Part shown: positions 1 through 64,000 of the stretch, piece after piece
Layout of the letters: every line of letters begins with the position of its first letter
Position numbering within the stretch: the first letter of the stretch is position 1
Assembly: GCF_002025255.2 (NCBI RefSeq)
Contig: NZ_CP054587.1
Span: forward strand, 1,488,001-1,552,000
DNA length: 64,000 bases
Direction of reading: 5' to 3'
From: Halolamina sp. CBA1230
Lineage (GTDB): Archaea; Halobacteriota; Halobacteria; Halobacteriales; Haloferacaceae
Position numbers and translations under genes: made by a program
Notes under the pieces: model-generated
The model's database searches: none
Seen by the model: only the letters and a program-made list of their open reading frames with translations
What the model was told of the DNA's origin: nothing

Positions 1-906
1 GTCGTTGCCCAGCGCGACGTTGATCCCCCGACCGAGGTAGTCCTCGACGGGCGCGATACCGGAGGCGAGCTTCATGTTCGAGGACGGGCAGTGGGTGACG
101 TTCGTCCCGGTGTCCGCCAGCACCTCGCGCTCGGCCTCGTCGGTGTGGACGCAGTGGGCCAGCACCACGTCCTCGCCGGTCAGCCCGACATCGTCGAGCC
201 AGTGGACGTTCCGCATCCCGGTCTCGGTCTCGACGGCGGCGATCTCGTTCTCGTTCTCGCTTGCGTGGGTGTGGATCGTGACGCCGTCGTAGCGGTCCGC
301 CAACTCGCGAGCGCCGCGCAGGCACGCTTCGGTACAGGAGACGGCGAAGCGTGGCGTGACGGCGTACTGGATCCGGCCGTTCGCGGCCCCGTGGTACTGG
401 CGGATCAGCGCCTCGCTGTCCCGCAGGGCCTCCTCGGTTGCCTGTTCGAGCCCGTCGGGGGACTCCTTGTCCATCAGCACCTTCCCCATCCGGGCGCGGA
501 TCCCGCGCTCGCGGGCGGCCTCGAACGCCTGGTCGGCGTGGTGGACCGAGAGGTGGTCGATCACGGTTGTCGTCCCGGCGGCCAGACACTCGAGGTAGCC
601 GAGGTCGGCGGCGAGGCGCATCCCCTCGGCGTCGAGGCCGGCCTCCATCGGCAGCACGTGGTCGAACAGCCAGTCCAGCAGTTCGGCGTCGTCGGCGACG
701 CCGCGGCCCAGCGACTGCACGGAGTGGACGTGCGCGCCGACGAGCCCCGGGGCGACGATGTCGAACTCGCGGTGCTCGTGGGCCGGGAACCGCTCGCGGA
801 GGTCGGCAGCGGGACCGACGGCCTCGATGCGGTCGCCCGCCGTGACGACGGCGCCGTCCTCGATGGTCGTCTCGGCGTCGACGACGACCGTTCCGGTGAG
901 TAGCAT
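1..906 (-). CDS. Amidohydrolase of the SAH/MTA deaminase type (partial, C-terminus off window)
   Basis: The first 302 codons of a cytosolic amidohydrolase of the TRZ/ATZ/MtaD-SsnA group are present; the gene runs off the left edge. The start is the ATG at 906, giving MLLTGTVVVDAETTIEDGAV. Metal-site motifs visible in order are GAHVHS (HxH), a HTHASE motif, LAHCVHTD, and THCPSSNMKLASG followed by VALGND near the cut end. This is the classic order for a single-metal hydrolase of the 5-methylthioadenosine/S-adenosylhomocysteine deaminase family, which deaminates adenosine derivatives or guanine-like rings. The exact substrate cannot be read from the sequence. A TATA-like element in minus-strand orientation lies near 925-935. 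Confidence 0.85.
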   Translation of the reverse strand, partial: MLLTGTVVVDAETTIEDGAVVTAGDRIEAVGPAADLRERFPAHEHREFDIVAPGLVGAHVHSVQSLGRGVADDAELLDWLFDHVLPMEAGLDAEGMRLAADLGYLECLAAGTTTVIDHLSVHHADQAFEAARERGIRARMGKVLMDKESPDGLEQATEEALRDSEALIRQYHGAANGRIQYAVTPRFAVSCTEACLRGARELADRYDGVTIHTHASENENEIAAVETETGMRNVHWLDDVGLTGEDVVLAHCVHTDEAEREVLADTGTNVTHCPSSNMKLASGIAPVEDYLGRGINVALGND

Positions 907-1149
907 CCCCTCCGTGGGAGGGTATCGGGGATTAAGAGACTGACTATGCGTGGTCGGACCCGTGTGGTTCGGGGGCACGGCCGGTCAGGGTTGTTCGAGG
1001 GAAAGGATAGTTACCAAGAGGCAAATTCGGTGCATCGATCGGTTTCGGTTCTGTTTCCGGTGGTTCCTCTTCTATCGCGGGATCAGTGAGCGAGAGTATC
1101 AGCCCAGCCGTCGAAAGGTTCACTGCAGTAGAGTCGAAACTATTTGCCG

Positions 1150-1356
1150 ATGGAGAAGGTGAATCTACTGGTGTACGCGGTGGAACTCTACGTCGTCGCG
1201 TTCCTCATCTCGGGAGGGCTGTTCGTGGCGGGTGTTGGCGTGAACCCCCTGTACATCCTCGCCCTCTCGGTGCTGCTCGTCTACCTGCTGGAGACGCAGG
1301 TCAATTGGCCGGAGCTGTTCCAGCGTCTGCGCGACACTGTCAGCAAGGAGCCGTGA
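1150..1356 (+). CDS. Small two-helix membrane protein
   Basis: A 68-residue protein starting MEKVNLLVYA, from the ATG at 1150; a TTG two codons upstream is possible but less likely. It has two hydrophobic segments, about residues 5-27 and 31-46, the first holding LISGGLFVAGVGVNPLYI, then a short charged tail ending RDTVSKEP. I recognise no family. It is convergent with the XapX gene 15 bases downstream. The size and topology suggest a small inner-membrane accessory protein; no function is assigned. Confidence 0.6.
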   Translation: MEKVNLLVYAVELYVVAFLISGGLFVAGVGVNPLYILALSVLLVYLLETQVNWPELFQRLRDTVSKEP

Positions 1357-1371
1357 ACGCCGTGCAGAGCC

Positions 1372-1566
1372 TCACAGCCCCAGCGCGTCCAGCAGGTCGA
1401 ACCCCCAGCCGAGATGCTCCATCGCGTAGTAGCCGACGTAGATGCCGACGATGGCGACGACGCCCGGCAGCGCCGGCGGCGCCGGGATCGGCAGGCGGAG
1501 GAACGTGAACAGCGCGCCAGTGACGATTCCGACCGCGAGAGCCGCGACGACGGCAGCGACGTTCAT
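1372..1566 (-). CDS. XapX domain protein
   Basis: A 64-residue, almost entirely hydrophobic protein starting MNVAAVVAALAVGIVTGALF. The segment FLRLPIPAPPALPGVVAIVG matches the XapX/DUF1427 signature, in which two transmembrane helices flank a short proline-rich loop with an [LI]P[IV]PAPP core. Full length is normal for this family. The molecular role of the family is unknown; the name comes from a xanthosine-phosphorylase-linked gene in Enterobacteria. It is transcribed toward the small membrane protein at 1150-1356 and away from the cyclophilin gene. Confidence 0.8.
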   Translation of the reverse strand: MNVAAVVAALAVGIVTGALFTFLRLPIPAPPALPGVVAIVGIYVGYYAMEHLGWGFDLLDALGL

Positions 1567-1658
1567 GGGTTCCGGAGCAACGCGGTCGGGCCACCTAAAG
1601 GCGACTATCGGCGGCGGGAGTCAGCAGCGTTAACCGTCGGCCCGACCGACTCCGGGCC

Positions 1659-2234
1659 ATGAGCTACGAGGACGAGATGGAGAACCCCGAGAACCCCGTC
1701 GCGACGATCCACACCACCCACGGCGACATCGTGGTCGAACTGTTCGAGGACCGCGCGCCGACGACGGTGCGGAACTTCGTCACGCTCGCGACCCACGCCG
1801 AGGAGTACGACGACGCCGAGATCGGCCCCGAGGGCGAGGCGTGGGAGGACCCCGAGAGCGGCGAGAAGCGCGTCGACCCGCTGTACGACGACGTGGCGTT
1901 CCACCGCATCATCGCGGACTTCATGATTCAGGGCGGCGACCCGACCGAGACGGGTCGCGGCGGCCCGGGCTACGAGTTCGAGGACGAGTTCCACGAGGAG
2001 CTGACCCACGACGGCGCCGGGATCCTCTCGATGGCCAACTCCGGCCCGAACACCAACGGCTCGCAGTTCTTCATCACGCTGGACGCCCAGCCCCACCTCG
2101 ACGGCAAACACGCCGTCTTCGGCCAGGTGATCGACGGGATGGACGTGGTGAAGGAGCTCGGTTCGGTCCCGACCGACCGCAACGACCAGCCCCAGGTCGA
2201 GGCGACGCTGGAGTCGGTCGAAGTCGAGCAGTAA
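1659..2234 (+). CDS. Cyclophilin-type peptidylprolyl isomerase
   Basis: A 191-residue cytosolic cyclophilin catalysing cis-trans isomerisation of Xaa-Pro bonds. The start is the ATG at 1659 ([20 protein letters not shown]). The catalytic segments are clear: [19 protein letters not shown] with the active-site Arg, [17 protein letters not shown], and [18 protein letters not shown]. Between the first strand and FHRI there is an acidic insert (about residues 45-75), as in other halophilic short cyclophilins. There is no signal peptide, so it is cytoplasmic. Monocistronic, with a T-rich stretch just after the stop. Confidence 0.95.
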
Positions 2235-2248
2235 GCCTTCCAGACGCT

Positions 2249-2263
2249 GTTTTGCGGTTTTTC
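2249..2263 (+). terminator. T-rich putative archaeal terminator after cyclophilin
   Basis: Two short oligo-T runs (2250-2253 and 2258-2262) occur within 30 nt of the cyclophilin stop codon in otherwise GC-rich DNA. Archaeal intrinsic termination commonly uses T-runs without a hairpin, so this is a plausible terminator. Assigned by position and composition only. Confidence 0.4.
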
Positions 2264-2349
2264 GACGCCCGGTAGGACGCGAGTGGCGTGTTTGCGCTCC
2301 ACAAAAGCGTTGCCGACAAAGCTTATCCCCATCCGTGCGAGATGTTCAC

Positions 2350-2700
2350 ATGCACAGCATGTTCGAGCAGTTCTCCAGCGGCTACTACCTGGGAGTGTTG
2401 TACGTCCAACCGGGCGAGGAGCGGGCCGCCCTCAACGTCGAGGACCACGAGGCGGTCAACCGGCAGCTCTACGGCGACAGCGAGGGGATCGAGCGGCTCG
2501 ACTCCCCGCTCGTGATGAAGCTCGACGGAACCCACTTCCCGGTCCGGGGCGCGGAGGGTATCCCGACGGGCACGCTGACGGTGCCCGAGTCGCTGGCCGA
2601 CGACGACCTCCCGGCGCGCCGGGAGGTGCTGCTGGCCCGCCCCGAGCGCGCCGGCCAACTGCTCAAGTACGGCGGCTGGCAGCCGCCGGACGCCGCCTGA
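2350..2700 (+). CDS. Conserved haloarchaeal protein, DUF5802-like
   Basis: A 116-residue soluble acidic protein. The recognisable core is MFEQFSSGYYLGVLYVQP at the N-terminus, LVMKLDGTHFPV in the middle, and LLKYGGWQP at the end; I associate this with the haloarchaeal DUF5802 family of unknown function. Two in-frame ATGs exist, at 2350 and 2359. A TATA-like element (about 2319-2326) lies 27 nt before the first, which favours 2350 for a leaderless transcript, while family alignments favour the MFEQF start at 2359. No catalytic motif is visible. Confidence 0.7.
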   Translation: MHSMFEQFSSGYYLGVLYVQPGEERAALNVEDHEAVNRQLYGDSEGIERLDSPLVMKLDGTHFPVRGAEGIPTGTLTVPESLADDDLPARREVLLARPERAGQLLKYGGWQPPDAA

Positions 2701-2716
2701 CGGCTGCTCGCCCCTG

Positions 2717-3214
2717 CTACCGCTGCAGTCGGTCCGGGCGCAACGCGTCCACCCGTCGCTGCACCCGACGCACGACCGCGCGCCGGTGGAGGAACAGCAG
2801 CCCGCCGAGGATCACCGTCACCGAGAACAGCATCGTCACGATGTTCAGCAGCAGCCAGTCGAACTCCAGCCCGTAGAGCTCCGTGTCGATCGGCGCGAAC
2901 AGTCGGACGCCGCCGCTGAGGAAGTCGAAGAGGATGTGAGAACCGAACCCGACGGCGGCGGCACGCCAGGGCCCGATCGCGGAGAGCGCCAGCACCAGCA
3001 GGATCCCGAACAGCAGCGAGTGGGTCAGCCCACGGTGGGTCCAGAGGATCCCGTCGAGATATCCCATCCGGACCAGCGGGTCGAACACGAACTTGTCCGA
3101 ATCGGGGATGGCGGCCGCCAGCACGGCGACGAGATACGGCTCCGCACGGCGAGCCCGGAACAGCACCAGTACGAGCGAGAGGCTGAGTAGCAGGTGGGCG
3201 CCGTCGGCGACCAT
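2717..3214 (-). CDS. YdjM-like membrane-bound metal-dependent hydrolase (DUF457)
   Basis: A 165-residue integral membrane protein starting MVADGAHLLLSLSLVLVL. It has about four hydrophobic segments plus the polar signatures of the YdjM/LexA-binding inner-membrane hydrolase family: an AAIPDSDKF motif near residue 35, WTHRGLTHSLLF near residue 60, and GFGSHILFDFLSGG near residue 90. These His and Asp residues form the presumed metal site. In E. coli YdjM is an SOS-associated membrane protein; the substrate is unknown throughout the family. Convergent with the DUF5802-like gene. Confidence 0.85.
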   Translation of the reverse strand: MVADGAHLLLSLSLVLVLFRARRAEPYLVAVLAAAIPDSDKFVFDPLVRMGYLDGILWTHRGLTHSLLFGILLVLALSAIGPWRAAAVGFGSHILFDFLSGGVRLFAPIDTELYGLEFDWLLLNIVTMLFSVTVILGGLLFLHRRAVVRRVQRRVDALRPDRLQR

Positions 3215-3365
3215 GCGTGACCCGACGGACCGTGCACTAATAGGTTGTCGTATCAGTTATTCGATGAGTATGGCGGGCTCGCTGGACCCGAAGGGAGAGC
3301 TTTCGGCCCCGAACAATCGTGTTAGGAGGCTCATAACTTTATCCGGAGAGCCGGTGGTGAGGTGT

Positions 3366-3503
3366 ATGGCAACGGAGCGACGGACGACCACGTGCATCGA
3401 GGAACAGCTCGAAGAGGCGCTCGACGCCGCCGAGTGCCCGGAGGTTCGCTACCACATCCGGGAGTCGATGCAGCTGCTCCATCTGGACGACCGGGAGAGC
3501 TGA
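3366..3503 (+). CDS. 45-residue conserved haloarchaeal small protein
   Basis: A short soluble protein, MATERRTTTCIEEQLEEALD at its start and QLLHLDDRES at its end, from the ATG at 3366. A TATA-like CTTTATCC (about 3337-3344) lies 27 nt upstream, as expected for a leaderless haloarchaeal transcript. It is mostly helical and acidic with two cysteines (about residues 10 and 24) and a C-PEVRYHIRES core. The longer open frame starting at 3093 is not supported by the promoter or by residue composition. Function unknown. Confidence 0.6.
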   Translation: MATERRTTTCIEEQLEEALDAAECPEVRYHIRESMQLLHLDDRES

Positions 3504-3555
3504 GCCTCGGCGTGAGGCCCGAAGCTACAAACCCCTCCCCGCCCGCGGGTTCGGT

Positions 3556-4452
3556 ATGCTCGACCGGCTGTTGGGTCGGCGCCGCCTGAAGGAGCGCATC
3601 GAGGAGTTGGAGGGGGAGTGTGAGGACCTCCAGGCACAGGTCGAGTCGGCCAAGGAGAGCCGCGCGGAGGCCGTCAGCGCCCGCCAAGAGGCCGAACGCG
3701 AGATCAACAGGCTCGAGGACCGAATCACCGAACTCGAGGACCGCCTCGACCGCGCCGAGGGCGACGGCGAGCCCGACCTGGCGTTCCGTCACGAGGAGAC
3801 CGCCAGCGGCGGCCGCGTCGAGGCCGTCGCCGACCGCCTGCGGAGCGTCGACGCCGGGCGCGAGGGCGCGCTGACCGCGTTCGTCGACGACGAGGTGCCC
3901 GACGCAGTCCGAGAGACACTGGGCGACCGCGCCCCGCTCGTCTCGCGGGCGGCACCGTGTCTGGTCTGTGCCGACGACGCCGGCCTCGTCGCGACCGCGC
4001 TCTCGCTGCCGGTCGAGCCCGATCCCTTCGTCGAGTGGGCCGATAAGTTCCGCGTGGAGTCGGAGTGGATCCGCCCGACCGGGCGGCTCTGTTTCGCGCT
4101 CGTCCGTTCGGATCGCTTCGCGCTCGGCGTGTACGATGACGGCGAACGCGTCGCGTTCGAGGGGTTCGAGAGCGACGTGATGGACGAACACTCGAAGGGT
4201 GGGTTCTCCCAGGACCGGTTCGAACGCCGCCGCGACGCCCAGATCGACGAACACCTGGAGAAAGCGGCGACGGCCGTCGAGGATCACGCGACCGACGCCG
4301 ACCGCGTCGTGGTCGTGGGCGAGCGCAGCGTGCTCGGGGAACTGCGCGACCTCGCGGACACGACCGCACGCGTCGACGCCACCGGCGAGCCCGAGGACGC
4401 ACTGGCGACGGCGTTCCGTGACTTCTGGAGCGTCCGCGTCCGGGGGATCTAA
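3556..4452 (+). CDS. Vms1/Ankzf1-family (VLRF1) peptidyl-tRNA hydrolase homologue
   Basis: A 298-residue protein. Residues 1-70 are a charged coiled coil (KERIEELEGECEDLQAQ and onward); the rest is an eRF1-domain-2-like VLRF1 fold. The diagnostic loop is SKGGFSQDRFERRRD, with GGFSQ at residues 215-219; the Gln (219) sits where Vms1-type release factors carry their catalytic glutamine. The family releases nascent chains from stalled large ribosomal subunits in eukaryotes and is common in archaea. The C-terminal Rossmann-like segment (RVVVVGERSVLGELRDLA) matches an eRF1 domain 3-like region. Cytosolic and monocistronic; the archaeal role is inferred, not shown. Confidence 0.8.
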   Translation: MLDRLLGRRRLKERIEELEGECEDLQAQVESAKESRAEAVSARQEAEREINRLEDRITELEDRLDRAEGDGEPDLAFRHEETASGGRVEAVADRLRSVDAGREGALTAFVDDEVPDAVRETLGDRAPLVSRAAPCLVCADDAGLVATALSLPVEPDPFVEWADKFRVESEWIRPTGRLCFALVRSDRFALGVYDDGERVAFEGFESDVMDEHSKGGFSQDRFERRRDAQIDEHLEKAATAVEDHATDADRVVVVGERSVLGELRDLADTTARVDATGEPEDALATAFRDFWSVRVRGI

Positions 4453-4458
4453 CCGTTC

Positions 4459-4493
4459 GTTACATGTCGTAACGGCTTGTTACACTCCGTAAC
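4459..4493. promoter_or_regulatory. Two tandem GTTAC-N5-GTAAC dyads, putative operator
   Basis: Two 15-bp inverted repeats, GTTAC-ATGTC-GTAAC (4459-4473) and GTTAC-ACTCC-GTAAC (4479-4493), have identical half-sites and are centred 20 bp apart, about two helical turns. They end 31 bp before the ATG of the ribbon-helix-helix-like gene at 4525, so they sit over or just upstream of its expected promoter. A degenerate third element (about 4504-4517) shares ACACTCCGT with the second dyad. The pattern suggests cooperative binding of a dimeric repressor. Confidence 0.6.
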
Positions 4494-4524
4494 GAACAAG
4501 TGAGTACACTCCGTCAGTCGACCT

Positions 4525-4845
4525 ATGACCGAGACGATACGGGTCAGCGACGAGGATTACGAGCGCATCGCCGCGGCGGCGGCGGTGCTGGGGCTGACGT
4601 TCTCGGAGGTCGTCGAGCTCGGGCTCTCGACGGACCTGTTGAACGAGAGCCCCCGGCAGAACGCCCGCCGGGCGCTCCAGAACTACTACGTCTACATCCT
4701 CGGGCAGTACGACGAGCCCCACGAGGTGCCCGTCGAGGAGCTGACGTTCGAGGGGCCCCAGCAGGCGATGACGGCGCTCACCATCGGCCAGGAGAAACGC
4801 GAGAGCCGGATGGCGAAGGCCGCGGAGGGGGCCGCGTCGGAGTGA
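4525..4845 (+). CDS. Ribbon-helix-helix-like small protein, possibly self-regulating
   Basis: A 106-residue acidic protein. The N-terminus MTETIRVSDEDYERIAAAAA followed by LGLTFSEVVELGL has the strand-helix-helix pattern of CopG/Arc-type DNA-binding proteins. The rest (ALQNYYVYILGQYDEPHEV and a helical tail) matches no family I know. The tandem GTTAC-N5-GTAAC dyads immediately upstream fit autoregulation by an RHH dimer, which is inference. No toxin-like partner lies next to it: the following gene (5006) has its own TATA box. Alternatively it is simply a conserved hypothetical. Confidence 0.55.
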   Translation: MTETIRVSDEDYERIAAAAAVLGLTFSEVVELGLSTDLLNESPRQNARRALQNYYVYILGQYDEPHEVPVEELTFEGPQQAMTALTIGQEKRESRMAKAAEGAASE

Positions 4846-4975
4846 GATCGGGCAGTCCGCGCCGCCGGCCGCAGACAGCGTGAACGACGCTCCCGCACCG
4901 GGTTCGGAGTCGACCCGGATCTCGTCGCCGCAAAACCGTGACGTCCGGGAGGCGAGTGTGACCGTGGACCACCGA

Positions 4976-4982
4976 TTTATAC
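4976..4982 (+). promoter_or_regulatory. TATA box of the DUF1611-epimerase operon
   Basis: TTTATAC lies 24-30 nt upstream of the ATG at 5006 in GC-rich surroundings, the standard distance for a leaderless haloarchaeal transcript. It supports choosing 5006 rather than the longer open frame that begins at 4880. Confidence 0.6.
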
Positions 4983-5005
4983 TCCCGCTCCCCAATCCAC
5001 CCACC

Positions 5006-6040
5006 ATGCCCGACCAGCGACGACTCGCGATCCTGGCCCACGAGAAGTTCCCCGACCGCGCGAAGACCGCCCTCGGCGTGATGCGGTACAGCGACGACGA
5101 GACCGTCGCCGTGATCGACCGCGAGGCCGCCGGGAGCCGCGTCCACGACCACACCGACACCGTGCCGGACGCGCCGATCGTCGGCTCCTTCGCGGAGATC
5201 GACGACGAGATCGACGCCCTGTTGATCGGTATCGCCCCGATCGGCGGCGGCTTCGACGAGTCCTGGCGCCCGGACGTGCGGGCGGCGCTCGAAGCCGGCG
5301 TCGACGTAGTCGCCGGCCTCCACTACTTCCTCAACGAGGACGAGGAGTTCGCCACGCTCGCGGCCGAACACGGCGCGGACATCCACGACGTGCGCGAACC
5401 CCACCCCGGGATCGGCGTCGCCGAGGGAAAGGCCGACGAGATCGACGCCGAGGTCGTCCTGACGGTGGGAACGGACTGCTCGGTCGGGAAGATGACCGCC
5501 ACCTGCGAACTGGTCGACGCGGCCCAGGCGGCGGGTATCGACGCCGGCTTCATCCCCACCGGGCAGACGGGGATCATGATCGCCGGCTGGGGGAACCCCG
5601 TCGACCGCGTCGTCTCTGACTTCACCGCCGGCTCCGTCGAGGAGATGCTGCTGGAGAAGGGTGACGAGTACGACGTGCTGTTCGTCGAGGGGCAGGGGAG
5701 CATTATCCACCCCGCCTACTCGGCGGTCACCTGTGGGATCCTCCACGGCGCGATGGCTGACAAACTGGTGCTCTGTCACGAGGCCGGCCGCGAGGTGGTC
5801 CACGGCTACGAGGACACCGACCTGCCGCCGATCCCGGAGTACGTCGACCTGTACGAGTCCCTGGCTGCGCCGGTCCACGAGACCGAGGTCGTCGCCGGCG
5901 CGCTCAACACGAAAGACGTCGACGGCGACGAGGCGGCCCGCGAGGCGGTCGAGGCGTTCGCCGGCGAGATCGGCGGCGTCGCCACCGACCCCGTGCGCTT
6001 CGACGCCGCGGAGATCGTCGACGAGGTGGCGGGCGAATGA
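5006..6040 (+). CDS. DUF1611 family protein, DgcN-like (predicted D-glutamate N-acyltransferase)
   Basis: A 344-residue cytosolic protein starting MPDQRRLAILAHEKFPDRAK. The N-terminal half is Rossmann-like (DALLIGIAPIGGGF near residue 70); the C-terminal half has a P-loop, VGTDCSVGKMT (about 154-164), the hallmark of DUF1611. A DUF1611 protein, DgcN, has been characterised in marine bacteria as a D-glutamate N-acetyltransferase paired with an enolase-superfamily enzyme, DgcA, that converts N-acetyl-D-glutamate to the L-form. Here the stop overlaps the start of exactly such an epimerase by 4 nt (ATGA), so the pair is translationally coupled. The role in this archaeon is inferred from this pairing. 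Confidence 0.8.
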   Translation: MPDQRRLAILAHEKFPDRAKTALGVMRYSDDETVAVIDREAAGSRVHDHTDTVPDAPIVGSFAEIDDEIDALLIGIAPIGGGFDESWRPDVRAALEAGVDVVAGLHYFLNEDEEFATLAAEHGADIHDVREPHPGIGVAEGKADEIDAEVVLTVGTDCSVGKMTATCELVDAAQAAGIDAGFIPTGQTGIMIAGWGNPVDRVVSDFTAGSVEEMLLEKGDEYDVLFVEGQGSIIHPAYSAVTCGILHGAMADKLVLCHEAGREVVHGYEDTDLPPIPEYVDLYESLAAPVHETEVVAGALNTKDVDGDEAAREAVEAFAGEIGGVATDPVRFDAAEIVDEVAGE

Positions 6041-7077
6041 GCCTCGACACCGAGTTCGAGCGCGTCTCGCTCCCGCTGGCGGACGCGTTCACCATCTCGC
6101 GGGGCACACAGGAGACCGCCGAGAACGTGATCGTGAAGGTCACCGACGACGGCGGGATGACCGGGATCGGCGGCGCCGCGCCCTCCGCACATTACGGCGA
6201 GACGGCCGACACCGTCGAGGCGGTGCTGCCGGAACTGCTCGAAGTGGTCGAGAACGTGGGCGACCCCCACGCGCTGACGACGATCGAGGAGCGGATGCGC
6301 CACGCGGTCGAGCGCAACCCCGCCGCGCGGTGTGCGGTGTCGATCGCGCTGCACGATCTGGCGGCGAAACGCACGGGGCTGCCGCTGTACCGGATGTGGG
6401 GGCTCGACCCCGCCGAGACGCCGACGAGCTCGTTCACGATCGGGCTCGACACGACCGAGCGGATCCGCGATAAGACTGCCGACGCCGTCGGCGCGGGCTA
6501 CTCGACGCTGAAGGTGAAGCTGGGGACCGACCGCGATCGCGAGATCATCGAGGCGATCCGCGAGGAGGCGCCGGACGCGACGCTGCGCGTCGACGCCAAC
6601 GAGGCGTGGACGCCGCGGGAGACGGTCCGGAACTCGAAGTGGCTCGCCGAGCACGACGTGGAGTTCATCGAACAGCCCGTCCCCGCCGAGGACCCCGAGG
6701 GGCTCCAGTTCGCCTACGAGCGCAGCGAGCTCCCGATCGCTGCCGACGAGTCCTGCATCACGCTCGAGGATATCCCCGAGATCGCGGATCGATGCGATAT
6801 CGCGAACCTGAAGCTGATGAAGTGTGGCGGCCTGCTCGAGGCGAAGCGGATGATCCACGCCGCCCGCGCCGAGGGGCTGGAGGTGATGCTCGGCTGCATG
6901 ATCGAGAGCAACGCCAGCATCGCCGCCGGCGTCCACCTCGGCCCACTGCTCGACTACGCGGATCTGGACGGCTCGCTGCTGCTTTCGTCGGACCCCTACG
7001 CCGGCGTCGACCTCTCGGCGGGGGAGATGCGACTGGCGGAACTGGGGCTGCCCGGCACCGGCGCACGGGCGGAGTAG
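6037..7077 (+). CDS. Enolase-superfamily dipeptide epimerase / DgcA-like racemase
   Basis: A 346-residue enzyme of the muconate-lactonising/dipeptide-epimerase subgroup. The catalytic set is intact: STLKVKLG with the KxK pair (K159, K161), RVDANEAW (metal ligand D186), FIEQPV (E212), AADES (D237), and NLKLMKCGG (257-265) with the opposing base Lys. Such enzymes abstract the alpha proton of N-acylated or peptide-linked amino acids. Coupled by a 4-nt overlap to a DUF1611 gene, it most likely epimerises an N-acyl-D-glutamate in D-glutamate catabolism. L-Ala-D/L-Glu dipeptide epimerisation is the alternative, less likely in an organism without murein. Confidence 0.88.
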   Translation: MSLDTEFERVSLPLADAFTISRGTQETAENVIVKVTDDGGMTGIGGAAPSAHYGETADTVEAVLPELLEVVENVGDPHALTTIEERMRHAVERNPAARCAVSIALHDLAAKRTGLPLYRMWGLDPAETPTSSFTIGLDTTERIRDKTADAVGAGYSTLKVKLGTDRDREIIEAIREEAPDATLRVDANEAWTPRETVRNSKWLAEHDVEFIEQPVPAEDPEGLQFAYERSELPIAADESCITLEDIPEIADRCDIANLKLMKCGGLLEAKRMIHAARAEGLEVMLGCMIESNASIAAGVHLGPLLDYADLDGSLLLSSDPYAGVDLSAGEMRLAELGLPGTGARAE

Positions 7078-7089
7078 CCGGGCGCTCCC

Positions 7090-8142
7090 TCACTCCTCGA
7101 GGTCGACGTCGCGGTCGGTCTCCCGGAGGATGAACGGGCCGATGGAGAGCGTGCGCTTGGTGACCGTGACGATGCGAAGGATGTACGAGAGCAGCACGGC
7201 GAACGGCAGCAGCGCGACCGCGACGACCGCCGCGATCTGGAACAGCGAAACCGGGAGGCCGAACAGGAACGCCGGCGGGGCGTCGCCGTCGAAGTACAGT
7301 AGCGCCCACGTCGACGCCAGCAGCGAGGGGAGCGACACCCAGAGGATCGTCCGTGAGAGGTCGATCAGCTCCCACTGGAAGTACAGCGTCTTGAAGTGCT
7401 CCCGGGCCGGCCCGAACAGTTCGAGCACGCCCGCCAGGTCGTCCAGGCAGTCGAGCGCGTTCCGGCTCAGCGTCCCCTCGTACTCGTTCCGGAGCCGACG
7501 GGCGGTGTAGAGCTTCCAGGAGTAGTTGAAGTTCAGCGCGGCCTTGATCACGTCGAACTCGCCGAAGTGGGCCCCCTCGAGCCCCTCGCTGACCTCCTCG
7601 GCGTTCTCCCGGATGCTGTCGACGTACTCCTCGATACGCTCCCGGACGTCGTCCCGCTCGAGGTCGGCGACGGCCGCGTCCAGGTCGTCCGCACGGCGCT
7701 GGGTCGCCTCCACGAGCGCGCGCAGGAACGCCGACGGCTCGGTCGGGCTCACCGGCTCCTCGAGCACGGCGGCGGCGTCCGACCGGAACGTCGTCGCCTC
7801 CTCCATCCGCTCGCGCTGGTCGCCGACGGCGCCCTGTTCCTGTGAGAGCACCAACTGCGAGAGCGTCAACACGAGCGTGACGCCGGTCACGGTCGACCCC
7901 ACGAGCGCCTGTGAGAGCGTGTCCACCGAGTCGCTCGCGGTGACCAGTTGGTGGGCGGGCGTGGGATGGACGATCCCGCCGACGAAGACGCCGAGGAAGA
8001 GGAAGGCGACGATCGCCAGCGCGACCAGCCGTCGGTCCGCACTCATCAGCAGCCAGAGCTTCGCCGTGCTCGCGCCCGCCCGCTCGCGGATCGTGTCGCT
8101 GGTCTGCCCTTGGGAGTCGTCGTCGGCACTGCCGCCGCTCAC
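7090..8142 (-). CDS. Haloarchaeal membrane protein downstream of pspA
   Basis: A 350-residue protein with a polar N-terminus, two transmembrane segments (about residues 38-60 and 78-103), a long cytosolic helical domain (about 105-265, with EQGAVGDQRERMEE and repeated acidic helices), then two more membrane segments (about 265-315) and a short tail. I recognise no named family. It lies 49 bp downstream of the pspA-like gene on the same strand, so the two are probably co-transcribed, suggesting a role in membrane-stress response. The bestrophin-like layout of helices is only a loose resemblance. Confidence 0.6.
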   Translation of the reverse strand: MSGGSADDDSQGQTSDTIRERAGASTAKLWLLMSADRRLVALAIVAFLFLGVFVGGIVHPTPAHQLVTASDSVDTLSQALVGSTVTGVTLVLTLSQLVLSQEQGAVGDQRERMEEATTFRSDAAAVLEEPVSPTEPSAFLRALVEATQRRADDLDAAVADLERDDVRERIEEYVDSIRENAEEVSEGLEGAHFGEFDVIKAALNFNYSWKLYTARRLRNEYEGTLSRNALDCLDDLAGVLELFGPAREHFKTLYFQWELIDLSRTILWVSLPSLLASTWALLYFDGDAPPAFLFGLPVSLFQIAAVVAVALLPFAVLLSYILRIVTVTKRTLSIGPFILRETDRDVDLEE

Positions 8143-8191
8143 GCCGGCTCACCCCCCCGACGAGCTCGGGTGTCCCCCGTCGTGTGCCGGA

Positions 8192-9028
8192 TCACTCCTC
8201 GTCCCGGAGCTCCTCGAGTTCGCTTTCGATCTCGGGGTCGGTTTCCGTCTCGCCGTCGTCGGACTCGGCCGCCGCCTCGCTCGTCGATTCGCTCGCCGCC
8301 TCGCTCTCGTCGGCGCCGTTCCCCTCGACGTCCTCGCCGAGCTCCCCTTTCAGCGTCGCGAGTTCGGACTCGACTTCGGTGTCGGTCCGCCCCTGTTCGA
8401 GTTCGCGGTCGATCGGGTCCTCGTCGGAGAGCGCGTTCTCGAAGGCGCCCGACTCCTCGAGTTCGTCCATCGCCTCCGCGCGGGCCTCCATATCCTCGGT
8501 GCGCTCCTCGGAGCGCTCGATAGCCCGGGTCACGTCGGCCATCTCGTCGCCGGCGCCGGTCATCGCCTCGGAGACGCGGGTCTCGGCCTCGGCGGCGTCG
8601 TGGCGGGCCTTCAGCGTCTCCTTCTTGGTGCGGAACTCCTCGATCTGGCTCTGGAGCTCCTCCTTCTTCTCGACGAGGCGGTCCTGTGACTCCTGGAGAT
8701 CAGCGATCTGGGCCTCCAGATCCTCGATCTCGTTCATCTTCGACTTCTTCTTCTCCAGCGCCTCGCGGGCGAGGTCGTCGCGGTCCTGCCGGACGGCCTC
8801 GCGGGCCTGTTCGTTGTGTTTCTCGACGTTCTCCTCCAGCCGGCGCTTCTGGATCTCCAGGCGTTTCTTCTGGGTCGTCAGGTCGGCGATACCCTGCTTG
8901 ACCTCCTGGAGCTGGTCGCGCATCTGCTCGTAGGAGTAGTCGAGCGTCTCGTTGGGGTCCTCGGCGCGGTTAAGCACCGAGTTCATCTTCGATCGGAGGA
9001 TGTACGAGGCGCGCGAGAGGATTCCCAT
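8192..9028 (-). CDS. pspA: PspA/IM30 family protein
   Basis: A 278-residue protein starting MGILSRASYILRSKMNSVLN at the ATG at 9028; the longer frame to 9364 lies over the divergent hydrolase gene. The amphipathic N-terminal helix, EDPNETLDYSYEQM, and a continuous coiled coil through about residue 190 are typical PspA/Vipp1 (ESCRT-III-like) features. It is peripheral to the cytoplasmic membrane and protects membrane integrity under stress. The C-terminal 80 residues are an acidic low-complexity extension rich in Glu, Ser and Ala, as in other haloarchaeal PspAs. It is followed by a membrane protein gene on the same strand. Confidence 0.9.
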   Translation of the reverse strand: MGILSRASYILRSKMNSVLNRAEDPNETLDYSYEQMRDQLQEVKQGIADLTTQKKRLEIQKRRLEENVEKHNEQAREAVRQDRDDLAREALEKKKSKMNEIEDLEAQIADLQESQDRLVEKKEELQSQIEEFRTKKETLKARHDAAEAETRVSEAMTGAGDEMADVTRAIERSEERTEDMEARAEAMDELEESGAFENALSDEDPIDRELEQGRTDTEVESELATLKGELGEDVEGNGADESEAASESTSEAAAESDDGETETDPEIESELEELRDEE

Positions 9029-9122
9029 AGCCGGGTATGCGGTCGTCAGCGCCTTAAACTTCCCGCGGATTACTGTGCCAGCGAACGGAAAGCGCTTGGC
9101 GGTGGCAGCCCCACTCCGACCC

Positions 9123-9836
9123 ATGAGCGACAGCGACCCGGTCGTGATCCCGAGCGCGCGGGACGTGCGGGCGAGTCTCGACGAAGGTGCGACCGGCGAC
9201 GGTCGGCCGGGCGCCGACAACGGTGCGACCGGCGACGGTCGGCCGGGCGCCGACAACGGTGTGACCGGCGAGGCAGAGGCCTGCGTCGTCGCCTGCCCGC
9301 CCCACCCCCAGCAGCGCGGCCACCGCGGCGACCAGCGCCTCGTCGCGATCAGCGACCACCTCACCGACGCCAGCGTCGACTGCCTGCGGTTCGACTACGG
9401 CGACTGGGACGAGGGGTACGGCGAACTCGGCGACACGTACGCCGCCGTCGACTGGGCCGCGGAGCGCTACGACCGCGTGGGGCTGACGGGGTTCAGCTTC
9501 GGTGGCTGTCTGGCGCTGCTCGCGGCCGGCGGGACGACCGTCGACGGCGGGCCGGGAACGCCGCCCGACCTCGCCGCCGTCGCCGCGCTCGCGCCGCCGT
9601 CGCGGCTGAACGACGACCTGCTCGTGGCGCCGGCGATGGAGCGCGTCGAGGCCCCCGGGACGGTGGTGTACGGCGAGCGCGACGACACCGCGGACTGGCA
9701 GCTCCCCGTCCAGAAAGCCCAGGAGCTCGGCTGGGAGACGACCGCGATCCCGGCGGATCACTTCTTCGTCGGCCGGACCGGGAAGCTGGCCGAGACGATC
9801 GGCGGGTTCCTGCTCGACTACTGCGCCTCGCGGTAG
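9123..9836 (+). CDS. Alpha/beta hydrolase with N-terminal 12-residue tandem repeat
   Basis: A 237-residue cytosolic hydrolase. After a variable N-terminus the fold begins at ACVVACPPHPQQRGHRGD, continues with VDCLRFDYGDWDEGYGE, and has the nucleophile elbow GLTGFSFGGC (Ser in GFSFGG), a VVYGERDD acid strand, and the His in ADHFF. This fits small dienelactone-hydrolase-like enzymes of haloarchaea. Residues about 22-45 consist of two perfect copies of GATGDGRPGADN plus a partial third, encoded by a 36-bp tandem repeat. The 3' end overlaps the convergent gene by 19 bp. Substrate unknown. Confidence 0.8.
   Translation: MSDSDPVVIPSARDVRASLDEGATGDGRPGADNGATGDGRPGADNGVTGEAEACVVACPPHPQQRGHRGDQRLVAISDHLTDASVDCLRFDYGDWDEGYGELGDTYAAVDWAAERYDRVGLTGFSFGGCLALLAAGGTTVDGGPGTPPDLAAVAALAPPSRLNDDLLVAPAMERVEAPGTVVYGERDDTADWQLPVQKAQELGWETTAIPADHFFVGRTGKLAETIGGFLLDYCASR
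9186..9270 (+). repeat. 36-bp tandem repeat inside the hydrolase gene
   Basis: Units at 9186-9221 and 9222-9257 are identical, with a partial third copy from 9258. The length is a multiple of three, so the reading frame is kept and a 12-residue Gly/Asp-rich linker is duplicated before the catalytic domain. Copy number could vary between strains by slippage. Confidence 0.85.
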
Positions 9837-10240
9837 CCCGCGATCACGTAGCTCGCGGTCAGCACGACGATCATCGCGATCACGAACGCCCAGAAGCCGG
9901 CGGAGAGGGCCCCGACGACCAGCTCCGTGGTCGGTTTCCCCTCGATCGGCCGCGTAACGTAGACGACGCCGCCCGCGAGCGCGCCGACGACGAACGGCGC
10001 GAGGAAGCGCGGGTTCCAGAGCGAGCCACCGCTGTCGGCGTAGCTGGTGACGTAGTTCCGGAACGTGCCGACGAAGACGTACACCGCGAACGCCCAGAGT
10101 AGGCCGCTGAGGACAGCGGTGAGGCCGATAACGAGCACGAACCCGCCAGTACCACTGCCGAGTAGTGAGGCACCGGAGCCGACGAGGAAGGCGGCGACGA
10201 CGAGGAGATACCACGGCTCGAACCGCTCGGGGAGGGCCAT
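9818..10240 (-). CDS. Four-helix membrane protein
   Basis: A 140-residue integral membrane protein starting MALPERFEPWYLLVVAAFLV, from the ATG at 10240; the longer frame to 10396 enters the TFS gene on the same strand and is not supported. Four hydrophobic segments are visible, including the SGLLWAFAVYVFVGTFRNYV and APFVVGALAGGVVYVTR regions. No conserved catalytic motif; family not recognised. It lies just downstream of transcription factor S and overlaps the convergent hydrolase gene by 19 bp. Confidence 0.65.
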   Translation of the reverse strand: MALPERFEPWYLLVVAAFLVGSGASLLGSGTGGFVLVIGLTAVLSGLLWAFAVYVFVGTFRNYVTSYADSGGSLWNPRFLAPFVVGALAGGVVYVTRPIEGKPTTELVVGALSAGFWAFVIAMIVVLTASYVIAGYREAQ

Positions 10241-10281
10241 GCCAAGGGCGTCGGCGGCGTTCGGCAAAAGCGTACCGCGAG

Positions 10282-10605
10282 TCAGTTGTACTCGCGCCAG
10301 GTGTAGTCGCACTCCTTGCAGCGCAGGAACCGCGTCGGCGGCTCGTCGGCCGAAGCAGTCTGGCGGATGTCGTACCACGCCTCGCCGTGGCCGCACTCCT
10401 CGCAGGTCACGTCCGAGGCGGTGGGTTTCCCCTCGTACTCGGCCTCCTCGTCGGCCTCGATCAGGTCGCCGTGGGTCTGTTCGTCGGTGGAGACGAACGC
10501 TTCCTCGGCCTCCGCGTCACGGGGCTGGCTGGCGTCGCACTCCGTACAGACCATCCGGTCGCCCTCCGCGACCATCATCGAGCCGCAGTCGTCGCAGAAC
10601 TGCAT
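10282..10605 (-). CDS. tfs: Transcription factor S (TFIIS/RPA12/RpoM-like)
   Basis: A 107-residue archaeal TFS that stimulates transcript cleavage by backtracked RNA polymerase. The N-terminal zinc ribbon is C4-x2-C7 ... C20-x2-C23 (MQFCDDCGSMM, CTEC). The C-terminal ribbon is C68-x2-C71 ... C96-x2-C99, and its tip carries the acidic pair D87-E88 (ASADEPPTRFLRC), the residues inserted into the polymerase active site. Length is typical. The linker is very acidic. The start is the ATG at 10605. It lies downstream of two conserved haloarchaeal genes on the same strand. Confidence 0.95.
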   Translation of the reverse strand: MQFCDDCGSMMVAEGDRMVCTECDASQPRDAEAEEAFVSTDEQTHGDLIEADEEAEYEGKPTASDVTCEECGHGEAWYDIRQTASADEPPTRFLRCKECDYTWREYN

Positions 10606-10639
10606 ACCGGAGCTACGGAACTCGCGCAGGAAAGGCTGT

Positions 10640-11188
10640 TCACTCCCCGTCGGTGGCGAATCCCGACAGCGCCTCGTCGTCGGCGGTGACCTTCGGACAT
10701 CCCCGCACCCGGAAGTGGCCGTTGTCGACGAGTTCGACGATCTCGGTCCCCTCGTTGGTGCAGGTGGCGTTCGGCGGCGCGGCGAAGAACTCACAGCGCT
10801 GGCAGTACTCCCGTTTGTCGACGACGTGCTCGTCGGGCGTTTCGGTGGGTTCCGCGGCCGGCTCGGCGTCGCTCTCCATCCGGGGCTCCCCGCCCAGCAG
10901 CTCCTCGGCCTCGGCGTCGCCCTCGACCATCGCGTCCCAGACCGCTTCGCCGTCGATATCGCCGACGTCGACCTCCTCGAACAGCTCCGAGCTGTCCACG
11001 TCGGCCGGCTCCTCCTCGGCGACCGTCTCGAAGGGGCTCTCCTCGCCCGCTTCCGCCGCGGCCTCGCGTTCGGCCTCGATGCGCTCCCGGAGTGCGGAGA
11101 GCGGGACCTCCCTCTCTTCTGCCTCGTCCGTCTCGTCGTCGCTCGAACGGTCCCACGCCTCGTCGTCCGATCCGTCCCGCTCACTCAT
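10640..11188 (-). CDS. Acidic haloarchaeal protein with C-terminal Cys motif
   Basis: A 182-residue, strongly acidic protein. Residues 1-125 are low-complexity Asp/Glu/Ala; the conserved part is the C-terminal domain with EYCQRCEFFAAPPNATC, GTEIVELVDNGHFRVRGCPKV. Four Cys (CxxC, then single Cys residues about 12 and 36 residues later) could bind a metal. The 5' end overlaps the end of the upstream coiled-coil gene by 8 bp, and TFS follows 34 bp downstream, suggesting one operon. I know it as a conserved haloarchaeal hypothetical with no assigned role. Confidence 0.7.
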   Translation of the reverse strand: MSERDGSDDEAWDRSSDDETDEAEEREVPLSALRERIEAEREAAAEAGEESPFETVAEEEPADVDSSELFEEVDVGDIDGEAVWDAMVEGDAEAEELLGGEPRMESDAEPAAEPTETPDEHVVDKREYCQRCEFFAAPPNATCTNEGTEIVELVDNGHFRVRGCPKVTADDEALSGFATDGE

Positions 11189-11981
11189 CGTCGGCGAACA
11201 CCTCCTCGGCCGTCTCGGGCTCGAACGACTCGCCGGCCAGCGCCGGCCGGTCGCCGATCACGAGCGTCGCCGAGCCGAGGAATCGACTGCCCGGCTCGAC
11301 GTCGACGAACGGCTCCCCGCAGTGGGGGCAGCGTGGGTCCGACAGCAGGCCGATGTGGACCTGTTTGTCGCAGGCTTCGCAGTCCGCTTTGCCGACGTTG
11401 CGGCGGTTGGCGTCTGCCTGAAGCTCCTCGACGGCGGTGCGCCGGGCGTCGGCAGCCTCGAGCTCGGTGACCCGCCGGCGGAGATCCACCACCGCGCCGG
11501 CCAGCGTATCCAGCTTCCCCTCGGCGTCGTCGGCGCGGTCGGCCAGCGAGGAGAGCACCGCCTCGTAGTTGTCGAACCCGCCCTCGACCTGCCGGTCGAG
11601 CGCCGCGAGCGCACGGCGGAGCCCCTCGATATCGTCGCCGCCGCCGCGTTCGGCCGCCTCGATCCGGGCTTCGAGTTCGGGGTGGTCGTGCTCCGCGTCG
11701 GCTTTCGCCTTGGCGACCTGCATCACCTGGACGACCCGGTCGCGCACGTCCTCGATACGGTCGTCGGTGTCGTCCTCGAGTTCGGCCACCCGGTCGGCCA
11801 GCTCCGCGAGCTGCTGATCCAGCGGCCGTGTATCGGTCGCGTCCTCGGCGTCCGAGAGGAGTCGGTAGGTCGCGACAGCGCGTGCGAGCACCTCCCCACG
11901 ATCCCGGCCGGTTTCGGCGGCCCGATCGTCGAGCCATCCCTCGAGTTCGGCCGGGAGAGACTGGGGTAGCTCCTCTGCCAT
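11181..11981 (-). CDS. Coiled-coil protein with C-terminal zinc ribbon
   Basis: A 266-residue protein. Residues 1-45 (LPAELEGWLDDRAAETGRD) resemble an RHH-like N-terminus, residues 55-185 form a long coiled coil, and the C-terminus has a zinc ribbon (DCEACDKQVHIGLL ... PRCPHCGEPF) with two CxxC knuckles. It overlaps the next gene by 8 bp and is the first gene of the group that leads to TFS. Such haloarchaeal proteins are annotated as conserved coiled-coil proteins; a DNA- or polymerase-linked role is only suggested by the neighbourhood. Confidence 0.65.
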   Translation of the reverse strand: MAEELPQSLPAELEGWLDDRAAETGRDRGEVLARAVATYRLLSDAEDATDTRPLDQQLAELADRVAELEDDTDDRIEDVRDRVVQVMQVAKAKADAEHDHPELEARIEAAERGGGDDIEGLRRALAALDRQVEGGFDNYEAVLSSLADRADDAEGKLDTLAGAVVDLRRRVTELEAADARRTAVEELQADANRRNVGKADCEACDKQVHIGLLSDPRCPHCGEPFVDVEPGSRFLGSATLVIGDRPALAGESFEPETAEEVFADDE

Positions 11982-12072
11982 CGTGGACGGGTAGTGCTCC
12001 CCTACATAAGTAACTCCTTGCTCCGGCGGGTGTCGACCGCAGCGACGACGTACGATACCGCTATGGAAAGGA

Positions 12073-12080
12073 TTTTAAAG
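12073..12080 (+). promoter_or_regulatory. TATA box for the 12102 gene
   Basis: TTTTAAAG lies 22-29 nt upstream of the ATG at 12102, the usual spacing for leaderless haloarchaeal mRNAs. This supports 12102 over the frame-open position 11994. Confidence 0.6.
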
Positions 12081-12101
12081 AACCTCCCGACATTTTCTAT
12101 C

Positions 12102-12890
12102 ATGTCCCTGAACATCGGCGATGCCCTCTCGTCGGGTGCGGAGAAGCTGACGACCTCGGGCGGGATCCAACTCGGGATCGTCTACGTGGTGCTCCAGTTG
12201 ATCACGGTACTCGGGGCTAACTCGATCAGCGCCGAGATCCCCCCGCCGCCGGGGAGCGAAGGGATGGCGGCGGATCCGGCGCTCGCGCTCCCGATCGGGA
12301 TCGCCGGCGGCGCCGCGCTGGTCGCGCTCGGCGGGATCCTCAACTTCGCGTTCATGATCGTGGCGCTGCGGGCGCTGGACCACGACGCCGCGGAGCTCGG
12401 CTCGATCCCCAGCGGCGTCGCGGACAACATGGTGAAGACGTGGGTGTTCCTCCTGATCGCGATGATCGTGCAGGGGATCGCGGTACTCCTCGGCTACATC
12501 GCGCTGATCATCCCGGGGATCTTCCTCATGGTCAGCCTGATCTTCACGCAGGTGTTCGTCGCCGTCGAAGGCGAGGGGCCGTTCGAGGCGCTCTCCTCCA
12601 GTTGGTCGCTGGCGAAGGGGAACCGCTTCCCGCTGTTCGGCCTCGGCGTGGTGGTCTTCGTGATCAGCCTGCTGGTCAGCATCCCCACAGGGATCGTGAT
12701 GCTGTTCAGTCCGGCAGTGGGCATGGTGCTCACCTACACCGTCTCCGGGTTCGTGGCTATCTTCTCGCTTGGCGTGCTGATCGACGCGTACCACCAGCTC
12801 CAGAGCGAGGCGGCGGCCAGCGAGACGGAGTCCGACGACGACGATGTGGAGCGCATCGACGACGACGACTCCGGCTTCGACTACGCCTGA
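12102..12890 (+). CDS. Haloarchaeal polytopic membrane protein (DUF7847-like)
   Basis: A 262-residue protein starting MSLNIGDALSSGAEKLTTSG. It has about five to six transmembrane segments (roughly residues 22-42, 65-90, 110-150, 180-205, 212-232) and a short acidic cytosolic tail ending DDDSGFDYA. The internal GEGPFEALSSSWSLAKGNRF motif, a short amphipathic stretch between helices, is typical of the DUF7847 / glycerophosphoryl-diester-like integral membrane family in haloarchaea. Function unknown. Monocistronic with its own TATA box. Confidence 0.7.
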   Translation: MSLNIGDALSSGAEKLTTSGGIQLGIVYVVLQLITVLGANSISAEIPPPPGSEGMAADPALALPIGIAGGAALVALGGILNFAFMIVALRALDHDAAELGSIPSGVADNMVKTWVFLLIAMIVQGIAVLLGYIALIIPGIFLMVSLIFTQVFVAVEGEGPFEALSSSWSLAKGNRFPLFGLGVVVFVISLLVSIPTGIVMLFSPAVGMVLTYTVSGFVAIFSLGVLIDAYHQLQSEAAASETESDDDDVERIDDDDSGFDYA

Positions 12891-12923
12891 AGTCCCCGCC
12901 TCGGTGACGGTTTCGGATGGTAA

Positions 12924-12931
12924 CTCTTAAC
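12924..12931 (+). promoter_or_regulatory. TATA-like element of the tRNA-Pro gene
   Basis: An AT-rich CTCTTAAC lies 27-34 nt upstream of the mature tRNA 5' end in GC-rich DNA, the expected place for an archaeal tRNA promoter. Confidence 0.5.
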
Positions 12932-12957
12932 CTCGCCGGGGGCTTCGTTTCGCCTGC

Positions 12958-13030
12958 GGGCCGGTGGGGTAGCTTGGTATCCTTCGGCCTTCGGGTGGCC
13001 GTAACCGCGATTCGAATTCGCGCCGGCCCA
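12958..13030 (+). tRNA. tRNA-Pro (anticodon CGG)
   Basis: A complete 73-nt cloverleaf without encoded CCA. The acceptor stem is GGGCCGG (12958-12964) paired with CCGGCCC (13023-13029) and discriminator A. The anticodon stem CGGCC/GGCCG encloses the loop TTCGGGT, giving anticodon CGG after T33. The T-stem CGCGA/TCGCG encloses TTCGAAT, and the D-arm has AGCTTGGTA. All stems except one D-stem position pair. It decodes CCG proline codons, frequent in this genome. Its 3' end is repeated in degenerate form at 13150. Confidence 0.93.
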
Positions 13031-13038
13031 CTACCTTT

Positions 13039-13086
13039 CCCGCACTCTCAGAACGCCGAGCGACAGCGAGGCGTTCCGAGTGCGGG
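13039..13086. other. Strong hairpin after tRNA-Pro
   Basis: CCCGCACTC (13039-13047) pairs with GAGTGCGGG (13078-13086), and GAACGCC (13051-13057) pairs with GGCGTTC (13070-13076), leaving a 12-nt loop GAGCGACAGCGA. Total of 16 base pairs with one small internal bulge, starting 9 nt after the tRNA. It could be a processing or termination signal or a small structured RNA. Confidence 0.6.
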
Positions 13087-13117
13087 AAGTCGTGTCGCCA
13101 AGCGAATTCGAATGAGG

Positions 13118-13144
13118 CCCGACGCGCGCAGCGAGCACGTCGGG
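13118..13144. other. Second hairpin downstream of tRNA-Pro
   Basis: CCCGACG (13118-13124) pairs with CGTCGGG (13138-13144) around a 13-nt loop containing GCAGCGAGC. The loop resembles those of the hairpins at 13039 and 13179, all containing (C)AGCGAG. Confidence 0.5.
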
Positions 13145-13149
13145 ACGTA

Positions 13150-13171
13150 ATTCGAACTTCGCGCCGGCCCA
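13150..13171 (+). repeat. Degenerate copy of the tRNA-Pro 3' end (possible att remnant)
   Basis: These 22 bases match 13010-13030, the T-loop to discriminator part of tRNA-Pro, except for one inserted C after TTCGAA. The shared core TTCGCGCCGGCCCA is identical. A copy of a tRNA 3' end shortly downstream is the footprint of tyrosine-recombinase integration, but the interval here is only about 120 bp with no integrase, so the element is gone, or the copy arose by local duplication. Confidence 0.6.
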
Positions 13172-13178
13172 TTTTCAT

Positions 13179-13221
13179 CCCACTTCGCAACGACGAGCCA
13201 CAGCGAGGCGTCCGTAGTGGG
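13179..13221. other. Third hairpin, after the tRNA 3' end copy
   Basis: CCCACT (13179-13184) pairs with AGTGGG (13216-13221), with an inner GACG/CGTC pairing. The loop contains GAGCCACAGCGAGGCGT, close to GAGCGACAGCGAGGCGT in the first hairpin. Both hairpins stand about 8-9 nt after a tRNA-Pro 3' end sequence. From here to 13368 I see no gene. Confidence 0.45.
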
Positions 13222-13368
13222 TCGAAAAGGAGTTCCTCGGCGTCGACGACCACGAGGAGCGCTGACAGTACACGATCCCCGGCGTACCAATGAGTACACG
13301 TCCGGGAGATCCTCGGAGAGAAGTGAGACCCACCGAACCGCCGAAGTGGGAGCCGACAACGGATCCGA

Positions 13369-13566
13369 CTAGTTGTCGACCAGCCCGAAGTCGGTGCCGT
13401 CGCAGTCCGGGCAGGAGTCCCAGTGTTTCGGTGTCATCTCGACTGAGCTGTCGGTTGCGAGGACGAACCCACAGTTCTGACACTCGACGTAGTCGTTTGC
13501 CCCCACGGTCGCGGCGGTAAGTGGTATCTCTTCTTTGGCTTTGTGGCCGGTCAGCTGACAGCGCAT
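13369..13566 (-). CDS. Small zinc-ribbon protein
   Basis: A 65-residue protein starting MRCQLTGHKAKEEIPLTAAT. It has two Cys knuckles, VECQNCGF and DSCPDCDG, separated by about 22 residues, forming a zinc ribbon of the CPxCG-like small-protein type common in haloarchaea. An in-frame upstream extension to 13686 is rich in Arg/Ala and unlike halophilic coding sequence, so the ATG at 13566 (or the GTGs just before it) is preferred. Possible roles are nucleic-acid binding or protein interaction; none is assigned. Confidence 0.65.
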   Translation of the reverse strand: MRCQLTGHKAKEEIPLTAATVGANDYVECQNCGFVLATDSSVEMTPKHWDSCPDCDGTDFGLVDN

Positions 13567-13786
13567 CACCACGAACGAGCCCTCAGCGCGTCCGAACCCG
13601 CCGGTTCGGGCACCGGCTCGTCGCGCCGCCGTCGCCGGAACGCAGCCCGGATCCACACGGGAGAAGGGCTTATCCGTCCCGACCATCTACGCGTGGTAGA
13701 CTCTCCCACACAAACCGGGAGACGTCTGCCGGAGACGCCGATGCAGTATGTACCGCAGCGGCCCCCTCCCCGCCGAACACAGAACC

Positions 13787-15919
13787 ATGAGCGAAACCGG
13801 AAGCACCAGCACAGACACCGAACCCACCGCCGAGAGCACAGAGCCGATCACCGAGGACGTGTCGCTGTCGTCGATCAGCGACGAGTACCGGGCGAGCGTC
13901 CCCGACGACCTCCGGGAAACGTACCCCGTCCAGTGGTACCTGAACCGGGTCGTCGACGAGCCGCGGGTGGCACGCAACGCACACCAGCGTCTCGCGGACA
14001 TGTTCGACTACTACGGCCGCGAGGACGACGACGGCGACGTCGTCCGCTACACGATCGCGAGCGAGGACCCGTTACACGACGGCGAGAACGTCTTCTTCGG
14101 CGAGAACGTTCACGAGGCGATCCACCGCTACGTGAACAAGGTGAAATCCGGCGCCCGGGGGTTGGGCCCCGAGCGCCGTATCAAACTCCTGCTCGGGCCG
14201 GTCGGCTCGGGTAAGTCCCACTTCGACCACCTCGTCCGGCGCTACTTCGAGGACTACACCCGGCGCGACGAGGGGCGGATGTACACGTTCCGCTGGGTGA
14301 ACCTCACCGACGTCATCGACGACCAGGACCCCGGCGACGACGCCGTCCGGTCGCCGATGAACCAGGACCCGCTGGTGTTGCTCCCGCGGGAGCCACGCGA
14401 TCGCGTCCTCGAGCGAGCCAACGAGCGTCTCGACGCCAACTACACGCTGAGCAACGACCAGTCGCTCGACCCCGAGTCCGCGTTCTACATGGAGCGACTG
14501 CTGGAGCAGTACGACGACGATCTGGAGGCCGTCCTGGCGAACCACGTCGAGGTGGTCCGCCTCGTCGCCGACGAGAACCGCCGCGAGTGTATCGAGACGT
14601 TCGAACCTAAGGACAAGAAGAACCAGGACGAGACCGAGCTCACGGGCGACATCAACTACTCCAAGCTCGCCGTCTACGGCGAGTCCGACCCCCGGGCGTT
14701 CGACTACTCCGGCGCGTTGTGTAACGCCAACCGCGGTATCTTCAGCGGCGAGGAGCTGCTGAAGCTCCAGCGGGAGTTCCTCTACGACTTCCTGCACGCG
14801 ACCCAGGAGGGGACGATCAAACCCCGAAACAACCCCCGGATCGACATCGACCAGGTGATCGTCGGCCGGTCGAACATGCCGGAGTACCGCGACAAACGCG
14901 AAGACGAGAAGATGGAGGCGTTCAACGACCGCACCAAGCGGATCGACTACCCCTACGTGCTCGAGTACGAGGCGGAGGCGCGGATCTACGAGCGCCTGCT
15001 CGACAACGCCGACATCGACGACGTCAGCGTCGAGCCCCACACGCTGGAGATGGCCGGCCTGTTCGCGGTGCTGACCCGGATCCAGGAGCCGACCGAGCAC
15101 GACCTCGACCGGCTGGGGAAGGCGAAGGTGTACAACGGCGAGGCCGCGGGCGCCGACGACATCGACCCGGAGAAACTCCGCGACGAAGGGGACGACCGCG
15201 CACGGGAGGCCGAGGGGATGGACGGCGTCTCCCCCCGCTTCCTCGCCGACGAGATCGCGGAGGCGATCACCGACGCCGTGCCCCGCGAGGAGGAGTACGT
15301 CTCGTCGCTGACGGTGCTGAACTACATCGAGGCGAACCTCGAGAGCCACGGCAGCATCGACCCCGATCGGCTCGGCGACTACGAGACGTTCATCGACGCC
15401 GTGCGCGACGAGTACGAGGACCGCGCGATCGAGGACGTCCGCCACGCGCTCGCCTACGAGCTCGACGAGATCCGGGAGCAGGGCGAGAAGTACATGGACC
15501 ACGTCATGGCGTACATCAACGACGAGACCGTCGAGGACGACGTGGCGGGCGAGGAGCGGTCGCCCGACGAGACGTTCATGCGCGCGGTCGAAGAACAGCT
15601 CGACATCCCCGAGGGCCGGAAGGACGACTTCCGCCAGGAGGTCAGCAACTGGGTCGGCCGGCGCGCCCGCCAAGCCGAGAGCTTCAGCCCCGCGGACAAC
15701 GAGCGCCTGCGCCGCGCGCTCGAGCGGAAGCTCTGGGAGGACAAGAAGCACAACATCAACTACTCCGCCCTGGTCAACGCCGGCGACATCGACGAGGGCG
15801 ATCGCAACGAGTGGGTCGCCGCGCTGCGGGAGCGTGGCTACTCCGAGGGCGGCGCGATGGAGGTGTTGGAGTTCGCGGGCGCGAAGGTCGCAAAGGACGA
15901 GATGGAGGCCGATGAGTGA
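13787..15919 (+). CDS. prkA: PrkA-family AAA+ serine protein kinase (first copy)
   Basis: A 710-residue cytosolic protein starting at ATG 13787, with an upstream frame extension that is not coding-like. After a Thr/Glu-rich tail, the PrkA AAA core starts near residue 40. Walker A is LLLGPVGSGKSHF (about 135-146), the arm KPRNNPRIDIDQVIVGRSNM follows, and the C-terminal PrkA domain (from about 400) includes LEMAGLFAVLTRI and VLNYIEANLESHGSI. YeaG, the bacterial equivalent, is a starvation and stress kinase acting with YeaH. Here it is the first gene of a four-gene operon and overlaps the second prkA by 8 bp. No promoter was clearly identified upstream. Confidence 0.92.
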   Translation: MSETGSTSTDTEPTAESTEPITEDVSLSSISDEYRASVPDDLRETYPVQWYLNRVVDEPRVARNAHQRLADMFDYYGREDDDGDVVRYTIASEDPLHDGENVFFGENVHEAIHRYVNKVKSGARGLGPERRIKLLLGPVGSGKSHFDHLVRRYFEDYTRRDEGRMYTFRWVNLTDVIDDQDPGDDAVRSPMNQDPLVLLPREPRDRVLERANERLDANYTLSNDQSLDPESAFYMERLLEQYDDDLEAVLANHVEVVRLVADENRRECIETFEPKDKKNQDETELTGDINYSKLAVYGESDPRAFDYSGALCNANRGIFSGEELLKLQREFLYDFLHATQEGTIKPRNNPRIDIDQVIVGRSNMPEYRDKREDEKMEAFNDRTKRIDYPYVLEYEAEARIYERLLDNADIDDVSVEPHTLEMAGLFAVLTRIQEPTEHDLDRLGKAKVYNGEAAGADDIDPEKLRDEGDDRAREAEGMDGVSPRFLADEIAEAITDAVPREEEYVSSLTVLNYIEANLESHGSIDPDRLGDYETFIDAVRDEYEDRAIEDVRHALAYELDEIREQGEKYMDHVMAYINDETVEDDVAGEERSPDETFMRAVEEQLDIPEGRKDDFRQEVSNWVGRRARQAESFSPADNERLRRALERKLWEDKKHNINYSALVNAGDIDEGDRNEWVAALRERGYSEGGAMEVLEFAGAKVAKDEMEADE

Positions 15920-18272
15920 CGAGACCGACGCCGGTCGATCCGATGGCGGGGTCGACCGACCGACCGTCGAGCCGTTCGACGACGACGCGTTCGAGCGCCC
16001 GGACGACGCCGGCGTCGATCCGGCAGAGTACGTCGAACGCGGGGACGCGGCGCTGGCCGACCGGTTCGACGAGACCCTGACGTTCTCGGCGTACGTCGAG
16101 CGGCTCTTCGAGCGACCGACCGCCGCCGCAGGGAGCACCAAGTACCTGCTGTCCGCGATCGAGTCGATGGGGACCCGCGAGCTGATCGAGGAGGGCGAGG
16201 AGCGGACGCGCTACCGCTTCTTCGACGACCCGTACAACGACGGCGAGCACGCCGTGTTGGGCAACACGGAGACGCTGAACGCGTTCGTCCGCGACCTCGA
16301 AGCGATCGCCGCCAACCGCGGGAAACAGGAGAGCATCGTCTGGATCGAGGGGCCGACCGCGACCGGGAAATCCGAGCTCAAGCGGTGTCTGATCGACGGG
16401 CTCCACGCGTTCTCGAAAACCCCGGCGGGGCGGCGCTACACCGTCGAGTGGAACACGAACGTGGCGGCCGAGGGGGACGCGCTCACCTACGGCACCGAGG
16501 CGACCGTCGACGAGGGCGAGTGGTACGAGAGCCCAGTGCAGGCCCACCCGCTGCTGGTGCTCCCGCCGGCGGCCCGCGAGGCGCTGCTCCGGGACCTGAA
16601 CGAGGTCGACCCGTCGCCGATCGACACGGTCGTCGACGGCGACCTGCCGCCGTTCAGTCGCGAGATGTACGAGACGCTCGCCGAGGCGTACCGCGGCGAG
16701 GAGGACGCCTTCTCGTCGATCACCGCCCCCCGGCATCTCCGCGTGAAGAACTACGTCGTCGAGGAGGGACAGGGGATCGGCGTGTTGCACGCCGAGGACG
16801 ACGGGACGCCCAAGGAGCGACTCGTCGGGACGTGGATGCCGGGGATGCTGCGCGAGCTCGGCTCGCGGGGGCGGAAGAACCCACAGGCGTTCAGCTACGA
16901 CGGCGTGCTGAGCCAGGGGAACAACCTCCTGACCGTCGTCGAGGACGCCTCGAAACACCGGGACCTGCTCGAGAGCCTCCTGAACGTCCCCGACGAGGAA
17001 CACGTCAAACTCGACAAGGGGATCGGGATGGACGTCGACACGCAGCTGCTCGTCATCTCGAACCCGGATCTGGCGGCCGAACTCGACAAGTTCGAGGGGC
17101 GGACCGACGCGGACCCGCTGAAGGCGCTGAAACGCCGGCTCAGCCGCTACGAGTTCCGGTACCTGCTGAACGTGAGCCTGGAGGCACAGCTGCTGTGGCG
17201 CGAACTCACGACCCGCGCCGAGCTGTGGACGATGCAGGACGCCGCGGAGATCCGGACCAACGTTCGGGCGCCGCTGACCGTGACGGTCAAAGCCCCCGAC
17301 GACGGCGAGGTCACCCGGGAGCTGGCGCCGCATACGGTACAGGCGGCCGCGCTGTACGACGTGGTCTCGCGGCTCGACGGCGACGATCTGCCAGACGGGC
17401 TGGGGATCGTCGAGAAAGCCAGGCTGTACGACCACGGCTACGTCCACCGGGACGGCGACCGGGTCGAGAAGGACGCGTTCGACTGGAACGACGACGCCGA
17501 CGAGGGGCGCTCGGGGATCCCGATCACGTACACCAGGGACGTGGTCGCGACGTTGCTGAGCGAGCCCGCCGACCGCCACCACCCCTCGCTCCCGGTGGCG
17601 GACGTGGTGCTCCCGGAGGACGTGCTCGACGCGATGGCGAACGGGCTGGCGAGCACGCCCGTGTTCGCCGACGCGGAGGCCGCCCGGTTCGAGGAGCTGG
17701 TCGTGGCGGTGAAAGACGCCGTCTTCGAGGAGCAGGCCGAGGACGTGCGGGCGGCGATGCTCCGCGAGGAGGGGGTCTCCCGCGAGGCCGTCGAGGAGTA
17801 CGTCGAGCACGTGTTCGCCTGGGGCACCGACGAGTCGTTCGACACCGATGGCCCCGACCCGGTGACGATGAAGCTGTTCGAGACGCGGGAGCTCGGCCGG
17901 TTCGACGACGGCGACTACGACGGCGCGGCGCCGAGCGAGGCCGTCGAGCGGTTCCGGCACGACGAGATCATCGTCGCCGTGAACAACATCCTCTGGGAGG
18001 AACGCGGCGAGACGTTCGACATCGACGACGTGGACTACCGGGACGTGCCGGCGCTGCGGGCCGCCATCGAGACGAACGACTGGCGCCACGTTCAGGCCGC
18101 GTTCGAGGATCTGGACCCGGCGCAGTGGGACGCCCCCGAGGAGAACACCCAGACTGCGGCGGTGAAAGCCGAGACGATCCGGAACATGCAGGAACTGTTC
18201 GACTACTCCCCGGCGTCGGCCGAGCTCGTCTCGCGCCGGGTCATGACGGAGGCCCGCCACCGATGGGACTGA
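15912..18272 (+). CDS. PrkA-family AAA+ serine protein kinase (second copy)
   Basis: A 786-residue PrkA paralogue, starting at the ATG at 15912 that overlaps the preceding stop by 8 bp. Walker A is [14 protein letters not shown] (about 145-158), different from GPVGSGKS in the first copy. It keeps the PrkA pattern [20 protein letters not shown], the LLVISNPD sensor-like strand, and a C-terminal domain with [17 protein letters not shown]. The two PrkA proteins are clearly diverged, so they are not a recent duplication; a heteromeric AAA+ ring or division of labour is possible. It overlaps the YeaH gene by 10 bp. Confidence 0.88.
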
Positions 18273-19585
18273 GAGACCACATCCGCCGGTTCGAGGAGGT
18301 CGGCGAGACGTTCCGCCAGGATCTCCGGGAGTTCATCCGCGAGGGGGAGTTCGAGCCGTCGACCGAGGAGACGATCAAGATCCCCGTGAAAGTCGTCGAC
18401 CTGCCGGAGATCGCGTACGATCCGATCGACAAGGGTGGGGTCGGGATGGCCGGCGACGCCGACGCCCAGCCCGACCCGGGCCAGCCCGTCAAGGTCCCCG
18501 GACAGCCCGAGGGGGGACAGGACGGCGACGGCGACGAGGCGGGCGAGGACGGCGGGGAACACGCCGACTACTACGACATGGACCCCGAGGAGTTCGCCCG
18601 CCAGCTCGACGACGAACTCGAGCTGGATCTGGAGCCCAAGGGGAAACAGGTCGCCGAGGAGACCGAGGGGCCCCTGACGGAGGTGACCGAGCGCGGCACC
18701 CGGAGCACGCTGATGCTGCGGGAGTGGTTCACGGAGGGGCTGAAACGCAAGCTGGCAACCGACTTCGACGAGAACTACGTCCGGGAGGCGCTCAGGGTCG
18801 AGGGGTGGGACGCCGACCGCGTGTTCGCGTGGGCCCGCGAGCAGCGGATCCCCGTCTCCCACGCCTGGATCGTGGACGCCGCCCGCGACATCGACGAACC
18901 GGACGCGTGGGCGAGCATCGAGGCGATGGAGGCCGCCGTCGACCACGAGCCGGTCGGCGTCCGGATCCGGCGTGAGGGGATCGAGGAGGTGCCGCTGCGC
19001 CGCGAGGACCAGCAGTTCCGCCACCCCGAGATCGAGCGGGAGTACGAGAAGAACGTCGTCGTGGTGAACATCCGCGACGTCTCCGGGTCGATGCGGGCGG
19101 AGAAGCGCGAGCTGGTCGAGCGGACGTTCGTCCCGCTCGACTGGTATCTGACCGGGAAGTACGAGGCGGCGGAGTTCGTCTACATCGCCCACAACGCCGA
19201 CGCGTGGGAGGTCGACCGCGAGGAGTTCTTCCGGCTCTCCTCCTCGGGCGGCACGCGGATCTCCTCGGCGTACGAGCTCGCCGCGGAGCTGTTGGAGGAG
19301 AACTACCCGTGGGCGGAGTGGAACCGCTACGTGTTCGCGGCCGGCGACGGCGAGAACCGCGCGGGCGACACCGAGGAGAACGTGATCCCCGCGATGGAGG
19401 CGCTGGACGTGAACCTGCACGGCTACCTCCAGACCCAGCCGGGGTCGTCGCGGGGGAGCCACGGCGACGCGGTGCAGCGACACTTCGGCGGCGAGTCGAA
19501 CGTCGCCGTCGCGGAGGTCGACACGCAGGACGACGTGATCGACGCGATCGAGGCGATCCTGTCGACGGAGGAGACCGATGAGTAA
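18263..19585 (+). CDS. YeaH/YhbH family protein (DUF444, VWA-like)
   Basis: A 440-residue protein starting [21 protein letters not shown] conserved N-terminal helix is followed by [20 protein letters not shown], an acidic Gly/Asp linker (about 70-105), and a C-terminal von Willebrand A-like domain with the metal motif DVSGSM (272-277), [27 protein letters not shown] and a [10 protein letters not shown] strand. In bacteria YeaH works with the PrkA kinase YeaG. Overlaps both neighbours (10 bp with prkA2, 8 bp with spoVR), so translation of the four genes is likely coupled. Confidence 0.93.
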
Positions 19586-21584
19586 CACGTTCAGAGCCGG
19601 CGACTCCCGGGAGGCACAGCGCGTCAGGGCGGCGCTCGAGGGGCCAGTCGCGGACGCCCGCGAACTGGCCGAGAAGCTCGGGCTGCGCCCGCGACCGGTG
19701 CGCTACTGGCTGGTCAGCTACGACGAGATGCGGGGGCTGATCGCCCAGCAGGGGTTCCAGACGCGCTACCCCCACTGGCGCTGGGGGATGCAGTACAAAC
19801 AGCAGGAGCGGCGGGAGTTCGCTGGCGGACGGGCGTTCGAGATCGTCAACAACAGCGAGCCCTCCCACGCCTTTCTCCAGCTGTCGAACGAGTTCGCCGA
19901 CCAGAAGGCGGTGATCACCCACGTCGAGGCTCACTCGGACTTCTTCGCGAACAACCGGTGGTTCGGGCTGTTCAGCCGGGCGCCCGACGCCGCCCGGCTG
20001 CTCGCCCGCCACGCCGAGACGATCGAGGAGTACATGACCGACCCCGAGATCGGCCGGGACGCCGTCGAGGCGTTCATCGACCACGTTCTGACGGTCGAGA
20101 CCGCGATCGATCAGTGGTCGGCGTTCCGCCCCGTCGAGGACCGCTCGAACGCGGACGGCGAGGACGGGCCGGAGCTCTCCCGCGAGGAGCGCGTCACCGA
20201 ACTCGGGCTGGCCGACGAGATCACCGAGCAGGTGTTCGGCGAGTGGATCGACGACGAGGCGACGAGCGAAGCGGTCGACCGGCTGCCCGACCCGGAGTAC
20301 GACCTGCTCGGCCTGCTGTACACGTTCGGCCAGCAGTACGACGACGAGTCCGGGGGGGCGGTCGCGTTCGAGGAGTGGCAGCAGGACGTGCTGGCGATGC
20401 TGCGGACCGAGAGCTACTACTTCGCCCCCCAGCGGATGACGAAGATCATGAACGAGGGGTGGGCAACGTATTGGGAGTCCGTCATGATGAGCGACGAGCT
20501 GTTCGCGGGCACCGACGAGTTCGTCCGCTACGCCGACAAGCAGGCCCAAGTGCTCCAGTCCCGCGGGCTCAACCCCTACGCGCTGGGCAACTCCCTCTGG
20601 CAGTACGTGGAGAACAGCGCCAACCGCCGGGAGGTCGTCACCCAGCTCCTCCAGGTCGACGGGATCACCTGGCGGAACTTCCACGACGCCGTCGAGTTCG
20701 AGGCCGTGCTCGACGCGCTCGAACCGCCCGCGGCCATCGCGGGCGTCGACGCCGACAGCCTCGACGCCGTCGCCGCGCTCGACGACCGGTACGTCGACGA
20801 GGACGGGCTCGCCGCCGCCCGCGAGGGCGAGATCGACGCGACGGCGTTCCCGTGGAAGCTGCTGACGTACGACGCGATGGTCGAGCGCCACTACTCGCTG
20901 GTCCGCCCCGAGAACCGGAGCTTCCTCGCGGACGTCAGCCGCGAGCGCGTCGAGGAGCTCTCGCGGTACGTGCTCGAACCGGACCGGTTCGACAGCGTCG
21001 ACGAGGCGCTCGCGACCGTCGACAAGGCCGCCGGCTGGGAGCGGATGCGCGAGGTCCGGGAGAGCAAGAACGACGTGACGTTCGTCGACGAGTACCTCAC
21101 CCAGGAGTTCGTCGACATCCACGGGCTGTTCGCCTACGAGTACAGCCACCGGGCGGACGGGTTCCGCGTCAGCAGCACCGACGTCGAAGCGGTCCGGAAC
21201 AAGCTGCTGCTCGAGTTCACCAACTTCGGCAAACCCCGCGTCAGCGTGCGGGAGATCAACTACGGCAACCAGGGCGAGCTGCTGCTGGCCCACGAGTACA
21301 ACGGGATCCGGATGGACATCGAGCAGATGGGGGACGTGCTGGAGCGGCTGTTCGAACTCTGGGGCCGTCCGGTCAACTGCAAAACCATCGACAAGCGCGT
21401 GACCGACGAGGCGATCGAGCGGGCGGCCCGGCGGCGCCAGGAGCCCGAGCCCGAGGAGGTGGGCGTGATGCTGCGCTACGACGGCGACGGGTTCACCGTC
21501 ACCGAACTCGACGACGAGGCGGTCGCGGACATCGCCGCCGACGACGTGGACTACGACACCACGCCGTCGAACTGGTCGAACTGA
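19578..21584 (+). CDS. spoVR: SpoVR family protein
   Basis: A 668-residue cytosolic protein, last gene of the PrkA-PrkA-YeaH-SpoVR operon. SpoVR family signatures are strong: [68 protein letters not shown] and [15 protein letters not shown]. These His/Glu-rich motifs look like a metal or substrate site, though the reaction of SpoVR proteins is not established; in Bacillus the gene affects spore cortex formation. Length and domain order are normal; no frameshift. Conserved linkage with PrkA and DUF444 in both bacteria and archaea argues for a common stress-response machine. Confidence 0.93.
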
Positions 21585-21588
21585 GCCG

Positions 21589-22737
21589 CTACTCGCCCGC
21601 CCGGAGCTCCATTTCCACGTTCTCGGTGTCGAACTGGAGCCGGACCGGCGTATGCAACCGCTGTAGTCCGGCCGTATCCGGTCGCTCCGACGCGAGCACG
21701 AGGTCGCCGGAGTCCGCTTCGACGCCCAGGTAGCGCGTCTCGCCCGGTTCGAACGGGCCCTCGATGGTCTCGTAAGGACCGAACGGACCGAGGTTGACCG
21801 TGGCGTTCTCGACGGCGACAGTGCCGTCGTTCTCGATCGCGAGCAGCGAGCCGTTGCCGGTCAGCGATACCGAGATATCGGGGACGTTCGAGAGCCACGA
21901 CGGGGGCCGAGGTTCGACGCCGGTCGTCGCCGTGTACTCGGTATTGGAGAAGTACGTCCCGTTCTCGCCCCGGTACGTCGCGTTCTGGCTCCGCATATCG
22001 ACGGTCGCTTCGTGGATCATCCCGTTTTCGCTCACGAGCAGCGTGGCGTCGTACGACGACAACGACAGGGCGTTCCGTGCCTCGACCACGCTCTCGTTGG
22101 CATCGGTCGCGACGAATCGGAGCAGCCGATCACCGTCGTGGTCGACGACACCGGCGAAGGCGAACTCGCCGTAGCCGATCCCCGTCAACGGGACGGTGGC
22201 GTAGAGCGACGGGAGGTTCTCCGCGAGCTCGTGCCGCAGCGTGCCCCGACCGTTGACCGTGTAGCTGATCGAGTCGTCGTCGCTCCACAGCGGATCCTCG
22301 GTCCGACCAACCGTTTGGTTGGCCGTCGACCAGGTGTTTCGTCCCAACGTCACCCCCGAATCCGAACGGATGCGGACGCGCTCGCCGGCCTCGGCCACGA
22401 GGAACTCCTCCGGACCGTCGTTGTGAGTCTGCGTGGCGCGCACACGGTAGGTGGACTCGTTCAGCGCCGCGAAGTGGGCCTCGATGAGCGCCGAGGCGTT
22501 GTCGATCCCGTCGGCGCTCGTCCCGTTCGGGAAGGAGAGCTCCGCCGGGGGCGTCCCCGTCGCCGGAACCTCGGTCGCTGTCGGCGAGGGCGTGGCTGTC
22601 GAGTTGGCCACAGACGAGTCTGTCGGGGCGGTCGTCGAGTCAGTTACGATCGGTTCCGTCGTCGTTCCCGACGCCCCCGAACAGCCGGCGAGAAGCAACA
22701 TCCCCGCGAGGGCGACAGCCAGCAGCGGTCGAGACAT
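21589..22737 (-). CDS. Secreted lipoprotein (DUF7537-like)
   Basis: A 382-residue extracytoplasmic lipoprotein, start at ATG 22737. The signal MSRPLLAVALAGMLLLAGCS ends in a lipobox (LLAGC, Cys at 19), followed by a Thr/Ser/Pro linker typical of haloarchaeal surface proteins. The mature region has the pattern YRVRATQTHNDGPEEF, TLGRNTWSTANQTV, and HELAENLPSLYATVPLTG, which I associate with the DUF7537 haloarchaeal lipoprotein family, fold related to LolA/outer-membrane lipoprotein carriers by inference. The C-terminal part (about 275-375) adds a beta-rich domain. Function unknown. It is convergent with spoVR and divergent from the P-loop kinase. Confidence 0.72.
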   Translation of the reverse strand: MSRPLLAVALAGMLLLAGCSGASGTTTEPIVTDSTTAPTDSSVANSTATPSPTATEVPATGTPPAELSFPNGTSADGIDNASALIEAHFAALNESTYRVRATQTHNDGPEEFLVAEAGERVRIRSDSGVTLGRNTWSTANQTVGRTEDPLWSDDDSISYTVNGRGTLRHELAENLPSLYATVPLTGIGYGEFAFAGVVDHDGDRLLRFVATDANESVVEARNALSLSSYDATLLVSENGMIHEATVDMRSQNATYRGENGTYFSNTEYTATTGVEPRPPSWLSNVPDISVSLTGNGSLLAIENDGTVAVENATVNLGPFGPYETIEGPFEPGETRYLGVEADSGDLVLASERPDTAGLQRLHTPVRLQFDTENVEMELRAGE

Positions 22738-22759
22738 TCGTACAGTCACACACAAATAT

Positions 22760-22776
22760 CGGATAAATATATCTGA
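22760..22776 (-). promoter_or_regulatory. AT-rich promoter of the lipoprotein gene
   Basis: The bases around 22760-22776 read, on the minus strand, as a TATATTTATCC-like TATA box, 25-35 nt before the lipoprotein start at 22737. The 112-bp intergenic space to the divergent kinase gene holds nothing else I can identify. Confidence 0.5.
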
Positions 22777-22849
22777 CGGTCATTCAACAAGTAGGGGAGC
22801 CGCGGCGAAGCGCTGACTATTAGTGCGCCCACGCCGCCTCTCCGACCGA

Positions 22850-23365
22850 ATGCTCGTCCTCGTGTGTGGGCTGCCCGGCACCGGCAAATCCACCGTCGCC
22901 GAGCGGATCGTCGAACTGCTCCCGGCGCGCCTGCTGCGGACGGACGTGGTGCGCAAGGAACTGTTCCCGGAGCCGACCTACGAGGCCGAGGAGTCCGCCG
23001 CGGTGTACGACGAACTGCTCGACCGGGCGCGGGACCTGCTCGACGCCGGCGAGCACGTCGTCCTCGACGCCACGTTCCGCCGGCAGGAGCTCCGTGATCG
23101 CGCCGCGGCGGTCGCCGACGACACCGACACCGAGTTCCGTCTCGTCCGCGTGGAGTGTGCGGAGTCGGTCGTCAAGGAGCGGATCCAGCGCCGCCAGCTC
23201 GAGGAGGACGACGAGAGCGACGCCGACTTCTCGGTGTACAACCAGCTCAAAACGGAGTTCGAGCCGATCGAGCGCGAGACCCACATCGTCGTCGACAACT
23301 CCGGCTCGCTCGCAGCGACGCTGTCGGCCGTCGACGAGGCGTTCCGCGCCGCCGCGGCCGCCTGA
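22850..23365 (+). CDS. P-loop kinase/ATPase (AAA_33, zeta-toxin/PNK-like)
   Basis: A 171-residue cytosolic P-loop protein starting MLVLVCGLPGTGKSTVAERI, with the Walker A at residues 7-14. It has an RTDVVRKELF base-binding strand, VVLDATFRRQELRDRA as the Walker B-like region, and KERIQRR as a lid arginine segment, the AAA_33 layout seen in polynucleotide kinases, Zeta toxins and small-molecule kinases. The substrate is not identifiable. The GTG at 22823 would add nine residues but the ATG fits the family. No antitoxin gene is adjacent, so a toxin role is unlikely. Confidence 0.78.
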   Translation: MLVLVCGLPGTGKSTVAERIVELLPARLLRTDVVRKELFPEPTYEAEESAAVYDELLDRARDLLDAGEHVVLDATFRRQELRDRAAAVADDTDTEFRLVRVECAESVVKERIQRRQLEEDDESDADFSVYNQLKTEFEPIERETHIVVDNSGSLAATLSAVDEAFRAAAAA

Positions 23366-23449
23366 TCGACCGTCCCGCGACCGGCTATTCTCGCCCGCGC
23401 TACCCGTCCTCAAAAGGGTTATGCCCCGGGGGCCACCGACTGTACGGTA

Positions 23450-24778
23450 ATGGACCGAAAGCGACGCGGCGTCGTCCTCGTGGTCGGCGCCGTGGCCCTC
23501 CTCGTACTGACGATGGGTGCGAGCGCCGCGCTCGCGCCCGACGCGGCCGTGGCCGGAGCCGATGGCGAACGGCAGACCCTCGTCGGGGTCCAGGGCGGCG
23601 GCCCCGGCTGGCACCAGTACGGCAGCGTCGCGATGTACGAGGGCAACGACGTCGCGTGGCGGATGGGCGACACGGACAGCTACTTCGACGTGACCCAGCT
23701 CGACAACGGCAGCGTGATGGCCGGGTTCATGGACGGCGGCTACGAGGACTGTGGCCCCTACGAGTCGCCCTGTACCCACACCGGGTTCCGCATCCTCGAC
23801 CCCGACACCGAGTCCATCGAGTACGAGTACTCCTTCCCGGTCCGGAGCAGCGGCAACAGCGAGGTCCACGACGTCGAGCAGTTGGGTGACGGCGAGTACC
23901 TCCTCAGCGACATGGAGCACGAGCGCCTCCTGATCGTCGAGGACGGCGAACCCGTCTGGCAGTGGAACGCCAGCAGCTACTACGACGCTCCCGACGACCC
24001 GACGACGGTCGACTGGCTCCACATCAACGACGTCGACGTGGTCGACGAGAACCAGTTCCTGGTCTCGGTCCGCAACGCCAACCAGATCCTCGTCGTCGAC
24101 CGCGAGGAGGGTGTGATCGAGACGATCAACGAGGACAGGGGTGGCGACGACAGCTCCTGCACCCACGACGGCCAGCTCGCGGACCGGGACGGGGACGGCG
24201 ACGTGCGCTGTGGCAACCCCGAGATCCTCGACCACCAGCACAACCCGCAGTGGCTCGGCGGCACCCCCGGCGGCGACGGCGAGGCGGCGGTGCTCGTCGC
24301 CGACAGCGACAACGACCGCGTCGTCGAACTCCGCCGCGAGGACGGCGAGTGGGCGGTCGCGTGGACGCTCGACCGCGCCGGCGGAATCGAACTCCACTGG
24401 CCCCGGGACGCCGACCGACTGGGCAACGGCAACACGCTGGTGACGGACACGCTCAACAAGCGCGTGTTCGAGATCACCCCCAACGGCACGGTGGTCTGGT
24501 CGGTCGCGACCGAGCGCATCCCCTACGAGGCCGACCGCGTGCCCTACGGCGAACCGCCGGAGGGTGAGTGGTACGTCGGCGGTTCGAACGGGAACGGCGA
24601 CGGTCCGAGCGACGCCGACGAGGGCGGCGGGATCCCCGTGCTCGACGAGGCCGCCGCGCTCCTCCCCGGCGTGTTCCCGTGGCTGCCGTTCTGGTTCGAC
24701 GGCGCCCGACTGGGGCTGACGATCCTCTCGGTCGGGATCGCCGGCGTCGGCGCGCGGGACCTGTGGCGGACGCGGTAA
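23450..24778 (+). CDS. Arylsulfotransferase-like (ASST) membrane-anchored beta-propeller
   Basis: A 442-residue protein. An N-terminal hydrophobic segment (about residues 8-30, VLVVGAVALLVLTMGASAAL) and a C-terminal hydrophobic segment (about 390-430, LGLTILSVGIAGVGARDLW) flank a large domain outside the cytoplasm. That domain has repeated propeller blades: HDVEQLGDGEYLLSDMEHER, DWLHINDVDVVDENQFLVSV, DHQHNPQWLGG and RLGNGNTLVTDTLNKRVFEI. This pattern, with conserved His residues, is the arylsulfotransferase/ArAE_2-N family. Sulfotransfer has not been shown in archaea for these proteins, so substrate is open. The final codons and stop lie in a 38-bp tandem duplication. Confidence 0.78.
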   Translation: MDRKRRGVVLVVGAVALLVLTMGASAALAPDAAVAGADGERQTLVGVQGGGPGWHQYGSVAMYEGNDVAWRMGDTDSYFDVTQLDNGSVMAGFMDGGYEDCGPYESPCTHTGFRILDPDTESIEYEYSFPVRSSGNSEVHDVEQLGDGEYLLSDMEHERLLIVEDGEPVWQWNASSYYDAPDDPTTVDWLHINDVDVVDENQFLVSVRNANQILVVDREEGVIETINEDRGGDDSSCTHDGQLADRDGDGDVRCGNPEILDHQHNPQWLGGTPGGDGEAAVLVADSDNDRVVELRREDGEWAVAWTLDRAGGIELHWPRDADRLGNGNTLVTDTLNKRVFEITPNGTVVWSVATERIPYEADRVPYGEPPEGEWYVGGSNGNGDGPSDADEGGGIPVLDEAAALLPGVFPWLPFWFDGARLGLTILSVGIAGVGARDLWRTR

Positions 24779-24830
24779 GGCGGCGACCGCGGCCGGACCT
24801 GTGGCGGACGCGGTAAGGCGGCGACCGCGG
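24757..24830 (+). repeat. 38-bp tandem duplication spanning the ASST stop codon
   Basis: The unit at 24757-24794, covering the last codons, the TAA and 18 bp of downstream DNA, is repeated at 24795-24830 with perfect identity over 36 bp. The protein is unaffected because the first copy still carries the stop. It is a recent replication-slippage product. Confidence 0.85.
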
Positions 24831-24840
24831 ACCGTCCCCC

Positions 24841-24845
24841 TTTTT
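24841..24845 (+). terminator. Oligo-T putative terminator
   Basis: A TTTTT run follows the ASST gene by 63 bp, in GC-rich DNA, just before the Nudix gene. It could end the ASST transcript or be part of the Nudix promoter. Confidence 0.3.
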
Positions 24846-24870
24846 GCGCGATCGGTTGCCACCACCGACT

Positions 24871-25419
24871 ATGACCGAGGACACCGACCTCGCCTGGGAG
24901 ACGCTCGACAGCGAGATCGACTACCGCTGTCCCGGCTTCGACGTTCGGGAGTCGGCCGTCCGGCTCCCGGACGGCACCGAGACCGACTACCACCACGTCG
25001 AGGAAGTCGAGAGCGTCGTCGTGCTCCCGTTCCTGCCCGGCGGCGACGAGGTCGTGCTGATCGAGGAGTGGCGCCAGGCGGTCGACCGCGTCAACCGCGG
25101 GCTCCCCGCCGGCGGCGTCGAACCCGAGGAGGACGACCTCGAAGCCGCGGCTCGCCGGGAGCTCCGGGAGGAGACGGGGTACGAGGCCGACGCGATGACG
25201 CATCTCTGTACGACCGAGCCGGTCAACGGGATCGCGAACTCGACCCACCACACGTTCGTCGCGGGTGGGTGTGAGCCGGCGGCCGAGCAGGAGCTCGATC
25301 ACGACGAGAGCATCCGGACGCTGACGGTCGCATACGACGACCTCGTCGCGGCGGTTCGTGAGGGGGAGATCCGTGACGGTCGAGCGGCGCTGGCGGTGAG
25401 CCGCTACGAGCTCGGCTGA
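24871..25419 (+). CDS. Nudix hydrolase (ADP-ribose pyrophosphatase-like)
   Basis: A 182-residue cytosolic hydrolase starting MTEDTDLAWETLDSEIDYRC; ATG 24871 is chosen over the in-frame 24844 codon. The Nudix box is complete at about 81-103, GGVEPEEDDLEAAARREL followed by REETGY. The strand before it, VVVLPFLPGGDEVVLIEEWR, and the R-x-x-V-x-R pattern resemble ADP-ribose pyrophosphatases, which cleave nucleoside diphosphates linked to another moiety using Mg2+. Substrate not provable here. Next gene on the same strand is 40 bp away. Confidence 0.88.
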   Translation: MTEDTDLAWETLDSEIDYRCPGFDVRESAVRLPDGTETDYHHVEEVESVVVLPFLPGGDEVVLIEEWRQAVDRVNRGLPAGGVEPEEDDLEAAARRELREETGYEADAMTHLCTTEPVNGIANSTHHTFVAGGCEPAAEQELDHDESIRTLTVAYDDLVAAVREGEIRDGRAALAVSRYELG

Positions 25420-25459
25420 CGAGGGGAACGTCTTTGGCCTCGGCGCCCCGGCTTCGGGT

Positions 25460-26227
25460 ATGGACTCTCGACTGCGTGCGATCGGCGTCGGCGTCGGGCT
25501 CGGCATCGCCGGGATCGGCGTCGCGCTGGTGCTGGTGCTGCTCAGCGCGCTCACGCTGAGCTTCGCCGGCGTCACGATCACCCCCGTCCTCAGCATCGTG
25601 CTCTCCCTCCTGCTGACCCAGGGCGTCGCCTTCCTCGGCGTCGGCGCCCTCTACCTCCGGGAACGCGGGATCCCCGTCCGCTCGATCGGCGTCCGGCTCC
25701 CGTCGATCAAGGAGTTCGGGATCGTGATCGGTGCGCTGGTGCTGAGCTTCGTCTACCTGATCGCGGTGAGCCAGCTGCTCTCGGCGACGGGCACCGAGGC
25801 CGCCGAGAACCAGGTGAGCAGCCTCGCGATGGAGAACCCCGAGATCGTGCTCTACCTGCTGCCGGGGTCGTTCCTCCTGATCGGGCCGGGCGAGGAGCTG
25901 CTGTTCCGCGGCGTCGTCCAGAACCGCATCCGTGAGGCGTTCTCACCGGTTCCGGGCGTGGTCATCGCCAGCGTGATCTTCGCGGCGATCCACGTCGGCT
26001 CGCTGGTCGCCACCGACCCGTCGGCAGTCCTGGTGAGCGTCGGCGTGCTGATGGGGCCGAGCCTGATCCTCGGCGGCATCTACGAGTACACCCGCAACCT
26101 CGTGGTGCCGATCATCGTCCACGGCACGTACAACGCGCTCATCTTCCTCTCGCTGTACCTCGTGGCGACCGGGGCGGTCGAGGAGAGCGGGAACGCGGCT
26201 GCCGCCGTCGTCGCCGCACTCCCCTGA
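25460..26227 (+). CDS. CPBP-family intramembrane metalloprotease
   Basis: A 255-residue polytopic membrane protein with about seven hydrophobic segments. The Abi/CPBP (Rce1-like) active-site motifs are intact: GPGEELLFRGVVQNRI with the glutamate pair at 145-146 and Arg at 150, FAAIHVGS with His 178, and IIVHGTYNA with His 221 and Asn 225. Members cleave or process membrane-associated substrates; bacterial relatives are linked to bacteriocin immunity or prenylated proteins. The physiological substrate is unknown. No neighbouring bacteriocin or halocin gene is evident. Confidence 0.88.
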   Translation: MDSRLRAIGVGVGLGIAGIGVALVLVLLSALTLSFAGVTITPVLSIVLSLLLTQGVAFLGVGALYLRERGIPVRSIGVRLPSIKEFGIVIGALVLSFVYLIAVSQLLSATGTEAAENQVSSLAMENPEIVLYLLPGSFLLIGPGEELLFRGVVQNRIREAFSPVPGVVIASVIFAAIHVGSLVATDPSAVLVSVGVLMGPSLILGGIYEYTRNLVVPIIVHGTYNALIFLSLYLVATGAVEESGNAAAAVVAALP

Positions 26228-26266
26228 CAACGCAACCCCTTACCGTTCGCCCGCGGAACTCGGTCC

Positions 26267-27757
26267 ATGCGCGACGCCTTCGAGATCCGGGCCAGCGACG
26301 GGCTGGCCCGCGTCGGCCGACTGACGGTGCCCCGCGCGGGCGTCACCGTCGAGACGCCGGCGCTGATGCCGGTGGTCAACCCCAACCTCCAGACGATCTC
26401 CCCCCGCCGGCTCCACGAGGAGTTCGGCGCCGAGATCCTGATCACCAACTCCTACATCATCCGCACGACCGACGACCTGCGCGAGCGCGCGGAAGCGCAG
26501 GGGCTCCACGAGATGCTCGACTTCCCGGGCGCGATCGTCACCGACTCCGGCTCGTTCCAGCTCGCGGAGTACGGCGAGATCGACACCACCACCACCGAGA
26601 TCCTCGAGTTCCAGCACGAGATCGGGAGCGACATCGGCACGCCCGTCGACATCCCGACGCCGCCGGACGTGAGCCGCGAGCAGGCCGAGGAGGAGCTGGC
26701 GGCGACCGAGGAGGCCCTCGCGGACGCCGAGGCCGTCGACACCGGCGAGATGCTGATCAACGCCCCCGTCCAGGGCTCCACCTACACCGACCTCCGCGAG
26801 CAGGCGGGCGAACACGCCGCGAGCACGGGGCTGGACGTGTTCCCTGTCGGCGCGGTCGTCCCGCTGCTGAACAGCTACCGCTACGACGACATGATCGACG
26901 TGACCGCCGCCGCCAAGCGCGGGCTGGGCGCGGACTGCCCCGTCCACCTGTTCGGTGCGGGCCACCCCATGATGTTCGCGCTCGCCGCGGCGGTGGGCTG
27001 TGACCTGTTCGACTCCGCGGCGTACGCGCTGTACGCCCGCGACGGGCGGTATCTCACCGTCAGCGGCACCGAACAGCTCGACGAACTCTCCTACCTGCCC
27101 TGTCCCTGCCCGATCTGTACCGAACACGACCCCGACTCGCTCCGCGCGCTCGACGAGCGCGAGCGGGAGAACGCGCTCGCCGAGCACAACCTCCACGTCA
27201 CGTTCGCGGAGATCCGCCGGGTCCGGCAGGCGATCCGGGAGGGGAGCCTCATGGAACTGGTCGAGCAGCGCGCCCGCGCCCACCCTGCCAGCGCGGACGG
27301 CTACAAGGCACTCCTCGACCACGCCGAGCAGTTGGAGGAGAACGACCGCGTCTCGAAGGGGACGTTCTTCTACACCTCGCCCGAGAGCGCCCGCCGGCCG
27401 GAGGTGCTGCGGCACCACGAGCGCCTTTCACGGCTCGAAACGCCCGAAAAGACCCTCCTCACGGAGTTCGACGCGCCCGCGGACCACGACCACGACCACG
27501 ACGCCGTCTGGCGGCTCGAACCGCCCTTTGGCCCGTTCCCGCCGTCGCTGTCGGAGACGTACCCGCTGCACGCCGAGACGCCCGAGCGACTGGAGCCGCC
27601 GGCGTACGTCGCCGCCGCCGACGGGGTGACCGCGCTGGTCGAAGCGAACCCCGAGACCGCGTTCACGCTGGGGCACGACGGCTGGCCGGACGAGGCGCTG
27701 GCGGCGCTGCCCGAGGACGTGGCGACGGAGGACCTCTCGAAGCTGGGCGAGGAATAG
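26267..27757 (+). CDS. tgtA: Archaeosine tRNA-guanine transglycosylase (arcTGT)
   Basis: A 496-residue enzyme exchanging guanine-15 of archaeal tRNAs for preQ0, the first step of archaeosine formation. The catalytic Asp lies in VTDSGSFQ (D93), the [14 protein letters not shown] region and [18 protein letters not shown] follow, and the zinc site is [13 protein letters not shown]. The Gly/His stretch [19 protein letters not shown] is also family-typical. Length fits the haloarchaeal TgtA that lacks the C-terminal PUA domain found in the separate ArcS/TgtA2. A short DHDHDHD histidine-aspartate run lies in the linker at about residue 408. Monocistronic or with the downstream thiamine-binding gene 35 bp away. 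Confidence 0.95.
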
Positions 27758-27792
27758 TCAGAGCTAACACACAGCCGACACCGCCTCCGGGT

Positions 27793-28107
27793 ATGACCGT
27801 GTTCGGCATGCTCCGTGTCACGCCCGTCACCGACGAGGACATCACCGAGGAAGTCGCCGGCGCCATCGAGGCACTGGAGGAACACGACGTCGAGTACGAA
27901 ACGAACCCCATGTCGACCGTGATCGAGGCCGAGGACGTCGACGCCCTGCTGGCGGCCGTCGGTGCCGCCCACCAGGCGGTTCCGGGCGACCATGTCGAGA
28001 CGCTGCTGCAGATCGACGACCGCCGCGACGAGACGATGCGCGCCTGCCGAAAGACCGAAAAAGTCGAAGCGGAACTCGGCCGCGAGGCCAGAAGCGACCG
28101 CGAGTAG
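27793..28107 (+). CDS. Thiamine-binding protein of the YkoF/MTH1187 (DUF77) family
   Basis: A 104-residue ferredoxin-fold protein. The pattern MTVFGMLRVTPVTDEDITEE, HDVEYETNPMSTVIEAEDVD and a VETLLQIDDRRD strand match the DUF77/MTH1187 family, which binds thiamine or its pyrimidine parts. The stop codon directly abuts the stop of the convergent thiamine-type solute-binding protein, with no intergenic base. That pairing supports a thiamine link, but no thiamine biosynthesis gene is in the window. Confidence 0.8.
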   Translation: MTVFGMLRVTPVTDEDITEEVAGAIEALEEHDVEYETNPMSTVIEAEDVDALLAAVGAAHQAVPGDHVETLLQIDDRRDETMRACRKTEKVEAELGREARSDRE

Positions 28108-29157
28108 CTACTGCTCGGCCGCCATCCGGCCCCAGTCCGTCAGCCAGCCCTCCAGGTTCCCCCGCAGTTCGTCGTAGCTGAACAGCAGCGGCTCCGGCGG
28201 CGTCCGTGCGTACTCGTCGAACACGTCGGGCACCTCGGCGTTGTCGGTTACGGGGTTGGAGACGTTGAGTTCCGCGAGTTTTCCCTGTGCCGCGGGGCTG
28301 AGCATGAAATCGAAGAACGTCTCGGTCAGCCGGTCGTCCGCCGAGCCGGCGAAGGCGGCCATCCCGCTGAGGTTGGTGTAGCCGTGGCCGCCGGGGAACG
28401 CGATCCGGTGGCCGTCCAAATCGGCACCGCTGCGCTTCGCGTACACTCGGTCGTTCGAGAACGAGCTGATCACGTCGACCTCACCCTCGCCGAAGGCGGC
28501 GTAGACGCTGTCCCAGGCGTCGAGCACCCTGGCGCCGTTGTCGAACAGGTCCCGCCAGTAGTCGAGGTAGCCGTCCTCGCCGAACTCCTTGATCGTCCAC
28601 AGCAACACGTACAGCCCGGTGTTGTCGGTCTGGGGGTTCTGGAGCAGCACGTTCCCCGCGTAGGCGTCGGTCGTCAGTGCCTCGAGCCCCTCGAACCCGT
28701 CCACGTCGCGGCCGTCGTAGACGAAGCTGCAGTAGCCCGAGAACACCGGCAGCACGCGGTTCCGTTCGTCGAACTGTCGGGCGGTGACGTGCTCCCAGTT
28801 CGAGAGCGCGCTCACGTCCGGCGCCGCGAACAGGTCGCCGTCGGTTTCCCGGTCGACCCGGACCAGTTCGGGCACTTTCAGCCCCACGTAGGCGTCAGCG
28901 TCGACGGTCGCCCCGCTGTTGGCCTGCTGGACGTAGCGATTGATACCGTTCTCGGGGGTGACCCACTCGAGCGTGGCGTCGGGGTACCGACGTTCGAACT
29001 CCTCTTTCAGCCACGGGCCGGGACTGCTCGACGGCGCGTCGACGAAGGAGCTGTACGTCGCGACCGTCAGCGTTCCCGACCCCCCGGCATCGGGGCTGCT
29101 CAGGCAGCCAGCGAGCCCCAGCGCACCCGTCGCCGCGAGATACTGTCGTCGTTTCAC
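28108..29157 (-). CDS. Thiamine-type ABC transporter substrate-binding lipoprotein
   Basis: A 349-residue protein with GTG start at 29157, giving MKRRQYLAATGALGLAGCLS: a twin-arginine signal merging into a lipobox (LAGC, Cys at 18), so it is exported folded and lipid anchored. The mature part, TLTVATYSSFVDAPSSSPGP, VQQANSGATVDADAYVGL, LPVFSGYCSFVYDGR, and GHGYTNLSGMAAFAG, matches the thiamine ABC-transporter binding protein (TbpA/ThiB) family. No permease or ATPase gene is adjacent on either side, so the rest of the transporter must lie elsewhere or be absent. A TATA-like ATAGTTAAAGG lies near 29177-29186. Confidence 0.85.
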   Translation of the reverse strand: MKRRQYLAATGALGLAGCLSSPDAGGSGTLTVATYSSFVDAPSSSPGPWLKEEFERRYPDATLEWVTPENGINRYVQQANSGATVDADAYVGLKVPELVRVDRETDGDLFAAPDVSALSNWEHVTARQFDERNRVLPVFSGYCSFVYDGRDVDGFEGLEALTTDAYAGNVLLQNPQTDNTGLYVLLWTIKEFGEDGYLDYWRDLFDNGARVLDAWDSVYAAFGEGEVDVISSFSNDRVYAKRSGADLDGHRIAFPGGHGYTNLSGMAAFAGSADDRLTETFFDFMLSPAAQGKLAELNVSNPVTDNAEVPDVFDEYARTPPEPLLFSYDELRGNLEGWLTDWGRMAAEQ

Positions 29158-29218
29158 GACCGAGTTGTACCATCGGATAGTTAAAGGGGCGGCGAAAGCG
29201 CCGGAGTGGTATCGGTCG

Positions 29219-30928
29219 TCAAACGGGCGGGAGCGACAGCATCCCCGAGATCGACACGTCGGCCCGCGGCGGGTCGAACGAGACGTGACCGAGTTCACGG
29301 AGCGTCCGGAGTGCGTAGAGGCTCCGCGCCGGTGCGAAGAGCGCCTCGGCGTCCTCGGGGAAGACACCGTACCAGCGCAACGGGTAGTTCCCGCGGGACT
29401 CCATTGCCGCGGGCGGGACGGCCTGTCCGCCGAGCCACGCTTCGAACCCCTTCTCCCCCGAGTAATCCGGGTGAGTACGCTCGGGGGCCCGGTCGAACCG
29501 CCGCCGGAGCTGGTCGAAGGGCGTCCAGTCGCGGTCGGTCCGCGCCGCGGTCGCGTCGTCGACGCCTGCCACCTCGGCGAACCGTTTGCGGGCGTAGCAC
29601 CGCTGGAGCGACTTGTCGTGACGCACCGACAGCGGCAGCGAGCCCCAGAGTTCGACGTATTCGGGGTCCCACAGCGGCAGCCACCAGTCGTAGCCGAACC
29701 ACTCGTAGAGTCGACAGTCAGCGTTGGTGAACGTCGACATCCTCGTAGCCCACTCCCACTGCTCGTAGGCCGCTGCGGCCTCGTCGCCCCCCAACGGTGC
29801 TGTGTCGCCACGCTCGCCGCCGGCGCTGTCGAGCCCCGCGACCTCGGCGATCCGGGCGGCGAATCGCTCCCGGAGCTCCGGATCGTCCCAGTCCCAGAGC
29901 GCGTAGTGGCTGTCGAACACGTGACCGACAACGTCCTCACGGGTGACGGTATCGTCGCCGACCCACGCCGCCGGCACGCGTTCACTCGGCGTGGCGACCG
30001 TGTGCCCCGGACAGACCAGCGCGTCCTCGGGGAGCGCTTCCGACTCGGTGAGTTCGTCCACCGCGGGCCACTCCGCGAGGAACGGTAGCGAGTCGAAACC
30101 GAACGCGTAGTCGTGGTACGCCCGTCGGGCGTCGGAGTGGTACCAGTCCCGCCATCGCTCGGTGGTGTACTCGACCCAGTGCCACTCGACGCCGAGTGCG
30201 TCGGCCACGTCGCGGCTCACTTCAACGTCGGCGTGGCCGGCGGCGCCGAAGGTGAACGCCACCACCTCGACGCCACGGTCGACCAGTTCGGTGGCGATTA
30301 GCCGTGAGTCCCACCCACCGCTGAGCGGGACGGCGACCGGGCGGCCGTCGGCGACGGCGACGACGCGGTCGAACACGTTCCCGACAACGCCACCGAACCG
30401 ATCGAGAAGGTCGCCGCGTTCCACCCCGACGGCGGGGTCACCGGTTTCGGCGGTCGGTCGGTAACGGCTGTGCTGTGTTCGTTCGATCCCCGAGCCGTCG
30501 TCCGGCAGCACAACCATCTCGCCGGCGCAGACGCCGCGCACCTCGGGACGGAGCGTCTCCCCCCCGGTCACGTACCGCGTGAGCGCGAACTCACTCGCAG
30601 CGACCGGATCGTAAGCCGCCGGGTCGGCAGCCGCGAGTTCGGTACCCACGTCGCTGATCCCCGCGTTCGAGAAGTACAGTGGAACGCTCCGGGCGGTGTC
30701 ACAGATCAGCGCCGTCGCGTCGGGCAGGCGGACCACGGCGGCGAAAAACCCCGTCGACTCCGCCGCCACTGTGCGGACCTCGGTAGCGTCCCGGCAGCCG
30801 TCGAACACCGCGGCTGGATGACGCGGTTCGCCGTCAGTGACGACCGTCCCGCGTGCCGTCGCGGTTCCGATCCGACGCCAGCCGTCGGCGACGAGGCGGC
30901 GCTCCCGGCTCGGATCCTCACCGCTCAT
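29219..30928 (-). CDS. Asparagine synthase-like protein lacking the glutaminase Cys
   Basis: A 569-residue cytosolic protein, start ATG at 30928, overlapping the phosphate transporter stop by 4 nt. Residues 1-175 are a degenerate Ntn-type glutaminase domain: the mature Cys nucleophile that should follow Met is missing (MSGEDPSRER instead). Residues 195 onward are an ATP-pyrophosphatase domain with the PP-loop VPLSGGWDSRL and the FTFGAAGHADVEVSRDVADA follow-up. Such glutaminase-dead paralogues use other amine donors or activate other carboxylates, for example in surface glycan or natural-product modification. Co-translation with a phosphate permease is unusual. Substrate unknown. Confidence 0.75.
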   Translation of the reverse strand: MSGEDPSRERRLVADGWRRIGTATARGTVVTDGEPRHPAAVFDGCRDATEVRTVAAESTGFFAAVVRLPDATALICDTARSVPLYFSNAGISDVGTELAAADPAAYDPVAASEFALTRYVTGGETLRPEVRGVCAGEMVVLPDDGSGIERTQHSRYRPTAETGDPAVGVERGDLLDRFGGVVGNVFDRVVAVADGRPVAVPLSGGWDSRLIATELVDRGVEVVAFTFGAAGHADVEVSRDVADALGVEWHWVEYTTERWRDWYHSDARRAYHDYAFGFDSLPFLAEWPAVDELTESEALPEDALVCPGHTVATPSERVPAAWVGDDTVTREDVVGHVFDSHYALWDWDDPELRERFAARIAEVAGLDSAGGERGDTAPLGGDEAAAAYEQWEWATRMSTFTNADCRLYEWFGYDWWLPLWDPEYVELWGSLPLSVRHDKSLQRCYARKRFAEVAGVDDATAARTDRDWTPFDQLRRRFDRAPERTHPDYSGEKGFEAWLGGQAVPPAAMESRGNYPLRWYGVFPEDAEALFAPARSLYALRTLRELGHVSFDPPRADVSISGMLSLPPV

Positions 30929-32106
30929 AGCGACTCGATCGCCGTCATCGCCCCGTAGCTCAGAATCAGCGAGAGCGCGAGCGAGCCGATCCACGCGAGC
31001 ACCGTGAACAGCATCTTCTTCCGGCTCACCCCCGCGCCGCCGGCGGCGTACCCCGAGCCAACGATCGCGGAGACGATGATCTCGTTGAACGAGACGGGGA
31101 TCCCGAACGCGACGGCGGTCTGGGCGATCGCGAAACTCGGGATCAGCGCGGCGATCGAGCGCCGCGGGCCGAGGCTGGAGTAGTCCTGGGCGAGCGCCTT
31201 GATCATCCGCGGTGCGCCGGTCCACGACCCGACGAGCAGCCCCAGCCCGCCGCCGAGCAGCAGCGCCACGATCGGGATCGACTGGAACGTATCCAGCAGC
31301 GGGACGAGCGGCCCGATCGCCAGCCCGACCTGCGAGCCGCCGGCGGAGAACGCGACCAGCCCCCCCAGCGCGAGCAGGAAGTGGCGTTGAGCGGCGGCCT
31401 CGTTGCGCCGGGCCTCCGCGGCGACCAGCCCTGCGACGAGCAGCGACAGCACGACGGTGACGCCGCCGCGGGCGGGGGGCCCGCCGCCGGCGAGCGCGCG
31501 GCCGAGTTCGCCCGCGATCGAGCCGCTACCGTCCGCCGGCCCGAGCAGCGCGAAGTCGACGTTGACGACGATCGCACCGACGAGCCCCGCGAGCGCCGGC
31601 ACGGCCACTCGCTCCGGCACGCCGTCGGCGCGCAGCAGCCGCGCGGTGGCGTACGCGATCCCCCCGCCGACGAAGGGTGTGAGCACCCACAGCGCGACGA
31701 TCTGGCGGTACTTCGCCCACGCGGGGTCGCCGCCCAACGCGAGGCCGACGCCGACGACGGCGCCGGTGACGGTAAAGGCGGTCGCGATCGGGTAGCCACG
31801 GAACACGCCTAGCGCGACCAGCGTGGCCGCGATCAGCAGGCCGACCGTCGCCGCCAGCGCGGTGAGCGAGACACCGCCGACGAGTTCGGAGCCGACCGCC
31901 TCGGTGACGCTCTGGCCCTGCAACACCGCGCCGGCGAAGCCGAGAACCCCCACCACGAGGCCGGCACGCATCACCGAGATGGCGTTGGCACCGACCGCGG
32001 GAGCGAACGGCGTGGAGCCGGAGGAGCCCGCGCCGATCGCCCACGCCATGAACAGGCTCGCGAGCGCGGCCACCACGGCGGTCCCGAGGGTGAACGCGTC
32101 TACCAC
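30925..32106 (-). CDS. PiT-family inorganic phosphate transporter
   Basis: A 393-residue, roughly ten-helix membrane permease. The PiT signature GANAIS appears near residue 38 (APAVGANAISVMRAGLVVG), and the repeat-half partner FSAGGSQVGLAIGPL ... VSFNEIIVSAIVGSGYA lies near residues 265-360. PiT carriers couple phosphate or sulfate entry to Na+ or H+. The gene sits between a 56-aa membrane protein (7 bp upstream) and the asparagine-synthase-like gene (4-nt overlap downstream), so the three form one operon. No PhoU-like gene is in the window. Confidence 0.85.
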   Translation of the reverse strand: MVDAFTLGTAVVAALASLFMAWAIGAGSSGSTPFAPAVGANAISVMRAGLVVGVLGFAGAVLQGQSVTEAVGSELVGGVSLTALAATVGLLIAATLVALGVFRGYPIATAFTVTGAVVGVGLALGGDPAWAKYRQIVALWVLTPFVGGGIAYATARLLRADGVPERVAVPALAGLVGAIVVNVDFALLGPADGSGSIAGELGRALAGGGPPARGGVTVVLSLLVAGLVAAEARRNEAAAQRHFLLALGGLVAFSAGGSQVGLAIGPLVPLLDTFQSIPIVALLLGGGLGLLVGSWTGAPRMIKALAQDYSSLGPRRSIAALIPSFAIAQTAVAFGIPVSFNEIIVSAIVGSGYAAGGAGVSRKKMLFTVLAWIGSLALSLILSYGAMTAIESL

Positions 32107-32113
32107 GCGTCCC

Positions 32114-32284
32114 TCACCGTCCCTTCCCGCTCTCGAACCCCTCGCGGAGTCCGAGGACCGTCCGACGCACGAGCAGGTACATGAAGAAGACGAACCCCAG
32201 CATCCCCACCAGCACCACGGTGAACAGGGGATTCGAGACGAGGAAATCGAACGCCTCGCCGACGATAGTGGCTGGAGCGACCAT
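32114..32284 (-). CDS. 56-residue single-pass membrane protein
   Basis: A short gene starting MVAPATIVGEAFDFLVSNPL with one strong transmembrane segment (about residues 19-38, LFTVVLVGMLGFVFFMYLLV) followed by a basic cytosolic end (RRTVLGLREGFESGKGR). It ends 7 bp before the PiT gene on the same strand and is the first gene of that operon. I recognise no family. It may be an accessory subunit of the transporter, which is inference from position alone. Confidence 0.6.
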   Translation of the reverse strand: MVAPATIVGEAFDFLVSNPLFTVVLVGMLGFVFFMYLLVRRTVLGLREGFESGKGR

Positions 32285-32329
32285 ACGCCGCGTTCTCCCG
32301 GCGCGCGGTTAGGCGTTTCGGCGGACGGC

Positions 32330-33325
32330 TCAGTCCTCCGCCGCCGTGGGCTCCCCAGCGCCGGACTCCGCCGCCGTGTCGTCGTCCGCCTCGTCCTCGA
32401 CGACCCCCGCGCCGCCGGGTCCCTCGGCCTCGACGGCTGCGGGGTCCCGCACCCAGAGGTCGCCGAACAGGTCGTCCTGGTTCAGCCGTACGTCGCCACG
32501 GTTCGAGAGGAAGAGGAGGGCCAAATAGGTCATTACGGGCTTGCCGCCGGCGTCGCGCACCTCCGCGAACAGCACCTCGTCGCGGCCCCGGTCGTAGCGC
32601 TCGGTCAGCGCGTCGCCCACGTCGGCGATCACCTCGTCGATGTCCTCGGTGTGGGTGGTGCCGGTGACGTCGTCCTCGGTCGGCTCCTCGTCGCGCCGGA
32701 AGTCGTCGCCGGCGTGGTAGTCGAGCGTCTGCGGGCCACGCGAGTACCCCCGCGGGGAGTCGGTCGTGTCGTAGCTGCGGGACTCCTTCCACCAGCTCCC
32801 GCGCTCGGCGTCACGGAGCTCCCGGACCAGTTCGTCCAGCGTCTCGGGCGTCCCGCGGGTGGATTTGCGTTCCAGCCGGCGGTCCATCTCGGCCTCCAGC
32901 TGGTCGACCGGGTCGAACCCGCCGTCCTCGTCGGGCGGCGGCGCCTCCCCCGCCATCGCCATCTCCCAGGGCTCGGGTTCGGGCTCGTCGGGCTCGTCGT
33001 TACCCAGCATCGCGTCGGATTTCATCCGCAGCAGCACCGAGGCGTAGAACAGCGCCCGCCCCGACGCCCGGAGGTCCGCGGCGTCGAGTTCGTCGAGGAA
33101 CGCGTCGGTGACGGCGACGATGTCGATGTCCCACGGGTCGATCTCGCCCTCCTCGGCGAGGTTGACGAGCACCTCGACTGGCTCGACTTCGCCGTCCTCC
33201 TCGTCGGCGTTCTCGTTCGGCGCCGCGTTGTCCCGCGGACGATCGCCGCTCACGAGGTCGTCGTCGACGCCCGGATCGCCGGGCTCGTGGCCCGCGATGT
33301 CGAGCGAGAACTCGTCGTCGCTCAC
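32330..33325 (-). CDS. scpA: Segregation and condensation protein A (kleisin)
   Basis: A 331-residue ScpA kleisin that bridges the heads of Smc. The conserved N-terminal part, PVEVLVNLAEEGEIDPWDID and ALFYASVLLRMKSDAMLG, binds the Smc neck; the C-terminal winged helix, VMTYLALLFLSNRGDVRLNQ, binds the cap. The central 100 residues and both ends are acidic low complexity, longer than in bacteria. It starts 18 bp after smc on the same strand, so the two are co-transcribed. No scpB is next to it; ScpB is often missing in haloarchaea. Confidence 0.92.
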   Translation of the reverse strand: MSDDEFSLDIAGHEPGDPGVDDDLVSGDRPRDNAAPNENADEEDGEVEPVEVLVNLAEEGEIDPWDIDIVAVTDAFLDELDAADLRASGRALFYASVLLRMKSDAMLGNDEPDEPEPEPWEMAMAGEAPPPDEDGGFDPVDQLEAEMDRRLERKSTRGTPETLDELVRELRDAERGSWWKESRSYDTTDSPRGYSRGPQTLDYHAGDDFRRDEEPTEDDVTGTTHTEDIDEVIADVGDALTERYDRGRDEVLFAEVRDAGGKPVMTYLALLFLSNRGDVRLNQDDLFGDLWVRDPAAVEAEGPGGAGVVEDEADDDTAAESGAGEPTAAED

Positions 33326-33343
33326 GTTCGGACCCCCGCGTTA

Positions 33344-36300
33344 TCAATCGTCATCGGTCGCCACCTCCGTCTCCGGCCGCTCGCCGTCCGCGAGGTCGAT
33401 CCCCGTGACGGCGGAGATGTTGTTCTCCTGCATCGTGACGCCGATAGCGCGCTCCGAGCGATCGAGCAGCGCCGAACGGTGGCTGACGACGACGAACTGC
33501 GCGTCGCCCGCGAGGTCGTCGACCATCTCGCCGACGCGCTCGGCGTTGACCGCGTCGAGGAACGCGTCGATCTCGTCGAGCGCGTAGAACGGCGCGGGGT
33601 TGTGGCGCTGGATCGCGAAGATGAACGCGAGCGCCGTCAGTGACTTCTCCCCGCCGCTCATCGCGTCCAGTCGCTGGACGGGCTTGTCCGCGGGCTGGGC
33701 TTTCATCGTCAACCCCTCCTCGAACGGGTTCTCGGGGTCCTCGAGCACCAGTTCCCCGCTCCCGTCGGAGAGCCGGGAGAAGATGCGCTGGAACTGCTCG
33801 TCGATGGCCTCGAACGCGTCCATGAACGTCTGTTTCTTCCGCTGTTCGAACCCCTCGATGCGCTCCTCGATCCCGTCGCGCTCCTCGACCAGCACCTCGC
33901 GCTGCTCCGTGAGTTGGTCGAGATCTGACTCGACCTCGTCGTACTCGTCGATCGCGAGCATGTTCACCGGCTCCAGCTCCTCCATCGCCTCGCTCAGGCG
34001 CTCGATCTCGGCTTCGACCTCGTCGTGGGGCGGGATCTCGTCGGCGTCGTACTCGCCGACCTGGCTCTCGAGTTCGGAGATCTCCTCGCTCAGCGCGACC
34101 GCGCTGCGTTTCAGCGAGTCGAGCCGGTTCTCCACGCGGTCGACCTCGTCCTGCCGGTCGTTGCGCTCGCTGCGCGCTTCGCGCACGTCCTCCTTGAGCG
34201 CCTCGCGTTCCTCCTTGAGGTCGGCGAGCTGCTCCTCGAGCTCGGCGACTTTCTCGTGTTTCTCCTCGAGAACGTCCTCCTTCTCCTCGATCTCCGCCTC
34301 GAACTCCTCGATGTCGTCCTCGAGTTCGGCCTTGCGGTTCTGGGCCTCCTCGACGGTGTCGTGGAGCTCCTCGAGGGAGTTCTCGGCGTACTCCTTCTCG
34401 CGGCGCCGGTCGTCGAGTTCGGCGTCGAGGTCGTCGCTGCGGTCCTCCAACTCCGCGATCTCCTCGCGGATCTCCTCGGCCCGCGCGGAGAGTTCCGGGA
34501 TCTTCGAGTCGGCCATCTCGGCCTCGATCTCCTCGATGGAGTCCTCGGCGGCCGCGATGCGCTCGTCGAGATCCGCGATCTCCTCGTCGAGTTCGGTCAT
34601 CTCCGCGTCGACCTCCTCGCGCTCCTCACGGAGCTCGGCCAGCTCGTCCTCGAGGTCCTCGACGCGCTGCTCGGCCTCCTCGACGTCCTCCTCGGCGTCC
34701 TCGACGTCGGCCTCGATTTCGCGGACTTTCTCGGCCGCGGCGCTCTTGCGCTCGCGGGCGTCCGTGAGGTCGTCCTCCACCTCGTCGAGGTCGTCCTGGA
34801 TCGACTGGCGCTCCTCCTCGTACTCGTGGATCTGCTCGGCCAGTCGCTCCAGCCGGCCGCCGCCGGACTTCGAGAACGAGTAGCGGGAGCCGCCGCCGGA
34901 GCCGCCGGTCATCGCGCCCGACTTCTCGACGAGGTCGCCGTCGAGCGTCACCATCCGGTAGTCGCCCATGAAGTGGCGGGCGGTCTCCATGTCCTCGACG
35001 ACCAGCGTGGAGCCGAGGACGTACGAGAAGATCCCCGAGTACCGGTCGTCGTAGTCGACCAGTTCGCGGGCGAAGCCGACGACGCCGGGGTCGTTGGGCT
35101 CCCGCGGGAGGCTGCGGTCGTCCATCTCCGTCATCGGGAGGAACGTTGCCCGCCCCGCGTTCCGTGATTTCAGGTAGTCGATACAGTCGGAGCCGACGCC
35201 GTCGTCGTCGACGACGACGTTCGCGAGCCGGCCGCCCGCGGCGGTCTCACACGCCTCCGCGTACTCGCGTGGAACCGAGGCGAGTTCGCCCACGGGGCCG
35301 TGGACGCCGCTCATTCCGGCGTTCTTGATCGTCGTCACCGAGCGGGGCCACGAACTGTCGCCGTTGTCGTCGGCTTTGGCCTCCAGTTCGGCGTACTCGT
35401 TGCGGAGTTCGCGGAGCTCCTCGTCGATCTCGGAGATGTCGCCTTTGAGCTCCTGTTTGCGCCCCTTGAGCTCCTCCACTATCGACTCGGCGGTGGACTC
35501 GTTTTTCTTCGCTTTGTCCAGCTCCGAGTGGAGGTTCGACACGCGCGCCCGGAGGTCGGGCAGCGACTCCTGAACCTCCTGCAGTTCGTCCTCGCGGTCG
35601 CTGACGCGGTTGGAGCGCCGGCGGGCCTCGTCGAGCAGGCGGTCCTTCTCGCGCTGCTTCTCGTTTTTCTGCTCCCGCAGCGACTCGGCGGCCTCCTTCT
35701 CGCGTTCGAGTTCGGCTTTGAGCTCGTCGAACGCGGTGTCGACGTTCTCGATCTCCTCTTCGACCTCCTGGAGCTCGTTCTCCTTCGAGACGACGTCACT
35801 TTTGACGTTGGCTTTCTCGACTTTCAGGTCGCGGATCTCCTCTTCGAGCTCCTCGATCTCCTCCTCCTTCCGGTCGATGTCGACGAACGCGCCGCGGCGC
35901 TCGGCTTCGGCCTCCTCGATGCGCTCCTCGCTGGCCTCGATGCGATCCTCCAACCGGGCGATCTCGCCTTTGACCTCCTCGATCTCGCTTTTGACCCGGA
36001 GCTGTTCGTCCTCGCCGGTGCGCTCGATCTCGGAGTCGAGTTCGTCGAGCTCCGCCTCCAGCCGAGTCAGCTTCCCCTCGGCCTCGTCGAGTGCGGCCTG
36101 CTTCTCCGCGAGTTTCGCCTCCGCGTTGTCGATCTTCGCCTCGGTCCCTTCAAGGTCCTCACGCTTGTCCTCGAGTTCGGCCGCGCGGAGATACCCTTCG
36201 TACTCCTCGCGCTCGTCGCGCAGCTCCTGGTACTCGAGGGCAGTCTCGCGCTCGTCGGCCAACTGCTCCAGCCGTTCCTCCTTCTCCTCGATCCGGAGGT

Positions 36301-36931
36301 CGGCCTTGTTGATGCGGTCCTCGACGACCTCCAGTTCCTCACGGGCGGAGGCTTTCTTCTCGTCGAACTCCGCGACGCCCGCGATCTCGTCGATGATCCC
36401 CCGGCGCTGGTAGGCGGTCATGTTGATGATCTCGGTCACGTCGCCCTGCATCACGACGTTGTACCCCTCCGGAGTGATCCCGGCCTGTGCGAGCAGGTCC
36501 TGGATGTCCGAGAGGTTCGTCGAGCGGCCGTTGAGGTAGTAGTAGGAGTAGTAGTTGTCCTCGGTCTCCTTCACCCGGCGCTTGACCGTGATCGTCTCCA
36601 CGTCGCCGATGTTCTCGCTGCCCGCGGCGGTCGTCACCTGCGAGCGGCTGAGCGTGTCGTCGGAGTTGTCCAGCACGACCGTCACCGACGCCTCACGCGG
36701 CCCGTCGGTCTCGCTCCCCTCGCCGCCAGGGTTGTAGATCAGGTCGGGCAGCTTCTCGGCGCGGATCCCCCGCGTACGAGCGAGCCCCAGCGCGAACAGC
36801 ACCCCGTCGATGATGTTGGACTTCCCCGAGCCGTTGGGCCCGGTGATGACGGTGAAGTCCTCGTAGAACGGGATATGCGTCTCGCGCCCGAAGCTCTTGA
36901 AGTCGTCCAGAACGAGTTCCTGAATGTGCAT
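33344..36931 (-). CDS. smc: Chromosome segregation ATPase Smc
   Basis: A 1195-residue structural maintenance of chromosomes protein. The N-terminal head has Walker A GPNGSGKSNIIDG (about 31-43). Two long coiled coils flank a hinge at roughly 520-680 (HGPVGELASVPREYAEACET, AMTGGSGGGSRYSFSKSGGG). The C-terminal head has the signature LDAMSGGEKSLTALAFIFAI and Walker B FYALDEIDAFLDAVN. Full length for archaeal Smc and no break. It acts with ScpA as the condensin. It lies 6 bp after the small coiled-coil gene and 18 bp before scpA on the minus strand. Confidence 0.97.
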   Translation of the reverse strand: MHIQELVLDDFKSFGRETHIPFYEDFTVITGPNGSGKSNIIDGVLFALGLARTRGIRAEKLPDLIYNPGGEGSETDGPREASVTVVLDNSDDTLSRSQVTTAAGSENIGDVETITVKRRVKETEDNYYSYYYLNGRSTNLSDIQDLLAQAGITPEGYNVVMQGDVTEIINMTAYQRRGIIDEIAGVAEFDEKKASAREELEVVEDRINKADLRIEEKEERLEQLADERETALEYQELRDEREEYEGYLRAAELEDKREDLEGTEAKIDNAEAKLAEKQAALDEAEGKLTRLEAELDELDSEIERTGEDEQLRVKSEIEEVKGEIARLEDRIEASEERIEEAEAERRGAFVDIDRKEEEIEELEEEIRDLKVEKANVKSDVVSKENELQEVEEEIENVDTAFDELKAELEREKEAAESLREQKNEKQREKDRLLDEARRRSNRVSDREDELQEVQESLPDLRARVSNLHSELDKAKKNESTAESIVEELKGRKQELKGDISEIDEELRELRNEYAELEAKADDNGDSSWPRSVTTIKNAGMSGVHGPVGELASVPREYAEACETAAGGRLANVVVDDDGVGSDCIDYLKSRNAGRATFLPMTEMDDRSLPREPNDPGVVGFARELVDYDDRYSGIFSYVLGSTLVVEDMETARHFMGDYRMVTLDGDLVEKSGAMTGGSGGGSRYSFSKSGGGRLERLAEQIHEYEEERQSIQDDLDEVEDDLTDARERKSAAAEKVREIEADVEDAEEDVEEAEQRVEDLEDELAELREEREEVDAEMTELDEEIADLDERIAAAEDSIEEIEAEMADSKIPELSARAEEIREEIAELEDRSDDLDAELDDRRREKEYAENSLEELHDTVEEAQNRKAELEDDIEEFEAEIEEKEDVLEEKHEKVAELEEQLADLKEEREALKEDVREARSERNDRQDEVDRVENRLDSLKRSAVALSEEISELESQVGEYDADEIPPHDEVEAEIERLSEAMEELEPVNMLAIDEYDEVESDLDQLTEQREVLVEERDGIEERIEGFEQRKKQTFMDAFEAIDEQFQRIFSRLSDGSGELVLEDPENPFEEGLTMKAQPADKPVQRLDAMSGGEKSLTALAFIFAIQRHNPAPFYALDEIDAFLDAVNAERVGEMVDDLAGDAQFVVVSHRSALLDRSERAIGVTMQENNISAVTGIDLADGERPETEVATDDD

Positions 36932-36937
36932 GCGGCC

Positions 36938-37270
36938 TTACGCGACGATGATGTCGTCGCCGTCGTCGTCGTCCGACTCCTCCTCGGTGGCCTCGGCGGT
37001 CTCGGCCGCCTCGGCGTCGGCCTCCTCGTTGGCGACGAACTCGGCGTCGCGGCGTTCGTCGGTGCCGCGGGCCTCGGCCTGCTCCTCAGCGGTCGTTCGG
37101 CTCTCCGTCCCGGACTGTCCCCCCGCGTCGGCGGCGGCTTCGAGCGACTCGGTGGTCTCCTCGAGCTGCCGGACGCGCTCTTTGGTCTCGACGAGCTCCT
37201 CGGTCAGCCCGTCGACCGCTGCCTGTAGCTCCGCCACCTGCGACTCCAGATCGTCCCCTCGGTTGCTCAT
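36938..37270 (-). CDS. Small acidic coiled-coil protein upstream of smc (DUF7518-like)
   Basis: A 110-residue protein starting MSNRGDDLESQVAELQAAVD. Residues 8-50 form a coiled coil (LTEELVETKERVRQLEETTE) and the rest is an acidic tail ending DDGDDIIVA. I associate it with the DUF7518 haloarchaeal family, which is regularly found just upstream of smc. Its stop lies 6 bp before the Smc start. A helper role in condensin is plausible only from linkage. The longer open frame to 37414 is not coding-like. Confidence 0.7.
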   Translation of the reverse strand: MSNRGDDLESQVAELQAAVDGLTEELVETKERVRQLEETTESLEAAADAGGQSGTESRTTAEEQAEARGTDERRDAEFVANEEADAEAAETAEATEEESDDDDGDDIIVA

Positions 37271-37417
37271 GGGCGGTTTACCGAGGCCACCTGTATAAAG
37301 CCACGGACGGGAAGCCGACGATCGATAAATCGGATGGCGGTATAGTGAACTGGTGGAAGCGTGTGAACGGTGACGGAGCCGGTGCTCGTTCCGATCCGAG
37401 ACGCTCGGCAGCAAAAA

Positions 37418-37627
37418 TCAACTCGGCACGTCGCCGCGCCTGACCGCAAACACGGCGCCACCGGCGACGATCGCAGCGACGGGGATCGCCAGGAGGTTCA
37501 GCGCGATGCTGACCCTCGTCACGAACCCGCTCAGAAGGTACACGCCGAGGAACGTCGCGGCGAAAACCGTGATGTCGCGCCACAGGTTGGAGGATGCCTG
37601 TTCGTTTTCCACGTTCCTCCAACGCAC
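37418..37627 (-). CDS. Small two-helix membrane protein
   Basis: A 69-residue protein starting MRWRNVENEQASSNLWRDIT with two hydrophobic segments (about residues 20-39, VFAATFLGVYLLSGFVTRV, and 42-62, ALNLLAIPVAAIVAGGAVF) and a short tail. The context, a short polar start and two helices, is typical of haloarchaeal small membrane proteins of unknown function. The 147-bp space to the smc leader gene and the 195-bp space to the antiporter operon end (37628-37822) hold nothing else I can name. Confidence 0.5.
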   Translation of the reverse strand: MRWRNVENEQASSNLWRDITVFAATFLGVYLLSGFVTRVSIALNLLAIPVAAIVAGGAVFAVRRGDVPS

Positions 37628-37822
37628 AGGCAGACAATATGCCTTCTGCCGGGAGACTGTCGATCGTCGAGCGAAAAGACCGGCGAGCGGAGCGATCTGC
37701 CCACGGTCACGAGCTCCGGCTCACCGGCCTCGGGGAGATCGTCGGGCGGTCGTTCTCGGTTCGCCGCCGCGCTGCCTCCCGAGTGGGTGCGAGAACGCCG
37801 AAAGCGGCTGTGGACCGGACGC

Positions 37823-39601
37823 CTACACCAACAGCACGGCCAGCGCCGCCACCAGCACCCCGAGCACGAGCAGTAGGCTGCGATCGATCCCTGCTTTCGT
37901 CTCCACCGACTCGCGGCCCGTCACGCGGGCGATGGCCGCGTCGGGGTCCTTCGCGACCGCGACCGACTCCTTCGCCAGCGCGACCGCGGCGTCGTCGACG
38001 CGGGCGTACAGTTCGGTGACGCCCACGACCAGGTAGCGCGCGCCGTAGAACGTCGCGGGGTTGTAGAGGTTGTCCACGTCGGGCACCCGGCCCAGCCCCG
38101 AGAGGGGTTTCTTCACGAGCGCGAAGCCGACCAGCCCCAGCACGGCCAGCGCGACCCCCTCGATCAGGTGGGGGACCGTGTACGTCGTGTAGGCGTGGGC
38201 AACCACGTCGCCGTCGGTCACGTCGAACGGGAGGATGCTGAACAGCGCGCTATCGAACAACCCGTAGAACACACACAGCGCGGCCACGAGCACCATCGCG
38301 ACCGCCTGCCCGCGGTTGGCGTCCTGCACGTCGCCGTCGTACTCGCCGTGGAAGAAGGCGTAGTAGCCGAACTTGATGAACGACATGAACGTGCCGACGC
38401 CACCGATCAGCAGCAGCAGTTCGAGCGTGTAGAAGTCGCCGATCGCGAGCGGGCCCTTCTCGAAGGCGTAGTGGCTCGCGGAGATCACGATCCCCTTGCT
38501 CACGAACCCGTTGAAGCCGGGGAAGCCCGCGATCGACAGCGCCGCCACCGTGAACGCCCCCGCCGTTATCGGCATCTCCCGCGCGAGGCCGCCGAGTTTC
38601 TTCAGACTCTCCTCGCCGGTGCGGTAGATCACCACGCCGGCGGTCATGAACAGCAGCCCCTTGTAGAGGATGTGGTTGAACACGTGGGCAAACGCGCCGG
38701 ACTGGGCCAGCGCGCCGCCGATCCCGACGCCGGCGACCATGTAGCCCACCTGCGACTGGATGTGGTAGGAGAGCAGCCGGCGCATGTCGTTCTGGAACAG
38801 CGCCATCGTCGCGCCGAAGACGGCCATCACGCCGCCCATGTACGCGACCGCGACGTTGCCGTCGTCGGGGAACACGCGGTACATCCCGTACACGCCGGTC
38901 TTCGTCGTGTACACACAGAGGAACACGCTCGCCGCGATGTGCGGGCGCGGGTACGTGTCGGGCAGCCACGCGTGCAGCCCTACGAAGCCGACGTTGACGC
39001 CGACGCCGAGTGCGGCGAGGATCGGCGCCACCGGGCCAGCCAGCCCCGCCGTCTCGGGCCCACCGGGGACGCTCGCGAAGAGGAACGTCCCCGTCTCCGC
39101 GAAGTGCCAGATCACCGCGCCGAGGAACAGCGTGCCGCCGATGCCGTGGAGCACGGCGTAGCGGAAGCCCGCGCGGACCGCCTTCCCGCCGTACTGCCAC
39201 ACCAGCAGCGTGCTGGTGACGGCCATCAGCTCCCAGAAGAAGATCAGCGTGAGCCAGTCGCCGCCGAAGACGGCGCCCAGGCTGCTCGCGACGTAGGAGA
39301 GCGCGAACGCGGTCTGAATGTTCTCGGCGTCGCTGTAGTAGGAGTACGCCACGCCGACCGCGCCGATGAACGCGAAGATCAGCCCCATCAGCGTCGAGAA
39401 CGGGTCGACGTTGACGATCACCGTCTCGAAGCCGAACAGGTCGACGTCCGCGAAGTGGGCGCCGGAGTCGACGAGCCAGACGTACGGGACGACGGCGCCC
39501 GTCAGAACGCCCGCGACCGCGTGGCCGAGTTTCCGACCGAGGAACGGCAGCAGCAGTGCGGCGACGAGCACCGGGACGAACGGGGGGACGACCGGCTCCA
39601 T
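37823..39601 (-). CDS. Mrp antiporter MrpD/NuoL-like subunit (third of three)
   Basis: A 592-residue proton-translocating membrane subunit starting MEPVVPPFVPVLVAALLLPF. It has about fourteen to fifteen helices and the family core LTLIFFWELMAVTSTLLVW, HAWLPDTYPRPHIAASVF and MRRLLSYHIQSQVGYMVAGV. It shares ancestry with NuoL/M/N and MrpA/D. The C-terminal 100 residues add a long lateral helix and a soluble end, as in NuoL-like subunits. Its start codon overlaps the preceding subunit's stop by one base. This is the last gene of the nine-gene operon. Confidence 0.87.
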   Translation of the reverse strand: MEPVVPPFVPVLVAALLLPFLGRKLGHAVAGVLTGAVVPYVWLVDSGAHFADVDLFGFETVIVNVDPFSTLMGLIFAFIGAVGVAYSYYSDAENIQTAFALSYVASSLGAVFGGDWLTLIFFWELMAVTSTLLVWQYGGKAVRAGFRYAVLHGIGGTLFLGAVIWHFAETGTFLFASVPGGPETAGLAGPVAPILAALGVGVNVGFVGLHAWLPDTYPRPHIAASVFLCVYTTKTGVYGMYRVFPDDGNVAVAYMGGVMAVFGATMALFQNDMRRLLSYHIQSQVGYMVAGVGIGGALAQSGAFAHVFNHILYKGLLFMTAGVVIYRTGEESLKKLGGLAREMPITAGAFTVAALSIAGFPGFNGFVSKGIVISASHYAFEKGPLAIGDFYTLELLLLIGGVGTFMSFIKFGYYAFFHGEYDGDVQDANRGQAVAMVLVAALCVFYGLFDSALFSILPFDVTDGDVVAHAYTTYTVPHLIEGVALAVLGLVGFALVKKPLSGLGRVPDVDNLYNPATFYGARYLVVGVTELYARVDDAAVALAKESVAVAKDPDAAIARVTGRESVETKAGIDRSLLLVLGVLVAALAVLLV

Positions 39602-41328
39602 CAGACGCTCACCCCCGTGACCGCGGCGACGATGTCGCGGACGATCGCGAGGAACACCGCCGCGTCGGGGACGATCCCGAGCACGACCGACCCCGTCGCC
39701 GCGAACAGGATGGGGGCGAGCATGAACCACGTGGACTCCCCGCCGAACCAGCCACGGGACTCCCAGTCGCCGCCGTGTCCGTGGCTGTGGTCGCCCTCGT
39801 GGTCGTCGGCGAAGCCGTGTTCATCATGCTCGCCGTTGCCGGCATCGTCGCCGGCAACGTGTTCCTCGTCGGTCTCCTCCTCGTCAGTGTGCCCGCCGTC
39901 GGTCGCGAGTTCGTCGTCGTCAGCGAATCGACCGCCGAGCACGTGCTCGAGCAGCGGTTTGTCGTCGCTGTCGCCTTTCGACTCGAAGAACGCGGCGTAG
40001 ACGACCGGCCAGAAGTACGCGATGTTGAGCACGCCCGACACCAGCAGCGCGGCGGTGAACACGACCTGGCCGCCGGAGACGGTGCCGATCAGCAGGAAGT
40101 ACTTGCTCACGAAACCGGCGATCAGGGGGATCCCCGCCATCCCCAGCGACGCCACGCCGAAGGCGGCCATCGTCAGCGGCATCCGTTCGCCGATCCCCGC
40201 CATGTCGCTGATGTCGTCGGTGTGGGTCTCGACGTGGATCGCGCCCGCACAGAAGAACAGGGTGAGCTTCATGAACGCGTGGGCGGGGATGTGGAGCAGC
40301 CCGCCGACGAGCGCGTACGCCGACGCTCGGCCGGGCGCGAGGGCGGCGCCGACCGCCAGCCCGAGCACGATGTAGGAGAGCTGGCTCACCGTCGAGAACG
40401 CCAGCCGGCGCTTGAGGTTGTCCTGCCGGAGCGCGATCACGCTCGCGACGGTCAGCGTGAACGCCGCGACCGCCGCCAGCGGCACGCCCATCCCGAGGTC
40501 CGCGACCGCTTCCGGCCCGAACACGTCGAGGATCACGCGAGCGATGCCGAACACGCCGGACTTCACGACCGCCACCGCGTGCAGCAGCCCCGACACCGGC
40601 GTCGGCGCGACCATCGCGTCGGGGAGCCAGGAGTGCAGCGGCATCAGCGCCGCCTTCACGCCGAAGCCGAGGATCAGCAGCCCGAACGCCGCGCGGGCCA
40701 GCGTCGGGTCGCTGCCCGCGAGCGCCTCGATCCCGCCGGGCGCGAACGCGGTCGTCCCGGCGAGCAGGTAGACGAGCACCGAGCCCGCGAGCACCGCGAC
40801 GCCGCCGCCGAACGTGTAGGTGAGGTACTTCCGGCCGGCCGCGCGGGCCTCGTCGGTCTCGTCGTGGCTGACGAGGGGGTAGGTCGCGACCGTGAGCAGT
40901 TCGTAGAACACGAAGAGTACGAGCAGGTTCGCCGCGAACGCAACGCCGAGTGCGGCGGCGACGCTGCCCGCGAAGGCCGCGAAGTAGCGCGTCTGGTCGT
41001 GTTCGTCCAGCCCGCGCATGTAGCCGATGCTGTAGAAGCTCGTGATCACCCAGAGCAGGCTGGCGAGTAGACCGAACAGGACGCCCAGCGCGTCGGCCTG
41101 CACCGCGAACTCGACGCCGGGGACGAACGTACCGAACTGCGTGACGTACGTGTCGCCGGCGAGCACGCCCGGCACCATGCTGGCGACGATGCCGAGTGCC
41201 ACGAGCGCCGACAACAGCGTCCACGCCTCACGGAGGTTCGGTCGCCCGCGCGAGGCGAGGATCGGGACGATCGCGACTGCCGGCACGAGCACCGCTGCGA
41301 GAGGTCTGAGTGTGTGTATCTCGGTCAT
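39601..41328 (-). CDS. Mrp antiporter MrpD/NuoM-like subunit (second of three)
   Basis: A 575-residue membrane subunit starting MTEIHTLRPLAAVLVPAVAI. Key proton-channel motifs include LVLFVFYELLTVATYPLVSH, LPDAMVAPTPVSGLLHAVAV and LKRRLAFSTVSQLSYIVLGL. A long insert between helices near the C-terminus (about residues 470-535) is rich in His, Asp and Glu (HDEHGFADDHEGDHSHGHGG), a metal-binding-like loop not expected in the family. It overlaps the previous subunit stop by 4 nt. Confidence 0.88.
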   Translation of the reverse strand: MTEIHTLRPLAAVLVPAVAIVPILASRGRPNLREAWTLLSALVALGIVASMVPGVLAGDTYVTQFGTFVPGVEFAVQADALGVLFGLLASLLWVITSFYSIGYMRGLDEHDQTRYFAAFAGSVAAALGVAFAANLLVLFVFYELLTVATYPLVSHDETDEARAAGRKYLTYTFGGGVAVLAGSVLVYLLAGTTAFAPGGIEALAGSDPTLARAAFGLLILGFGVKAALMPLHSWLPDAMVAPTPVSGLLHAVAVVKSGVFGIARVILDVFGPEAVADLGMGVPLAAVAAFTLTVASVIALRQDNLKRRLAFSTVSQLSYIVLGLAVGAALAPGRASAYALVGGLLHIPAHAFMKLTLFFCAGAIHVETHTDDISDMAGIGERMPLTMAAFGVASLGMAGIPLIAGFVSKYFLLIGTVSGGQVVFTAALLVSGVLNIAYFWPVVYAAFFESKGDSDDKPLLEHVLGGRFADDDELATDGGHTDEEETDEEHVAGDDAGNGEHDEHGFADDHEGDHSHGHGGDWESRGWFGGESTWFMLAPILFAATGSVVLGIVPDAAVFLAIVRDIVAAVTGVSV

Positions 41329-42824
41329 GAGAGGAGTGCCTGAACCGTCGGTTCGAGGAGCTGTCCGTACTCGAAGGCGAGCATCCCGAGGGCGACCGCG
41401 GCCAGCGCCGCGATCACCACCGTGGCGGTCATGCCGATCGAAGGGCGCGCCACGTCGCCGCCGTCGGCTGCCGTCGGGGCGGCGCTCGTGTCTCCGCTGC
41501 TCTCCGAGGAGCGTGGCTCCTCGTGGAAGAACATCCGTTCGAGGATCCGCGCGAAGTACGCAAGCGTCAGCAGCGTACTCAGGAGGATCACCACGGCGAG
41601 GGGCCACGCCGACGCCTCGACGGCGCCAAGCGCGATGTACCACTTGCCGACGAAGCCGACCGCCGGCGGGACGCCGACCATCGACAGCGCGAGCAGGCCG
41701 AACACGCCCGCGCCGAGGGGGAACCGCTGGACCAGCCCCTCGTAGCCGTCGATCGTGCGGGCGCCCGTGGCGGTCGCGATCACGCCGGCGGTCAGGAACA
41801 GGCCGCCCTTCATGATCGCGTGGCCGACGAGGTGGATCGTCGCGCCGATCAGCGCCTGCTCGTTGGCGACGGCGATCCCCCCGACCACGAGCCCGAACTG
41901 CGAGACCGAGGAGTACGCGAGCATCTTCTTGATCTCGGTCTGTGACACCGCGAGCACGCTACCGAACACGATGCTGACCACCGCGCCGGCGACGAGCAGC
42001 GAGCGCGCCGCCGGGTTGGCCTGGAGGAACTCGACGGTGAACACCGTGTAGACGATCCGGATCAGCGCGTACGCCGCGACCGTCGACACCAACGCCGAGA
42101 TCAGCGCGCTCACCGAGTCCGGCGAGCCGGCGTAGGCGTCGGGCTGCCAGGCGTGCAGCGGGAACACCGCGACCTTGACGAACAGGCCGACGACCATCAG
42201 CGCGAACGCCGCCTGCACCAGCGCCGCGTCGTAGCCGACCGTCGCGAGCTGGTCGGCGAGGTCGGCCATGTTGAGCGTCCCCGTGGCGATGAACGCGTAG
42301 CCGATCCCGAGCAGGAACAGGCTCGCACCGATCGTCCCCACGATCAGGTACTTCAGCGCGGCGCGGGCGGAGCGCCCGCCCTCGCCGCTGGCGACCAGCG
42401 CGTACGCCGCCAGCCCCGTGATCTCGAGGAACACGTACATGTTGAACACGTCGCCGGTGATGCTCATCCCCGTCAGCCCGGCGACGAGCAGGAGGTAGAC
42501 GGCGTAGAACGCGTTGCTCCGCGGACCCGCCGCCCGCGAGTACGCGAGCACGCCGAGAGAGACCACCGCGACCAGCAGCGCGATCGTCGCCGAGAGCCCG
42601 TCGATGTACAGTTCGATGCCGAACGGCGCGTCGAACCCGCCGACGACGTAGCTGACCGTCGAGTCGAACGCCCGCGAGGCGAGCAGCGCGGCCCCGACGA
42701 CCTGGACCGCGGTCGTCACCAGCGCGACGGGCCAGCCCGACTTCGACCGGGCGAGGCCGGCCAAGAAGGCCAGCACCGACCCCACGAGCGGCAGCGCCAC
42801 CAGCAGCGCCGGGAGATCACTCAT
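41325..42824 (-). CDS. mrpD: Mrp antiporter subunit MrpD
   Basis: A 499-residue, about fourteen-helix subunit starting MSDLPALLVALPLVGSVLAF. MrpD signatures are ITGDVFNMYVFLEITGLAAY, FPLHAWQPDAYAGSPDSVSA and EIKKMLAYSSVSQFGLVVGG, with the conserved lysines and glutamate of the proton path. It is the canonical MrpD of the three antiporter-like proteins here. It overlaps MrpC upstream by 8 nt and the next subunit by 4 nt. Confidence 0.9.
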   Translation of the reverse strand: MSDLPALLVALPLVGSVLAFLAGLARSKSGWPVALVTTAVQVVGAALLASRAFDSTVSYVVGGFDAPFGIELYIDGLSATIALLVAVVSLGVLAYSRAAGPRSNAFYAVYLLLVAGLTGMSITGDVFNMYVFLEITGLAAYALVASGEGGRSARAALKYLIVGTIGASLFLLGIGYAFIATGTLNMADLADQLATVGYDAALVQAAFALMVVGLFVKVAVFPLHAWQPDAYAGSPDSVSALISALVSTVAAYALIRIVYTVFTVEFLQANPAARSLLVAGAVVSIVFGSVLAVSQTEIKKMLAYSSVSQFGLVVGGIAVANEQALIGATIHLVGHAIMKGGLFLTAGVIATATGARTIDGYEGLVQRFPLGAGVFGLLALSMVGVPPAVGFVGKWYIALGAVEASAWPLAVVILLSTLLTLAYFARILERMFFHEEPRSSESSGDTSAAPTAADGGDVARPSIGMTATVVIAALAAVALGMLAFEYGQLLEPTVQALLS

Positions 42825-43173
42825 CGGCGGCCACCTCCCGGATCTCGCTCTCCCGGAGCGAGCCGTACTCGTCGTAGATCCGGACGATCAGCCCCAGCGC
42901 CACCGCGGTGAGGCTGACCCCGACGACGATGGCGGTCAGGATCAGCACGTGTGGCAGCGGGCTGACGTAGGGCGCCGGCGCCGACAGCAGCGGCGGGCTC
43001 GCGCCCGTGACGAACGCCGACGCGATGAAGAAGAGGAAGATCCCCGTCTGGAACACGTTCATGCCGATCACCTTCTTGATGAGGTTCTCGCTGCCGATCA
43101 GCACGTACGTCCCGATACCCATCAGCACGAAGGCGACGAGGAAATACCCCCGCGAGGCCAGCAGGTCGATCAC
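42817..43173 (-). CDS. mrpC: Mrp antiporter subunit MrpC
   Basis: A 118-residue three-helix protein of the NuoK/MnhC family starting MIDLLASRGYFLVAFVLMGI. The family motif LIKKVIGMNVFQTGIFLFFI and the second half HVLILTAIVVGVSLTAVALG are intact. It forms part of the membrane module with MrpA and MrpD. Overlaps MrpB by 4 nt and MrpD by 8 nt. Confidence 0.92.
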   Translation of the reverse strand: MIDLLASRGYFLVAFVLMGIGTYVLIGSENLIKKVIGMNVFQTGIFLFFIASAFVTGASPPLLSAPAPYVSPLPHVLILTAIVVGVSLTAVALGLIVRIYDEYGSLRESEIREVAADE

Positions 43174-43664
43174 GCCGACTCACCCTCCTCGACGCCGGCC
43201 GCGATGGCGAAGAACAGGCCGGTGACGATGCCGGCCACGATCACGCCGATCGCGAGCTCGACGAACTCGATCCCGTACTTGCTGGCCTTGGGGACCCCGA
43301 TGTCGGCGTACACCGAGTAGTCGAGGAAGCCCGCGCCGAGCAGCACGCTCCCGATCCCGGTAAAGAGGAACGCAAGCATGCCGATCCCGACCAGCACGAC
43401 CGGGATCCGGGGGCCGATCCACTCCCGGGTGGCCTCGATGCCGAACGCGATGCCCAGCATCAGCACGACGGTGCCGACGATCACGCCGCCCTGGAACCCG
43501 CCGCCGGAGGAGTCGGCGCCGTGGAACATCACGAACAGGCCGAACGTGAACACGAACGGCATCACCACCCGCACCGTCGCCATGATGATCGGGGTGCTGA
43601 CGTAGGAGCCGCCGCGGGCGGTCGGCGCCTCGGTGTCGGGCGTCCCCGCCTCCTGCTGGCTCAT
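43170..43664 (-). CDS. mrpB: Mrp antiporter subunit MrpB
   Basis: A 164-residue MnhB-family membrane protein. After a polar start, STPIIMATVRVVMPFVFTFG leads to the signature SSGGGFQGGVIVGTVVLMLG, then two or three more helices ending IVTGLFFAIA. Overlaps the DUF4040-type subunit upstream and MrpC downstream by 4 nt each. Confidence 0.92.
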   Translation of the reverse strand: MSQQEAGTPDTEAPTARGGSYVSTPIIMATVRVVMPFVFTFGLFVMFHGADSSGGGFQGGVIVGTVVLMLGIAFGIEATREWIGPRIPVVLVGIGMLAFLFTGIGSVLLGAGFLDYSVYADIGVPKASKYGIEFVELAIGVIVAGIVTGLFFAIAAGVEEGESA

Positions 43665-44194
43665 CCGAACACCTCCCTGTTGAGCACCACGAGCAAGCCG
43701 ACGCCCGCGGAGTACACCACCGCGGCCTCGCCCATCGTGTCGAACCCACGGTACGCCGCGAGCACGGCCGTCACGGCGTTGTTGACTTGCGTCTCCTCGT
43801 AGGCGTTGTCGAGGTAGTACTCGGTCACGTCGTCGTCAGCGACCGCCGAGTCGGCGTCGCCCACTGCGGGGAGGGCGAACAGCGTCGTCGACAGCACCAA
43901 CACGAGCGCGACCGCCACCCCGGCTGCCCGGAGGTCGAGACGTTCGAACGTCCGTTCCACGTCGGGATGTTCGGTTTTCACGATCGTGAGCAGGAACAGC
44001 ACGGTCATGATGCCGGCACCGACGGCGGCCTCCGTGAGCCCAACGTCGGGCGCCCGGAGGAACACCCAGATGATCGCGATGCCGAGGCTGTACGCGCCGA
44101 AGGCGACGACCGAACTCAGGACGCTGCGCAGCGCCGCCGTCGCGACCGCGGCGCCGATGACCAGCGCGAGCAGGGCGAGCTCCAGCGGCGTCAC
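43661..44194 (-). CDS. Mrp subunit equivalent to the MrpA C-terminal (DUF4040/MbhD-like) domain
   Basis: A 177-residue membrane protein starting MTPLELALLALVIGAAVATA. It carries the DUF4040 core SSVVAFGAYSLGIAIIWVFL and RAPDVGLTEAAVGAGIMTV, then a second membrane segment and a final TMGEAAVVYSAGVGLLVVLN. In classic Mrp these parts belong to the C-terminus of the large MrpA, so here MrpA is split, with the antiporter-like halves encoded separately further on. Overlaps both neighbours by 4 nt. Confidence 0.85.
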   Translation of the reverse strand: MTPLELALLALVIGAAVATAALRSVLSSVVAFGAYSLGIAIIWVFLRAPDVGLTEAAVGAGIMTVLFLLTIVKTEHPDVERTFERLDLRAAGVAVALVLVLSTTLFALPAVGDADSAVADDDVTEYYLDNAYEETQVNNAVTAVLAAYRGFDTMGEAAVVYSAGVGLLVVLNREVFG

Positions 44195-44511
44195 GGCTCC
44201 TCCCCCTCCTCGTCGCCGGTCCAGGGTTCGATTCCGAGTTCGTGCGCCGCCCGGGTGATGGCGTGGGCGGCAGTGGGGTTCGTGATGAACATAAAGAGCA
44301 GCAGCAGAACGACTTTCAGCGTGTTGAACCCGATCCCGTAGGTGACGGCGACTGCACCCAGCGCGAGCACGGCGCCCAGCGTCTCGCTCTTGGAGGTGCT
44401 GTGGGCCCGGGCGTACACGTCTGGCAGGCGGATCAGCCCGACGGCGGCGACGACCGCGAAGAAGGCGCCGCCGAGCACCAGCACGAGCACGGCGATCTCG
44501 CGGGGCGTCAT
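44191..44511 (-). CDS. mrpG: Mrp antiporter subunit MrpG
   Basis: A 106-residue three-helix protein starting MTPREIAVLVLVLGGAFFAV with the MnhG signature GLIRLPDVYARAHSTSKSET and KVVLLLLFMFITNPTAAHAI. The tail is acidic. Start ATG 44511 overlaps the MrpF stop by 4 nt. Confidence 0.92.
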   Translation of the reverse strand: MTPREIAVLVLVLGGAFFAVVAAVGLIRLPDVYARAHSTSKSETLGAVLALGAVAVTYGIGFNTLKVVLLLLFMFITNPTAAHAITRAAHELGIEPWTGDEEGEEP

Positions 44512-44777
44512 AGCACCCCCCCGCGCTCGACCTGGAACTTCGAGATGGCGATGCTGAGCAGGAAGTTCAGCAGGGCGTACACGAGCGCGATGTCGAGCGC
44601 GCCGGGTTCGCCGATCGCGGCCGCGATCAGCGCGATCACGATCACGACGTTCGAGCCGATGAAGTTGATCGCGATCACGCGGTCGGGCATCGTCGGCCCG
44701 ACGATCGCGCGGTAGATCCCCACCAGCGAGACGAGGATGAACACGGTGGCAGCGCCGAGCAGGACCTGCTCGATCAT
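44508..44777 (-). CDS. mrpF: Mrp antiporter subunit MrpF
   Basis: An 89-residue three-helix protein starting MIEQVLLGAATVFILVSLVG with the MnhF signature GPTMPDRVIAINFIGSNVVI and a third helix ALDIALVYALLNFLLSIAIS. Start ATG 44777 overlaps the MrpE stop by 4 nt. Confidence 0.92.
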   Translation of the reverse strand: MIEQVLLGAATVFILVSLVGIYRAIVGPTMPDRVIAINFIGSNVVIVIALIAAAIGEPGALDIALVYALLNFLLSIAISKFQVERGGVL

Positions 44778-45817
44778 TCCTCGGCCTCCTCCTCCTGTCG
44801 GCGCTCGAACGGGCTCGGGATCCGGGCGGCCGCGCGGCCGTAGAACACGAACCGGACCGCACGTTCGAGCGTGCCCGCGAACAGCCCCTCGCGCGAACCC
44901 GCCGTGAGCGTGTGGATGATCAGGTGCTGGCGCTCCACGTCGACGGTCAGCGTCCCGGGGGTGAGCGTGATGCTGTTCGCCAGCGTCGTCACCGGCAGCG
45001 CCGACCAGACGGCGGCGTCGAACTCCACCATCTCGGGGTCGATCGGCAGGTCGGGGTGGAGCACGATGTACGCGATCTCGACGTTGGCCTTCACGATCTC
45101 CCAGAGCAGGAACGGGACGTACAGCGCGAACCGCGCCAGCCGGCCGGCGGTCCCCCTCGGGTCGACCGGCGAGGTGAGCGAGACGCGCCACAGCGAGACG
45201 GCGACGATGCCCGCGGCGATCGTGCCGGTCACGAGTTCGAAGGGGGCAGCCGACCCCGCGAGCAGCAGGTAGAACGCGAACGACGCCGCAAACAGCGCGA
45301 AGAACTGGGTCAGCGTCCCGCGGCGCACCAGCGTCCCCGACGCCTGTTCCGCGGAGACGGGCGCCTCCTGAACGGCGAGGCCGGCCTGCCGGACTTCGGC
45401 CTCCAGCGAGGGGAGCAGCGGCGTCGAGCCGATCGGGTCGTACCGCGGGTCGAACACCGCCAGCCCGAGATCGTGCTCGTTGGCGTAGCGCACGAGCACG
45501 TCGGCGTAGTCGTTGGGCGTCGAGAGGTACTCGTGGGTGGCCACGAGCGCGGTTTCGATCGTCAGCGCCGCCCCCTCGGCGTCCTCCTCGGCCCACGACG
45601 CCACGCGATCGAGCAGCGTCCGGGCGGCGTCGGCCCGCGACGACCCCGAGCGGAACGTGATCTTCTCCGGGAGCGGGTAGACGAAGTGGATCGCCGCCGT
45701 CGACCCCTCCTCGTCGGCCCGCTCCAGCGCTTCCTCGACGACGTAGGCGACCGTGTTCCGGAGGCTGGCCGACTCGTCGATCGGGACGAGCAGCCGTGAC
45801 TCGGTCACGGCGACCAC
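44774..45817 (-). CDS. mrpE: MrpE fused to an N-terminal universal-stress-like domain
   Basis: A 347-residue protein. Residues 1-150 are a cytosolic USP-like alpha/beta domain (ESRLLVPIDESASLRNTVAY, LVRYANEHDLGLAVFDPRYD). Residues 165-345 are MnhE: hydrophobic segments and the motifs LWEIVKANVEIAYIVLHPDL and NSITLTPGTLTVDVERQHLI. MrpE in bacteria is about 160 residues, so the USP part is an extension, common in haloarchaea but functionally unexplained; it may sense nucleotide or stress and regulate the antiporter. First gene of the nine-gene operon. The start is GTG 45817; GTG 45808 is an alternative. Confidence 0.85.
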   Translation of the reverse strand: MVAVTESRLLVPIDESASLRNTVAYVVEEALERADEEGSTAAIHFVYPLPEKITFRSGSSRADAARTLLDRVASWAEEDAEGAALTIETALVATHEYLSTPNDYADVLVRYANEHDLGLAVFDPRYDPIGSTPLLPSLEAEVRQAGLAVQEAPVSAEQASGTLVRRGTLTQFFALFAASFAFYLLLAGSAAPFELVTGTIAAGIVAVSLWRVSLTSPVDPRGTAGRLARFALYVPFLLWEIVKANVEIAYIVLHPDLPIDPEMVEFDAAVWSALPVTTLANSITLTPGTLTVDVERQHLIIHTLTAGSREGLFAGTLERAVRFVFYGRAAARIPSPFERRQEEEAEE

Positions 45818-45891
45818 CCCACGGACGGACGGCCGGCCGGACGAACGGGATCGAATGGCATCAGTAGTCGCCCGTGGGTTTGCACAGGCGC

Positions 45892-45897
45892 TTTATA
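45892..45897 (-). promoter_or_regulatory. TATA box of the Mrp operon
   Basis: TATAAA on the minus strand, about 75 nt before the mrpE start, so the transcript would have a roughly 50-nt leader, unlike most genes here. The leader contains a short out-of-frame ATG frame of 18 codons that ends over the mrpE start. The rest of 45818-46137 (320 bp) holds only this promoter and the repeats before tupA. Confidence 0.5.
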
Positions 45898-46069
45898 GGA
45901 GTTCTCACTCCGGCCGGTTGCGCCGTCCGTCGGATGACGGATCGTCGATCGACGGTGCGGATATCGACGGACCCGTGATCGAGACCGTTCGACAGTGGGA
46001 ATCCGTTGGCAGCGTTGGTGACGGCAGCAGACGTAACTGCTCCCCGTCACGGAGCCCGAAGATACCCTT

Positions 46070-46102
46070 GTAACACGGTAACACGTAACGTTAAATGGTT
46101 AC
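46070..46102. promoter_or_regulatory. GTAAC box cluster upstream of tupA
   Basis: GTAAC occurs at 46070-46074, 46078-46082 and 46085-46089, followed by GTTAC at 46098-46102; an additional copy is at 46033-46037. The third box is part of the palindrome TAACGTTA. The cluster is 36-68 bp before the tupA ATG at 46138, where a repressor or activator of an archaeal promoter would bind. The half-site is the same as in the dyads at 4459-4493. Confidence 0.5.
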
Positions 46103-46149
46103 TCCAGGAGGCCAACGCTTTTGACACATCCCTCGTTATGTCGTGTACG

Positions 46150-47073
46150 ATGCAACGACGAAAGTTCCTACAGGGTGTCGGTCTTGCCGCGATCGCGAGC
46201 ACGGCCGGCTGTACACAGCTCACTGGGTCGGACGAAGAGGGCGGCGCCGGCGTCAGCGGCGAGACGCTGACGCTGACCACGACGACGAGCACGTACGACA
46301 CGGGGCTGCTCGACGAGATCCACCCCGGGTTCGAGGAGATGTACGGCGTCACCGTCGACGCCGTCGCCCAGGGGACCGGCGCGGCGCTCGAGACCGCACG
46401 CAACGGCGACTCGGACATCGTGATGGTCCACGCGCGCGGGCTCGAGGACGAGTTCATGCGCAACGGGTACGGGATCAACCGCCGGGACCTGATGTTCAAC
46501 GACTTCGTGATCGTCGGGCCCGAGAGCGACCCCGCCGGGATCGAGGGGATGGACTCCGCGGCGGAGGCGTTCGCCACCATCGCGGAGGAGCAGGCGGCGT
46601 TCGTCTCCCGGGGGGACAACTCCGGCACGCACACGAAGGAGCTCAACATCTGGGAGGAAGCGGGCGTCGAGCCCGGCGGCGACTGGTACCAGGAGATCGG
46701 TGCCGGGATGGGCGAGGCGCTCAACAACGCGAACCAGCAGGGCGCCTACACGCTGTCGGACCGCGGCACGTTCATCTCCCAGCGCTCGGAGATCGACCTC
46801 ACGATCCTCGTCCAGGGGCCGATCGAGGGCGGGCCGGAGCTGCTCGAGAACCCGTACGGGATCCTGGCGGTCAACCCCGCCGTCCACGAGAACGCCAACT
46901 ACGACCTCGCGATGGCGTACATCGGCTGGATCACCAGCCCGAGCGCGCAGGACGCCATCTCGAACTACACGATGAACGGGGAGCAGCTGTTCTTCCCGCG
47001 GGCGCTCTCGGAGGACCCCGACTTCCAGCAGTACGTGCCGGAAGGCTGGAGTAGCAACTCCTCGAGCCAGTAA
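46150..47073 (+). CDS. tupA: Tungstate-type ABC transporter substrate-binding protein
   Basis: A 307-residue exported lipoprotein. The Tat-type signal [20 protein letters not shown] ends in a lipobox Cys (AGC, residue 21). The mature start [20 protein letters not shown] is the TupA/WtpA-type signature that binds tungstate oxyanion, followed by [18 protein letters not shown] and [16 protein letters not shown]. An ATG four codons upstream (46138) is an alternative start. It is the first gene of tupABC. Molybdate or another oxyanion is possible, but the [12 protein letters not shown] motif favours tungstate. Confidence 0.9.
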
Positions 47074-47075
47074 GC

Positions 47076-47792
47076 GTGCCGCTCGATCCGGTCGCACTGC
47101 TTCCGCTGTTTATCGAGACCCCCTTCCAGGAGGGGTACGTCCGGAGCATCATCTTCGTCTCGCTGTACGTGAGCTGTACCGCGGTGGTGCTGAGTACGCT
47201 GGTCAGCATCCCCGTCGCGCTCGTGATGGGGTTCACCGAGTTCCCGGGCCAGCAGTTCGTGAAGTCGGTGATCAACACCGGGATGGGCTTTCCCAGCGTC
47301 GTCGTGGGGTTGGTGGTGCTGTTCATGGTCTCCAACCAAGGGCCGCTGGGCGCCGCAGACCTCATCTTCACGAAGGAGGCGATGATCATGTCCCAGTTCG
47401 TGCTGGCGACGCCGCCGATCACCGCGATCAGCCTCGCGGCGCTGACCAGCGTCGACGAGAACGTCCGCGACGCCGCCCGCGCGCTCGGCGGGACGCGGCT
47501 CGACGTGGCGCTCGTGGTGATCAAGGAGGCTCGCTACGGCATCGCGACCGCGGTGCTCGCGGGCTTCGGCCGCGCGATCAGCGAGGTCGGGTCGGTGCTC
47601 ATCGTCGGCGGGAACATCACCAGCGCCGACGGCATCTCCCAGACGCGGACGCTGACGACCGCGATCCAGCTGGAGGCCCGGCAGGGCCAGTACGACACCG
47701 CGATGATCCTCGGGGCGGTGCTGGTGACGGTCGTACTGACGGTGAACGCGATCGTCGTCCGGCTCGGTGACGAGGGGGCGATGAACCGATGA
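47076..47792 (+). CDS. tupB: Tungstate-type ABC transporter permease
   Basis: A 238-residue permease with about five helices and a GTG start at 47076, 2 bp after the tupA stop. The cytoplasmic EAA loop [20 protein letters not shown] couples to the ATPase. The motif [19 protein letters not shown] is typical of TupB/ModB-like oxyanion permeases. The 3' end overlaps the ATPase gene by 4 nt. Confidence 0.92.
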
Positions 47793-48580
47793 TCCGGCTC
47801 GACCGCGTCTCCCACAGCTACGGCGAGGAGCAGGTCGTCGACGACGTGTCGCTGTCGGTCGATCAGGGCGAGGTGGTCGGGATCATCGGCCCCTCCGGGG
47901 TCGGGAAGACCACGCTGCTGCGGATCCTCGCGCTGTTCCTCCAGCCGAACGAGCGCGACGCCGAGTCCGAGACCGACGAAGGGAGGGTCGAACTCGACGG
48001 CGATGCGGTGTGGGAGCTGAGCGAGGAGGCGCGGCTGGCTCGCCGGCGCCGGATCGGGATGGTGTTCCAGGAGGCCAGCCTGTTCGACGCCACCGTCGAG
48101 CGGAACGTCGAGTACGGCCTCCGGGTCCGGCAGGGCTGGAACGACCGACTACGGGACCAGCTCCGCGGGCTCGTCGGCTCGACCGAGACGCCCGAGGCCG
48201 TCGAGGACGCCCTCGACATCGTCGGCCTGAGCGAGAAGATCGGCCAGGAGGCGGACTCGCTCTCGGGCGGGGAGGCCCAGCGCGTCTCCTTCGCGCGGGC
48301 GCTCGCGTACGAGCCGGACTACCTCCTGCTCGACGAGCCGACCTCCGACCTCGACCCGCGGAACACGGGGCTGATCGAGGAGGCGGTCGCCGAGGCCCGC
48401 GACCGCGGTATCGGCGTCGTGGTCGCGACCCACGACATGCACCAGGCCGAGCGGGTCGCCGACCGCGTCGGCGTGCTGCTCGGCGACGGGTTCACCGAGA
48501 TCGGGCCGACCGAGACGATCTTCGAGAACCCCAGCGACGAGCGGACCCGGAAGTTCATCTCCGGCGAACTGGTGTACTGA
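47789..48580 (+). CDS. tupC: Tungstate-type ABC transporter ATP-binding protein
   Basis: A 263-residue ABC ATPase: Walker [13 protein letters not shown] (about 33-44), Q-loop VFQEASLFD, signature [15 protein letters not shown], Walker [12 protein letters not shown], and the H-loop His in VATHDMHQ. No C-terminal regulatory TOBE domain is present, consistent with TupC. Overlaps tupB by 4 nt, completing tupABC. Confidence 0.92.
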
Positions 48581-48593
48581 GCGCGGCGCGCGC

Positions 48594-49016
48594 TCAACAC
48601 TCGTCGCCGGCGAACGCCATCCCCGAGTCCGTCGTCGCCTCGGGATCGCGGATCCGGAAGTAGAGCTCGTTGCCCGCGTTCTCGCTGCGGTTGCACGTCA
48701 CCTCGTAGCTCGTCTCGAACAGCTCGCCGTCGACCGTGAGTTCCGCGTCGATCGTGTCGCCGTTGGTCACGCGATCGAGGTCGGCGAACCGCAGGACGGT
48801 GTACTCCTCGTCCGACGGACGGGCGGCCACGTCGACGGCGCCGTCGACGAGGACGTCGCCGTCGTGCCGGAGGGTGAACGCGACGTGGAACGACTGCTGG
48901 CGGAAATTCACGATGGCGAAGTCGAACGGGCCCGGCTCGGTTCCGGGAACCGCACAGCCGGCCGCGAGGAGGCTGCCACCGCTCGCGAGCGACGCGAGGA
49001 CCTGGCGTCGGTGCAT
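48594..49016 (-). CDS. Tat lipoprotein, small haloarchaeal
   Basis: A 140-residue exported protein: MHRRQVLASLASGGSLLAAG with Tat RR and lipobox Cys (AAGC, 21), then a beta-rich domain with FDFAIVNFRQQSFHVAFTL and DTIDAELTVDGELFETSYEV. I know no family. It lies between tupC and the toxin-antitoxin pair, on the opposite strand from tupC. Function unknown. Confidence 0.65.
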   Translation of the reverse strand: MHRRQVLASLASGGSLLAAGCAVPGTEPGPFDFAIVNFRQQSFHVAFTLRHDGDVLVDGAVDVAARPSDEEYTVLRFADLDRVTNGDTIDAELTVDGELFETSYEVTCNRSENAGNELYFRIRDPEATTDSGMAFAGDEC

Positions 49017-49060
49017 CGATCTCCGCTCGGACCGCGTTCCTCAAAGGAGCGACGGTACGT

Positions 49061-49462
49061 TCAGTACGTGACGACGTCGAGTCCGTCCACGTCCCGGAAG
49101 TCGGCGTCGTTCGAGACCACCGCCTCGTCGAGTAGCAGTCCGTGCGCGGCGACGACCGAGTCGGCGCCGTCGAGTTCGGCCAGCTCGTCGGAGCGCAGGT
49201 GTTCGCCGTTGAGTTCGCCGGCTCGACGGGCAACCTCGGGAGCGAGGTCGAGCGTCGAGCGACTCGCAAGCAGGCGTTCGTAGAGCGCACGGAGTTCGTC
49301 AGCCGCGTCGATGTCGGCGTTGCCGATCCCCGTGTACGCTTCCCAGACGACCGCTGTCGGGACACGGGTCGGCACCGGCTTCGCGTCGAGTTCGGTCGCT
49401 TTCTCCCGGGCCCCAGCGTCGCCGTCGACCAGCGCGCCGAGATACTGCGTATCCAGAATCAT
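49061..49462 (-). CDS. vapC: VapC-type PIN-domain toxin
   Basis: A 133-residue PIN ribonuclease. Acidic active-site residues appear in MILDTQYLGAL (D4), VVWEAYTG (Glu near 40), LDGADSVVAAHG (Asp near 100) and VSNDADF (Asp near 118). Length is normal. It overlaps the upstream antitoxin gene by 4 nt, the typical vapBC order of antitoxin first. Target RNA unknown. The set of acidic residues looks complete, so it is likely active. Confidence 0.88.
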   Translation of the reverse strand: MILDTQYLGALVDGDAGAREKATELDAKPVPTRVPTAVVWEAYTGIGNADIDAADELRALYERLLASRSTLDLAPEVARRAGELNGEHLRSDELAELDGADSVVAAHGLLLDEAVVSNDADFRDVDGLDVVTY

Positions 49463-49674
49463 TCGTGGCCGGGCGGGGTCGCGCCGACCGCACCGTCAGT
49501 CGCCTCCTCGACGCTCTCGTCGAGATTCAGTTCGGCGGCGTCGTCGGCGAACTCCGTCAGCGAGTAGCCGCCGACGAGCCGATCGAGCGTCTCCGCGAGC
49601 GTCTCGTCGTCGCGGTTCTCGGACTGTACCCGGGCGTAGAGCTCCTCACTCACGCGCATCTGCTTCGTTCCCAT
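49459..49674 (-). CDS. vapB: VapB-type ribbon-helix-helix antitoxin
   Basis: A 71-residue protein starting MGTKQMRVSEELYARVQSEN, whose strand-helix-helix start is an RHH DNA-binding domain and whose acidic C-terminus (DDAAELNLDESVEEATDG) should bind and inhibit VapC. The ATG at 49674 is preferred; the longer frame to 49839 covers the promoter. It overlaps vapC by 4 nt. Confidence 0.85.
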   Translation of the reverse strand: MGTKQMRVSEELYARVQSENRDDETLAETLDRLVGGYSLTEFADDAAELNLDESVEEATDGAVGATPPGHE

Positions 49675-49838
49675 ACGTTCTCGTTTACGTCGTTGACGCA
49701 AAAGTGTGACGACGACGCATGTGACGGCACCTCGGGTGATCGGTCCCGCAGTGCCGTCCCGCCGCCGCGGGTGACCGGTCCCGCGGCGCCGTTCGTCTCC
49801 CGACACGCTTAACCACGAACCTGAAGAATTCTGCAGCA

Positions 49839-51323
49839 ATGAGTCAGGCGCTCGCGGATCGGGAGCTCGCGGCCGTCATCGGGCTGGAGGTCCACGTCCA
49901 ACTGGAGACCGACACGAAGATCTTCTGTAACTGCTCGACGACCGCTGCCGACGAGGAGGAGCCCAACAGCCGCACCTGCCCGGTCTGTCTCGGGCTGCCC
50001 GGCGCGCTGCCGGTGCTCAACGAGGCCGCCGTCGAGTCGGCGGTCAAGATCGGCAAGGCGCTCGACGCCGACATCCCCGAGGAGACGACGTTCCACCGGA
50101 AGAACTACTTCTACCCCGACCTCCCGAAGGGGTTCCAGCTCACCCAGTACGACGCGCCGATCTGTGCCGACGGCGAACTGGAGGTCAGCGTCGAGGGCGA
50201 ACGCCGCGCGATCAGCGTCCGGCGCGCCCACCTGGAGGAGGACCCCGGCAGCATCCAGCACGAGGGCGGCAACATCGACACCGCCGACTACACGCTGGTC
50301 AACTACAACCGCGCGGGCACGCCGCTGATGGAGATCGTCACCCGGCCGGACTTCCGCTCGCCCGACGAGGCCCGAGCGTTCCTCGCGAAGCTGGAGGAGG
50401 TGCTGGAGTACCTCGGCGTGTTCGACGCCACCCGCGACGGCAGCCTGCGCGTCGACGCCAACATCTCGCTGGTGCCGGCCGACGCGATCGGCGAGGACGG
50501 CGAACTCGACGAGGACGCGCGGGACGACGCGAACCGCACCGAGGTCAAGAACATCTCCAGCCACAAGGGCGCCGAGCAGGCGCTCGCCTACGAGATCACC
50601 CGCCAGAAGAACGCCGTCAAGCGCGGCCGCGAGGTCGAACAGGAGACCCGCCACTGGGACGAGAGCCGCGGCGTCACCGTCTCGATGCGCTCGAAGGAGG
50701 CGGAGAAGGACTACCGCTACTTCCGCGAGGCCGACCTCCCCCCGCTCCAAGTCTCGGACTGGAAGGAGCGCATCCCGATCCCGGAGCTCCCGGACGACCG
50801 CCGCGAGCGCTTCCGCGAGGAGTACGGGCTCAGCGAGGAGGCCGCCTCGAAGCTCACCTCCCGGAAATCCGTCGCGGATCTGTACGAGCAGCTCGCGGAG
50901 GAGTTCGAACCCGACCTCGCGGCGACGTGGGTCGCGGACAACCTCCTCGGCGAACTCAACTACCGCGACATGGCCGTCGCCGACATCACGGGTCGCCTCG
51001 ACGAGATCGAACACGTGATCCGCCTCGTGGCCGAGGACGAGCTCACCGCGAAGAACGCCGAGGAGGTCGTCCTCCGGCGGATGCTCGACGAGGGCGAGAG
51101 CCCCGAGGCGATCATCGAGGCGGAGGACCTCGGGAAAGCCAGCGGCGGGGAAGTCGAGCAGGCCGTCGAAGAGGCGATCGAGGAGAACCCCGGCGCCGTC
51201 GAGGATTACGAGTCCGGCGACGAGGGCGCGCTGAACTTCCTCGTCGGGCAGGTGATGGGGAAGACCGGCGGCTCCGCCGACCCGGGGCAGGTGAACGAAC
51301 TGCTGCGGGAGCGACTGTCGTAG
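49839..51323 (+). CDS. gatB: Asp-tRNA(Asn)/Glu-tRNA(Gln) amidotransferase subunit B
   Basis: A 494-residue GatB that, with GatA and GatC, amidates Asp-tRNA(Asn) (or Glu-tRNA(Gln)). The kinase-like domain shows IGLEVHVQLETDTKIFCNC, CPVCLGLPGALPVLNE, FYPDLPKGFQLTQYDAPI and YTLVNYNRAGTPLMEIVTRP, including the zinc Cys set. The C-terminal helical and YqeY-like tail (LDEGESPEAIIEAEDLGKAS) binds the tRNA elbow. Length normal. No gatA or gatC is next to it. A TATA-like CGCTTAACC lies near 49806-49814. Confidence 0.96.
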   Translation: MSQALADRELAAVIGLEVHVQLETDTKIFCNCSTTAADEEEPNSRTCPVCLGLPGALPVLNEAAVESAVKIGKALDADIPEETTFHRKNYFYPDLPKGFQLTQYDAPICADGELEVSVEGERRAISVRRAHLEEDPGSIQHEGGNIDTADYTLVNYNRAGTPLMEIVTRPDFRSPDEARAFLAKLEEVLEYLGVFDATRDGSLRVDANISLVPADAIGEDGELDEDARDDANRTEVKNISSHKGAEQALAYEITRQKNAVKRGREVEQETRHWDESRGVTVSMRSKEAEKDYRYFREADLPPLQVSDWKERIPIPELPDDRRERFREEYGLSEEAASKLTSRKSVADLYEQLAEEFEPDLAATWVADNLLGELNYRDMAVADITGRLDEIEHVIRLVAEDELTAKNAEEVVLRRMLDEGESPEAIIEAEDLGKASGGEVEQAVEEAIEENPGAVEDYESGDEGALNFLVGQVMGKTGGSADPGQVNELLRERLS

Positions 51324-51324
51324 C

Positions 51325-52017
51325 TCAGTCTCGGAGCAGCAGCCACGCGCCCGCGCCGACAGCGATCGCTTCGAACAGGCGTTCCGTTCCGGGGTTCTCG
51401 GGGTACGATCGCTGGCGGGAGTCCTGGTAGACGACGTAGTACTCCCCGTCGACACGGAGTACCTCGTTCGCGTCCGCGATCGGCTCGTTCGTCGTGACCG
51501 ATCCGTCCTCGATGGCCGTTCTGGCCGCGTCGGAGACCTCCTCGTGGGCCACGTCCTCCAGCGCCGTCCCCGGGTCGACGCGTTCGATGCCGAGTTCGAC
51601 GGTCAGCCCGACCGAGGCGTTGGCGTCGACGAACGTCGTCGTCCGGCGGTAGATCACGTCGCCGAGCATCACGTACTCCTCGCCCGTGCGCCGGGTGAGT
51701 TCACCGGCGGCCGCCGGGCCGGAGACGCCGAGGATGTTTGGATTCACTCCCGTGACGTTGCCGTCGAGCGCGCCGCCGTCGTAGAGACACCGCCGCGGGA
51801 AGTCGAACGAGCGGTGGAAGCAGTCGATCCCCTCGGCGCCGTCGAGCGGGTCGCCGTCGGGCACGTCGACGGCCAGTTTCCCGTCCTGCGTCGAGAGCTC
51901 CGCGGCCTGATAGCGGTAGTCCGGTCCCGTCACGTCGAGTGGCGGCGTCCAGATCGGCACCGTGATCAGCAGGAGAGCGAGCAGCACCGTGAGTTCGCGT
52001 CGCGTTGGAGGGCGCAT
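51325..52017 (-). CDS. Haloarchaeal membrane-anchored protein
   Basis: A 230-residue protein with an N-terminal signal anchor (LTVLLALLLITVPIWTPPLD, about residues 9-28) and a C-terminal hydrophobic segment (LFEAIAVGAGAWLLLRD), so the central domain probably lies outside. That domain has four or more beta strands and a paired Cys (CFHRSF ... RRCLYDGG) that may form a disulfide. I recognise no family. It converges on gatB with one base between the stop codons. Confidence 0.6.
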   Translation of the reverse strand: MRPPTRRELTVLLALLLITVPIWTPPLDVTGPDYRYQAAELSTQDGKLAVDVPDGDPLDGAEGIDCFHRSFDFPRRCLYDGGALDGNVTGVNPNILGVSGPAAAGELTRRTGEEYVMLGDVIYRRTTTFVDANASVGLTVELGIERVDPGTALEDVAHEEVSDAARTAIEDGSVTTNEPIADANEVLRVDGEYYVVYQDSRQRSYPENPGTERLFEAIAVGAGAWLLLRD

Positions 52018-52076
52018 GCAGGGCGGATCGTGACGGGCAGCAGAAAAGTTTCCCGACGGGGACCGCGTGTCGCCAC

Positions 52077-53555
52077 TCAGTCCTCGCCGGCTCCCTGTGC
52101 CGGCGAGCCGCTATCCTCGCCGGCGACGGCGTCACTCGGCTCGCTCACGTCCACGTCTGCCCCCGTGTCGACGACGCCCTCCTGCCAGTTCCCGCGATTG
52201 AACCACGCGGCGCCGATGGCGAACGTGATCACGCCGGAGAACGCCATCGCCCACCAGAGCCCGTCCTCCCCCCACGCCAGCCAGTACGCCAGCAGCGCCG
52301 CCACGGGCACGCGGAACAGCCAGCGCGAGGCCAGCGAGAGCGCCATCGCCTGGGTCGTCTGGCCCGCGCCGCGGAACGCGCCCTGGATCACCATCAGTCC
52401 GCCCATGAACGCCCAGAACGGCGCGAGGATGCGCAGGAGCACGACCCCGGCGTCGATCACGGCCTGCTCGTCGACGAACAGGTCGATCGCCGTCGCGGGG
52501 TAGACGTACACCAGCCCGCCGACGGCGAACAGGAACGCCATCGTCGCCGCCGTCGCCTTCCAGGCCACCTCCTCGGCGCGCTCGGGCGTGTCGGCGCCGA
52601 GGTTCTGCCCGACGCCCGTGGCGGTCGCCTGCCCGACAGCGCCCGAGACGGTCCAGGAGACCGACATCAGCCGGATCCCGATCCCGTAGGCCGCGGTCGC
52701 GACCGGGCCGAACCGCGCGACCAGCGCGGCGAAGAACACGGCCGCGAACGAGCGGGCGAGGCCGTCGCCGGTGCCGGGGACGCCGATGCGGACCAGATCC
52801 GTGAGCACCTCGGGGTCGGGCTTCAGGTCCGGAACCCGGAGCTTCACGCCCCACCCGCCGTGGAGCAGGAGCGCGAGCCCCACCACCGCGGCGAGGACGC
52901 GGGAGATCAGCGTCGCGATCCCCGCGCCGCGAACGCCCATCGCGGGGAAGGCGACGGTACCGACGATCGGGGCTCCCTCGACGAGCGTCCAGCCCAGGAT
53001 CAGGAACGGGTCGAGGATCACGTTCACGCCCGCCGAGAGCACCACCAGCCACATCGCGGTCCGCACGTCCCCGGCCGCGCGCAGGACCGCGCGGAACGCG
53101 AAGAAGAGGAACGTGAACGGGATCGCCGCGAGGATCGGTTCGAGGTAGGCCATCGAGTAGTCGAACACCTGTCCCTGCGCGCCGATCAGCGAGACGAGGG
53201 GGTAGCGGATCGTGAAGCCGATCGCCGCCAGCGCGAGGCCGACGGCGACCGTCAGGAGGACGGTCTGTCCGACGGCGTGATCCGCCTTCCGCTGCTCGTC
53301 GGCGCCGACGTACTGCGACACCAGCGCGACCGCGGCGGCGGTGATCCCCATCGCGACCGAGACGAACATCCACGAGGTGGGGAACATCAGCGACACCGCC
53401 GCCACGGCCTCGGCGTTCACGCGCCCGACCCAGAACATGTCCGCGAGGTTGTACAGGGTTTGAACGAGGTTGCCCAGCACCAGCGGCCACGACAGCGCGA
53501 ACAGTTTGGGCGTGATCGCGCCGGTCGTCATGTCGACGCGGGCGTCGTCGCTCAC
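52077..53555 (-). CDS. MATE-family efflux transporter
   Basis: A 492-residue, twelve-helix drug/sodium antiporter. The GTG start at 53555 gives MSDDARVDMTTGAITPKLFA; the ATG at 53531 is an alternative. MATE features: LSWPLVLGNLVQTLYNLADM, FPTSWMFVSVAMGITAAAVA and the symmetric repeat of the second half (SVSWTVSGAVGQATATGVGQ). The acidic tail ends PAQGAGED. It exports cationic compounds using Na+ or H+. No regulator gene is adjacent. Confidence 0.93.
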   Translation of the reverse strand: MSDDARVDMTTGAITPKLFALSWPLVLGNLVQTLYNLADMFWVGRVNAEAVAAVSLMFPTSWMFVSVAMGITAAAVALVSQYVGADEQRKADHAVGQTVLLTVAVGLALAAIGFTIRYPLVSLIGAQGQVFDYSMAYLEPILAAIPFTFLFFAFRAVLRAAGDVRTAMWLVVLSAGVNVILDPFLILGWTLVEGAPIVGTVAFPAMGVRGAGIATLISRVLAAVVGLALLLHGGWGVKLRVPDLKPDPEVLTDLVRIGVPGTGDGLARSFAAVFFAALVARFGPVATAAYGIGIRLMSVSWTVSGAVGQATATGVGQNLGADTPERAEEVAWKATAATMAFLFAVGGLVYVYPATAIDLFVDEQAVIDAGVVLLRILAPFWAFMGGLMVIQGAFRGAGQTTQAMALSLASRWLFRVPVAALLAYWLAWGEDGLWWAMAFSGVITFAIGAAWFNRGNWQEGVVDTGADVDVSEPSDAVAGEDSGSPAQGAGED

Positions 53556-53629
53556 GGGGGGTCGGTGGTGTTGGGAGCCGATAAATCCCGCCGTTGCGGT
53601 CGAACTGGTGGGGTTCTCGACGACGACGG

Positions 53630-54007
53630 TTATCGATCGAACGAGCGATAGACGCCGCCGACCGCGACGAGGAAGACGACGACCGCAAGCGTCGTGAACG
53701 CGGGCATCGACAGGCCCCGGAGCAGGCGGAACCGTATGGCGAGCCAGACCGCGACGACGACGAGCGACGCGGTCAGCGTCGTCGCCCCGAGTCGGACGCG
53801 GCCGGACGAGAGCGTCACGTAGCCGACCGCGGCAAGGAGCAGCCCACCGCCGCCACGGAGCAGGATCACGCCGTAGAGCCACACGATCGCTGGTCCGCCC
53901 GCCTCGGCGCTCGGAACGGTGTAGACGAGCGAGGTGGCTAGCGCCGCACCCGCGGCGACAAGCACCGTTCCGAGAAGTTCGGCCGTCTTCACCGACTTAT
54001 CCCCCAC
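53630..54007 (-). CDS. Four-helix membrane protein, paralogue 2 of a tandem pair
   Basis: A 125-residue protein starting MGDKSVKTAELLGTVLVAAG with about four transmembrane segments. The core SAEAGGPAIV, LLRGGGGLLLAAVGYVTL and RLGATTLTASLVVVAVWLAI matches the next gene at corresponding places, so the two arose by tandem duplication. It overlaps the upstream paralogue by 11 nt. Family not recognised; the conserved AEAGGP and RGGGGLL motifs are the identity marks. Confidence 0.65.
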   Translation of the reverse strand: MGDKSVKTAELLGTVLVAAGAALATSLVYTVPSAEAGGPAIVWLYGVILLRGGGGLLLAAVGYVTLSSGRVRLGATTLTASLVVVAVWLAIRFRLLRGLSMPAFTTLAVVVFLVAVGGVYRSFDR

Positions 54008-54389
54008 TCTCCAGCATCGACGCGCCCGATTTCGGCTCGACGACGCGTCGAACCACGGCGACGGCGACGACGAGGACGATCAGCCAGAGTCCGACGTACG
54101 GCCACGGTCGTTCGGGACCGATCTGGCGCATCCGGGCCAAATAGGCCAGCACGACGACAGCGTACGCCGTCAGCGTCGTCGCGGCGAGTCGTGTTCGGCC
54201 GTCAAGAAAGGCGATACAGCCCACGGCGACGGCGAGGAGGCCGCCACCGCCGCGCAGTACGATGTCGATCCAAGCCCCGATGACTGCGGGACCGCCCGCC
54301 TCGGCAGTCGGCGGTTCCAGCGCGACGGGGACGGCGAGGGCGACGCCGACGAGCACGAGGACCACGCCCAGTGGGCGGTTCCAGTCCAT
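53997..54389 (-). CDS. Four-helix membrane protein, paralogue 1 of a tandem pair
   Basis: A 130-residue membrane protein, start ATG 54389 (MDWNRPLGVVLVLVGVALAV). It has the TAEAGGPAVIGAWIDIVLRG and GGGLLAVAVGCIAF core and TRLAATTLTAYAVVVLAYLA, all shared with the downstream gene. Four hydrophobic segments. Stop overlaps the paralogue start by 11 nt. Likely co-transcribed; function unknown. Confidence 0.65.
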   Translation of the reverse strand: MDWNRPLGVVLVLVGVALAVPVALEPPTAEAGGPAVIGAWIDIVLRGGGGLLAVAVGCIAFLDGRTRLAATTLTAYAVVVLAYLARMRQIGPERPWPYVGLWLIVLVVAVAVVRRVVEPKSGASMLESGG

Positions 54390-54838
54390 GGTTCCGGTGT
54401 CGGTCGTGAGACAATTAATCGTGGCGGCGTCTTTCGGGGCTGGTCGTCTCCGGCTGTGAAGCAGATGCGGCTGTGCGGTGGCGCGAAGCGTTCGCGTCGA
54501 CGGACGCGAACCGAGCGCGAGGGACGAACGAGGCCGGAGGCCGAGTGAGTCGGCTGGGGAGGCGTGTGGGCTGTGCTGTCGGGTGGGACTGAAAGGGGCT
54601 GTCGGCTCGACGAACCCGGACGACACAAGCACCGCAGCGAAGCGAGGAGCGCAGCGAGTCCCGGGAGTCGAGCCGACAGGGGCTTTCACGGTGTTGCTGA
54701 CCCGGAACAGACAATAACCAAATCAGACACGAGCAGACGAAGATGACCGCCCGACAGGACCCCAAACGCCGACACAGAATCCCGGCACACACAGCCCCCG
54801 CCCGAACCCCTTTCCCCCAACCCCCACCACACACCCGC
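54390..54838. repeat. Non-coding stretch with inverted repeats, likely interspersed haloarchaeal element
   Basis: 449 bp without a convincing gene. TTCGCGTC (54491-54498) and GACGCGAA (54503-54510) form a tight hairpin. CTGTCGGCTCGAC (54599-54611) and GTCGAGCCGACAG (54667-54679) are a perfect 13-bp inverted repeat around a 55-nt loop rich in AGCGAAGCGAGG and GCAGCGAG. The short open frames across it use non-halophilic, Arg/Ser-rich residues. The pattern resembles repeated intergenic elements I recall in haloarchaeal genomes, and its AGCGAG loop motif recurs near 13039-13221. A TATA-like AATAACC is at about 54714. Confidence 0.55.
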
Positions 54839-56644
54839 ATGACCTACGACATCGCCCGCTACCTCGGCATCGACAGCACCGACACGCCCACCTTCACCGT
54901 CAACGACACACTCGCCTACCTCGCGGACACCACCGGCACCCCGCAGGTCTACCGCCTCGACGAACCCGCTACCTACCCCGAGCGACTGACCGCCCACGAC
55001 GAGCGCGTCTCGTTCGTCGACGCCTCCCCGACCCGCGACGAACTCGTCTTCGGCATGGACGAGGGGAGCAACGAGCGCGACCAGCTCTACCGCTACGACC
55101 TCGAAACGGGCGAGGAAACCCAACTCACGAACGACCCCGAGGCGAAACACCTCTGGGGTGGCTGGGGGCCCGAGGGCGACCGCTTCGCGTTCGCCGCGAA
55201 CCGCCGGCAGGGCGACACCTTCGACGTGTACATCCAGCACCGCGATACAGAATCCGCCGACCTCGTCTGGAAGGGCACGGGCGGGTTCGTCGGCGTCGCC
55301 GCGTGGCACCCCGCTGGCGACGCGCTGATCCTCCAAGAATCCAACTCCAGCGCGGACCAGGTGCTCTACTGGCTGGACATCGAGAGCGGCGACGCCGAGC
55401 GCCTGACCGACGCCGACGAGGAAGCGCGCTACCACCACGTCGCGTTCGGCCCCGACGGCGATCTGTACGCGATCACCGACTACGGCGCCGAGACCGCCTA
55501 CGTCGGCCGACTGGAACTGTCCGACTCCGGCGGCGTCGAGACCGTCGAACGGGGCCACGACGAGTGGAACGTCGATACGCTCCAGATCGACAGCGACAGC
55601 GGCCGCGTGGCGTACACCCTCAACGTCGACGGTTACTCGGAAACGTACCTCGGCGCGCTCTCGTCGGACGGGAGCGAGATCGTCGACACCGCCGAACCGG
55701 ACCTCCCGGAGGGTGTCGTCGCCGGCGTGGAACTCGCTCCCGACGGCGAGCGTGCGGCGATCGAGTTCAGTGCCGACGACCACCCGTACTCCGTCTACGC
55801 TGCCGATACCGAATCCGCCGACACCGAGCGCTGGACCACCCCCGGAACGCTCGGGATTCCGGAGGAGCAGTTCCTGCGTTCCGAGACCGTCCGCTACGAG
55901 ACGTTCGACGGGCGGGAGATTCCCGCCTACTGGACGCTCCCCGAGAGCGTCGACGAAGACGGCGACGAGCAGGCCCCCGTCATCGTCGACATCCACGGCG
56001 GCCCGGAGCACCAGCGCCGGCCGTGGTTCTACCCGACGAAGCAGTACTTCCTGAACCGGGGGTACGCCGTGCTCGAACCGAACGTCCGCGGCTCCTCGGG
56101 CTACGGGAAGACGTACACCCACCTCGACGACCAGGAGAAGCGCCTCGACTCGGTAAAAGATGTCCGGTACGCGGTGAACTGGCTCGAACGCCAGCCCGCG
56201 GCGGACACCGACCGCCTGATCGCCTACGGGCGCTCCTACGGCGGGTTCATGGTGCTCGCCGCGATCACGCAGTACCCCGATCTCTGGGCCGCGGCGGTGG
56301 ATTTCGTCGGCATCGCGGACTTCCAGACGTTCCTCGAAAATACGGGCGAGTGGCGCCGCGAGCACCGCGCCGCGGAGTACGGCAGCCTCGACGACCCCGA
56401 ACTGCTCGAACGGATCTCGCCGATCCACGACGTGGACGAGATCCAGTGCCCGCTGTTCATCCAGCACGGCGCGAACGACCCGCGCGTTCCCGTGAGCGAG
56501 GCCGAGCAGATCGCCGAGGCCGTCGAGGAGCGCGGGATTCCCGTCGAGACCTGCATCTTCGAGGACGAGGGCCACCACACCACCGACCGCGAGAACCTGA
56601 TCGAGGAGTTCGAGCGGATCGCGGCGTTCCTCGAGCACGTCTGA
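54839..56644 (+). CDS. S9 family peptidase (acylaminoacyl/prolyl oligopeptidase type)
   Basis: A 601-residue serine peptidase. Residues 1-330 form a beta-propeller (repeats such as LTDADEEARYHHVAFGPDGD); residues 350-601 form the alpha/beta-hydrolase domain with VDIHGGPEHQRRPW, the nucleophile GRSYGGF, the acid in GANDPRVP, and the His in EGHHTT. It trims peptides or acylated N-termini in the cytosol. The MTYDIARYLG start at 54839 fits the family; an upstream ATG at 54743 lies 29 nt after a TATA-like element, but the added sequence is Arg/Pro-rich and not halophilic-like. Confidence 0.92.
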   Translation: MTYDIARYLGIDSTDTPTFTVNDTLAYLADTTGTPQVYRLDEPATYPERLTAHDERVSFVDASPTRDELVFGMDEGSNERDQLYRYDLETGEETQLTNDPEAKHLWGGWGPEGDRFAFAANRRQGDTFDVYIQHRDTESADLVWKGTGGFVGVAAWHPAGDALILQESNSSADQVLYWLDIESGDAERLTDADEEARYHHVAFGPDGDLYAITDYGAETAYVGRLELSDSGGVETVERGHDEWNVDTLQIDSDSGRVAYTLNVDGYSETYLGALSSDGSEIVDTAEPDLPEGVVAGVELAPDGERAAIEFSADDHPYSVYAADTESADTERWTTPGTLGIPEEQFLRSETVRYETFDGREIPAYWTLPESVDEDGDEQAPVIVDIHGGPEHQRRPWFYPTKQYFLNRGYAVLEPNVRGSSGYGKTYTHLDDQEKRLDSVKDVRYAVNWLERQPAADTDRLIAYGRSYGGFMVLAAITQYPDLWAAAVDFVGIADFQTFLENTGEWRREHRAAEYGSLDDPELLERISPIHDVDEIQCPLFIQHGANDPRVPVSEAEQIAEAVEERGIPVETCIFEDEGHHTTDRENLIEEFERIAAFLEHV

Positions 56645-56675
56645 GACGGGGCGATCGGCCCGCCAGCCTCGCGTC

Positions 56676-57308
56676 TCAGCCGCTGGGCGTCTCGGTCGGC
56701 GTCGCAGTCCCGCCCGAGCGGATCGGGCTGCCGTCGGGGCCGAGCACCCACCAGACGTCGTTGGCGCCCTGTCCGTTCGCGTCGCCCGGCTCCTCGTCGG
56801 TCGCGAAGGTGTAGAGCGGCCAGCCGTTCGCGGCCACCTGCGTCTCGCCGTCCTCGCGCTCGAACGTCGAGAGTTCGGCCGTCACGTCGTCGCTCGCTTC
56901 GGGGTCGCCGTCGACCGTGAGCGGCGGCCAGTTCCCCGCACAGCCGCCGGTGCAGCTACTCTCCCCGGCTCCCTGGGCGTCCTGATCGAACATGTAGAGG
57001 GTCATCCCCTCGGAGTCGACCAGCAGTTCACCGAGGTCCGGGTGGGTGCTGACCTGCACCGTCGCGCCCGTCGTCCCATCGGTCGTCGTCTCCGTGTCCG
57101 TCCCGTCGGTCTCCGTTTCCGTCCCGTCGGTCTGCGTCCCCGTTTCTGTCTCTGTCGCCGTCCCCTCGGGCGTGTCGGTCCCGCCCATATCCGGGGTGTC
57201 CGTGCCATCTCCCGGCTCCGTCTCGGTCGTCCCGTCGCCGCCACAGCCGGCGGTCAGTACGGTTCCTGCAACGGCCGTCTTGATCAGTGTCCGTCTGGAT
57301 ACGTTCAT
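56676..57308 (-). CDS. PF03640 (secreted repeat) lipoprotein, copy 1
   Basis: A 210-residue exported lipoprotein. MNVSRRTLIKTAVAGTVLTA carries the Tat RR and a lipobox Cys (AGC), followed by a long Thr/Glu/Asp/Gly linker, then two PF03640 (COG4315) repeats: LLVDSEGMTLYMFDQD ... CTGGCAGNWPPLTVDG and QVAANGWPLYTFATDEEPGD ... GPDGSPI. The two conserved Cys may form a disulfide. The family is found at archaeal and bacterial cell surfaces; its function is not established. A paralogue follows at 57497. Confidence 0.83.
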   Translation of the reverse strand: MNVSRRTLIKTAVAGTVLTAGCGGDGTTETEPGDGTDTPDMGGTDTPEGTATETETGTQTDGTETETDGTDTETTTDGTTGATVQVSTHPDLGELLVDSEGMTLYMFDQDAQGAGESSCTGGCAGNWPPLTVDGDPEASDDVTAELSTFEREDGETQVAANGWPLYTFATDEEPGDANGQGANDVWWVLGPDGSPIRSGGTATPTETPSG

Positions 57309-57496
57309 GAGCATCCGTACTGTCGCACGGGACGAATATGGTGATTTCCCGAACTTATCGGCGTGCTGGTTCATAGATCACTGTCGAACGCCGATCAGAT
57401 CGCCGCCGAGTACGGACACGATAGCGTCGACGGGAGGAGCGCCCCGACTGGGTAGAACGACGTCACGGCTGGAACGTCGCGGCGTCGCGCTACCGC

Positions 57497-58057
57497 TCAG
57501 TAGCGCCCCTCGGTTTCGGTCCCCGTCCCGTCGCCGGACGAGCGAACCACCGAACCGTCTGGTCGGAGCACCCACCAGACGTCGTTGACGCCCTGGCCGG
57601 CCGCGTCGCCCGGCTCCTCGTCGGGCGTGAAGTAGTAGAGCGGCCAGCCGTCCGCGGCCACCTGTGTCGAGCCGTCCTCGCGCTCGAACGTCGATAGCTC
57701 GGCCGAGACGCCGCTGCCGGCCGAAGCCTCGCCGTCGACCGTGAGCGGCGGCCAGTTGTCGACACAGCTCCCGGAGCAGCTGCTCGCGCCCTCGCCCTGG
57801 GTGTCCTGGTCGAACATGTAGAGGGTCATCCCCTCCGAGTCGACCAGCACGTCACCGAGGTCGGGGTGGCTGCGGACCTGTACCGTGGCCGTCGACCCCC
57901 CTCCGGTCGGCGTGTCGGTCGAACCGTCTGTCGGACTGTCGGTCGGCGTCTCCGTCGCCATTCGTTCCCCGTCGTTCGGGGAGTCACCAGTACAGCCGGC
58001 AACGAACGCGGTGCCGGCGACTGCGGTTCCGAGGAACCTCCGTCTGGATAGGTCCAT
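57497..58057 (-). CDS. PF03640 (secreted repeat) lipoprotein, copy 2
   Basis: A 186-residue paralogue of the gene at 56676, start ATG 58057. Signal MDLSRRRFLGTAVAGTAFVA with Tat RR and lipobox Cys, a shorter Thr/Pro/Asp linker, and the same two repeats: LVDSEGMTLYMFDQDTQGEG with CSGSC, WPPLTVDGE and DGWPLYYFTPDEEPGDAAGQ. The two genes are on the same strand 188 bp apart, so duplication was in tandem with divergence mostly in the linkers. Confidence 0.83.
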   Translation of the reverse strand: MDLSRRRFLGTAVAGTAFVAGCTGDSPNDGERMATETPTDSPTDGSTDTPTGGGSTATVQVRSHPDLGDVLVDSEGMTLYMFDQDTQGEGASSCSGSCVDNWPPLTVDGEASAGSGVSAELSTFEREDGSTQVAADGWPLYYFTPDEEPGDAAGQGVNDVWWVLRPDGSVVRSSGDGTGTETEGRY

Positions 58058-58147
58058 GTTACACGATAGCACTGGGGAGCGTATGGCCGTTTTCCGAACT
58101 GACTCCAAAATTCGTCCGAAAACGGGGGAGTCGACCGGGGCTCCGGA

Positions 58148-58450
58148 TCAGGTCCAGGTGAGTCGCGCGAGCACCACTAGCGCGACCAGTTCCAGCCCGC
58201 AGAGCAGCGTCATCCCGATCTGGACGTCCGTGGTGGTGGCGAGGAACCAGCCGACGAAGCCGTCGTGGAACACGTAGAGCCCGACCCAGAGGGCGTTCTC
58301 GAGCAGGAGGAAGCCAGCGAAGACAAGCAGGCCGAGCGTGTGGCTGGCGCCGTGGCTGCGGTAGTTCCGGAGCCAGACGCTCCCCAGCCCCAGCAGGAGG
58401 ACGATGTTCACGCCCGCGAGGATGCGGGCGACGTCGAGCCATCGGCTCAT
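58148..58450 (-). CDS. Three-helix membrane protein downstream of an HTH regulator
   Basis: A 100-residue protein starting MSRWLDVARILAGVNIVLLL; MEARMSRW four codons upstream is an alternative. About three transmembrane segments and no soluble domain. It begins 55 bp after the winged-helix gene at 58506 on the same strand. Pairs of a small haloarchaeal HTH protein and such a membrane protein (DUF7521-like) are common and may act as a signalling pair; this is inference from the pairing. Confidence 0.62.
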   Translation of the reverse strand: MSRWLDVARILAGVNIVLLLGLGSVWLRNYRSHGASHTLGLLVFAGFLLLENALWVGLYVFHDGFVGWFLATTTDVQIGMTLLCGLELVALVVLARLTWT

Positions 58451-58505
58451 GCGTGCCTCCATGGGCGTTCCACCGACATACGTGTGTTCCAAAGTTCGTC
58501 CATAA

Positions 58506-58877
58506 TCAAGGCTCCTCCGTGCCCGCGTCGTCGGTCTCAGCGCCCGACTCATCGTCTTCGGTCCCCGTATCGGCGTTCTCCGCCCCCAACTCCGGGCCGT
58601 CCGGGTCGACCGTGTCGAGGATCTCCTCGACGGTGTGCCAGTTCGACCTGACCTGTTCGGTGAACAGGTAGACGGCGGCGTACTCGTCGCCGCTCTTGCG
58701 CACCACGTTGTTCTCTAACAGCACGTCGAGATGGTGGCGAACGGTCGTGTAGTCGAGATCGAGCGTCTCCGCGAGCTGATTGGCGTTCCGCGGCCGCTCG
58801 TCGATAGCCCGCAGGATGCGGACCCGCGTCGGGCCGCCCCGGGAGCTCGCGAGCACGTACCACAGGACGCCCTCCAT
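58506..58877 (-). CDS. ArsR-type winged-helix regulator
   Basis: A 123-residue DNA-binding protein. The wHTH is RVRILRAIDERPRNANQLAE followed by LDLDYTTVRHHLDVLLENNV and a wing at VVRKSGDEYAAVYLF (residues about 17-72), then a Glu/Asp-rich tail. No metal-binding Cys cluster is present, so it is not a metal sensor of the ArsR/SmtB kind. It precedes a small membrane protein gene, probably co-transcribed. Targets unknown. Confidence 0.8.
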   Translation of the reverse strand: MEGVLWYVLASSRGGPTRVRILRAIDERPRNANQLAETLDLDYTTVRHHLDVLLENNVVRKSGDEYAAVYLFTEQVRSNWHTVEEILDTVDPDGPELGAENADTGTEDDESGAETDDAGTEEP

Positions 58878-58925
58878 CGCTCAGGGGTTTCCCGCGTTGG
58901 CTTGTAAACACACCGCAGAGGTCAG

Positions 58926-59669
58926 CTACCAGCCGGCGTCGATGTCGTCCTGCAGCGCCTCGAGGATGTCGTCGGTCGCCTCGTCGACTATCTCGGCGAC
59001 TGCCTCGGGGTCGGCGTTCGTCGGATCGCCCAGGCCGCCGAGTTCGGTCACGCGGTCGAAGTAGCCGTACGTGGCGGTCTCGGGCATCGCCTTGGCGTTC
59101 TGAGGCTGTTTCTTCTCGTTCTTCACCAGATCCGGGCGGTAGTGTTCGATCACGCTTGTCTCGTGGTCGCCGGCGTGGCCCCAGCCCTCGCCGAAAGCCT
59201 CCTGCAGGCGCTCGCGGGCGAAATCCGTCCAGTGGACGAAGTGGGTCGCGAGGTCGTACTCCCGGACCAGCCGGTCGGCCGCGTTCGAGAGCGGTTCGCG
59301 GTTGCCGCCGTGGCAGTTCACGATCACGAACCGCTCGACGCCGTGGCGGGCGAGGCTCTCGCCGATGCTCACGATGGCGTCCTCGTACGTCAGCGGGTCG
59401 AGCGTGATCGTCCCGGGGAAGTTCGTGTGGTGCTCGCTCATCCCGTACGGCAGCGTGGGCAGGCGGACGAACCGCAGGTCGTGCTCGTCGGCAGCGTTCA
59501 CGAGTTCCTCCGTCAGATGCTCCGCGCGGAGCGTGTCCACCGAGACGGGCAGGTGGACCGAGTGCTGTTCGACGCTGCCCGTCCCCAGCAGCGCGGCGTC
59601 GGCGTTCTCGAAGGCTTCTCCGGCGTCCTCCCACGTCATCGTCGCCAGGTCGTCGTCGGTCTCGGGCAT
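58926..59669 (-). CDS. Creatininase-family amidohydrolase (ArfB-like)
   Basis: A 247-residue cytosolic metalloenzyme, start ATG 59669. Metal motifs: LLGTGSVEQHSVHLPVSVDT (Glu and His ligands), PTLPYGMSEHHTNFPGTITL, VNCHGGNREPL, and WGHAGDHETSVIEHYRPDLV. This fold covers creatinine amidohydrolase and the archaeal formylaminopyrimidine deformylase ArfB, involved in riboflavin and F420 synthesis. Because archaea use ArfB, that role is more likely than creatinine breakdown; the sequence alone does not decide. The longer frame to 61415 is antisense to the next gene. Confidence 0.82.
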   Translation of the reverse strand: MPETDDDLATMTWEDAGEAFENADAALLGTGSVEQHSVHLPVSVDTLRAEHLTEELVNAADEHDLRFVRLPTLPYGMSEHHTNFPGTITLDPLTYEDAIVSIGESLARHGVERFVIVNCHGGNREPLSNAADRLVREYDLATHFVHWTDFARERLQEAFGEGWGHAGDHETSVIEHYRPDLVKNEKKQPQNAKAMPETATYGYFDRVTELGGLGDPTNADPEAVAEIVDEATDDILEALQDDIDAGW

Positions 59670-59756
59670 GGGCAGCCCTGGGGCACGACGGGGCAAAGAG
59701 CTACGGGAAGGCGATCCTCCCCGCACCTTCTTCGGGGCGGGGCTCCGAGCGGCGGT

Positions 59757-61172
59757 ATGTCCATCGACGCCGACGCCGAACGCGAGATCGCCCGGCTCTG
59801 TCGCCGGATCGTCCGCGACGAGAACCTCCCCGGACTCAGCGTCGCCGTCACCGACGCCGACGACACCCTGTTCGCCGAGGGGTTCGGCTCCCGGGATCTC
59901 GCGGGGAACCGCCCCGCCACCCCGGAGACGCTGTACGGGATCGCCTCCTGCACGAAATCGTTCGCCGGCGTCGCGCTGCTCCAGCTGGCCGAGAGCGGGA
60001 TCTGCGACCTCGACGACCGCGTCTCGGCGTACACCGACGTCTCGTTCGACGAGCCCGAACCCACGCTGCACCACCTGCTGACCCACTCCTCGGGGCTCCC
60101 CTCGCTGGGGGTGAGCGAGACGCTGCTCGCGCGCCGACTGCGCCTTCCCGCGCCGAACGTGGCGCTGGGCGACGAGGAAGATTTCCACGCCCACGTGAAC
60201 GCCGCCGAGGCCGAGCGAACGGATCCGCCGGGCGAGCGCTTCGCCTACTGCAACACGGGCTATGCGCTGCTGGGCGAGACCGTCGAGTCGCTGACCGGCA
60301 AACCGTTCGACGAGTACGTTAGCGAGCACGTGTTCGAGCCGCTGGGGATGGCGCGCTCGACGTTCGACGACCACGAGTTCTCGATGGCCGACGACCACAT
60401 GACTCAGTACCGCCAGACCGACGACGGGCTGATGGCCTCCTCGCTCCCGACCCGCGAGATCGGGCAGGCGGCCGGCGGCATCCTCTCCTCGGTGTCGGAG
60501 ATGGCGAAGTACCTCCGGCTCCAACTGAACGACGGGGAGGCCGAGGGCGCGGAACTGCTCGACGCGAACACGCTCGCGCGGGCACACGAGGGGTACGTCG
60601 ACGTGCCGGGCCGCTCCACGGGCCGCGAAGGGCCGGACCGCACCTACGGCTACGGCTGGTTCCGGGACGAGGAGTTCCTCGGCGACCGGACCCTCCTCGG
60701 CCACTCGGGGTCGATCACCGTCTCCTCGGCGTACCAGGGGTTCCTCCCGGACGAACAGCTGGGCGTCGCGCTGGCCGCGAACACCTCGCCGGCGTTCCCG
60801 CTGGGCGTCGTCGGCGAGGGCGTGCTCGCGGCGGCGCTGGGCGAGGACCCCGCAGAGTCGGTGCCGTTCTTCCGCCTGCGCCGGCGTCACAGTCGACTCG
60901 CGGGCGAGTACACGGCGTACGAGGGCGTGATGAGCGCGACCGTCGAGCGCGACGGGGCCTCGCTTCGGGTCGATTTCGACCACCCGCTGAAGGACGGGGA
61001 GGCGGTGCTGTTCCCGGCGGAGCCCGACGAAACGGGGAGTCAGCGCGCCGATACGGTGTACCAGTACGAGACGGTCGACTCGGCGGGGCGACGTGAGCCA
61101 GCCGAGTTTCGGGTGGAGGACGGAGAGGTGTCGCTGCTGATCGATCGCTGGCGGCTGCGGGAAGCGCGCTGA
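59757..61172 (+). CDS. Serine beta-lactamase-like hydrolase (class C / DUF3471 type)
   Basis: A 471-residue cytosolic serine hydrolase starting MSIDADAEREIARLCRRIVR. The catalytic triad motifs are SCTKS (SxxK, Ser 64 and Lys 67), FAYCNTGYALLG (YxN, near 165) and LGHSGSITVSS (HSG, near 320). The C-terminal 100 residues are a beta-rich lipocalin-like domain (LAGEYTAYEGVMSATVERDG). No signal peptide, so a peptidase or esterase acting inside the cell is more likely than resistance. No natural substrate known. Confidence 0.87.
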   Translation: MSIDADAEREIARLCRRIVRDENLPGLSVAVTDADDTLFAEGFGSRDLAGNRPATPETLYGIASCTKSFAGVALLQLAESGICDLDDRVSAYTDVSFDEPEPTLHHLLTHSSGLPSLGVSETLLARRLRLPAPNVALGDEEDFHAHVNAAEAERTDPPGERFAYCNTGYALLGETVESLTGKPFDEYVSEHVFEPLGMARSTFDDHEFSMADDHMTQYRQTDDGLMASSLPTREIGQAAGGILSSVSEMAKYLRLQLNDGEAEGAELLDANTLARAHEGYVDVPGRSTGREGPDRTYGYGWFRDEEFLGDRTLLGHSGSITVSSAYQGFLPDEQLGVALAANTSPAFPLGVVGEGVLAAALGEDPAESVPFFRLRRRHSRLAGEYTAYEGVMSATVERDGASLRVDFDHPLKDGEAVLFPAEPDETGSQRADTVYQYETVDSAGRREPAEFRVEDGEVSLLIDRWRLREAR

Positions 61173-61260
61173 TCCACGACGTACCGAAGTTCTGTATCGC
61201 TGTATCCAGTTTACTCTCAGTCCCGGACGTCTAAGTACCTGCCAGCCCAGACGCACAACG

Positions 61261-61926
61261 ATGGCCCAGCGATCCCTCGCTCTCCCCGGAAACGACGGTC
61301 TCCGGACCCTCCTCGTCTCGGCTGTCGGGTTCGCGGTGCTGGCCTGGCTGACGGAGTTCTCACTGGACGCGATGGTCCCCCTCGCGGTGCTGTTCGGGAC
61401 GGTCGGCCTCCACAACTACCTCGACGATCGGTACGATCTGCCCGAGGGAACGGAGTGGATCGCCTACGGCGGCAGCGTCGTCGTCCTCGGGAGCTACTTC
61501 GCCGTCCGCAGTGCGGTCGCCCCGGGCGCTGCCTTCGCGGTCGTCGGTGGGTGGTTCGTGCTCGACGGTGCGGCGACGGTGCGCGCGGGGGCCGGCCGTG
61601 AGCCACACGAGTACGCCGCCGACCTCGACGGGGCGAGCAACAGCGAAGCAATGCTCCGGATACAGGTGCTCGGGTCGGTCCACGAAGAACTGCGGGAACG
61701 CGGCGAGCCAGGAACAGCGAGTGAGGTCGCCGACGCGCTCGGTCTCGCCGAGGGACGGGCGGCGTCGGCGCTCGACTACCTCGAAACGCGGGGGCAGGTC
61801 GAGCGTGTCGACGGCGGCGGCTACCGGGCGGTCGAGCCGCGCTGGGGGAAGGTCCAGCCGGCCGCGTCGTTCCTGCGGTGGCTGCCGCGACGGCTCTCCC
61901 GCCCGTTCCGGCTACTCCTCGGCTGA
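61261..61926 (+). CDS. Membrane-anchored winged-helix protein
   Basis: A 221-residue protein. Residues 15-115 hold about four hydrophobic segments (VSAVGFAVLAWLTEFSLDAM, VPLAVLFGTVGLHNYLDD, VVVLGSYFAVRSAVAPGAAF). Residues 130-190 are a cytosolic HTH: RIQVLGSVHEELRERGEPGT, then ASEVADALGLAEGRAASALD and a wing-like GYRAVEP. One-component regulators fixed to the membrane are seen in haloarchaea; the signal sensed is unknown. The end overlaps the convergent halocyanin gene by 15 bp. Confidence 0.7.
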   Translation: MAQRSLALPGNDGLRTLLVSAVGFAVLAWLTEFSLDAMVPLAVLFGTVGLHNYLDDRYDLPEGTEWIAYGGSVVVLGSYFAVRSAVAPGAAFAVVGGWFVLDGAATVRAGAGREPHEYAADLDGASNSEAMLRIQVLGSVHEELRERGEPGTASEVADALGLAEGRAASALDYLETRGQVERVDGGGYRAVEPRWGKVQPAASFLRWLPRRLSRPFRLLLG

Positions 61927-62322
61927 CTCCACCACTACGTCCCCGACCATCCCCATGCCCTCGTGGGGTTCACAGACGTAGTGGTACTCGCCGGGCACCT
62001 CGAACGTGAACTCGTAGGTGTGGCCGGAGTGGTGGATCTCGGGTTCCCCCTCCCAGTTCGCGTCCGCCGGCTGATCCCGGACGGCGACGTTGTGGTTGGC
62101 CGAGCGCCAGGCCCAGCGGACGCGGGTCCCGACCTCGACGCGGAGCGGTTCGTTCGTCCCCGGCGAGAAGACGTTCCGGCCGTCCGGGCCGACCTCGACG
62201 ACCGGTCCGTCGAAGCTCTCCGTCTCGGTCGTCGCGTCGCCACCCGAACAGCCCGCGAGGAGGGTCGCCGACGCGATCGCTGCGGTGCCGCGGCGGAGGA
62301 ACGCACGGCGGGAGTTGCGCAT
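61912..62322 (-). CDS. Halocyanin-like plastocyanin-fold copper protein
   Basis: A 136-residue exported blue-copper protein. Tat signal and lipobox MRNSRRAFLRRGTAAIASAT then LLAGC (Cys 25), membrane anchored outside the cell. Type-1 copper ligands are in place: SANHNVAV (His 77), YHYVCEPHEGMGM (Cys 117, His 120, Met 123 or 125). It carries electrons in the respiratory or a related chain. The partner oxidase is not nearby. Confidence 0.92.
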   Translation of the reverse strand: MRNSRRAFLRRGTAAIASATLLAGCSGGDATTETESFDGPVVEVGPDGRNVFSPGTNEPLRVEVGTRVRWAWRSANHNVAVRDQPADANWEGEPEIHHSGHTYEFTFEVPGEYHYVCEPHEGMGMVGDVVVESAEE

Positions 62323-62412
62323 ACGCGAGCGTGGGCAGGCGCGAAGGAACTGCCTTCCGATCCCGGAGCGCGAAACGTTTAGGCCGGGGAGCAGTCTACT
62401 GACGGGTAGCGA

Positions 62413-64000
62413 ATGGAACTCATCGTCACCGAGAAGGACAACGCGGCCCGTCGCATCGCGGAGATCCTCAGCGACGGCACCGCCGACGCCGAGCGGGTCA
62501 ACGGCGTCAACGTCTACGGCTGGGGGGGCAAACGGGTGATCGGCCTCTCGGGCCACGTCGTCGGCGTCGACTTCCCGCCGGAGTACGACGACTGGCGGGA
62601 CGTCGAACCCCACGAACTCATCGAGGCGCCGATCGAGACCGAGCCCACCCAGGAGGCCATCGTCGCCGCCCTCCGCCGGCTCTCCCGTGACGCCGACCGC
62701 GTGATCATCGCGACCGACTACGACCGCGAGGGCGAACTCATCGGGAAGGAGGCGTTCGACATCGTGCGCGGCGTCGACGAGTCGGTCCCCATCGAGCGCG
62801 CCCGCTTCTCCTCCATCACCGAGAACGAGGTGCAGGAGGCGTTCGCGAACCCGGGCGACCTCGACTTCGATCTCGCGGCGGCGGGGGAAGCCCGCCAGAC
62901 TGTGGATCTGGTGTGGGGCGCCGCACTCACGCGGTTCCTCTCGCTCTCCGCAGGTCAGCTCGGCGAGGACTTCATCTCCGTCGGTCGCGTCCAGGGGCCG
63001 ACGCTGAAGCTGCTGGTCGACCGCGAACGCGAGATCCAGGCGTTCGACCCCGACGACTACTGGGAGCTGTTCGCCGACCTCACCAAGGACGGCGGCTCGG
63101 GGTTCGAGGCGCAGTACTTCTACCTCGACGACGACGGCAACGAAGCCCGGCGCATCTGGGACGAGTCCGCCGCCGAGAACGCCCACGAGGCGCTTTCCGC
63201 CGCGTCGGCGGCCGCCGTCGAGGAGGTGAACCGCCGGACGCGAACCGACGAGCCGCCGGCGCCGTTCAACACCACGCAGTTCATCCGCGCCGCGAGTTCG
63301 CTCGGCTACTCCGCCCAACGTGCGATGAGCATCGCCGAGGACCTCTACACCGCCGGCTACATCACCTACCCGCGGACCGACAACACGGTCTACCCGGACG
63401 ATCTCGACCCCGAGGAGCTGCTCGAAGCGTTCTCGGAGACGTTCTTCGGCGACAGCGTCGAGGAGCTGTTGGAGCAAGAGGCGATCGAGCCCACCGAGGG
63501 CGACGAGGAGACGACCGACCACCCGCCGATCCACCCGACCGGCGAGATGCCGACCGATCTCGACGACGACGAGTGGGAAGTGTACGAACTGGTCGTGCGG
63601 CGCTTCTTCGCGACCTGTGCGCCGTCGGCGACATGGGAGCACCTGCGCGTCGTCGCCGGTGTGGAGAGCGAGGTGAGCCTTCCGTCGGGCGGCGAGCGCG
63701 GCCTCTCGCTGAAGGCCAACGGGAAGCGCCTGCTCGAGGAGGGGTACCACTCGGTCTACCCCTACTCCTCGGCCGACGAGACGGTCGTGCCGGACGTCGA
63801 GCGCGACGAAGAGCTGGCGGTCAGCGACGTCCACCTCGACGCCAAGGAAACCCAACCGCCGCGGCGCTACGGCCAGTCGCGGCTGATCGAGACGATGGAG
63901 GAGATGGGGGTTGGGACGAAATGTCTGACTGAGGATACAGAGGTGCTCGTTCGGAGCGGAAACGACATCAAGCGCCGGAAGATCAGTGCGGTTTTCGAGG
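62413..64000 (+). CDS. topA: DNA topoisomerase I (archaeal type IA), interrupted by an intein; runs off the window
   Basis: The first 503 residues of an archaeal topoisomerase I that relaxes negatively supercoiled DNA. TOPRIM: VTEKDNAARRIAEIL with the conserved Glu (7) and RVIIATDYDREGELIG with Asp 102 and Asp 104. The active-site Tyr is in AGYITYPRTDNT (Y319). The conserved QSRLIETMEEMGVGTK motif is reached at residue 503. Then, instead of the expected Ser/Thr-Arg, the frame continues CLTEDTEVLVRSG, an intein start. The 3' part of the gene, and the rest of the intein, are outside the window. Start is ATG 62413. Confidence 0.96.
   Translation, partial: MELIVTEKDNAARRIAEILSDGTADAERVNGVNVYGWGGKRVIGLSGHVVGVDFPPEYDDWRDVEPHELIEAPIETEPTQEAIVAALRRLSRDADRVIIATDYDREGELIGKEAFDIVRGVDESVPIERARFSSITENEVQEAFANPGDLDFDLAAAGEARQTVDLVWGAALTRFLSLSAGQLGEDFISVGRVQGPTLKLLVDREREIQAFDPDDYWELFADLTKDGGSGFEAQYFYLDDDGNEARRIWDESAAENAHEALSAASAAAVEEVNRRTRTDEPPAPFNTTQFIRAASSLGYSAQRAMSIAEDLYTAGYITYPRTDNTVYPDDLDPEELLEAFSETFFGDSVEELLEQEAIEPTEGDEETTDHPPIHPTGEMPTDLDDDEWEVYELVVRRFFATCAPSATWEHLRVVAGVESEVSLPSGGERGLSLKANGKRLLEEGYHSVYPYSSADETVVPDVERDEELAVSDVHLDAKETQPPRRYGQSRLIETMEEMGVGTKCLTEDTEVLVRSGNDIKRRKISAVFE
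63922..64000 (+). mobile_element. Intein N-terminus (block A) inside topA
   Basis: Starting at the TGT at 63922 the protein reads CLTEDTEVLVRSGNDIKRRK, the intein block A pattern (catalytic Cys1, then Leu-Thr-x-Asp-Thr-x-Val). It enters at the conserved GVGTK motif, just before the expected Ser (+1 nucleophile for splicing). Third-position A/T rises compared with the extein (8 of 26 codons against about 4 of the 31 before). The endonuclease region and C-terminal splicing blocks lie beyond the window, so mini or full length cannot be told. Confidence 0.88.

Follow-up and report, generated by a model that had tools for sequence, protein, structure and literature searches.

The PrkA (YeaG), YeaH (YhbH, DUF444) and SpoVR proteins are widespread and stress-linked, and their biochemistry is disputed, PrkA having been read as a kinase, as a protease and as neither. 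An Escherichia coli YeaG carrying K426A, a mutation of the lysine taken to be catalytic, did not complement (PMC4664914). The portion of PMC13001217 available to us relates that Bacillus subtilis PrkA was called a putative kinase on the evidence that a 60 kDa protein was phosphorylated in vitro, refers to a 2022 B. subtilis protease paper, and describes the kinase activity of purified B. anthracis PrkA as negligible. Our literature searches retrieved no cryo-EM paper on PrkA AAA from 2023 on, none on a SpoVR/PrkA/YhbH complex from 2018 on, and nothing on SpoVR in connection with viruses of haloarchaea.

The arrangement of two PrkA genes with DUF444 and SpoVR has been known in haloarchaea since 2011, when Anderson et al. 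(PMC3102087, as far as its accessible text goes) found the four genes adjacent in every haloarchaeal genome of a ten-genome comparison and counted them among the clusters absent from other archaea. That text deals with presence and adjacency, and leaves aside subunit divergence, motif change and viruses. New here are the all-or-none inheritance of the set, the age of the PrkA1 and PrkA2 clades, the motif states of PrkA2 and the carriage of the set by viruses, together with the zincin likeness of a SpoVR model and an Asp at the position of the YeaG catalytic Lys.

Results

The window analysed here (64,000 nucleotides of Halolamina sp. CBA1230, contig NZ_CP054587.1) encodes PrkA1, PrkA2, YeaH and SpoVR in that order on the plus strand (Table 1). 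The three overlaps, measured from the DNA coordinates, are 8, 10 and 8 bp, in agreement with the preliminary description of this DNA, which had given 8-10 bp and had also read both Walker A motifs, GPVGSGKS and GPTATGKS, correctly. The start of PrkA1 is uncertain, as an in-frame ATG lies upstream at 13748, and no promoter or terminator signal at the operon exceeded those of shuffled sequences. PrkA1 scored 213 bits against AAA_PrkA (PF08298) and 220 bits against the PrkA C-terminal family (PF06798), and PrkA2 scored 32 and 83 bits, all above the curated cut-off of 25. YeaH (PF04285/DUF444, 309 bits), with its MIDAS-type DxSxS motif, and SpoVR (PF04293, 248 bits) also exceeded their curated cut-offs; the SpoVR_C domain fell under its own (24.5 vs 27.6).

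Table 1. Features of the four-gene locus, numbered from the first letter of the window.
Feature	Position	Strand	Basis
PrkA1 (canonical-type PrkA AAA+ protein, 710 aa)	13787..15919	+	DNA and Pfam
PrkA1 Walker A GPVGSGKS	14195..14218	+	Invariant in 59 rows
PrkA1 Arg484 in GVSPRF, candidate sensor-2-type arginine	15236..15238	+	Motif assignment
PrkA2 (divergent PrkA, 786 aa)	15912..18272	+	DNA and Pfam
PrkA2 Walker A GPTATGKS	16350..16373	+	Lys153 and Ser154 invariant: 59/59 haloarchaeal, 3/3 viral
PrkA2 Thr539 at the candidate sensor-2 arginine position	17526..17528	+	Alignment: 59/59 haloarchaeal, 3/3 viral
YeaH/DUF444, VWA-type protein (440 aa)	18263..19585	+	DNA and Pfam
YeaH DVSGSM, MIDAS-type motif	19076..19093	+	Kept in the haloarchaeal alignment, three viral YeaH and Thermomicrobium YeaH
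SpoVR (668 aa)	19578..21584	+	DNA and Pfam
SpoVR H115-x3-H119-x-D121, putative metal site	19920..19940	+	25/25 and 57/59 rows
SpoVR NEGWA, putative third ligand Glu293	20451..20465	+	25/25 and 57/59 rows

Two PrkA matches, DUF444 and SpoVR occur together in 171 of 194 genomes of the window's class, representing 58 of its 65 genera, and all are missing from the remaining 23; no partial set was seen in the 194, a result obtained by comparing three family tables by reading, with three of the 23 negatives identified from equal totals. Both PrkAs are thus co-conserved with YeaH and SpoVR. The "all haloarchaeal genomes" of PMC3102087, to judge from its accessible text, does not extend to this larger set. 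Haloferax volcanii, the control genome, was positive for all three families, and the single-PrkA state of the bacterial operon was not encountered in any of the 171 carriers listed. Order and strand were identical in 58/58 loci inspected, with the PrkA, YhbH and SpoVR families adjacent in their bacterial order plus the extra PrkA2; to their counterparts in these loci, PrkA1 of the window is 67-72% and its PrkA2 52-59% identical. Outside the class, PrkA2 was found in none of 241 other genomes of the phylum (the search covered 294, of which 53 belong to the class as far as kinship tells, and 60 of the 294 are not in the set defined by 90% completeness and 5% contamination), and a plasmid search with PrkA2 gave no match. 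Ten phage records match PrkA2, and the same records match PrkA1 better where both hit. The empty sites of three congeners held no convincing operon remnant (best tblastn E 0.47).

Three IMG/VR contigs bear all four genes in order, both PrkAs included; two carry a terminase gene and the third a halovirus-like DNA polymerase. That virus-like contigs retain the whole set suggests that the four genes work as a portable unit. In alignment A7, row L042 was disregarded (wrong frame). A known anti-phage defence system was ruled out, the four proteins matching no PADLOC family at E 0.01.

Among bacteria, PrkA, YeaH/DUF444 and SpoVR lie side by side in four annotated loci (Thermomicrobium, Pontibacillus, Legionella and Roseateles), and within the fetched flanks of 80 bacterial PrkA loci a YeaH ORF was present in 53 and a SpoVR ORF in 28. 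Two loci count against a single machine: on a Bacillus licheniformis plasmid prkA has neither yeaH nor spoVR annotated as adjoining, and E. coli yeaH is followed by a gene other than SpoVR. More than one PrkA match was found in 2 of 61 positive genomes of a phylum inferred as Chloroflexota (G596, on two contigs; G548, as three pieces on three contigs) and in 5 of 76 of a phylum inferred as Bacillota; no adjacent pair was seen in these genomes, adjacency being undecidable for copies on different contigs.

Two trees, in which each haloarchaeal PrkA was represented by 15 of its 59 rows, place PrkA1 and PrkA2 in separate old clades, with viral members within each and PrkA2 on a very long stem; the second omitted ten long-branched bacterial and phage rows included in the first. 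Both rule out recent duplication, and the view of the preliminary description that the two PrkAs are clearly different is upheld. Against the solved PrkA chain 9xip, PrkA1 matched at E 1e-130 and PrkA2 at E 3e-32; the PrkA structures comprise 30 chains in three entries, 9xip, 9xiq and 9xir. The AlphaFold model of PrkA2 is poor (pTM 0.46) and gave no significant Foldseek match.

Neither PrkA shows any variation, over 59 haloarchaeal rows each, in the Lys and Ser of Walker A, the Glu of Walker B, the Asn of sensor 1 or the Arg of the candidate Arg finger. At the motif-assigned sensor-2 position, all 103 canonical PrkA rows have Arg (59/59 haloarchaeal PrkA1, 3/3 viral PrkA1 and 41/41 bacterial and phage rows), whereas PrkA2 has Thr in 62/62 (59 cellular, 3 viral). 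PrkA1 is of the canonical subtype, with the GxSPR Arg and the NQD motif in 59/59 rows; PrkA2 departs from it, the QD of NQD being PK in 61 of 62 rows and AK in one, and it lacks the NQDxTEL motif and the Lys that follows the Walker B Glu. The MoxR motif of the same genome reads GVSPRG, against GVSPRF in PrkA1, so that only GVSPR is common to both, and hhalign gave a probability of 0.34% for PrkA versus MoxR. The sensor-2 and Arg-finger assignments, made by motif and alignment, are provisional.

SpoVR has H115, H119, D121 and E293 in 25/25 rows (alignment A8) and in 57/59 haloarchaeal rows, the two exceptions (L070 and L084) being intein-split genes with the intein inserted at NEGWA. It has no HExxH motif; HVxxH stands in its place, with V116 in 25/25 and 59/59 rows. 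The four nearest structural neighbours of the SpoVR model were ERAP1 (Z 11.9), 3cmn (11.4), an M1-family protein (10.7) and YbeY (8.5), in a partial match over 174-210 of 668 residues (VIA-align); other neighbours paired its C-terminal part with unrelated folds, and Foldseek returned nothing significant for the model. The SpoVR model resembles zincin metallohydrolases in this part; HVxxHxD and NEGWA are invariant and make up a putative metal site.

Discussion

Joint retention or loss of the four genes, and the presence of the whole set in some viruses, suggest one machine. We tentatively propose, with somewhat less than even confidence, that the operon encodes a single ATP-driven protein-remodelling machine, the archaeal form of PrkA-YeaH-SpoVR with a second motor subunit. 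A heteromeric AAA+ assembly of PrkA1 and PrkA2 is the likeliest reading of these sequences, and the PrkA2-specific change from Arg to Thr (62/62) gives it a concrete form. PrkA1 and PrkA2 would co-assemble in one mixed ring, with PrkA1 as the main ATPase; PrkA2 would bind nucleotide and give an arginine finger to the neighbouring subunit and, because its sensor-2-type arginine is lost, may hydrolyse or sense ATP differently, its role in the ring being regulatory or structural. YeaH, which bears a MIDAS-type motif, may couple the ring to a client, SpoVR, with its zincin-like core and putative metal site, could be the effector or a client, and the machine may serve in starvation or stress. Since the haloarchaeal motor consists of two distinct subunits, both fixed, of which one is marked by a single diagnostic change, point mutants of a tractable archaeon such as Haloferax volcanii should allow subunit roles to be tested.

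Alternatively, PrkA1 and PrkA2 may be separate homo-oligomeric motors that share YeaH and SpoVR and differ in clients or conditions. PrkA2 retains the Walker A motif, Walker B Glu, sensor 1 and finger-position Arg and may be an ATPase by itself, and the 25 genes listed as most expressed in the winter population of Haloquadratum walsbyi include prkA2 (PMC9684190, from the part accessible to us); a dependent subunit accounts better for the strict one-to-one co-inheritance and for the fixed change at sensor 2, and we consider separate motors somewhat unlikely. It is improbable that PrkA2 is a client-recognition adaptor, touching PrkA1 or YeaH outside the ring after loss of motor function: its deeper divergence would suit such a role, as would the absence of NQDxTEL and of the Lys that follows the Walker B Glu, but a Walker A motif and a candidate Arg finger that stay invariant in 62/62 rows would then be unexpected.

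The preliminary description had called both PrkAs kinases, and a two-kinase signalling unit of serine/threonine kinases would agree with the traditional names, including that of PF06798 as a kinase domain, with the description of B. subtilis PrkA in the available portion of PMC13001217 and with the YeaG K426A result. However, the position equivalent to YeaG Lys426, at which a eukaryote-like Ser/Thr kinase would have Lys, is Asp in 118/118 haloarchaeal PrkA1 and PrkA2 rows, no more than 5 of the 41 rows from bacteria and phages have Lys there, and the same portion of PMC13001217 speaks against kinase activity in B. anthracis. The label is doubtful because the lysine tested as catalytic in YeaG is replaced in all the haloarchaeal rows, and we consider a two-kinase unit very improbable. 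The rest of the earlier account is partly supported: the two PrkAs are clearly different, they prove to be old and co-conserved with YeaH and SpoVR, and three viral contigs carry the whole set. That the linkage is a neutral relic, with the second PrkA a passenger retained by proximity, is barely credible, for although overlapping, tightly packed genes are readily co-inherited, the 194 genomes hold no partial set, PrkA2 motifs are invariant and viruses retain the set.

A bolder version of the one-machine proposal, which we rate as rather unlikely, makes SpoVR a zincin-like hydrolase powered by a hetero-oligomeric PrkA ring tuned by the sensor-2-deficient PrkA2, so that the parts of an FtsH-like AAA+/metallohydrolase would be distributed among separate proteins; tailed haloviruses would carry the complete machine, presumably to remodel a starved or dormant host. 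If so, the protease activity disputed for PrkA would have its missing enzyme in SpoVR. The zincin-like core points to a testable biochemical role for the SpoVR family: the SpoVR model, with one helix that bears H-x3-H and another, further along, that bears Glu, resembles zincin metallopeptidases (the M1 aminopeptidases) and the metallo-hydrolases 3cmn and YbeY, but has HVxxH in place of HExxH.

The proposed coupling of PrkA to YeaH has a parallel in the MoxR AAA+/VWA pairs RavA-ViaA, CbbQ-CbbO and ChlI-ChlD, each an AAA+ motor with a MIDAS/VWA protein, although their AAA+ families differ from PrkA; ChlI-ChlD has two AAA+ subunits, of which one is degenerate. The Thermus phages Lalka8 and phiLo and the metagenomic phage LR756511 carry a PrkA/VWA/SpoVR module as a viral unit, as the halovirus-like contigs do, but theirs has three genes and one PrkA (the SpoVR-like gene of Lalka8 matching weakly, E 5e-4), whereas the halovirus-like contigs have four genes and both PrkAs. 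The bacterial PrkA(YeaG)-YhbH(YeaH)-SpoVR module likewise shares its three families and their order with haloarchaea, and differs in having one PrkA where haloarchaea place PrkA2 between PrkA1 and YeaH.

Results

Organisation and setting of the operon

The four overlapping genes reported in the preliminary description were borne out at their coordinates from the DNA, with all four exceeding the Pfam cut-offs of their families, and consecutive genes overlap by 8, 10 and 8 bp. The PrkA1-PrkA2-YeaH-SpoVR arrangement is already known and not a discovery. Anderson et al. 2011 (PMC3102087) describe two PrkA-like kinases side by side in all haloarchaeal genomes compared, always accompanied by DUF444 and SpoVR, and list this set as one of the signature clusters absent from other archaea.

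Features of the window operon and of intein-bearing SpoVR genes at two compared loci (L070, L084)
Feature	Location	Strand	Remarks
tRNA-Pro gene	12958-13031		just upstream of the operon-segment boundary
Small CxxC-rich, zinc-ribbon-like ORF	13372-13686	-	divergent from PrkA1; no Pfam match; within the segment missing from congeners
PrkA1	13787-15919	+	from DNA; Pfam family match above cut-off
PrkA2	15912-18272	+	from DNA; Pfam family match above cut-off
YeaH/DUF444	18263-19585	+	from DNA; Pfam family match above cut-off
SpoVR	19578-21584	+	from DNA; Pfam family match above cut-off
ARAGORN tRNA-Asp call	20702-20793	-	within SpoVR coding sequence, opposite strand; probably a false positive
Intein-bearing SpoVR gene	L070:3405-6647	-	LAGLIDADG domain, inserted exactly past conserved NEGWA
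Intein-bearing SpoVR gene	L084:3416-6808	-	LAGLIDADG domain, inserted exactly past conserved NEGWA

Three other genomes of the genus keep both flanks and lack the operon, window position 13199 being joined to 22806 via 102 bp (G089), 13214 to 22806 via 50 bp (G042), and 13174 to 21665 via ~410 bp (G190); these congeners either lost the operon or never had it. Upstream of PrkA1, a divergent DUF5820-type gene is found in 46/58 other loci, and a UPF0179-type gene, usually adjoining it, in 42/58. Neither lies upstream of the window operon, and the UPF0179 gene of this genome is ~230 kb away; thus, either this lineage has relocated or re-acquired the operon, or the neighbouring genes moved.

Distribution and age of the two PrkA proteins

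In the window's class, inferred to be Halobacteria, 171 of 194 genomes have PrkA matches, exactly two in each. DUF444 and SpoVR are also each present in 171, and comparison of the tables by reading showed that the carriers are the same genomes and that the 20 listed negatives are identical. One carrier (G129) has two DUF444 matches. Since its model hits the protein piecewise, SpoVR yields two matches per carrier and three in a few. In all 58 loci (57 other genera) the genes keep the order PrkA1-PrkA2-YeaH-SpoVR on one strand. Four of the 14 control genomes were positive, and these did not differ between families: E. coli, B. subtilis, Thermus composti and Haloferax volcanii.

A PrkA2 profile matched 42/294 genomes of the phylum, all in the window's order, and none of the 241 phylum genomes outside the window's class. 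As a net the profile is fair but imperfect, since it also picks up the PrkA1 of haloarchaea in most carriers, along with 12 of the 14 bacterial or phage records picked for having a PrkA. PF06798 is matched in 61/201 genomes from the phylum of a Thermomicrobium genome (two with multiple matches) and in 76/249 from that of a Neobacillus genome (five); no adjacent PrkA pair was seen in these two phyla, and bacterial PrkA is mostly single-copy.

The two PrkAs had been described as clearly distinct, and two trees from a quick search, with SH-aLRT support only, agree. The first places the haloarchaeal PrkA1 and PrkA2 sequences in two distinct clades (support 99 and 100, respectively); in the second, to which viral sequences were added, each clade includes three viral members (again 99 and 100), nested inside it with weak support. 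The PrkA2 stem exceeds 5 changes per column, so the PrkA2 root position is unsure; the program also warned of long branches meeting. Identity to the window is 69–73% for PrkA1 versus 55–59% for PrkA2 (23 sequences each). Rather than recent duplicates without co-conservation, these are old clades, with the full set in 171/194 genomes.

AAA+ motifs and the kinase question

Across a 165-row alignment covering PrkA1, PrkA2, their viral counterparts and 41 PrkAs from bacteria or phages, several residues never vary: Lys and Ser in Walker A, a Walker B-type Glu, a sensor-1-type Asn and the Arg within a finger-like motif. A single position separates PrkA1 from PrkA2 cleanly: the last residue of G-x-S/D-P/A-R is Arg in 59/59 PrkA1, 3/3 viral PrkA1 and 41/41 bacterial or phage rows, versus Thr in 59/59 PrkA2 and 3/3 viral PrkA2. 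The motif resembles the sensor 2 of MoxR, with GVSPRG present in two of the three MoxR proteins of this genome; judged by motif and position, the labels "sensor 2" and "Arg finger" are putative in PrkA. An hhalign profile comparison against MoxR gave a probability of just 0.34%, and the structural model of PrkA2 is of poor quality (pTM 0.46). Two further features are missing from PrkA2: the NQD motif and the Lys that follows the Walker B Glu.

According to the E. coli YeaG study (PMC4664914), K426A, used as a kinase-domain mutant, failed to complement, and R232 was the second AAA+ mutant. When aligned here, K426 stands four positions beyond the sensor-2-type Arg (GLSTRFAFK); its column holds Asp in 118/118 haloarchaeal rows and Asn (32), Lys (5) or Asp (4) in the 41 bacterial or phage rows; the R232 column holds Ser or Ala for PrkA1 and, for PrkA2, mostly Gly. 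K426, regarded in E. coli as the catalytic kinase residue, is not conserved in the family and sits one helical turn from the sensor-2-type Arg, such that the published phenotype may reflect the AAA+ lid rather than kinase catalysis. Purified B. anthracis PrkA, as reported in PMC13001217, had negligible kinase and protease activity and formed oligomeric species upon ATP addition. Given these data, the designation of the archaeal proteins as kinases is doubtful: "PrkA kinase" is a name for PrkA1 and PrkA2, not an established property.

A zincin-like lead for SpoVR

The window SpoVR model is of fair to good quality (mean pLDDT 79, pTM 0.81). Foldseek returned no significant match for it; with a second aligner, the top neighbours were ERAP1 (Z 11.9, 174 residues) and 3cmn (Z 11.4, 210), followed by an M1-family protein (Z 10.7, 198) and YbeY (Z 8.5, 118). 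At Z 4–6, the metalloproteases MMP-11, lethal factor and PPEP-1/Zmp1 align to the same part, and folds of unrelated kinds align to the C-terminal 100 residues. H115, V116, H119, D121 and E293 are invariant in 25/25 rows (21 bacterial, three viral and the window), and the four residues other than V116 are kept in 57/59 haloarchaeal rows; the inteins directly after NEGWA at L070 and L084 fit the two misaligned rows. Other genomes showing three SpoVR pieces may contain further inteins. H115–D121 fall in helix 106–125 and E293 in helix 289–304, the same helix placement as in gluzincins, whose catalytic Glu of HExxH is replaced by Val in SpoVR.

Carriage on virus-like contigs

Scans of IMG/VR found the complete ordered set on three contigs (56, 106 and 51 kb), with identities to the window of 65–67% (PrkA1), 38–40% (PrkA2), 50–55% (YeaH) and 44–46% (SpoVR); a third scan with viral PrkA2 queries added no contig. 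On L233 (IMGVR_UViG_3300019926_000028), L234 (3300019927_000058) and L235 (3300017828_000080), the set lies beside nucleotide-metabolism, helicase and recombination genes. Two of the three have a terminase. The 106 kb contig encodes terminase, portal and major head protein, the best named relative of its terminase being Halogranum tailed virus 1; the 56 kb contig encodes clamp loaders and a family-B polymerase closest among named relatives to HCTV-5/HCTV-16/HCTV-1/HVTV-1; and the 51 kb contig encodes a dCTP deaminase, Hjc resolvase and thymidylate kinase, with a 96-codon ORF between PrkA1 and PrkA2. These contigs are tailed-halovirus-like. PrkA2, PrkA1 and viral YeaH queries matched no named halovirus in the phage collection, and our literature search found no report of the PrkA/SpoVR set on haloarchaeal viruses.

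Discussion

The four-gene unit is inherited whole, its second PrkA has specialised, and it is also carried on halovirus-like contigs. We infer that PrkA1 and PrkA2 would assemble into a mixed AAA+ ring in which the PrkA2 subunits are not equivalent to PrkA1, where YeaH would serve as the adaptor and SpoVR as a zincin-like effector. As far as literature searches show, three points are new: the change in the PrkA2 subunit, the carriage by viruses and the lead on the SpoVR fold.

Related genes occur in phages of bacteria. The jumbo phage RsoM2USA is listed with SpoVR and PrkA (PMC8504454), and the Thermus phages Lalka8 and phiLo and a 595 kb metagenomic phage (records L112, L121 and L111) have VWA/DUF444-like, SpoVR-like and PrkA genes close together. 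Of these, phiLo has annotated SpoVR and kinase genes adjoining a DUF444-like gene, the metagenomic phage LR756511 has matches to all three families, and Lalka8 carries a vWA gene, PrkA and a gene with weak similarity to SpoVR, flanked by genes for a minor head protein and terminase. Bacterial phages have this three-gene form with one PrkA, whereas the halovirus-like contigs carry all four genes.

Follow-up and report, generated by a model that had tools for sequence, protein, structure and literature searches.

The topA gene of Halolamina sp. CBA1230 (genome G000) is interrupted by a 535-residue insert which is almost certainly a full-length intein, probably functional and mobile, which belongs to the known topA allele of haloarchaea, with splicing and homing predicted from sequence comparisons. 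To judge by both curated terminus models, which fit exactly at residues 1 and 535, the resemblance to an intein is not due to chance: TIGR01445 (intein_Nterm) begins at the first residue of the insert (E 1.7e-7, 32.1 bits, curated cut-off 24.5) and TIGR01443 (intein_Cterm) ends at the last one (E 3e-4, 20.9 bits, curated cut-off 15.6). In addition, the comparison with the congener G133 provides a clear example of an intein that has moved recently, with two congeners sharing a near-identical intein, diverged exteins and a short, apparently co-converted flank.

Host gene and insertion point

The window analyzed was a stretch of 64,000 nucleotides (G000:C1:1488001-1552000). In it, the topA ORF starts with an ATG at 62413 on the plus strand and is free of stop codons up to 64000, where the gene runs past the window edge. 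The window itself contains just 26 residues of the insert, and the remainder of the gene was taken from the adjoining DNA of the same genome. The host protein is an archaeal DNA topoisomerase I (NF005555, E 2e-297; TIGR01057 topA_arch). The upstream extein reads ...RYGQSRLIETMEEMGVGTK, and codon 504 (TGT, 63922-63924) starts CLTEDTEVLVRSGNDIKRRKISAVFE immediately behind MEEMGVGTK. The sequence-only reading had placed the start of an intein at 63922, behind MGVGTK, and both the frame and the TIGR01445 match from residue 1 agree with it. Extension to the right, which had been proposed as a check, revealed the expected C-terminal His-Asn: the intein ends in ...NFAVGGGVVVHN, with VVVHN as its last residues, and the C-extein restarts as STRHNTIEKLYDR. 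N-extein, intein and C-extein form a single open frame of 1372 codons, and the exteins once joined measure 837 amino acids, which is the size of TopA in the intein-free congeners G375 and G316. The coordinates of these features are provided in Table 1.

The interrupted host motif had also been taken for a conserved one, and in an alignment with human TOP3B the insertion point indeed falls on the GIGT motif, a conserved part of the type IA topoisomerases close to the active site. On the minus strand of the window, positions 61912-62323, where a long antisense frame ends, read by eye as a signal of the lipoprotein type together with a halocyanin-like copper protein.

Table 1. Features of the interrupted topA gene of Halolamina sp. 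CBA1230.
Feature	Position	Strand	Basis
N-extein of topA, residues 1-503, ending in MEEMGVGTK	window 62413..63921	+	ORF; Toprim, Topoisom_bac, NF005555, TIGR01057
Intein, N-terminal part, residues 1-26, block A CLTEDTEVLV	window 63922..64000	+	ORF, TIGR01445
Whole intein, 535 aa	C1:1551922-1553526 (1526 bases outside the window)	+	TIGR01445, TIGR01443, LAGLIDADG_3, HTH_3, MarR_2; alignment with 18 relatives
C-extein, 334 aa, Zn_ribbon_Top1 and HHH	3' of the intein; last base of the stop codon at C1:1554531	+	

Domain organization of the intein

The splicing domain of the intein is split, with an XRE-type HTH ahead of the endonuclease (HTH_3 segment, residues 161-193) and a MarR-type winged HTH behind it (residues 413-466). 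The LAGLIDADG domain that had been expected was found as a LAGLIDADG_3 match (E 5.8e-12) containing two motifs, NLFGDG and ALMDDEG, in both of which the acidic residue is kept. Block C reads LFGDG in G000, with Leu in place of the Phe in the other full-length members. Pfam Intein_splicing fell slightly below its cut-off in the G000 copy alone (33.1 vs. 35.8 bits). The G+C content of the intein is 57.9%, compared with 68.8 and 67.4% in the exteins. Overall, it falls below that of the exteins in 17 of the 19 carrier genomes, all except G009 and the mini-intein genome G013.

An AlphaFold2 model of the intein, built with 19 sequences as input, reached a pLDDT of 87 and a pTM of 0.87. Its best PDB matches were the intein endonucleases PI-TkoII (2cw7, E 1.9e-15) and PI-PfuI (1dq3), while its global superposition on known inteins was poor (TM 0.33), which is probably explained by a different domain arrangement. 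Both thermococcal proteins share with the topA intein a splicing domain with a nested LAGLIDADG endonuclease; however, they lie in other host genes, show only about 16-17% identity, and differ from the topA intein, in which the endonuclease is flanked by XRE-type and MarR-type HTHs. Other inteins of haloarchaea, for example in MCM, show weak similarity that is mostly confined to the LAGLIDADG part (residues 220-410), at mostly 23-35% identity, and they lie at different sites of different host genes.

The most plausible reading of the HTH modules is that they were added to the endonuclease for DNA binding. A further and rather doubtful proposal is a three-module DNA recognition, composed of the XRE-type HTH, the LAGLIDADG core and the MarR-type winged HTH and kept in nearly all full-length members, in which one module could also regulate topA. 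If true, this design would give a homing endonuclease whose footprint is unusually large. XRE-like segments were seen by eye in MCM inteins of G000 and another genome, which indicates that the HTH design is not unique to topA. No paper on such modules in inteins of haloarchaea turned up in a literature search.

Distribution of the topA intein and empty sites

The site was surveyed in 394 genomes of the order Halobacteriales with a 129-residue probe spanning the joined site, which reaches this site only and not topA inteins at other positions. All 394 genomes had a topA match, indicating that members of the order do not easily lose the gene. The probe was split in two matches in exactly the 19 carrier genomes (best E 8e-22 to 2e-39), and its best match was 2e-43 or stronger in the other 375. 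Since a half-probe match does not attain this value even in G000, these 375 sites are uninterrupted, which confirms the empty sites to be looked for in relatives; they include three congeners of G000 with 95-96% identity. Individual empty junctions were read with a protein-level pattern in all but 12 of 30 empty loci.

A full-length intein is carried by 18 of the 394 genomes, G000 included, and the relatives are 47-98% identical to that of G000. One further genome (G013; L024:1501-2001) has a mini-intein of 167 residues from which the endonuclease and both HTH parts are absent, and which retains C1, TxxH and HN followed by S. Three states of this one allele, empty, full-length and mini, occur within a single order. 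Lys precedes and Ser follows the insert in all 19 carriers when read on the corrected strand, the common site being GTK/STRH; Ser was the +1 residue predicted beforehand. In the alignment of the 19 sequences, C1, T90, H93, H534 and N535 are invariant, and T90-x-x-H93 corresponds to the block B that the sequence-only reading had sought. Pfam matches at E <= 0.01 among the 19 members were obtained for Intein_splicing (19), LAGLIDADG_3 (18), HTH_31 (18), HTH_3 (17) and MarR_2 (17).

In genome_contigs, a full-length relative was found in 13 records, several of them from named species, including Natrinema altunense, N. mahii, Natrialba swarupiae, Haloarcula mannanilytica and Halorutilus salinus, and a fourteenth record was a mini-intein in a MAG. 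Outside Halobacteria, the matches were just weak or limited to a short C-terminal part, in host proteins other than TopA, and no topA intein relative was found in phage and plasmid records. Two topA-probe matches, the best at full strength, were observed in each of G357 (C1:23673 and C1:2903745), G140, G189, G192 and G288, and correspond perhaps to two topA-like genes or to assembly overlap.

The suggestion that this could be a rare or new insertion site held only in part. The intein is rare (19/394 genomes), but its site is most likely not new to science, as topA is listed among the 24 intein alleles of 118 halobacterial genomes (Soucy et al., 2014; PMC4071816, Tables 1 and 2). The intein of G000 is a new addition to this rare but known allele and most likely sits at the same site, whose position is absent from the text of that paper. 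Host gene, presence in Halobacteria and rarity are alike in both surveys (4 halobacterial carriers in 118 genomes there, where the allele was monophyletic). In contrast, the non-halobacterial member from Methanotorris igneus (Soucy et al., 2014) had no such counterpart among our matches, in a search that covered other phyla only shallowly. The M. igneus accession given there under topA is identical to that under udp, and the topA entry may be a slip.

Traces of recent horizontal movement

The inteins of G000 and G133 are 98.3% identical at the DNA level, compared with 91.9 and 92.3% for the exteins. Set against its own exteins, with dS values of 0.32 and 0.30, the intein had a dS of 0.043, about seven times lower, and third codon positions differed at 17/535 in the intein and 166/834 in the exteins (Fisher p 7e-22). 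In the interval around the insertion point that is bounded by differences at -67 and +44, the two genomes differ at one base, whereas the empty congeners show 10-15 base differences from G000 across the same interval. Among 2392 extein segments of 110 nt, a single one had <=1 difference between G000 and G133, and it spans the insertion point. Such a pattern is expected where an intein has recently homed and its flanks were co-converted. A conflict between the intein and extein trees of G362 (family f4) is another sign that the intein moved horizontally: its intein groups with three f7 inteins (SH-aLRT 99) and its extein with f4 (99), while the fourth f7 extein clusters with f7 (SH-aLRT 100). 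The whole-intein dN/dS in eight pairs ranged from 0.10 to 0.23, which indicates that the protein is under constraint by purifying selection. With three congeners having empty sites beside two carriers, homing at topA is directly testable.

It might be argued that the intein splices while the endonuclease is dead in the G000 strain, so that inheritance would now be vertical only. The LFGDG variant of block C, a dN/dS of 0.45 for the LAGLIDADG domain between G000 and G133 (above that of the other pairs) and the loss of the endonuclease in the mini-intein of the same family would all favor it. However, both acidic residues are intact, the L-to-F change swaps one hydrophobic residue for another, the value of 0.45 is based on very few changes, and the transfer between G000 and G133 is recent. 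We consider this unlikely, although it deserves some weight. Far less probable is a slowly evolving intein inherited by G000 and G133 from their common ancestor. Both are sister tips in the intein tree and also in the extein tree, which contains carriers only; nevertheless, the sevenfold deficit in dS is at odds with the other seven pairs, in which the ratio of intein to extein dS ranges from about one half to slightly above two, and the near-identity enters the extein only right beside the insertion. An artefact of the assembly or of a frameshift, or the breakage of topA by a pseudogene insertion, has a negligible probability, with no supporting point found, because 18 other genomes, 17 with the full-length and one with the mini form, have a related insert at this codon, the frames are open and stop-free, the intein is under purifying selection and topA is matched in every genome searched.

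Proposed splicing and homing

As a mobile, splicing-competent intein, the insert would act as follows. TopA would be synthesised as a 1372-residue precursor, in which Cys1 would launch an N-S acyl shift assisted by T90 and H93 of block B. The N-extein would then pass to Ser+1, and Asn535 would cyclise with the help of H534, so that the exteins would be ligated as ...GVGTK-STRHN... and the 837-residue topoisomerase I restored. The LAGLIDADG domain is predicted to cut intein-free topA at the same site, with the XRE-type HTH and the MarR-type winged HTH probably helping it to recognize the DNA, and repair of the cut gene would copy the intein in.

Other inteins of the genome

Further inteins were noted in G000 outside the window. 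Those at C1:1596159-1599221, 1911387-1912904 and 2861715-2861936 lie in MCM (two), the DNA polymerase II large subunit (one) and DNA polymerase B (one), the hosts being named by eye. Another one, in the RFC small subunit (C1:2018753-2020060, minus strand), had no LAGLIDADG match, with Pfam confident for Intein_splicing only; by eye, it contains a NUMOD3-like NNPNYGG and a stretch VFHPDFLV...VVEVKG resembling a PD-(D/E)XK nuclease.
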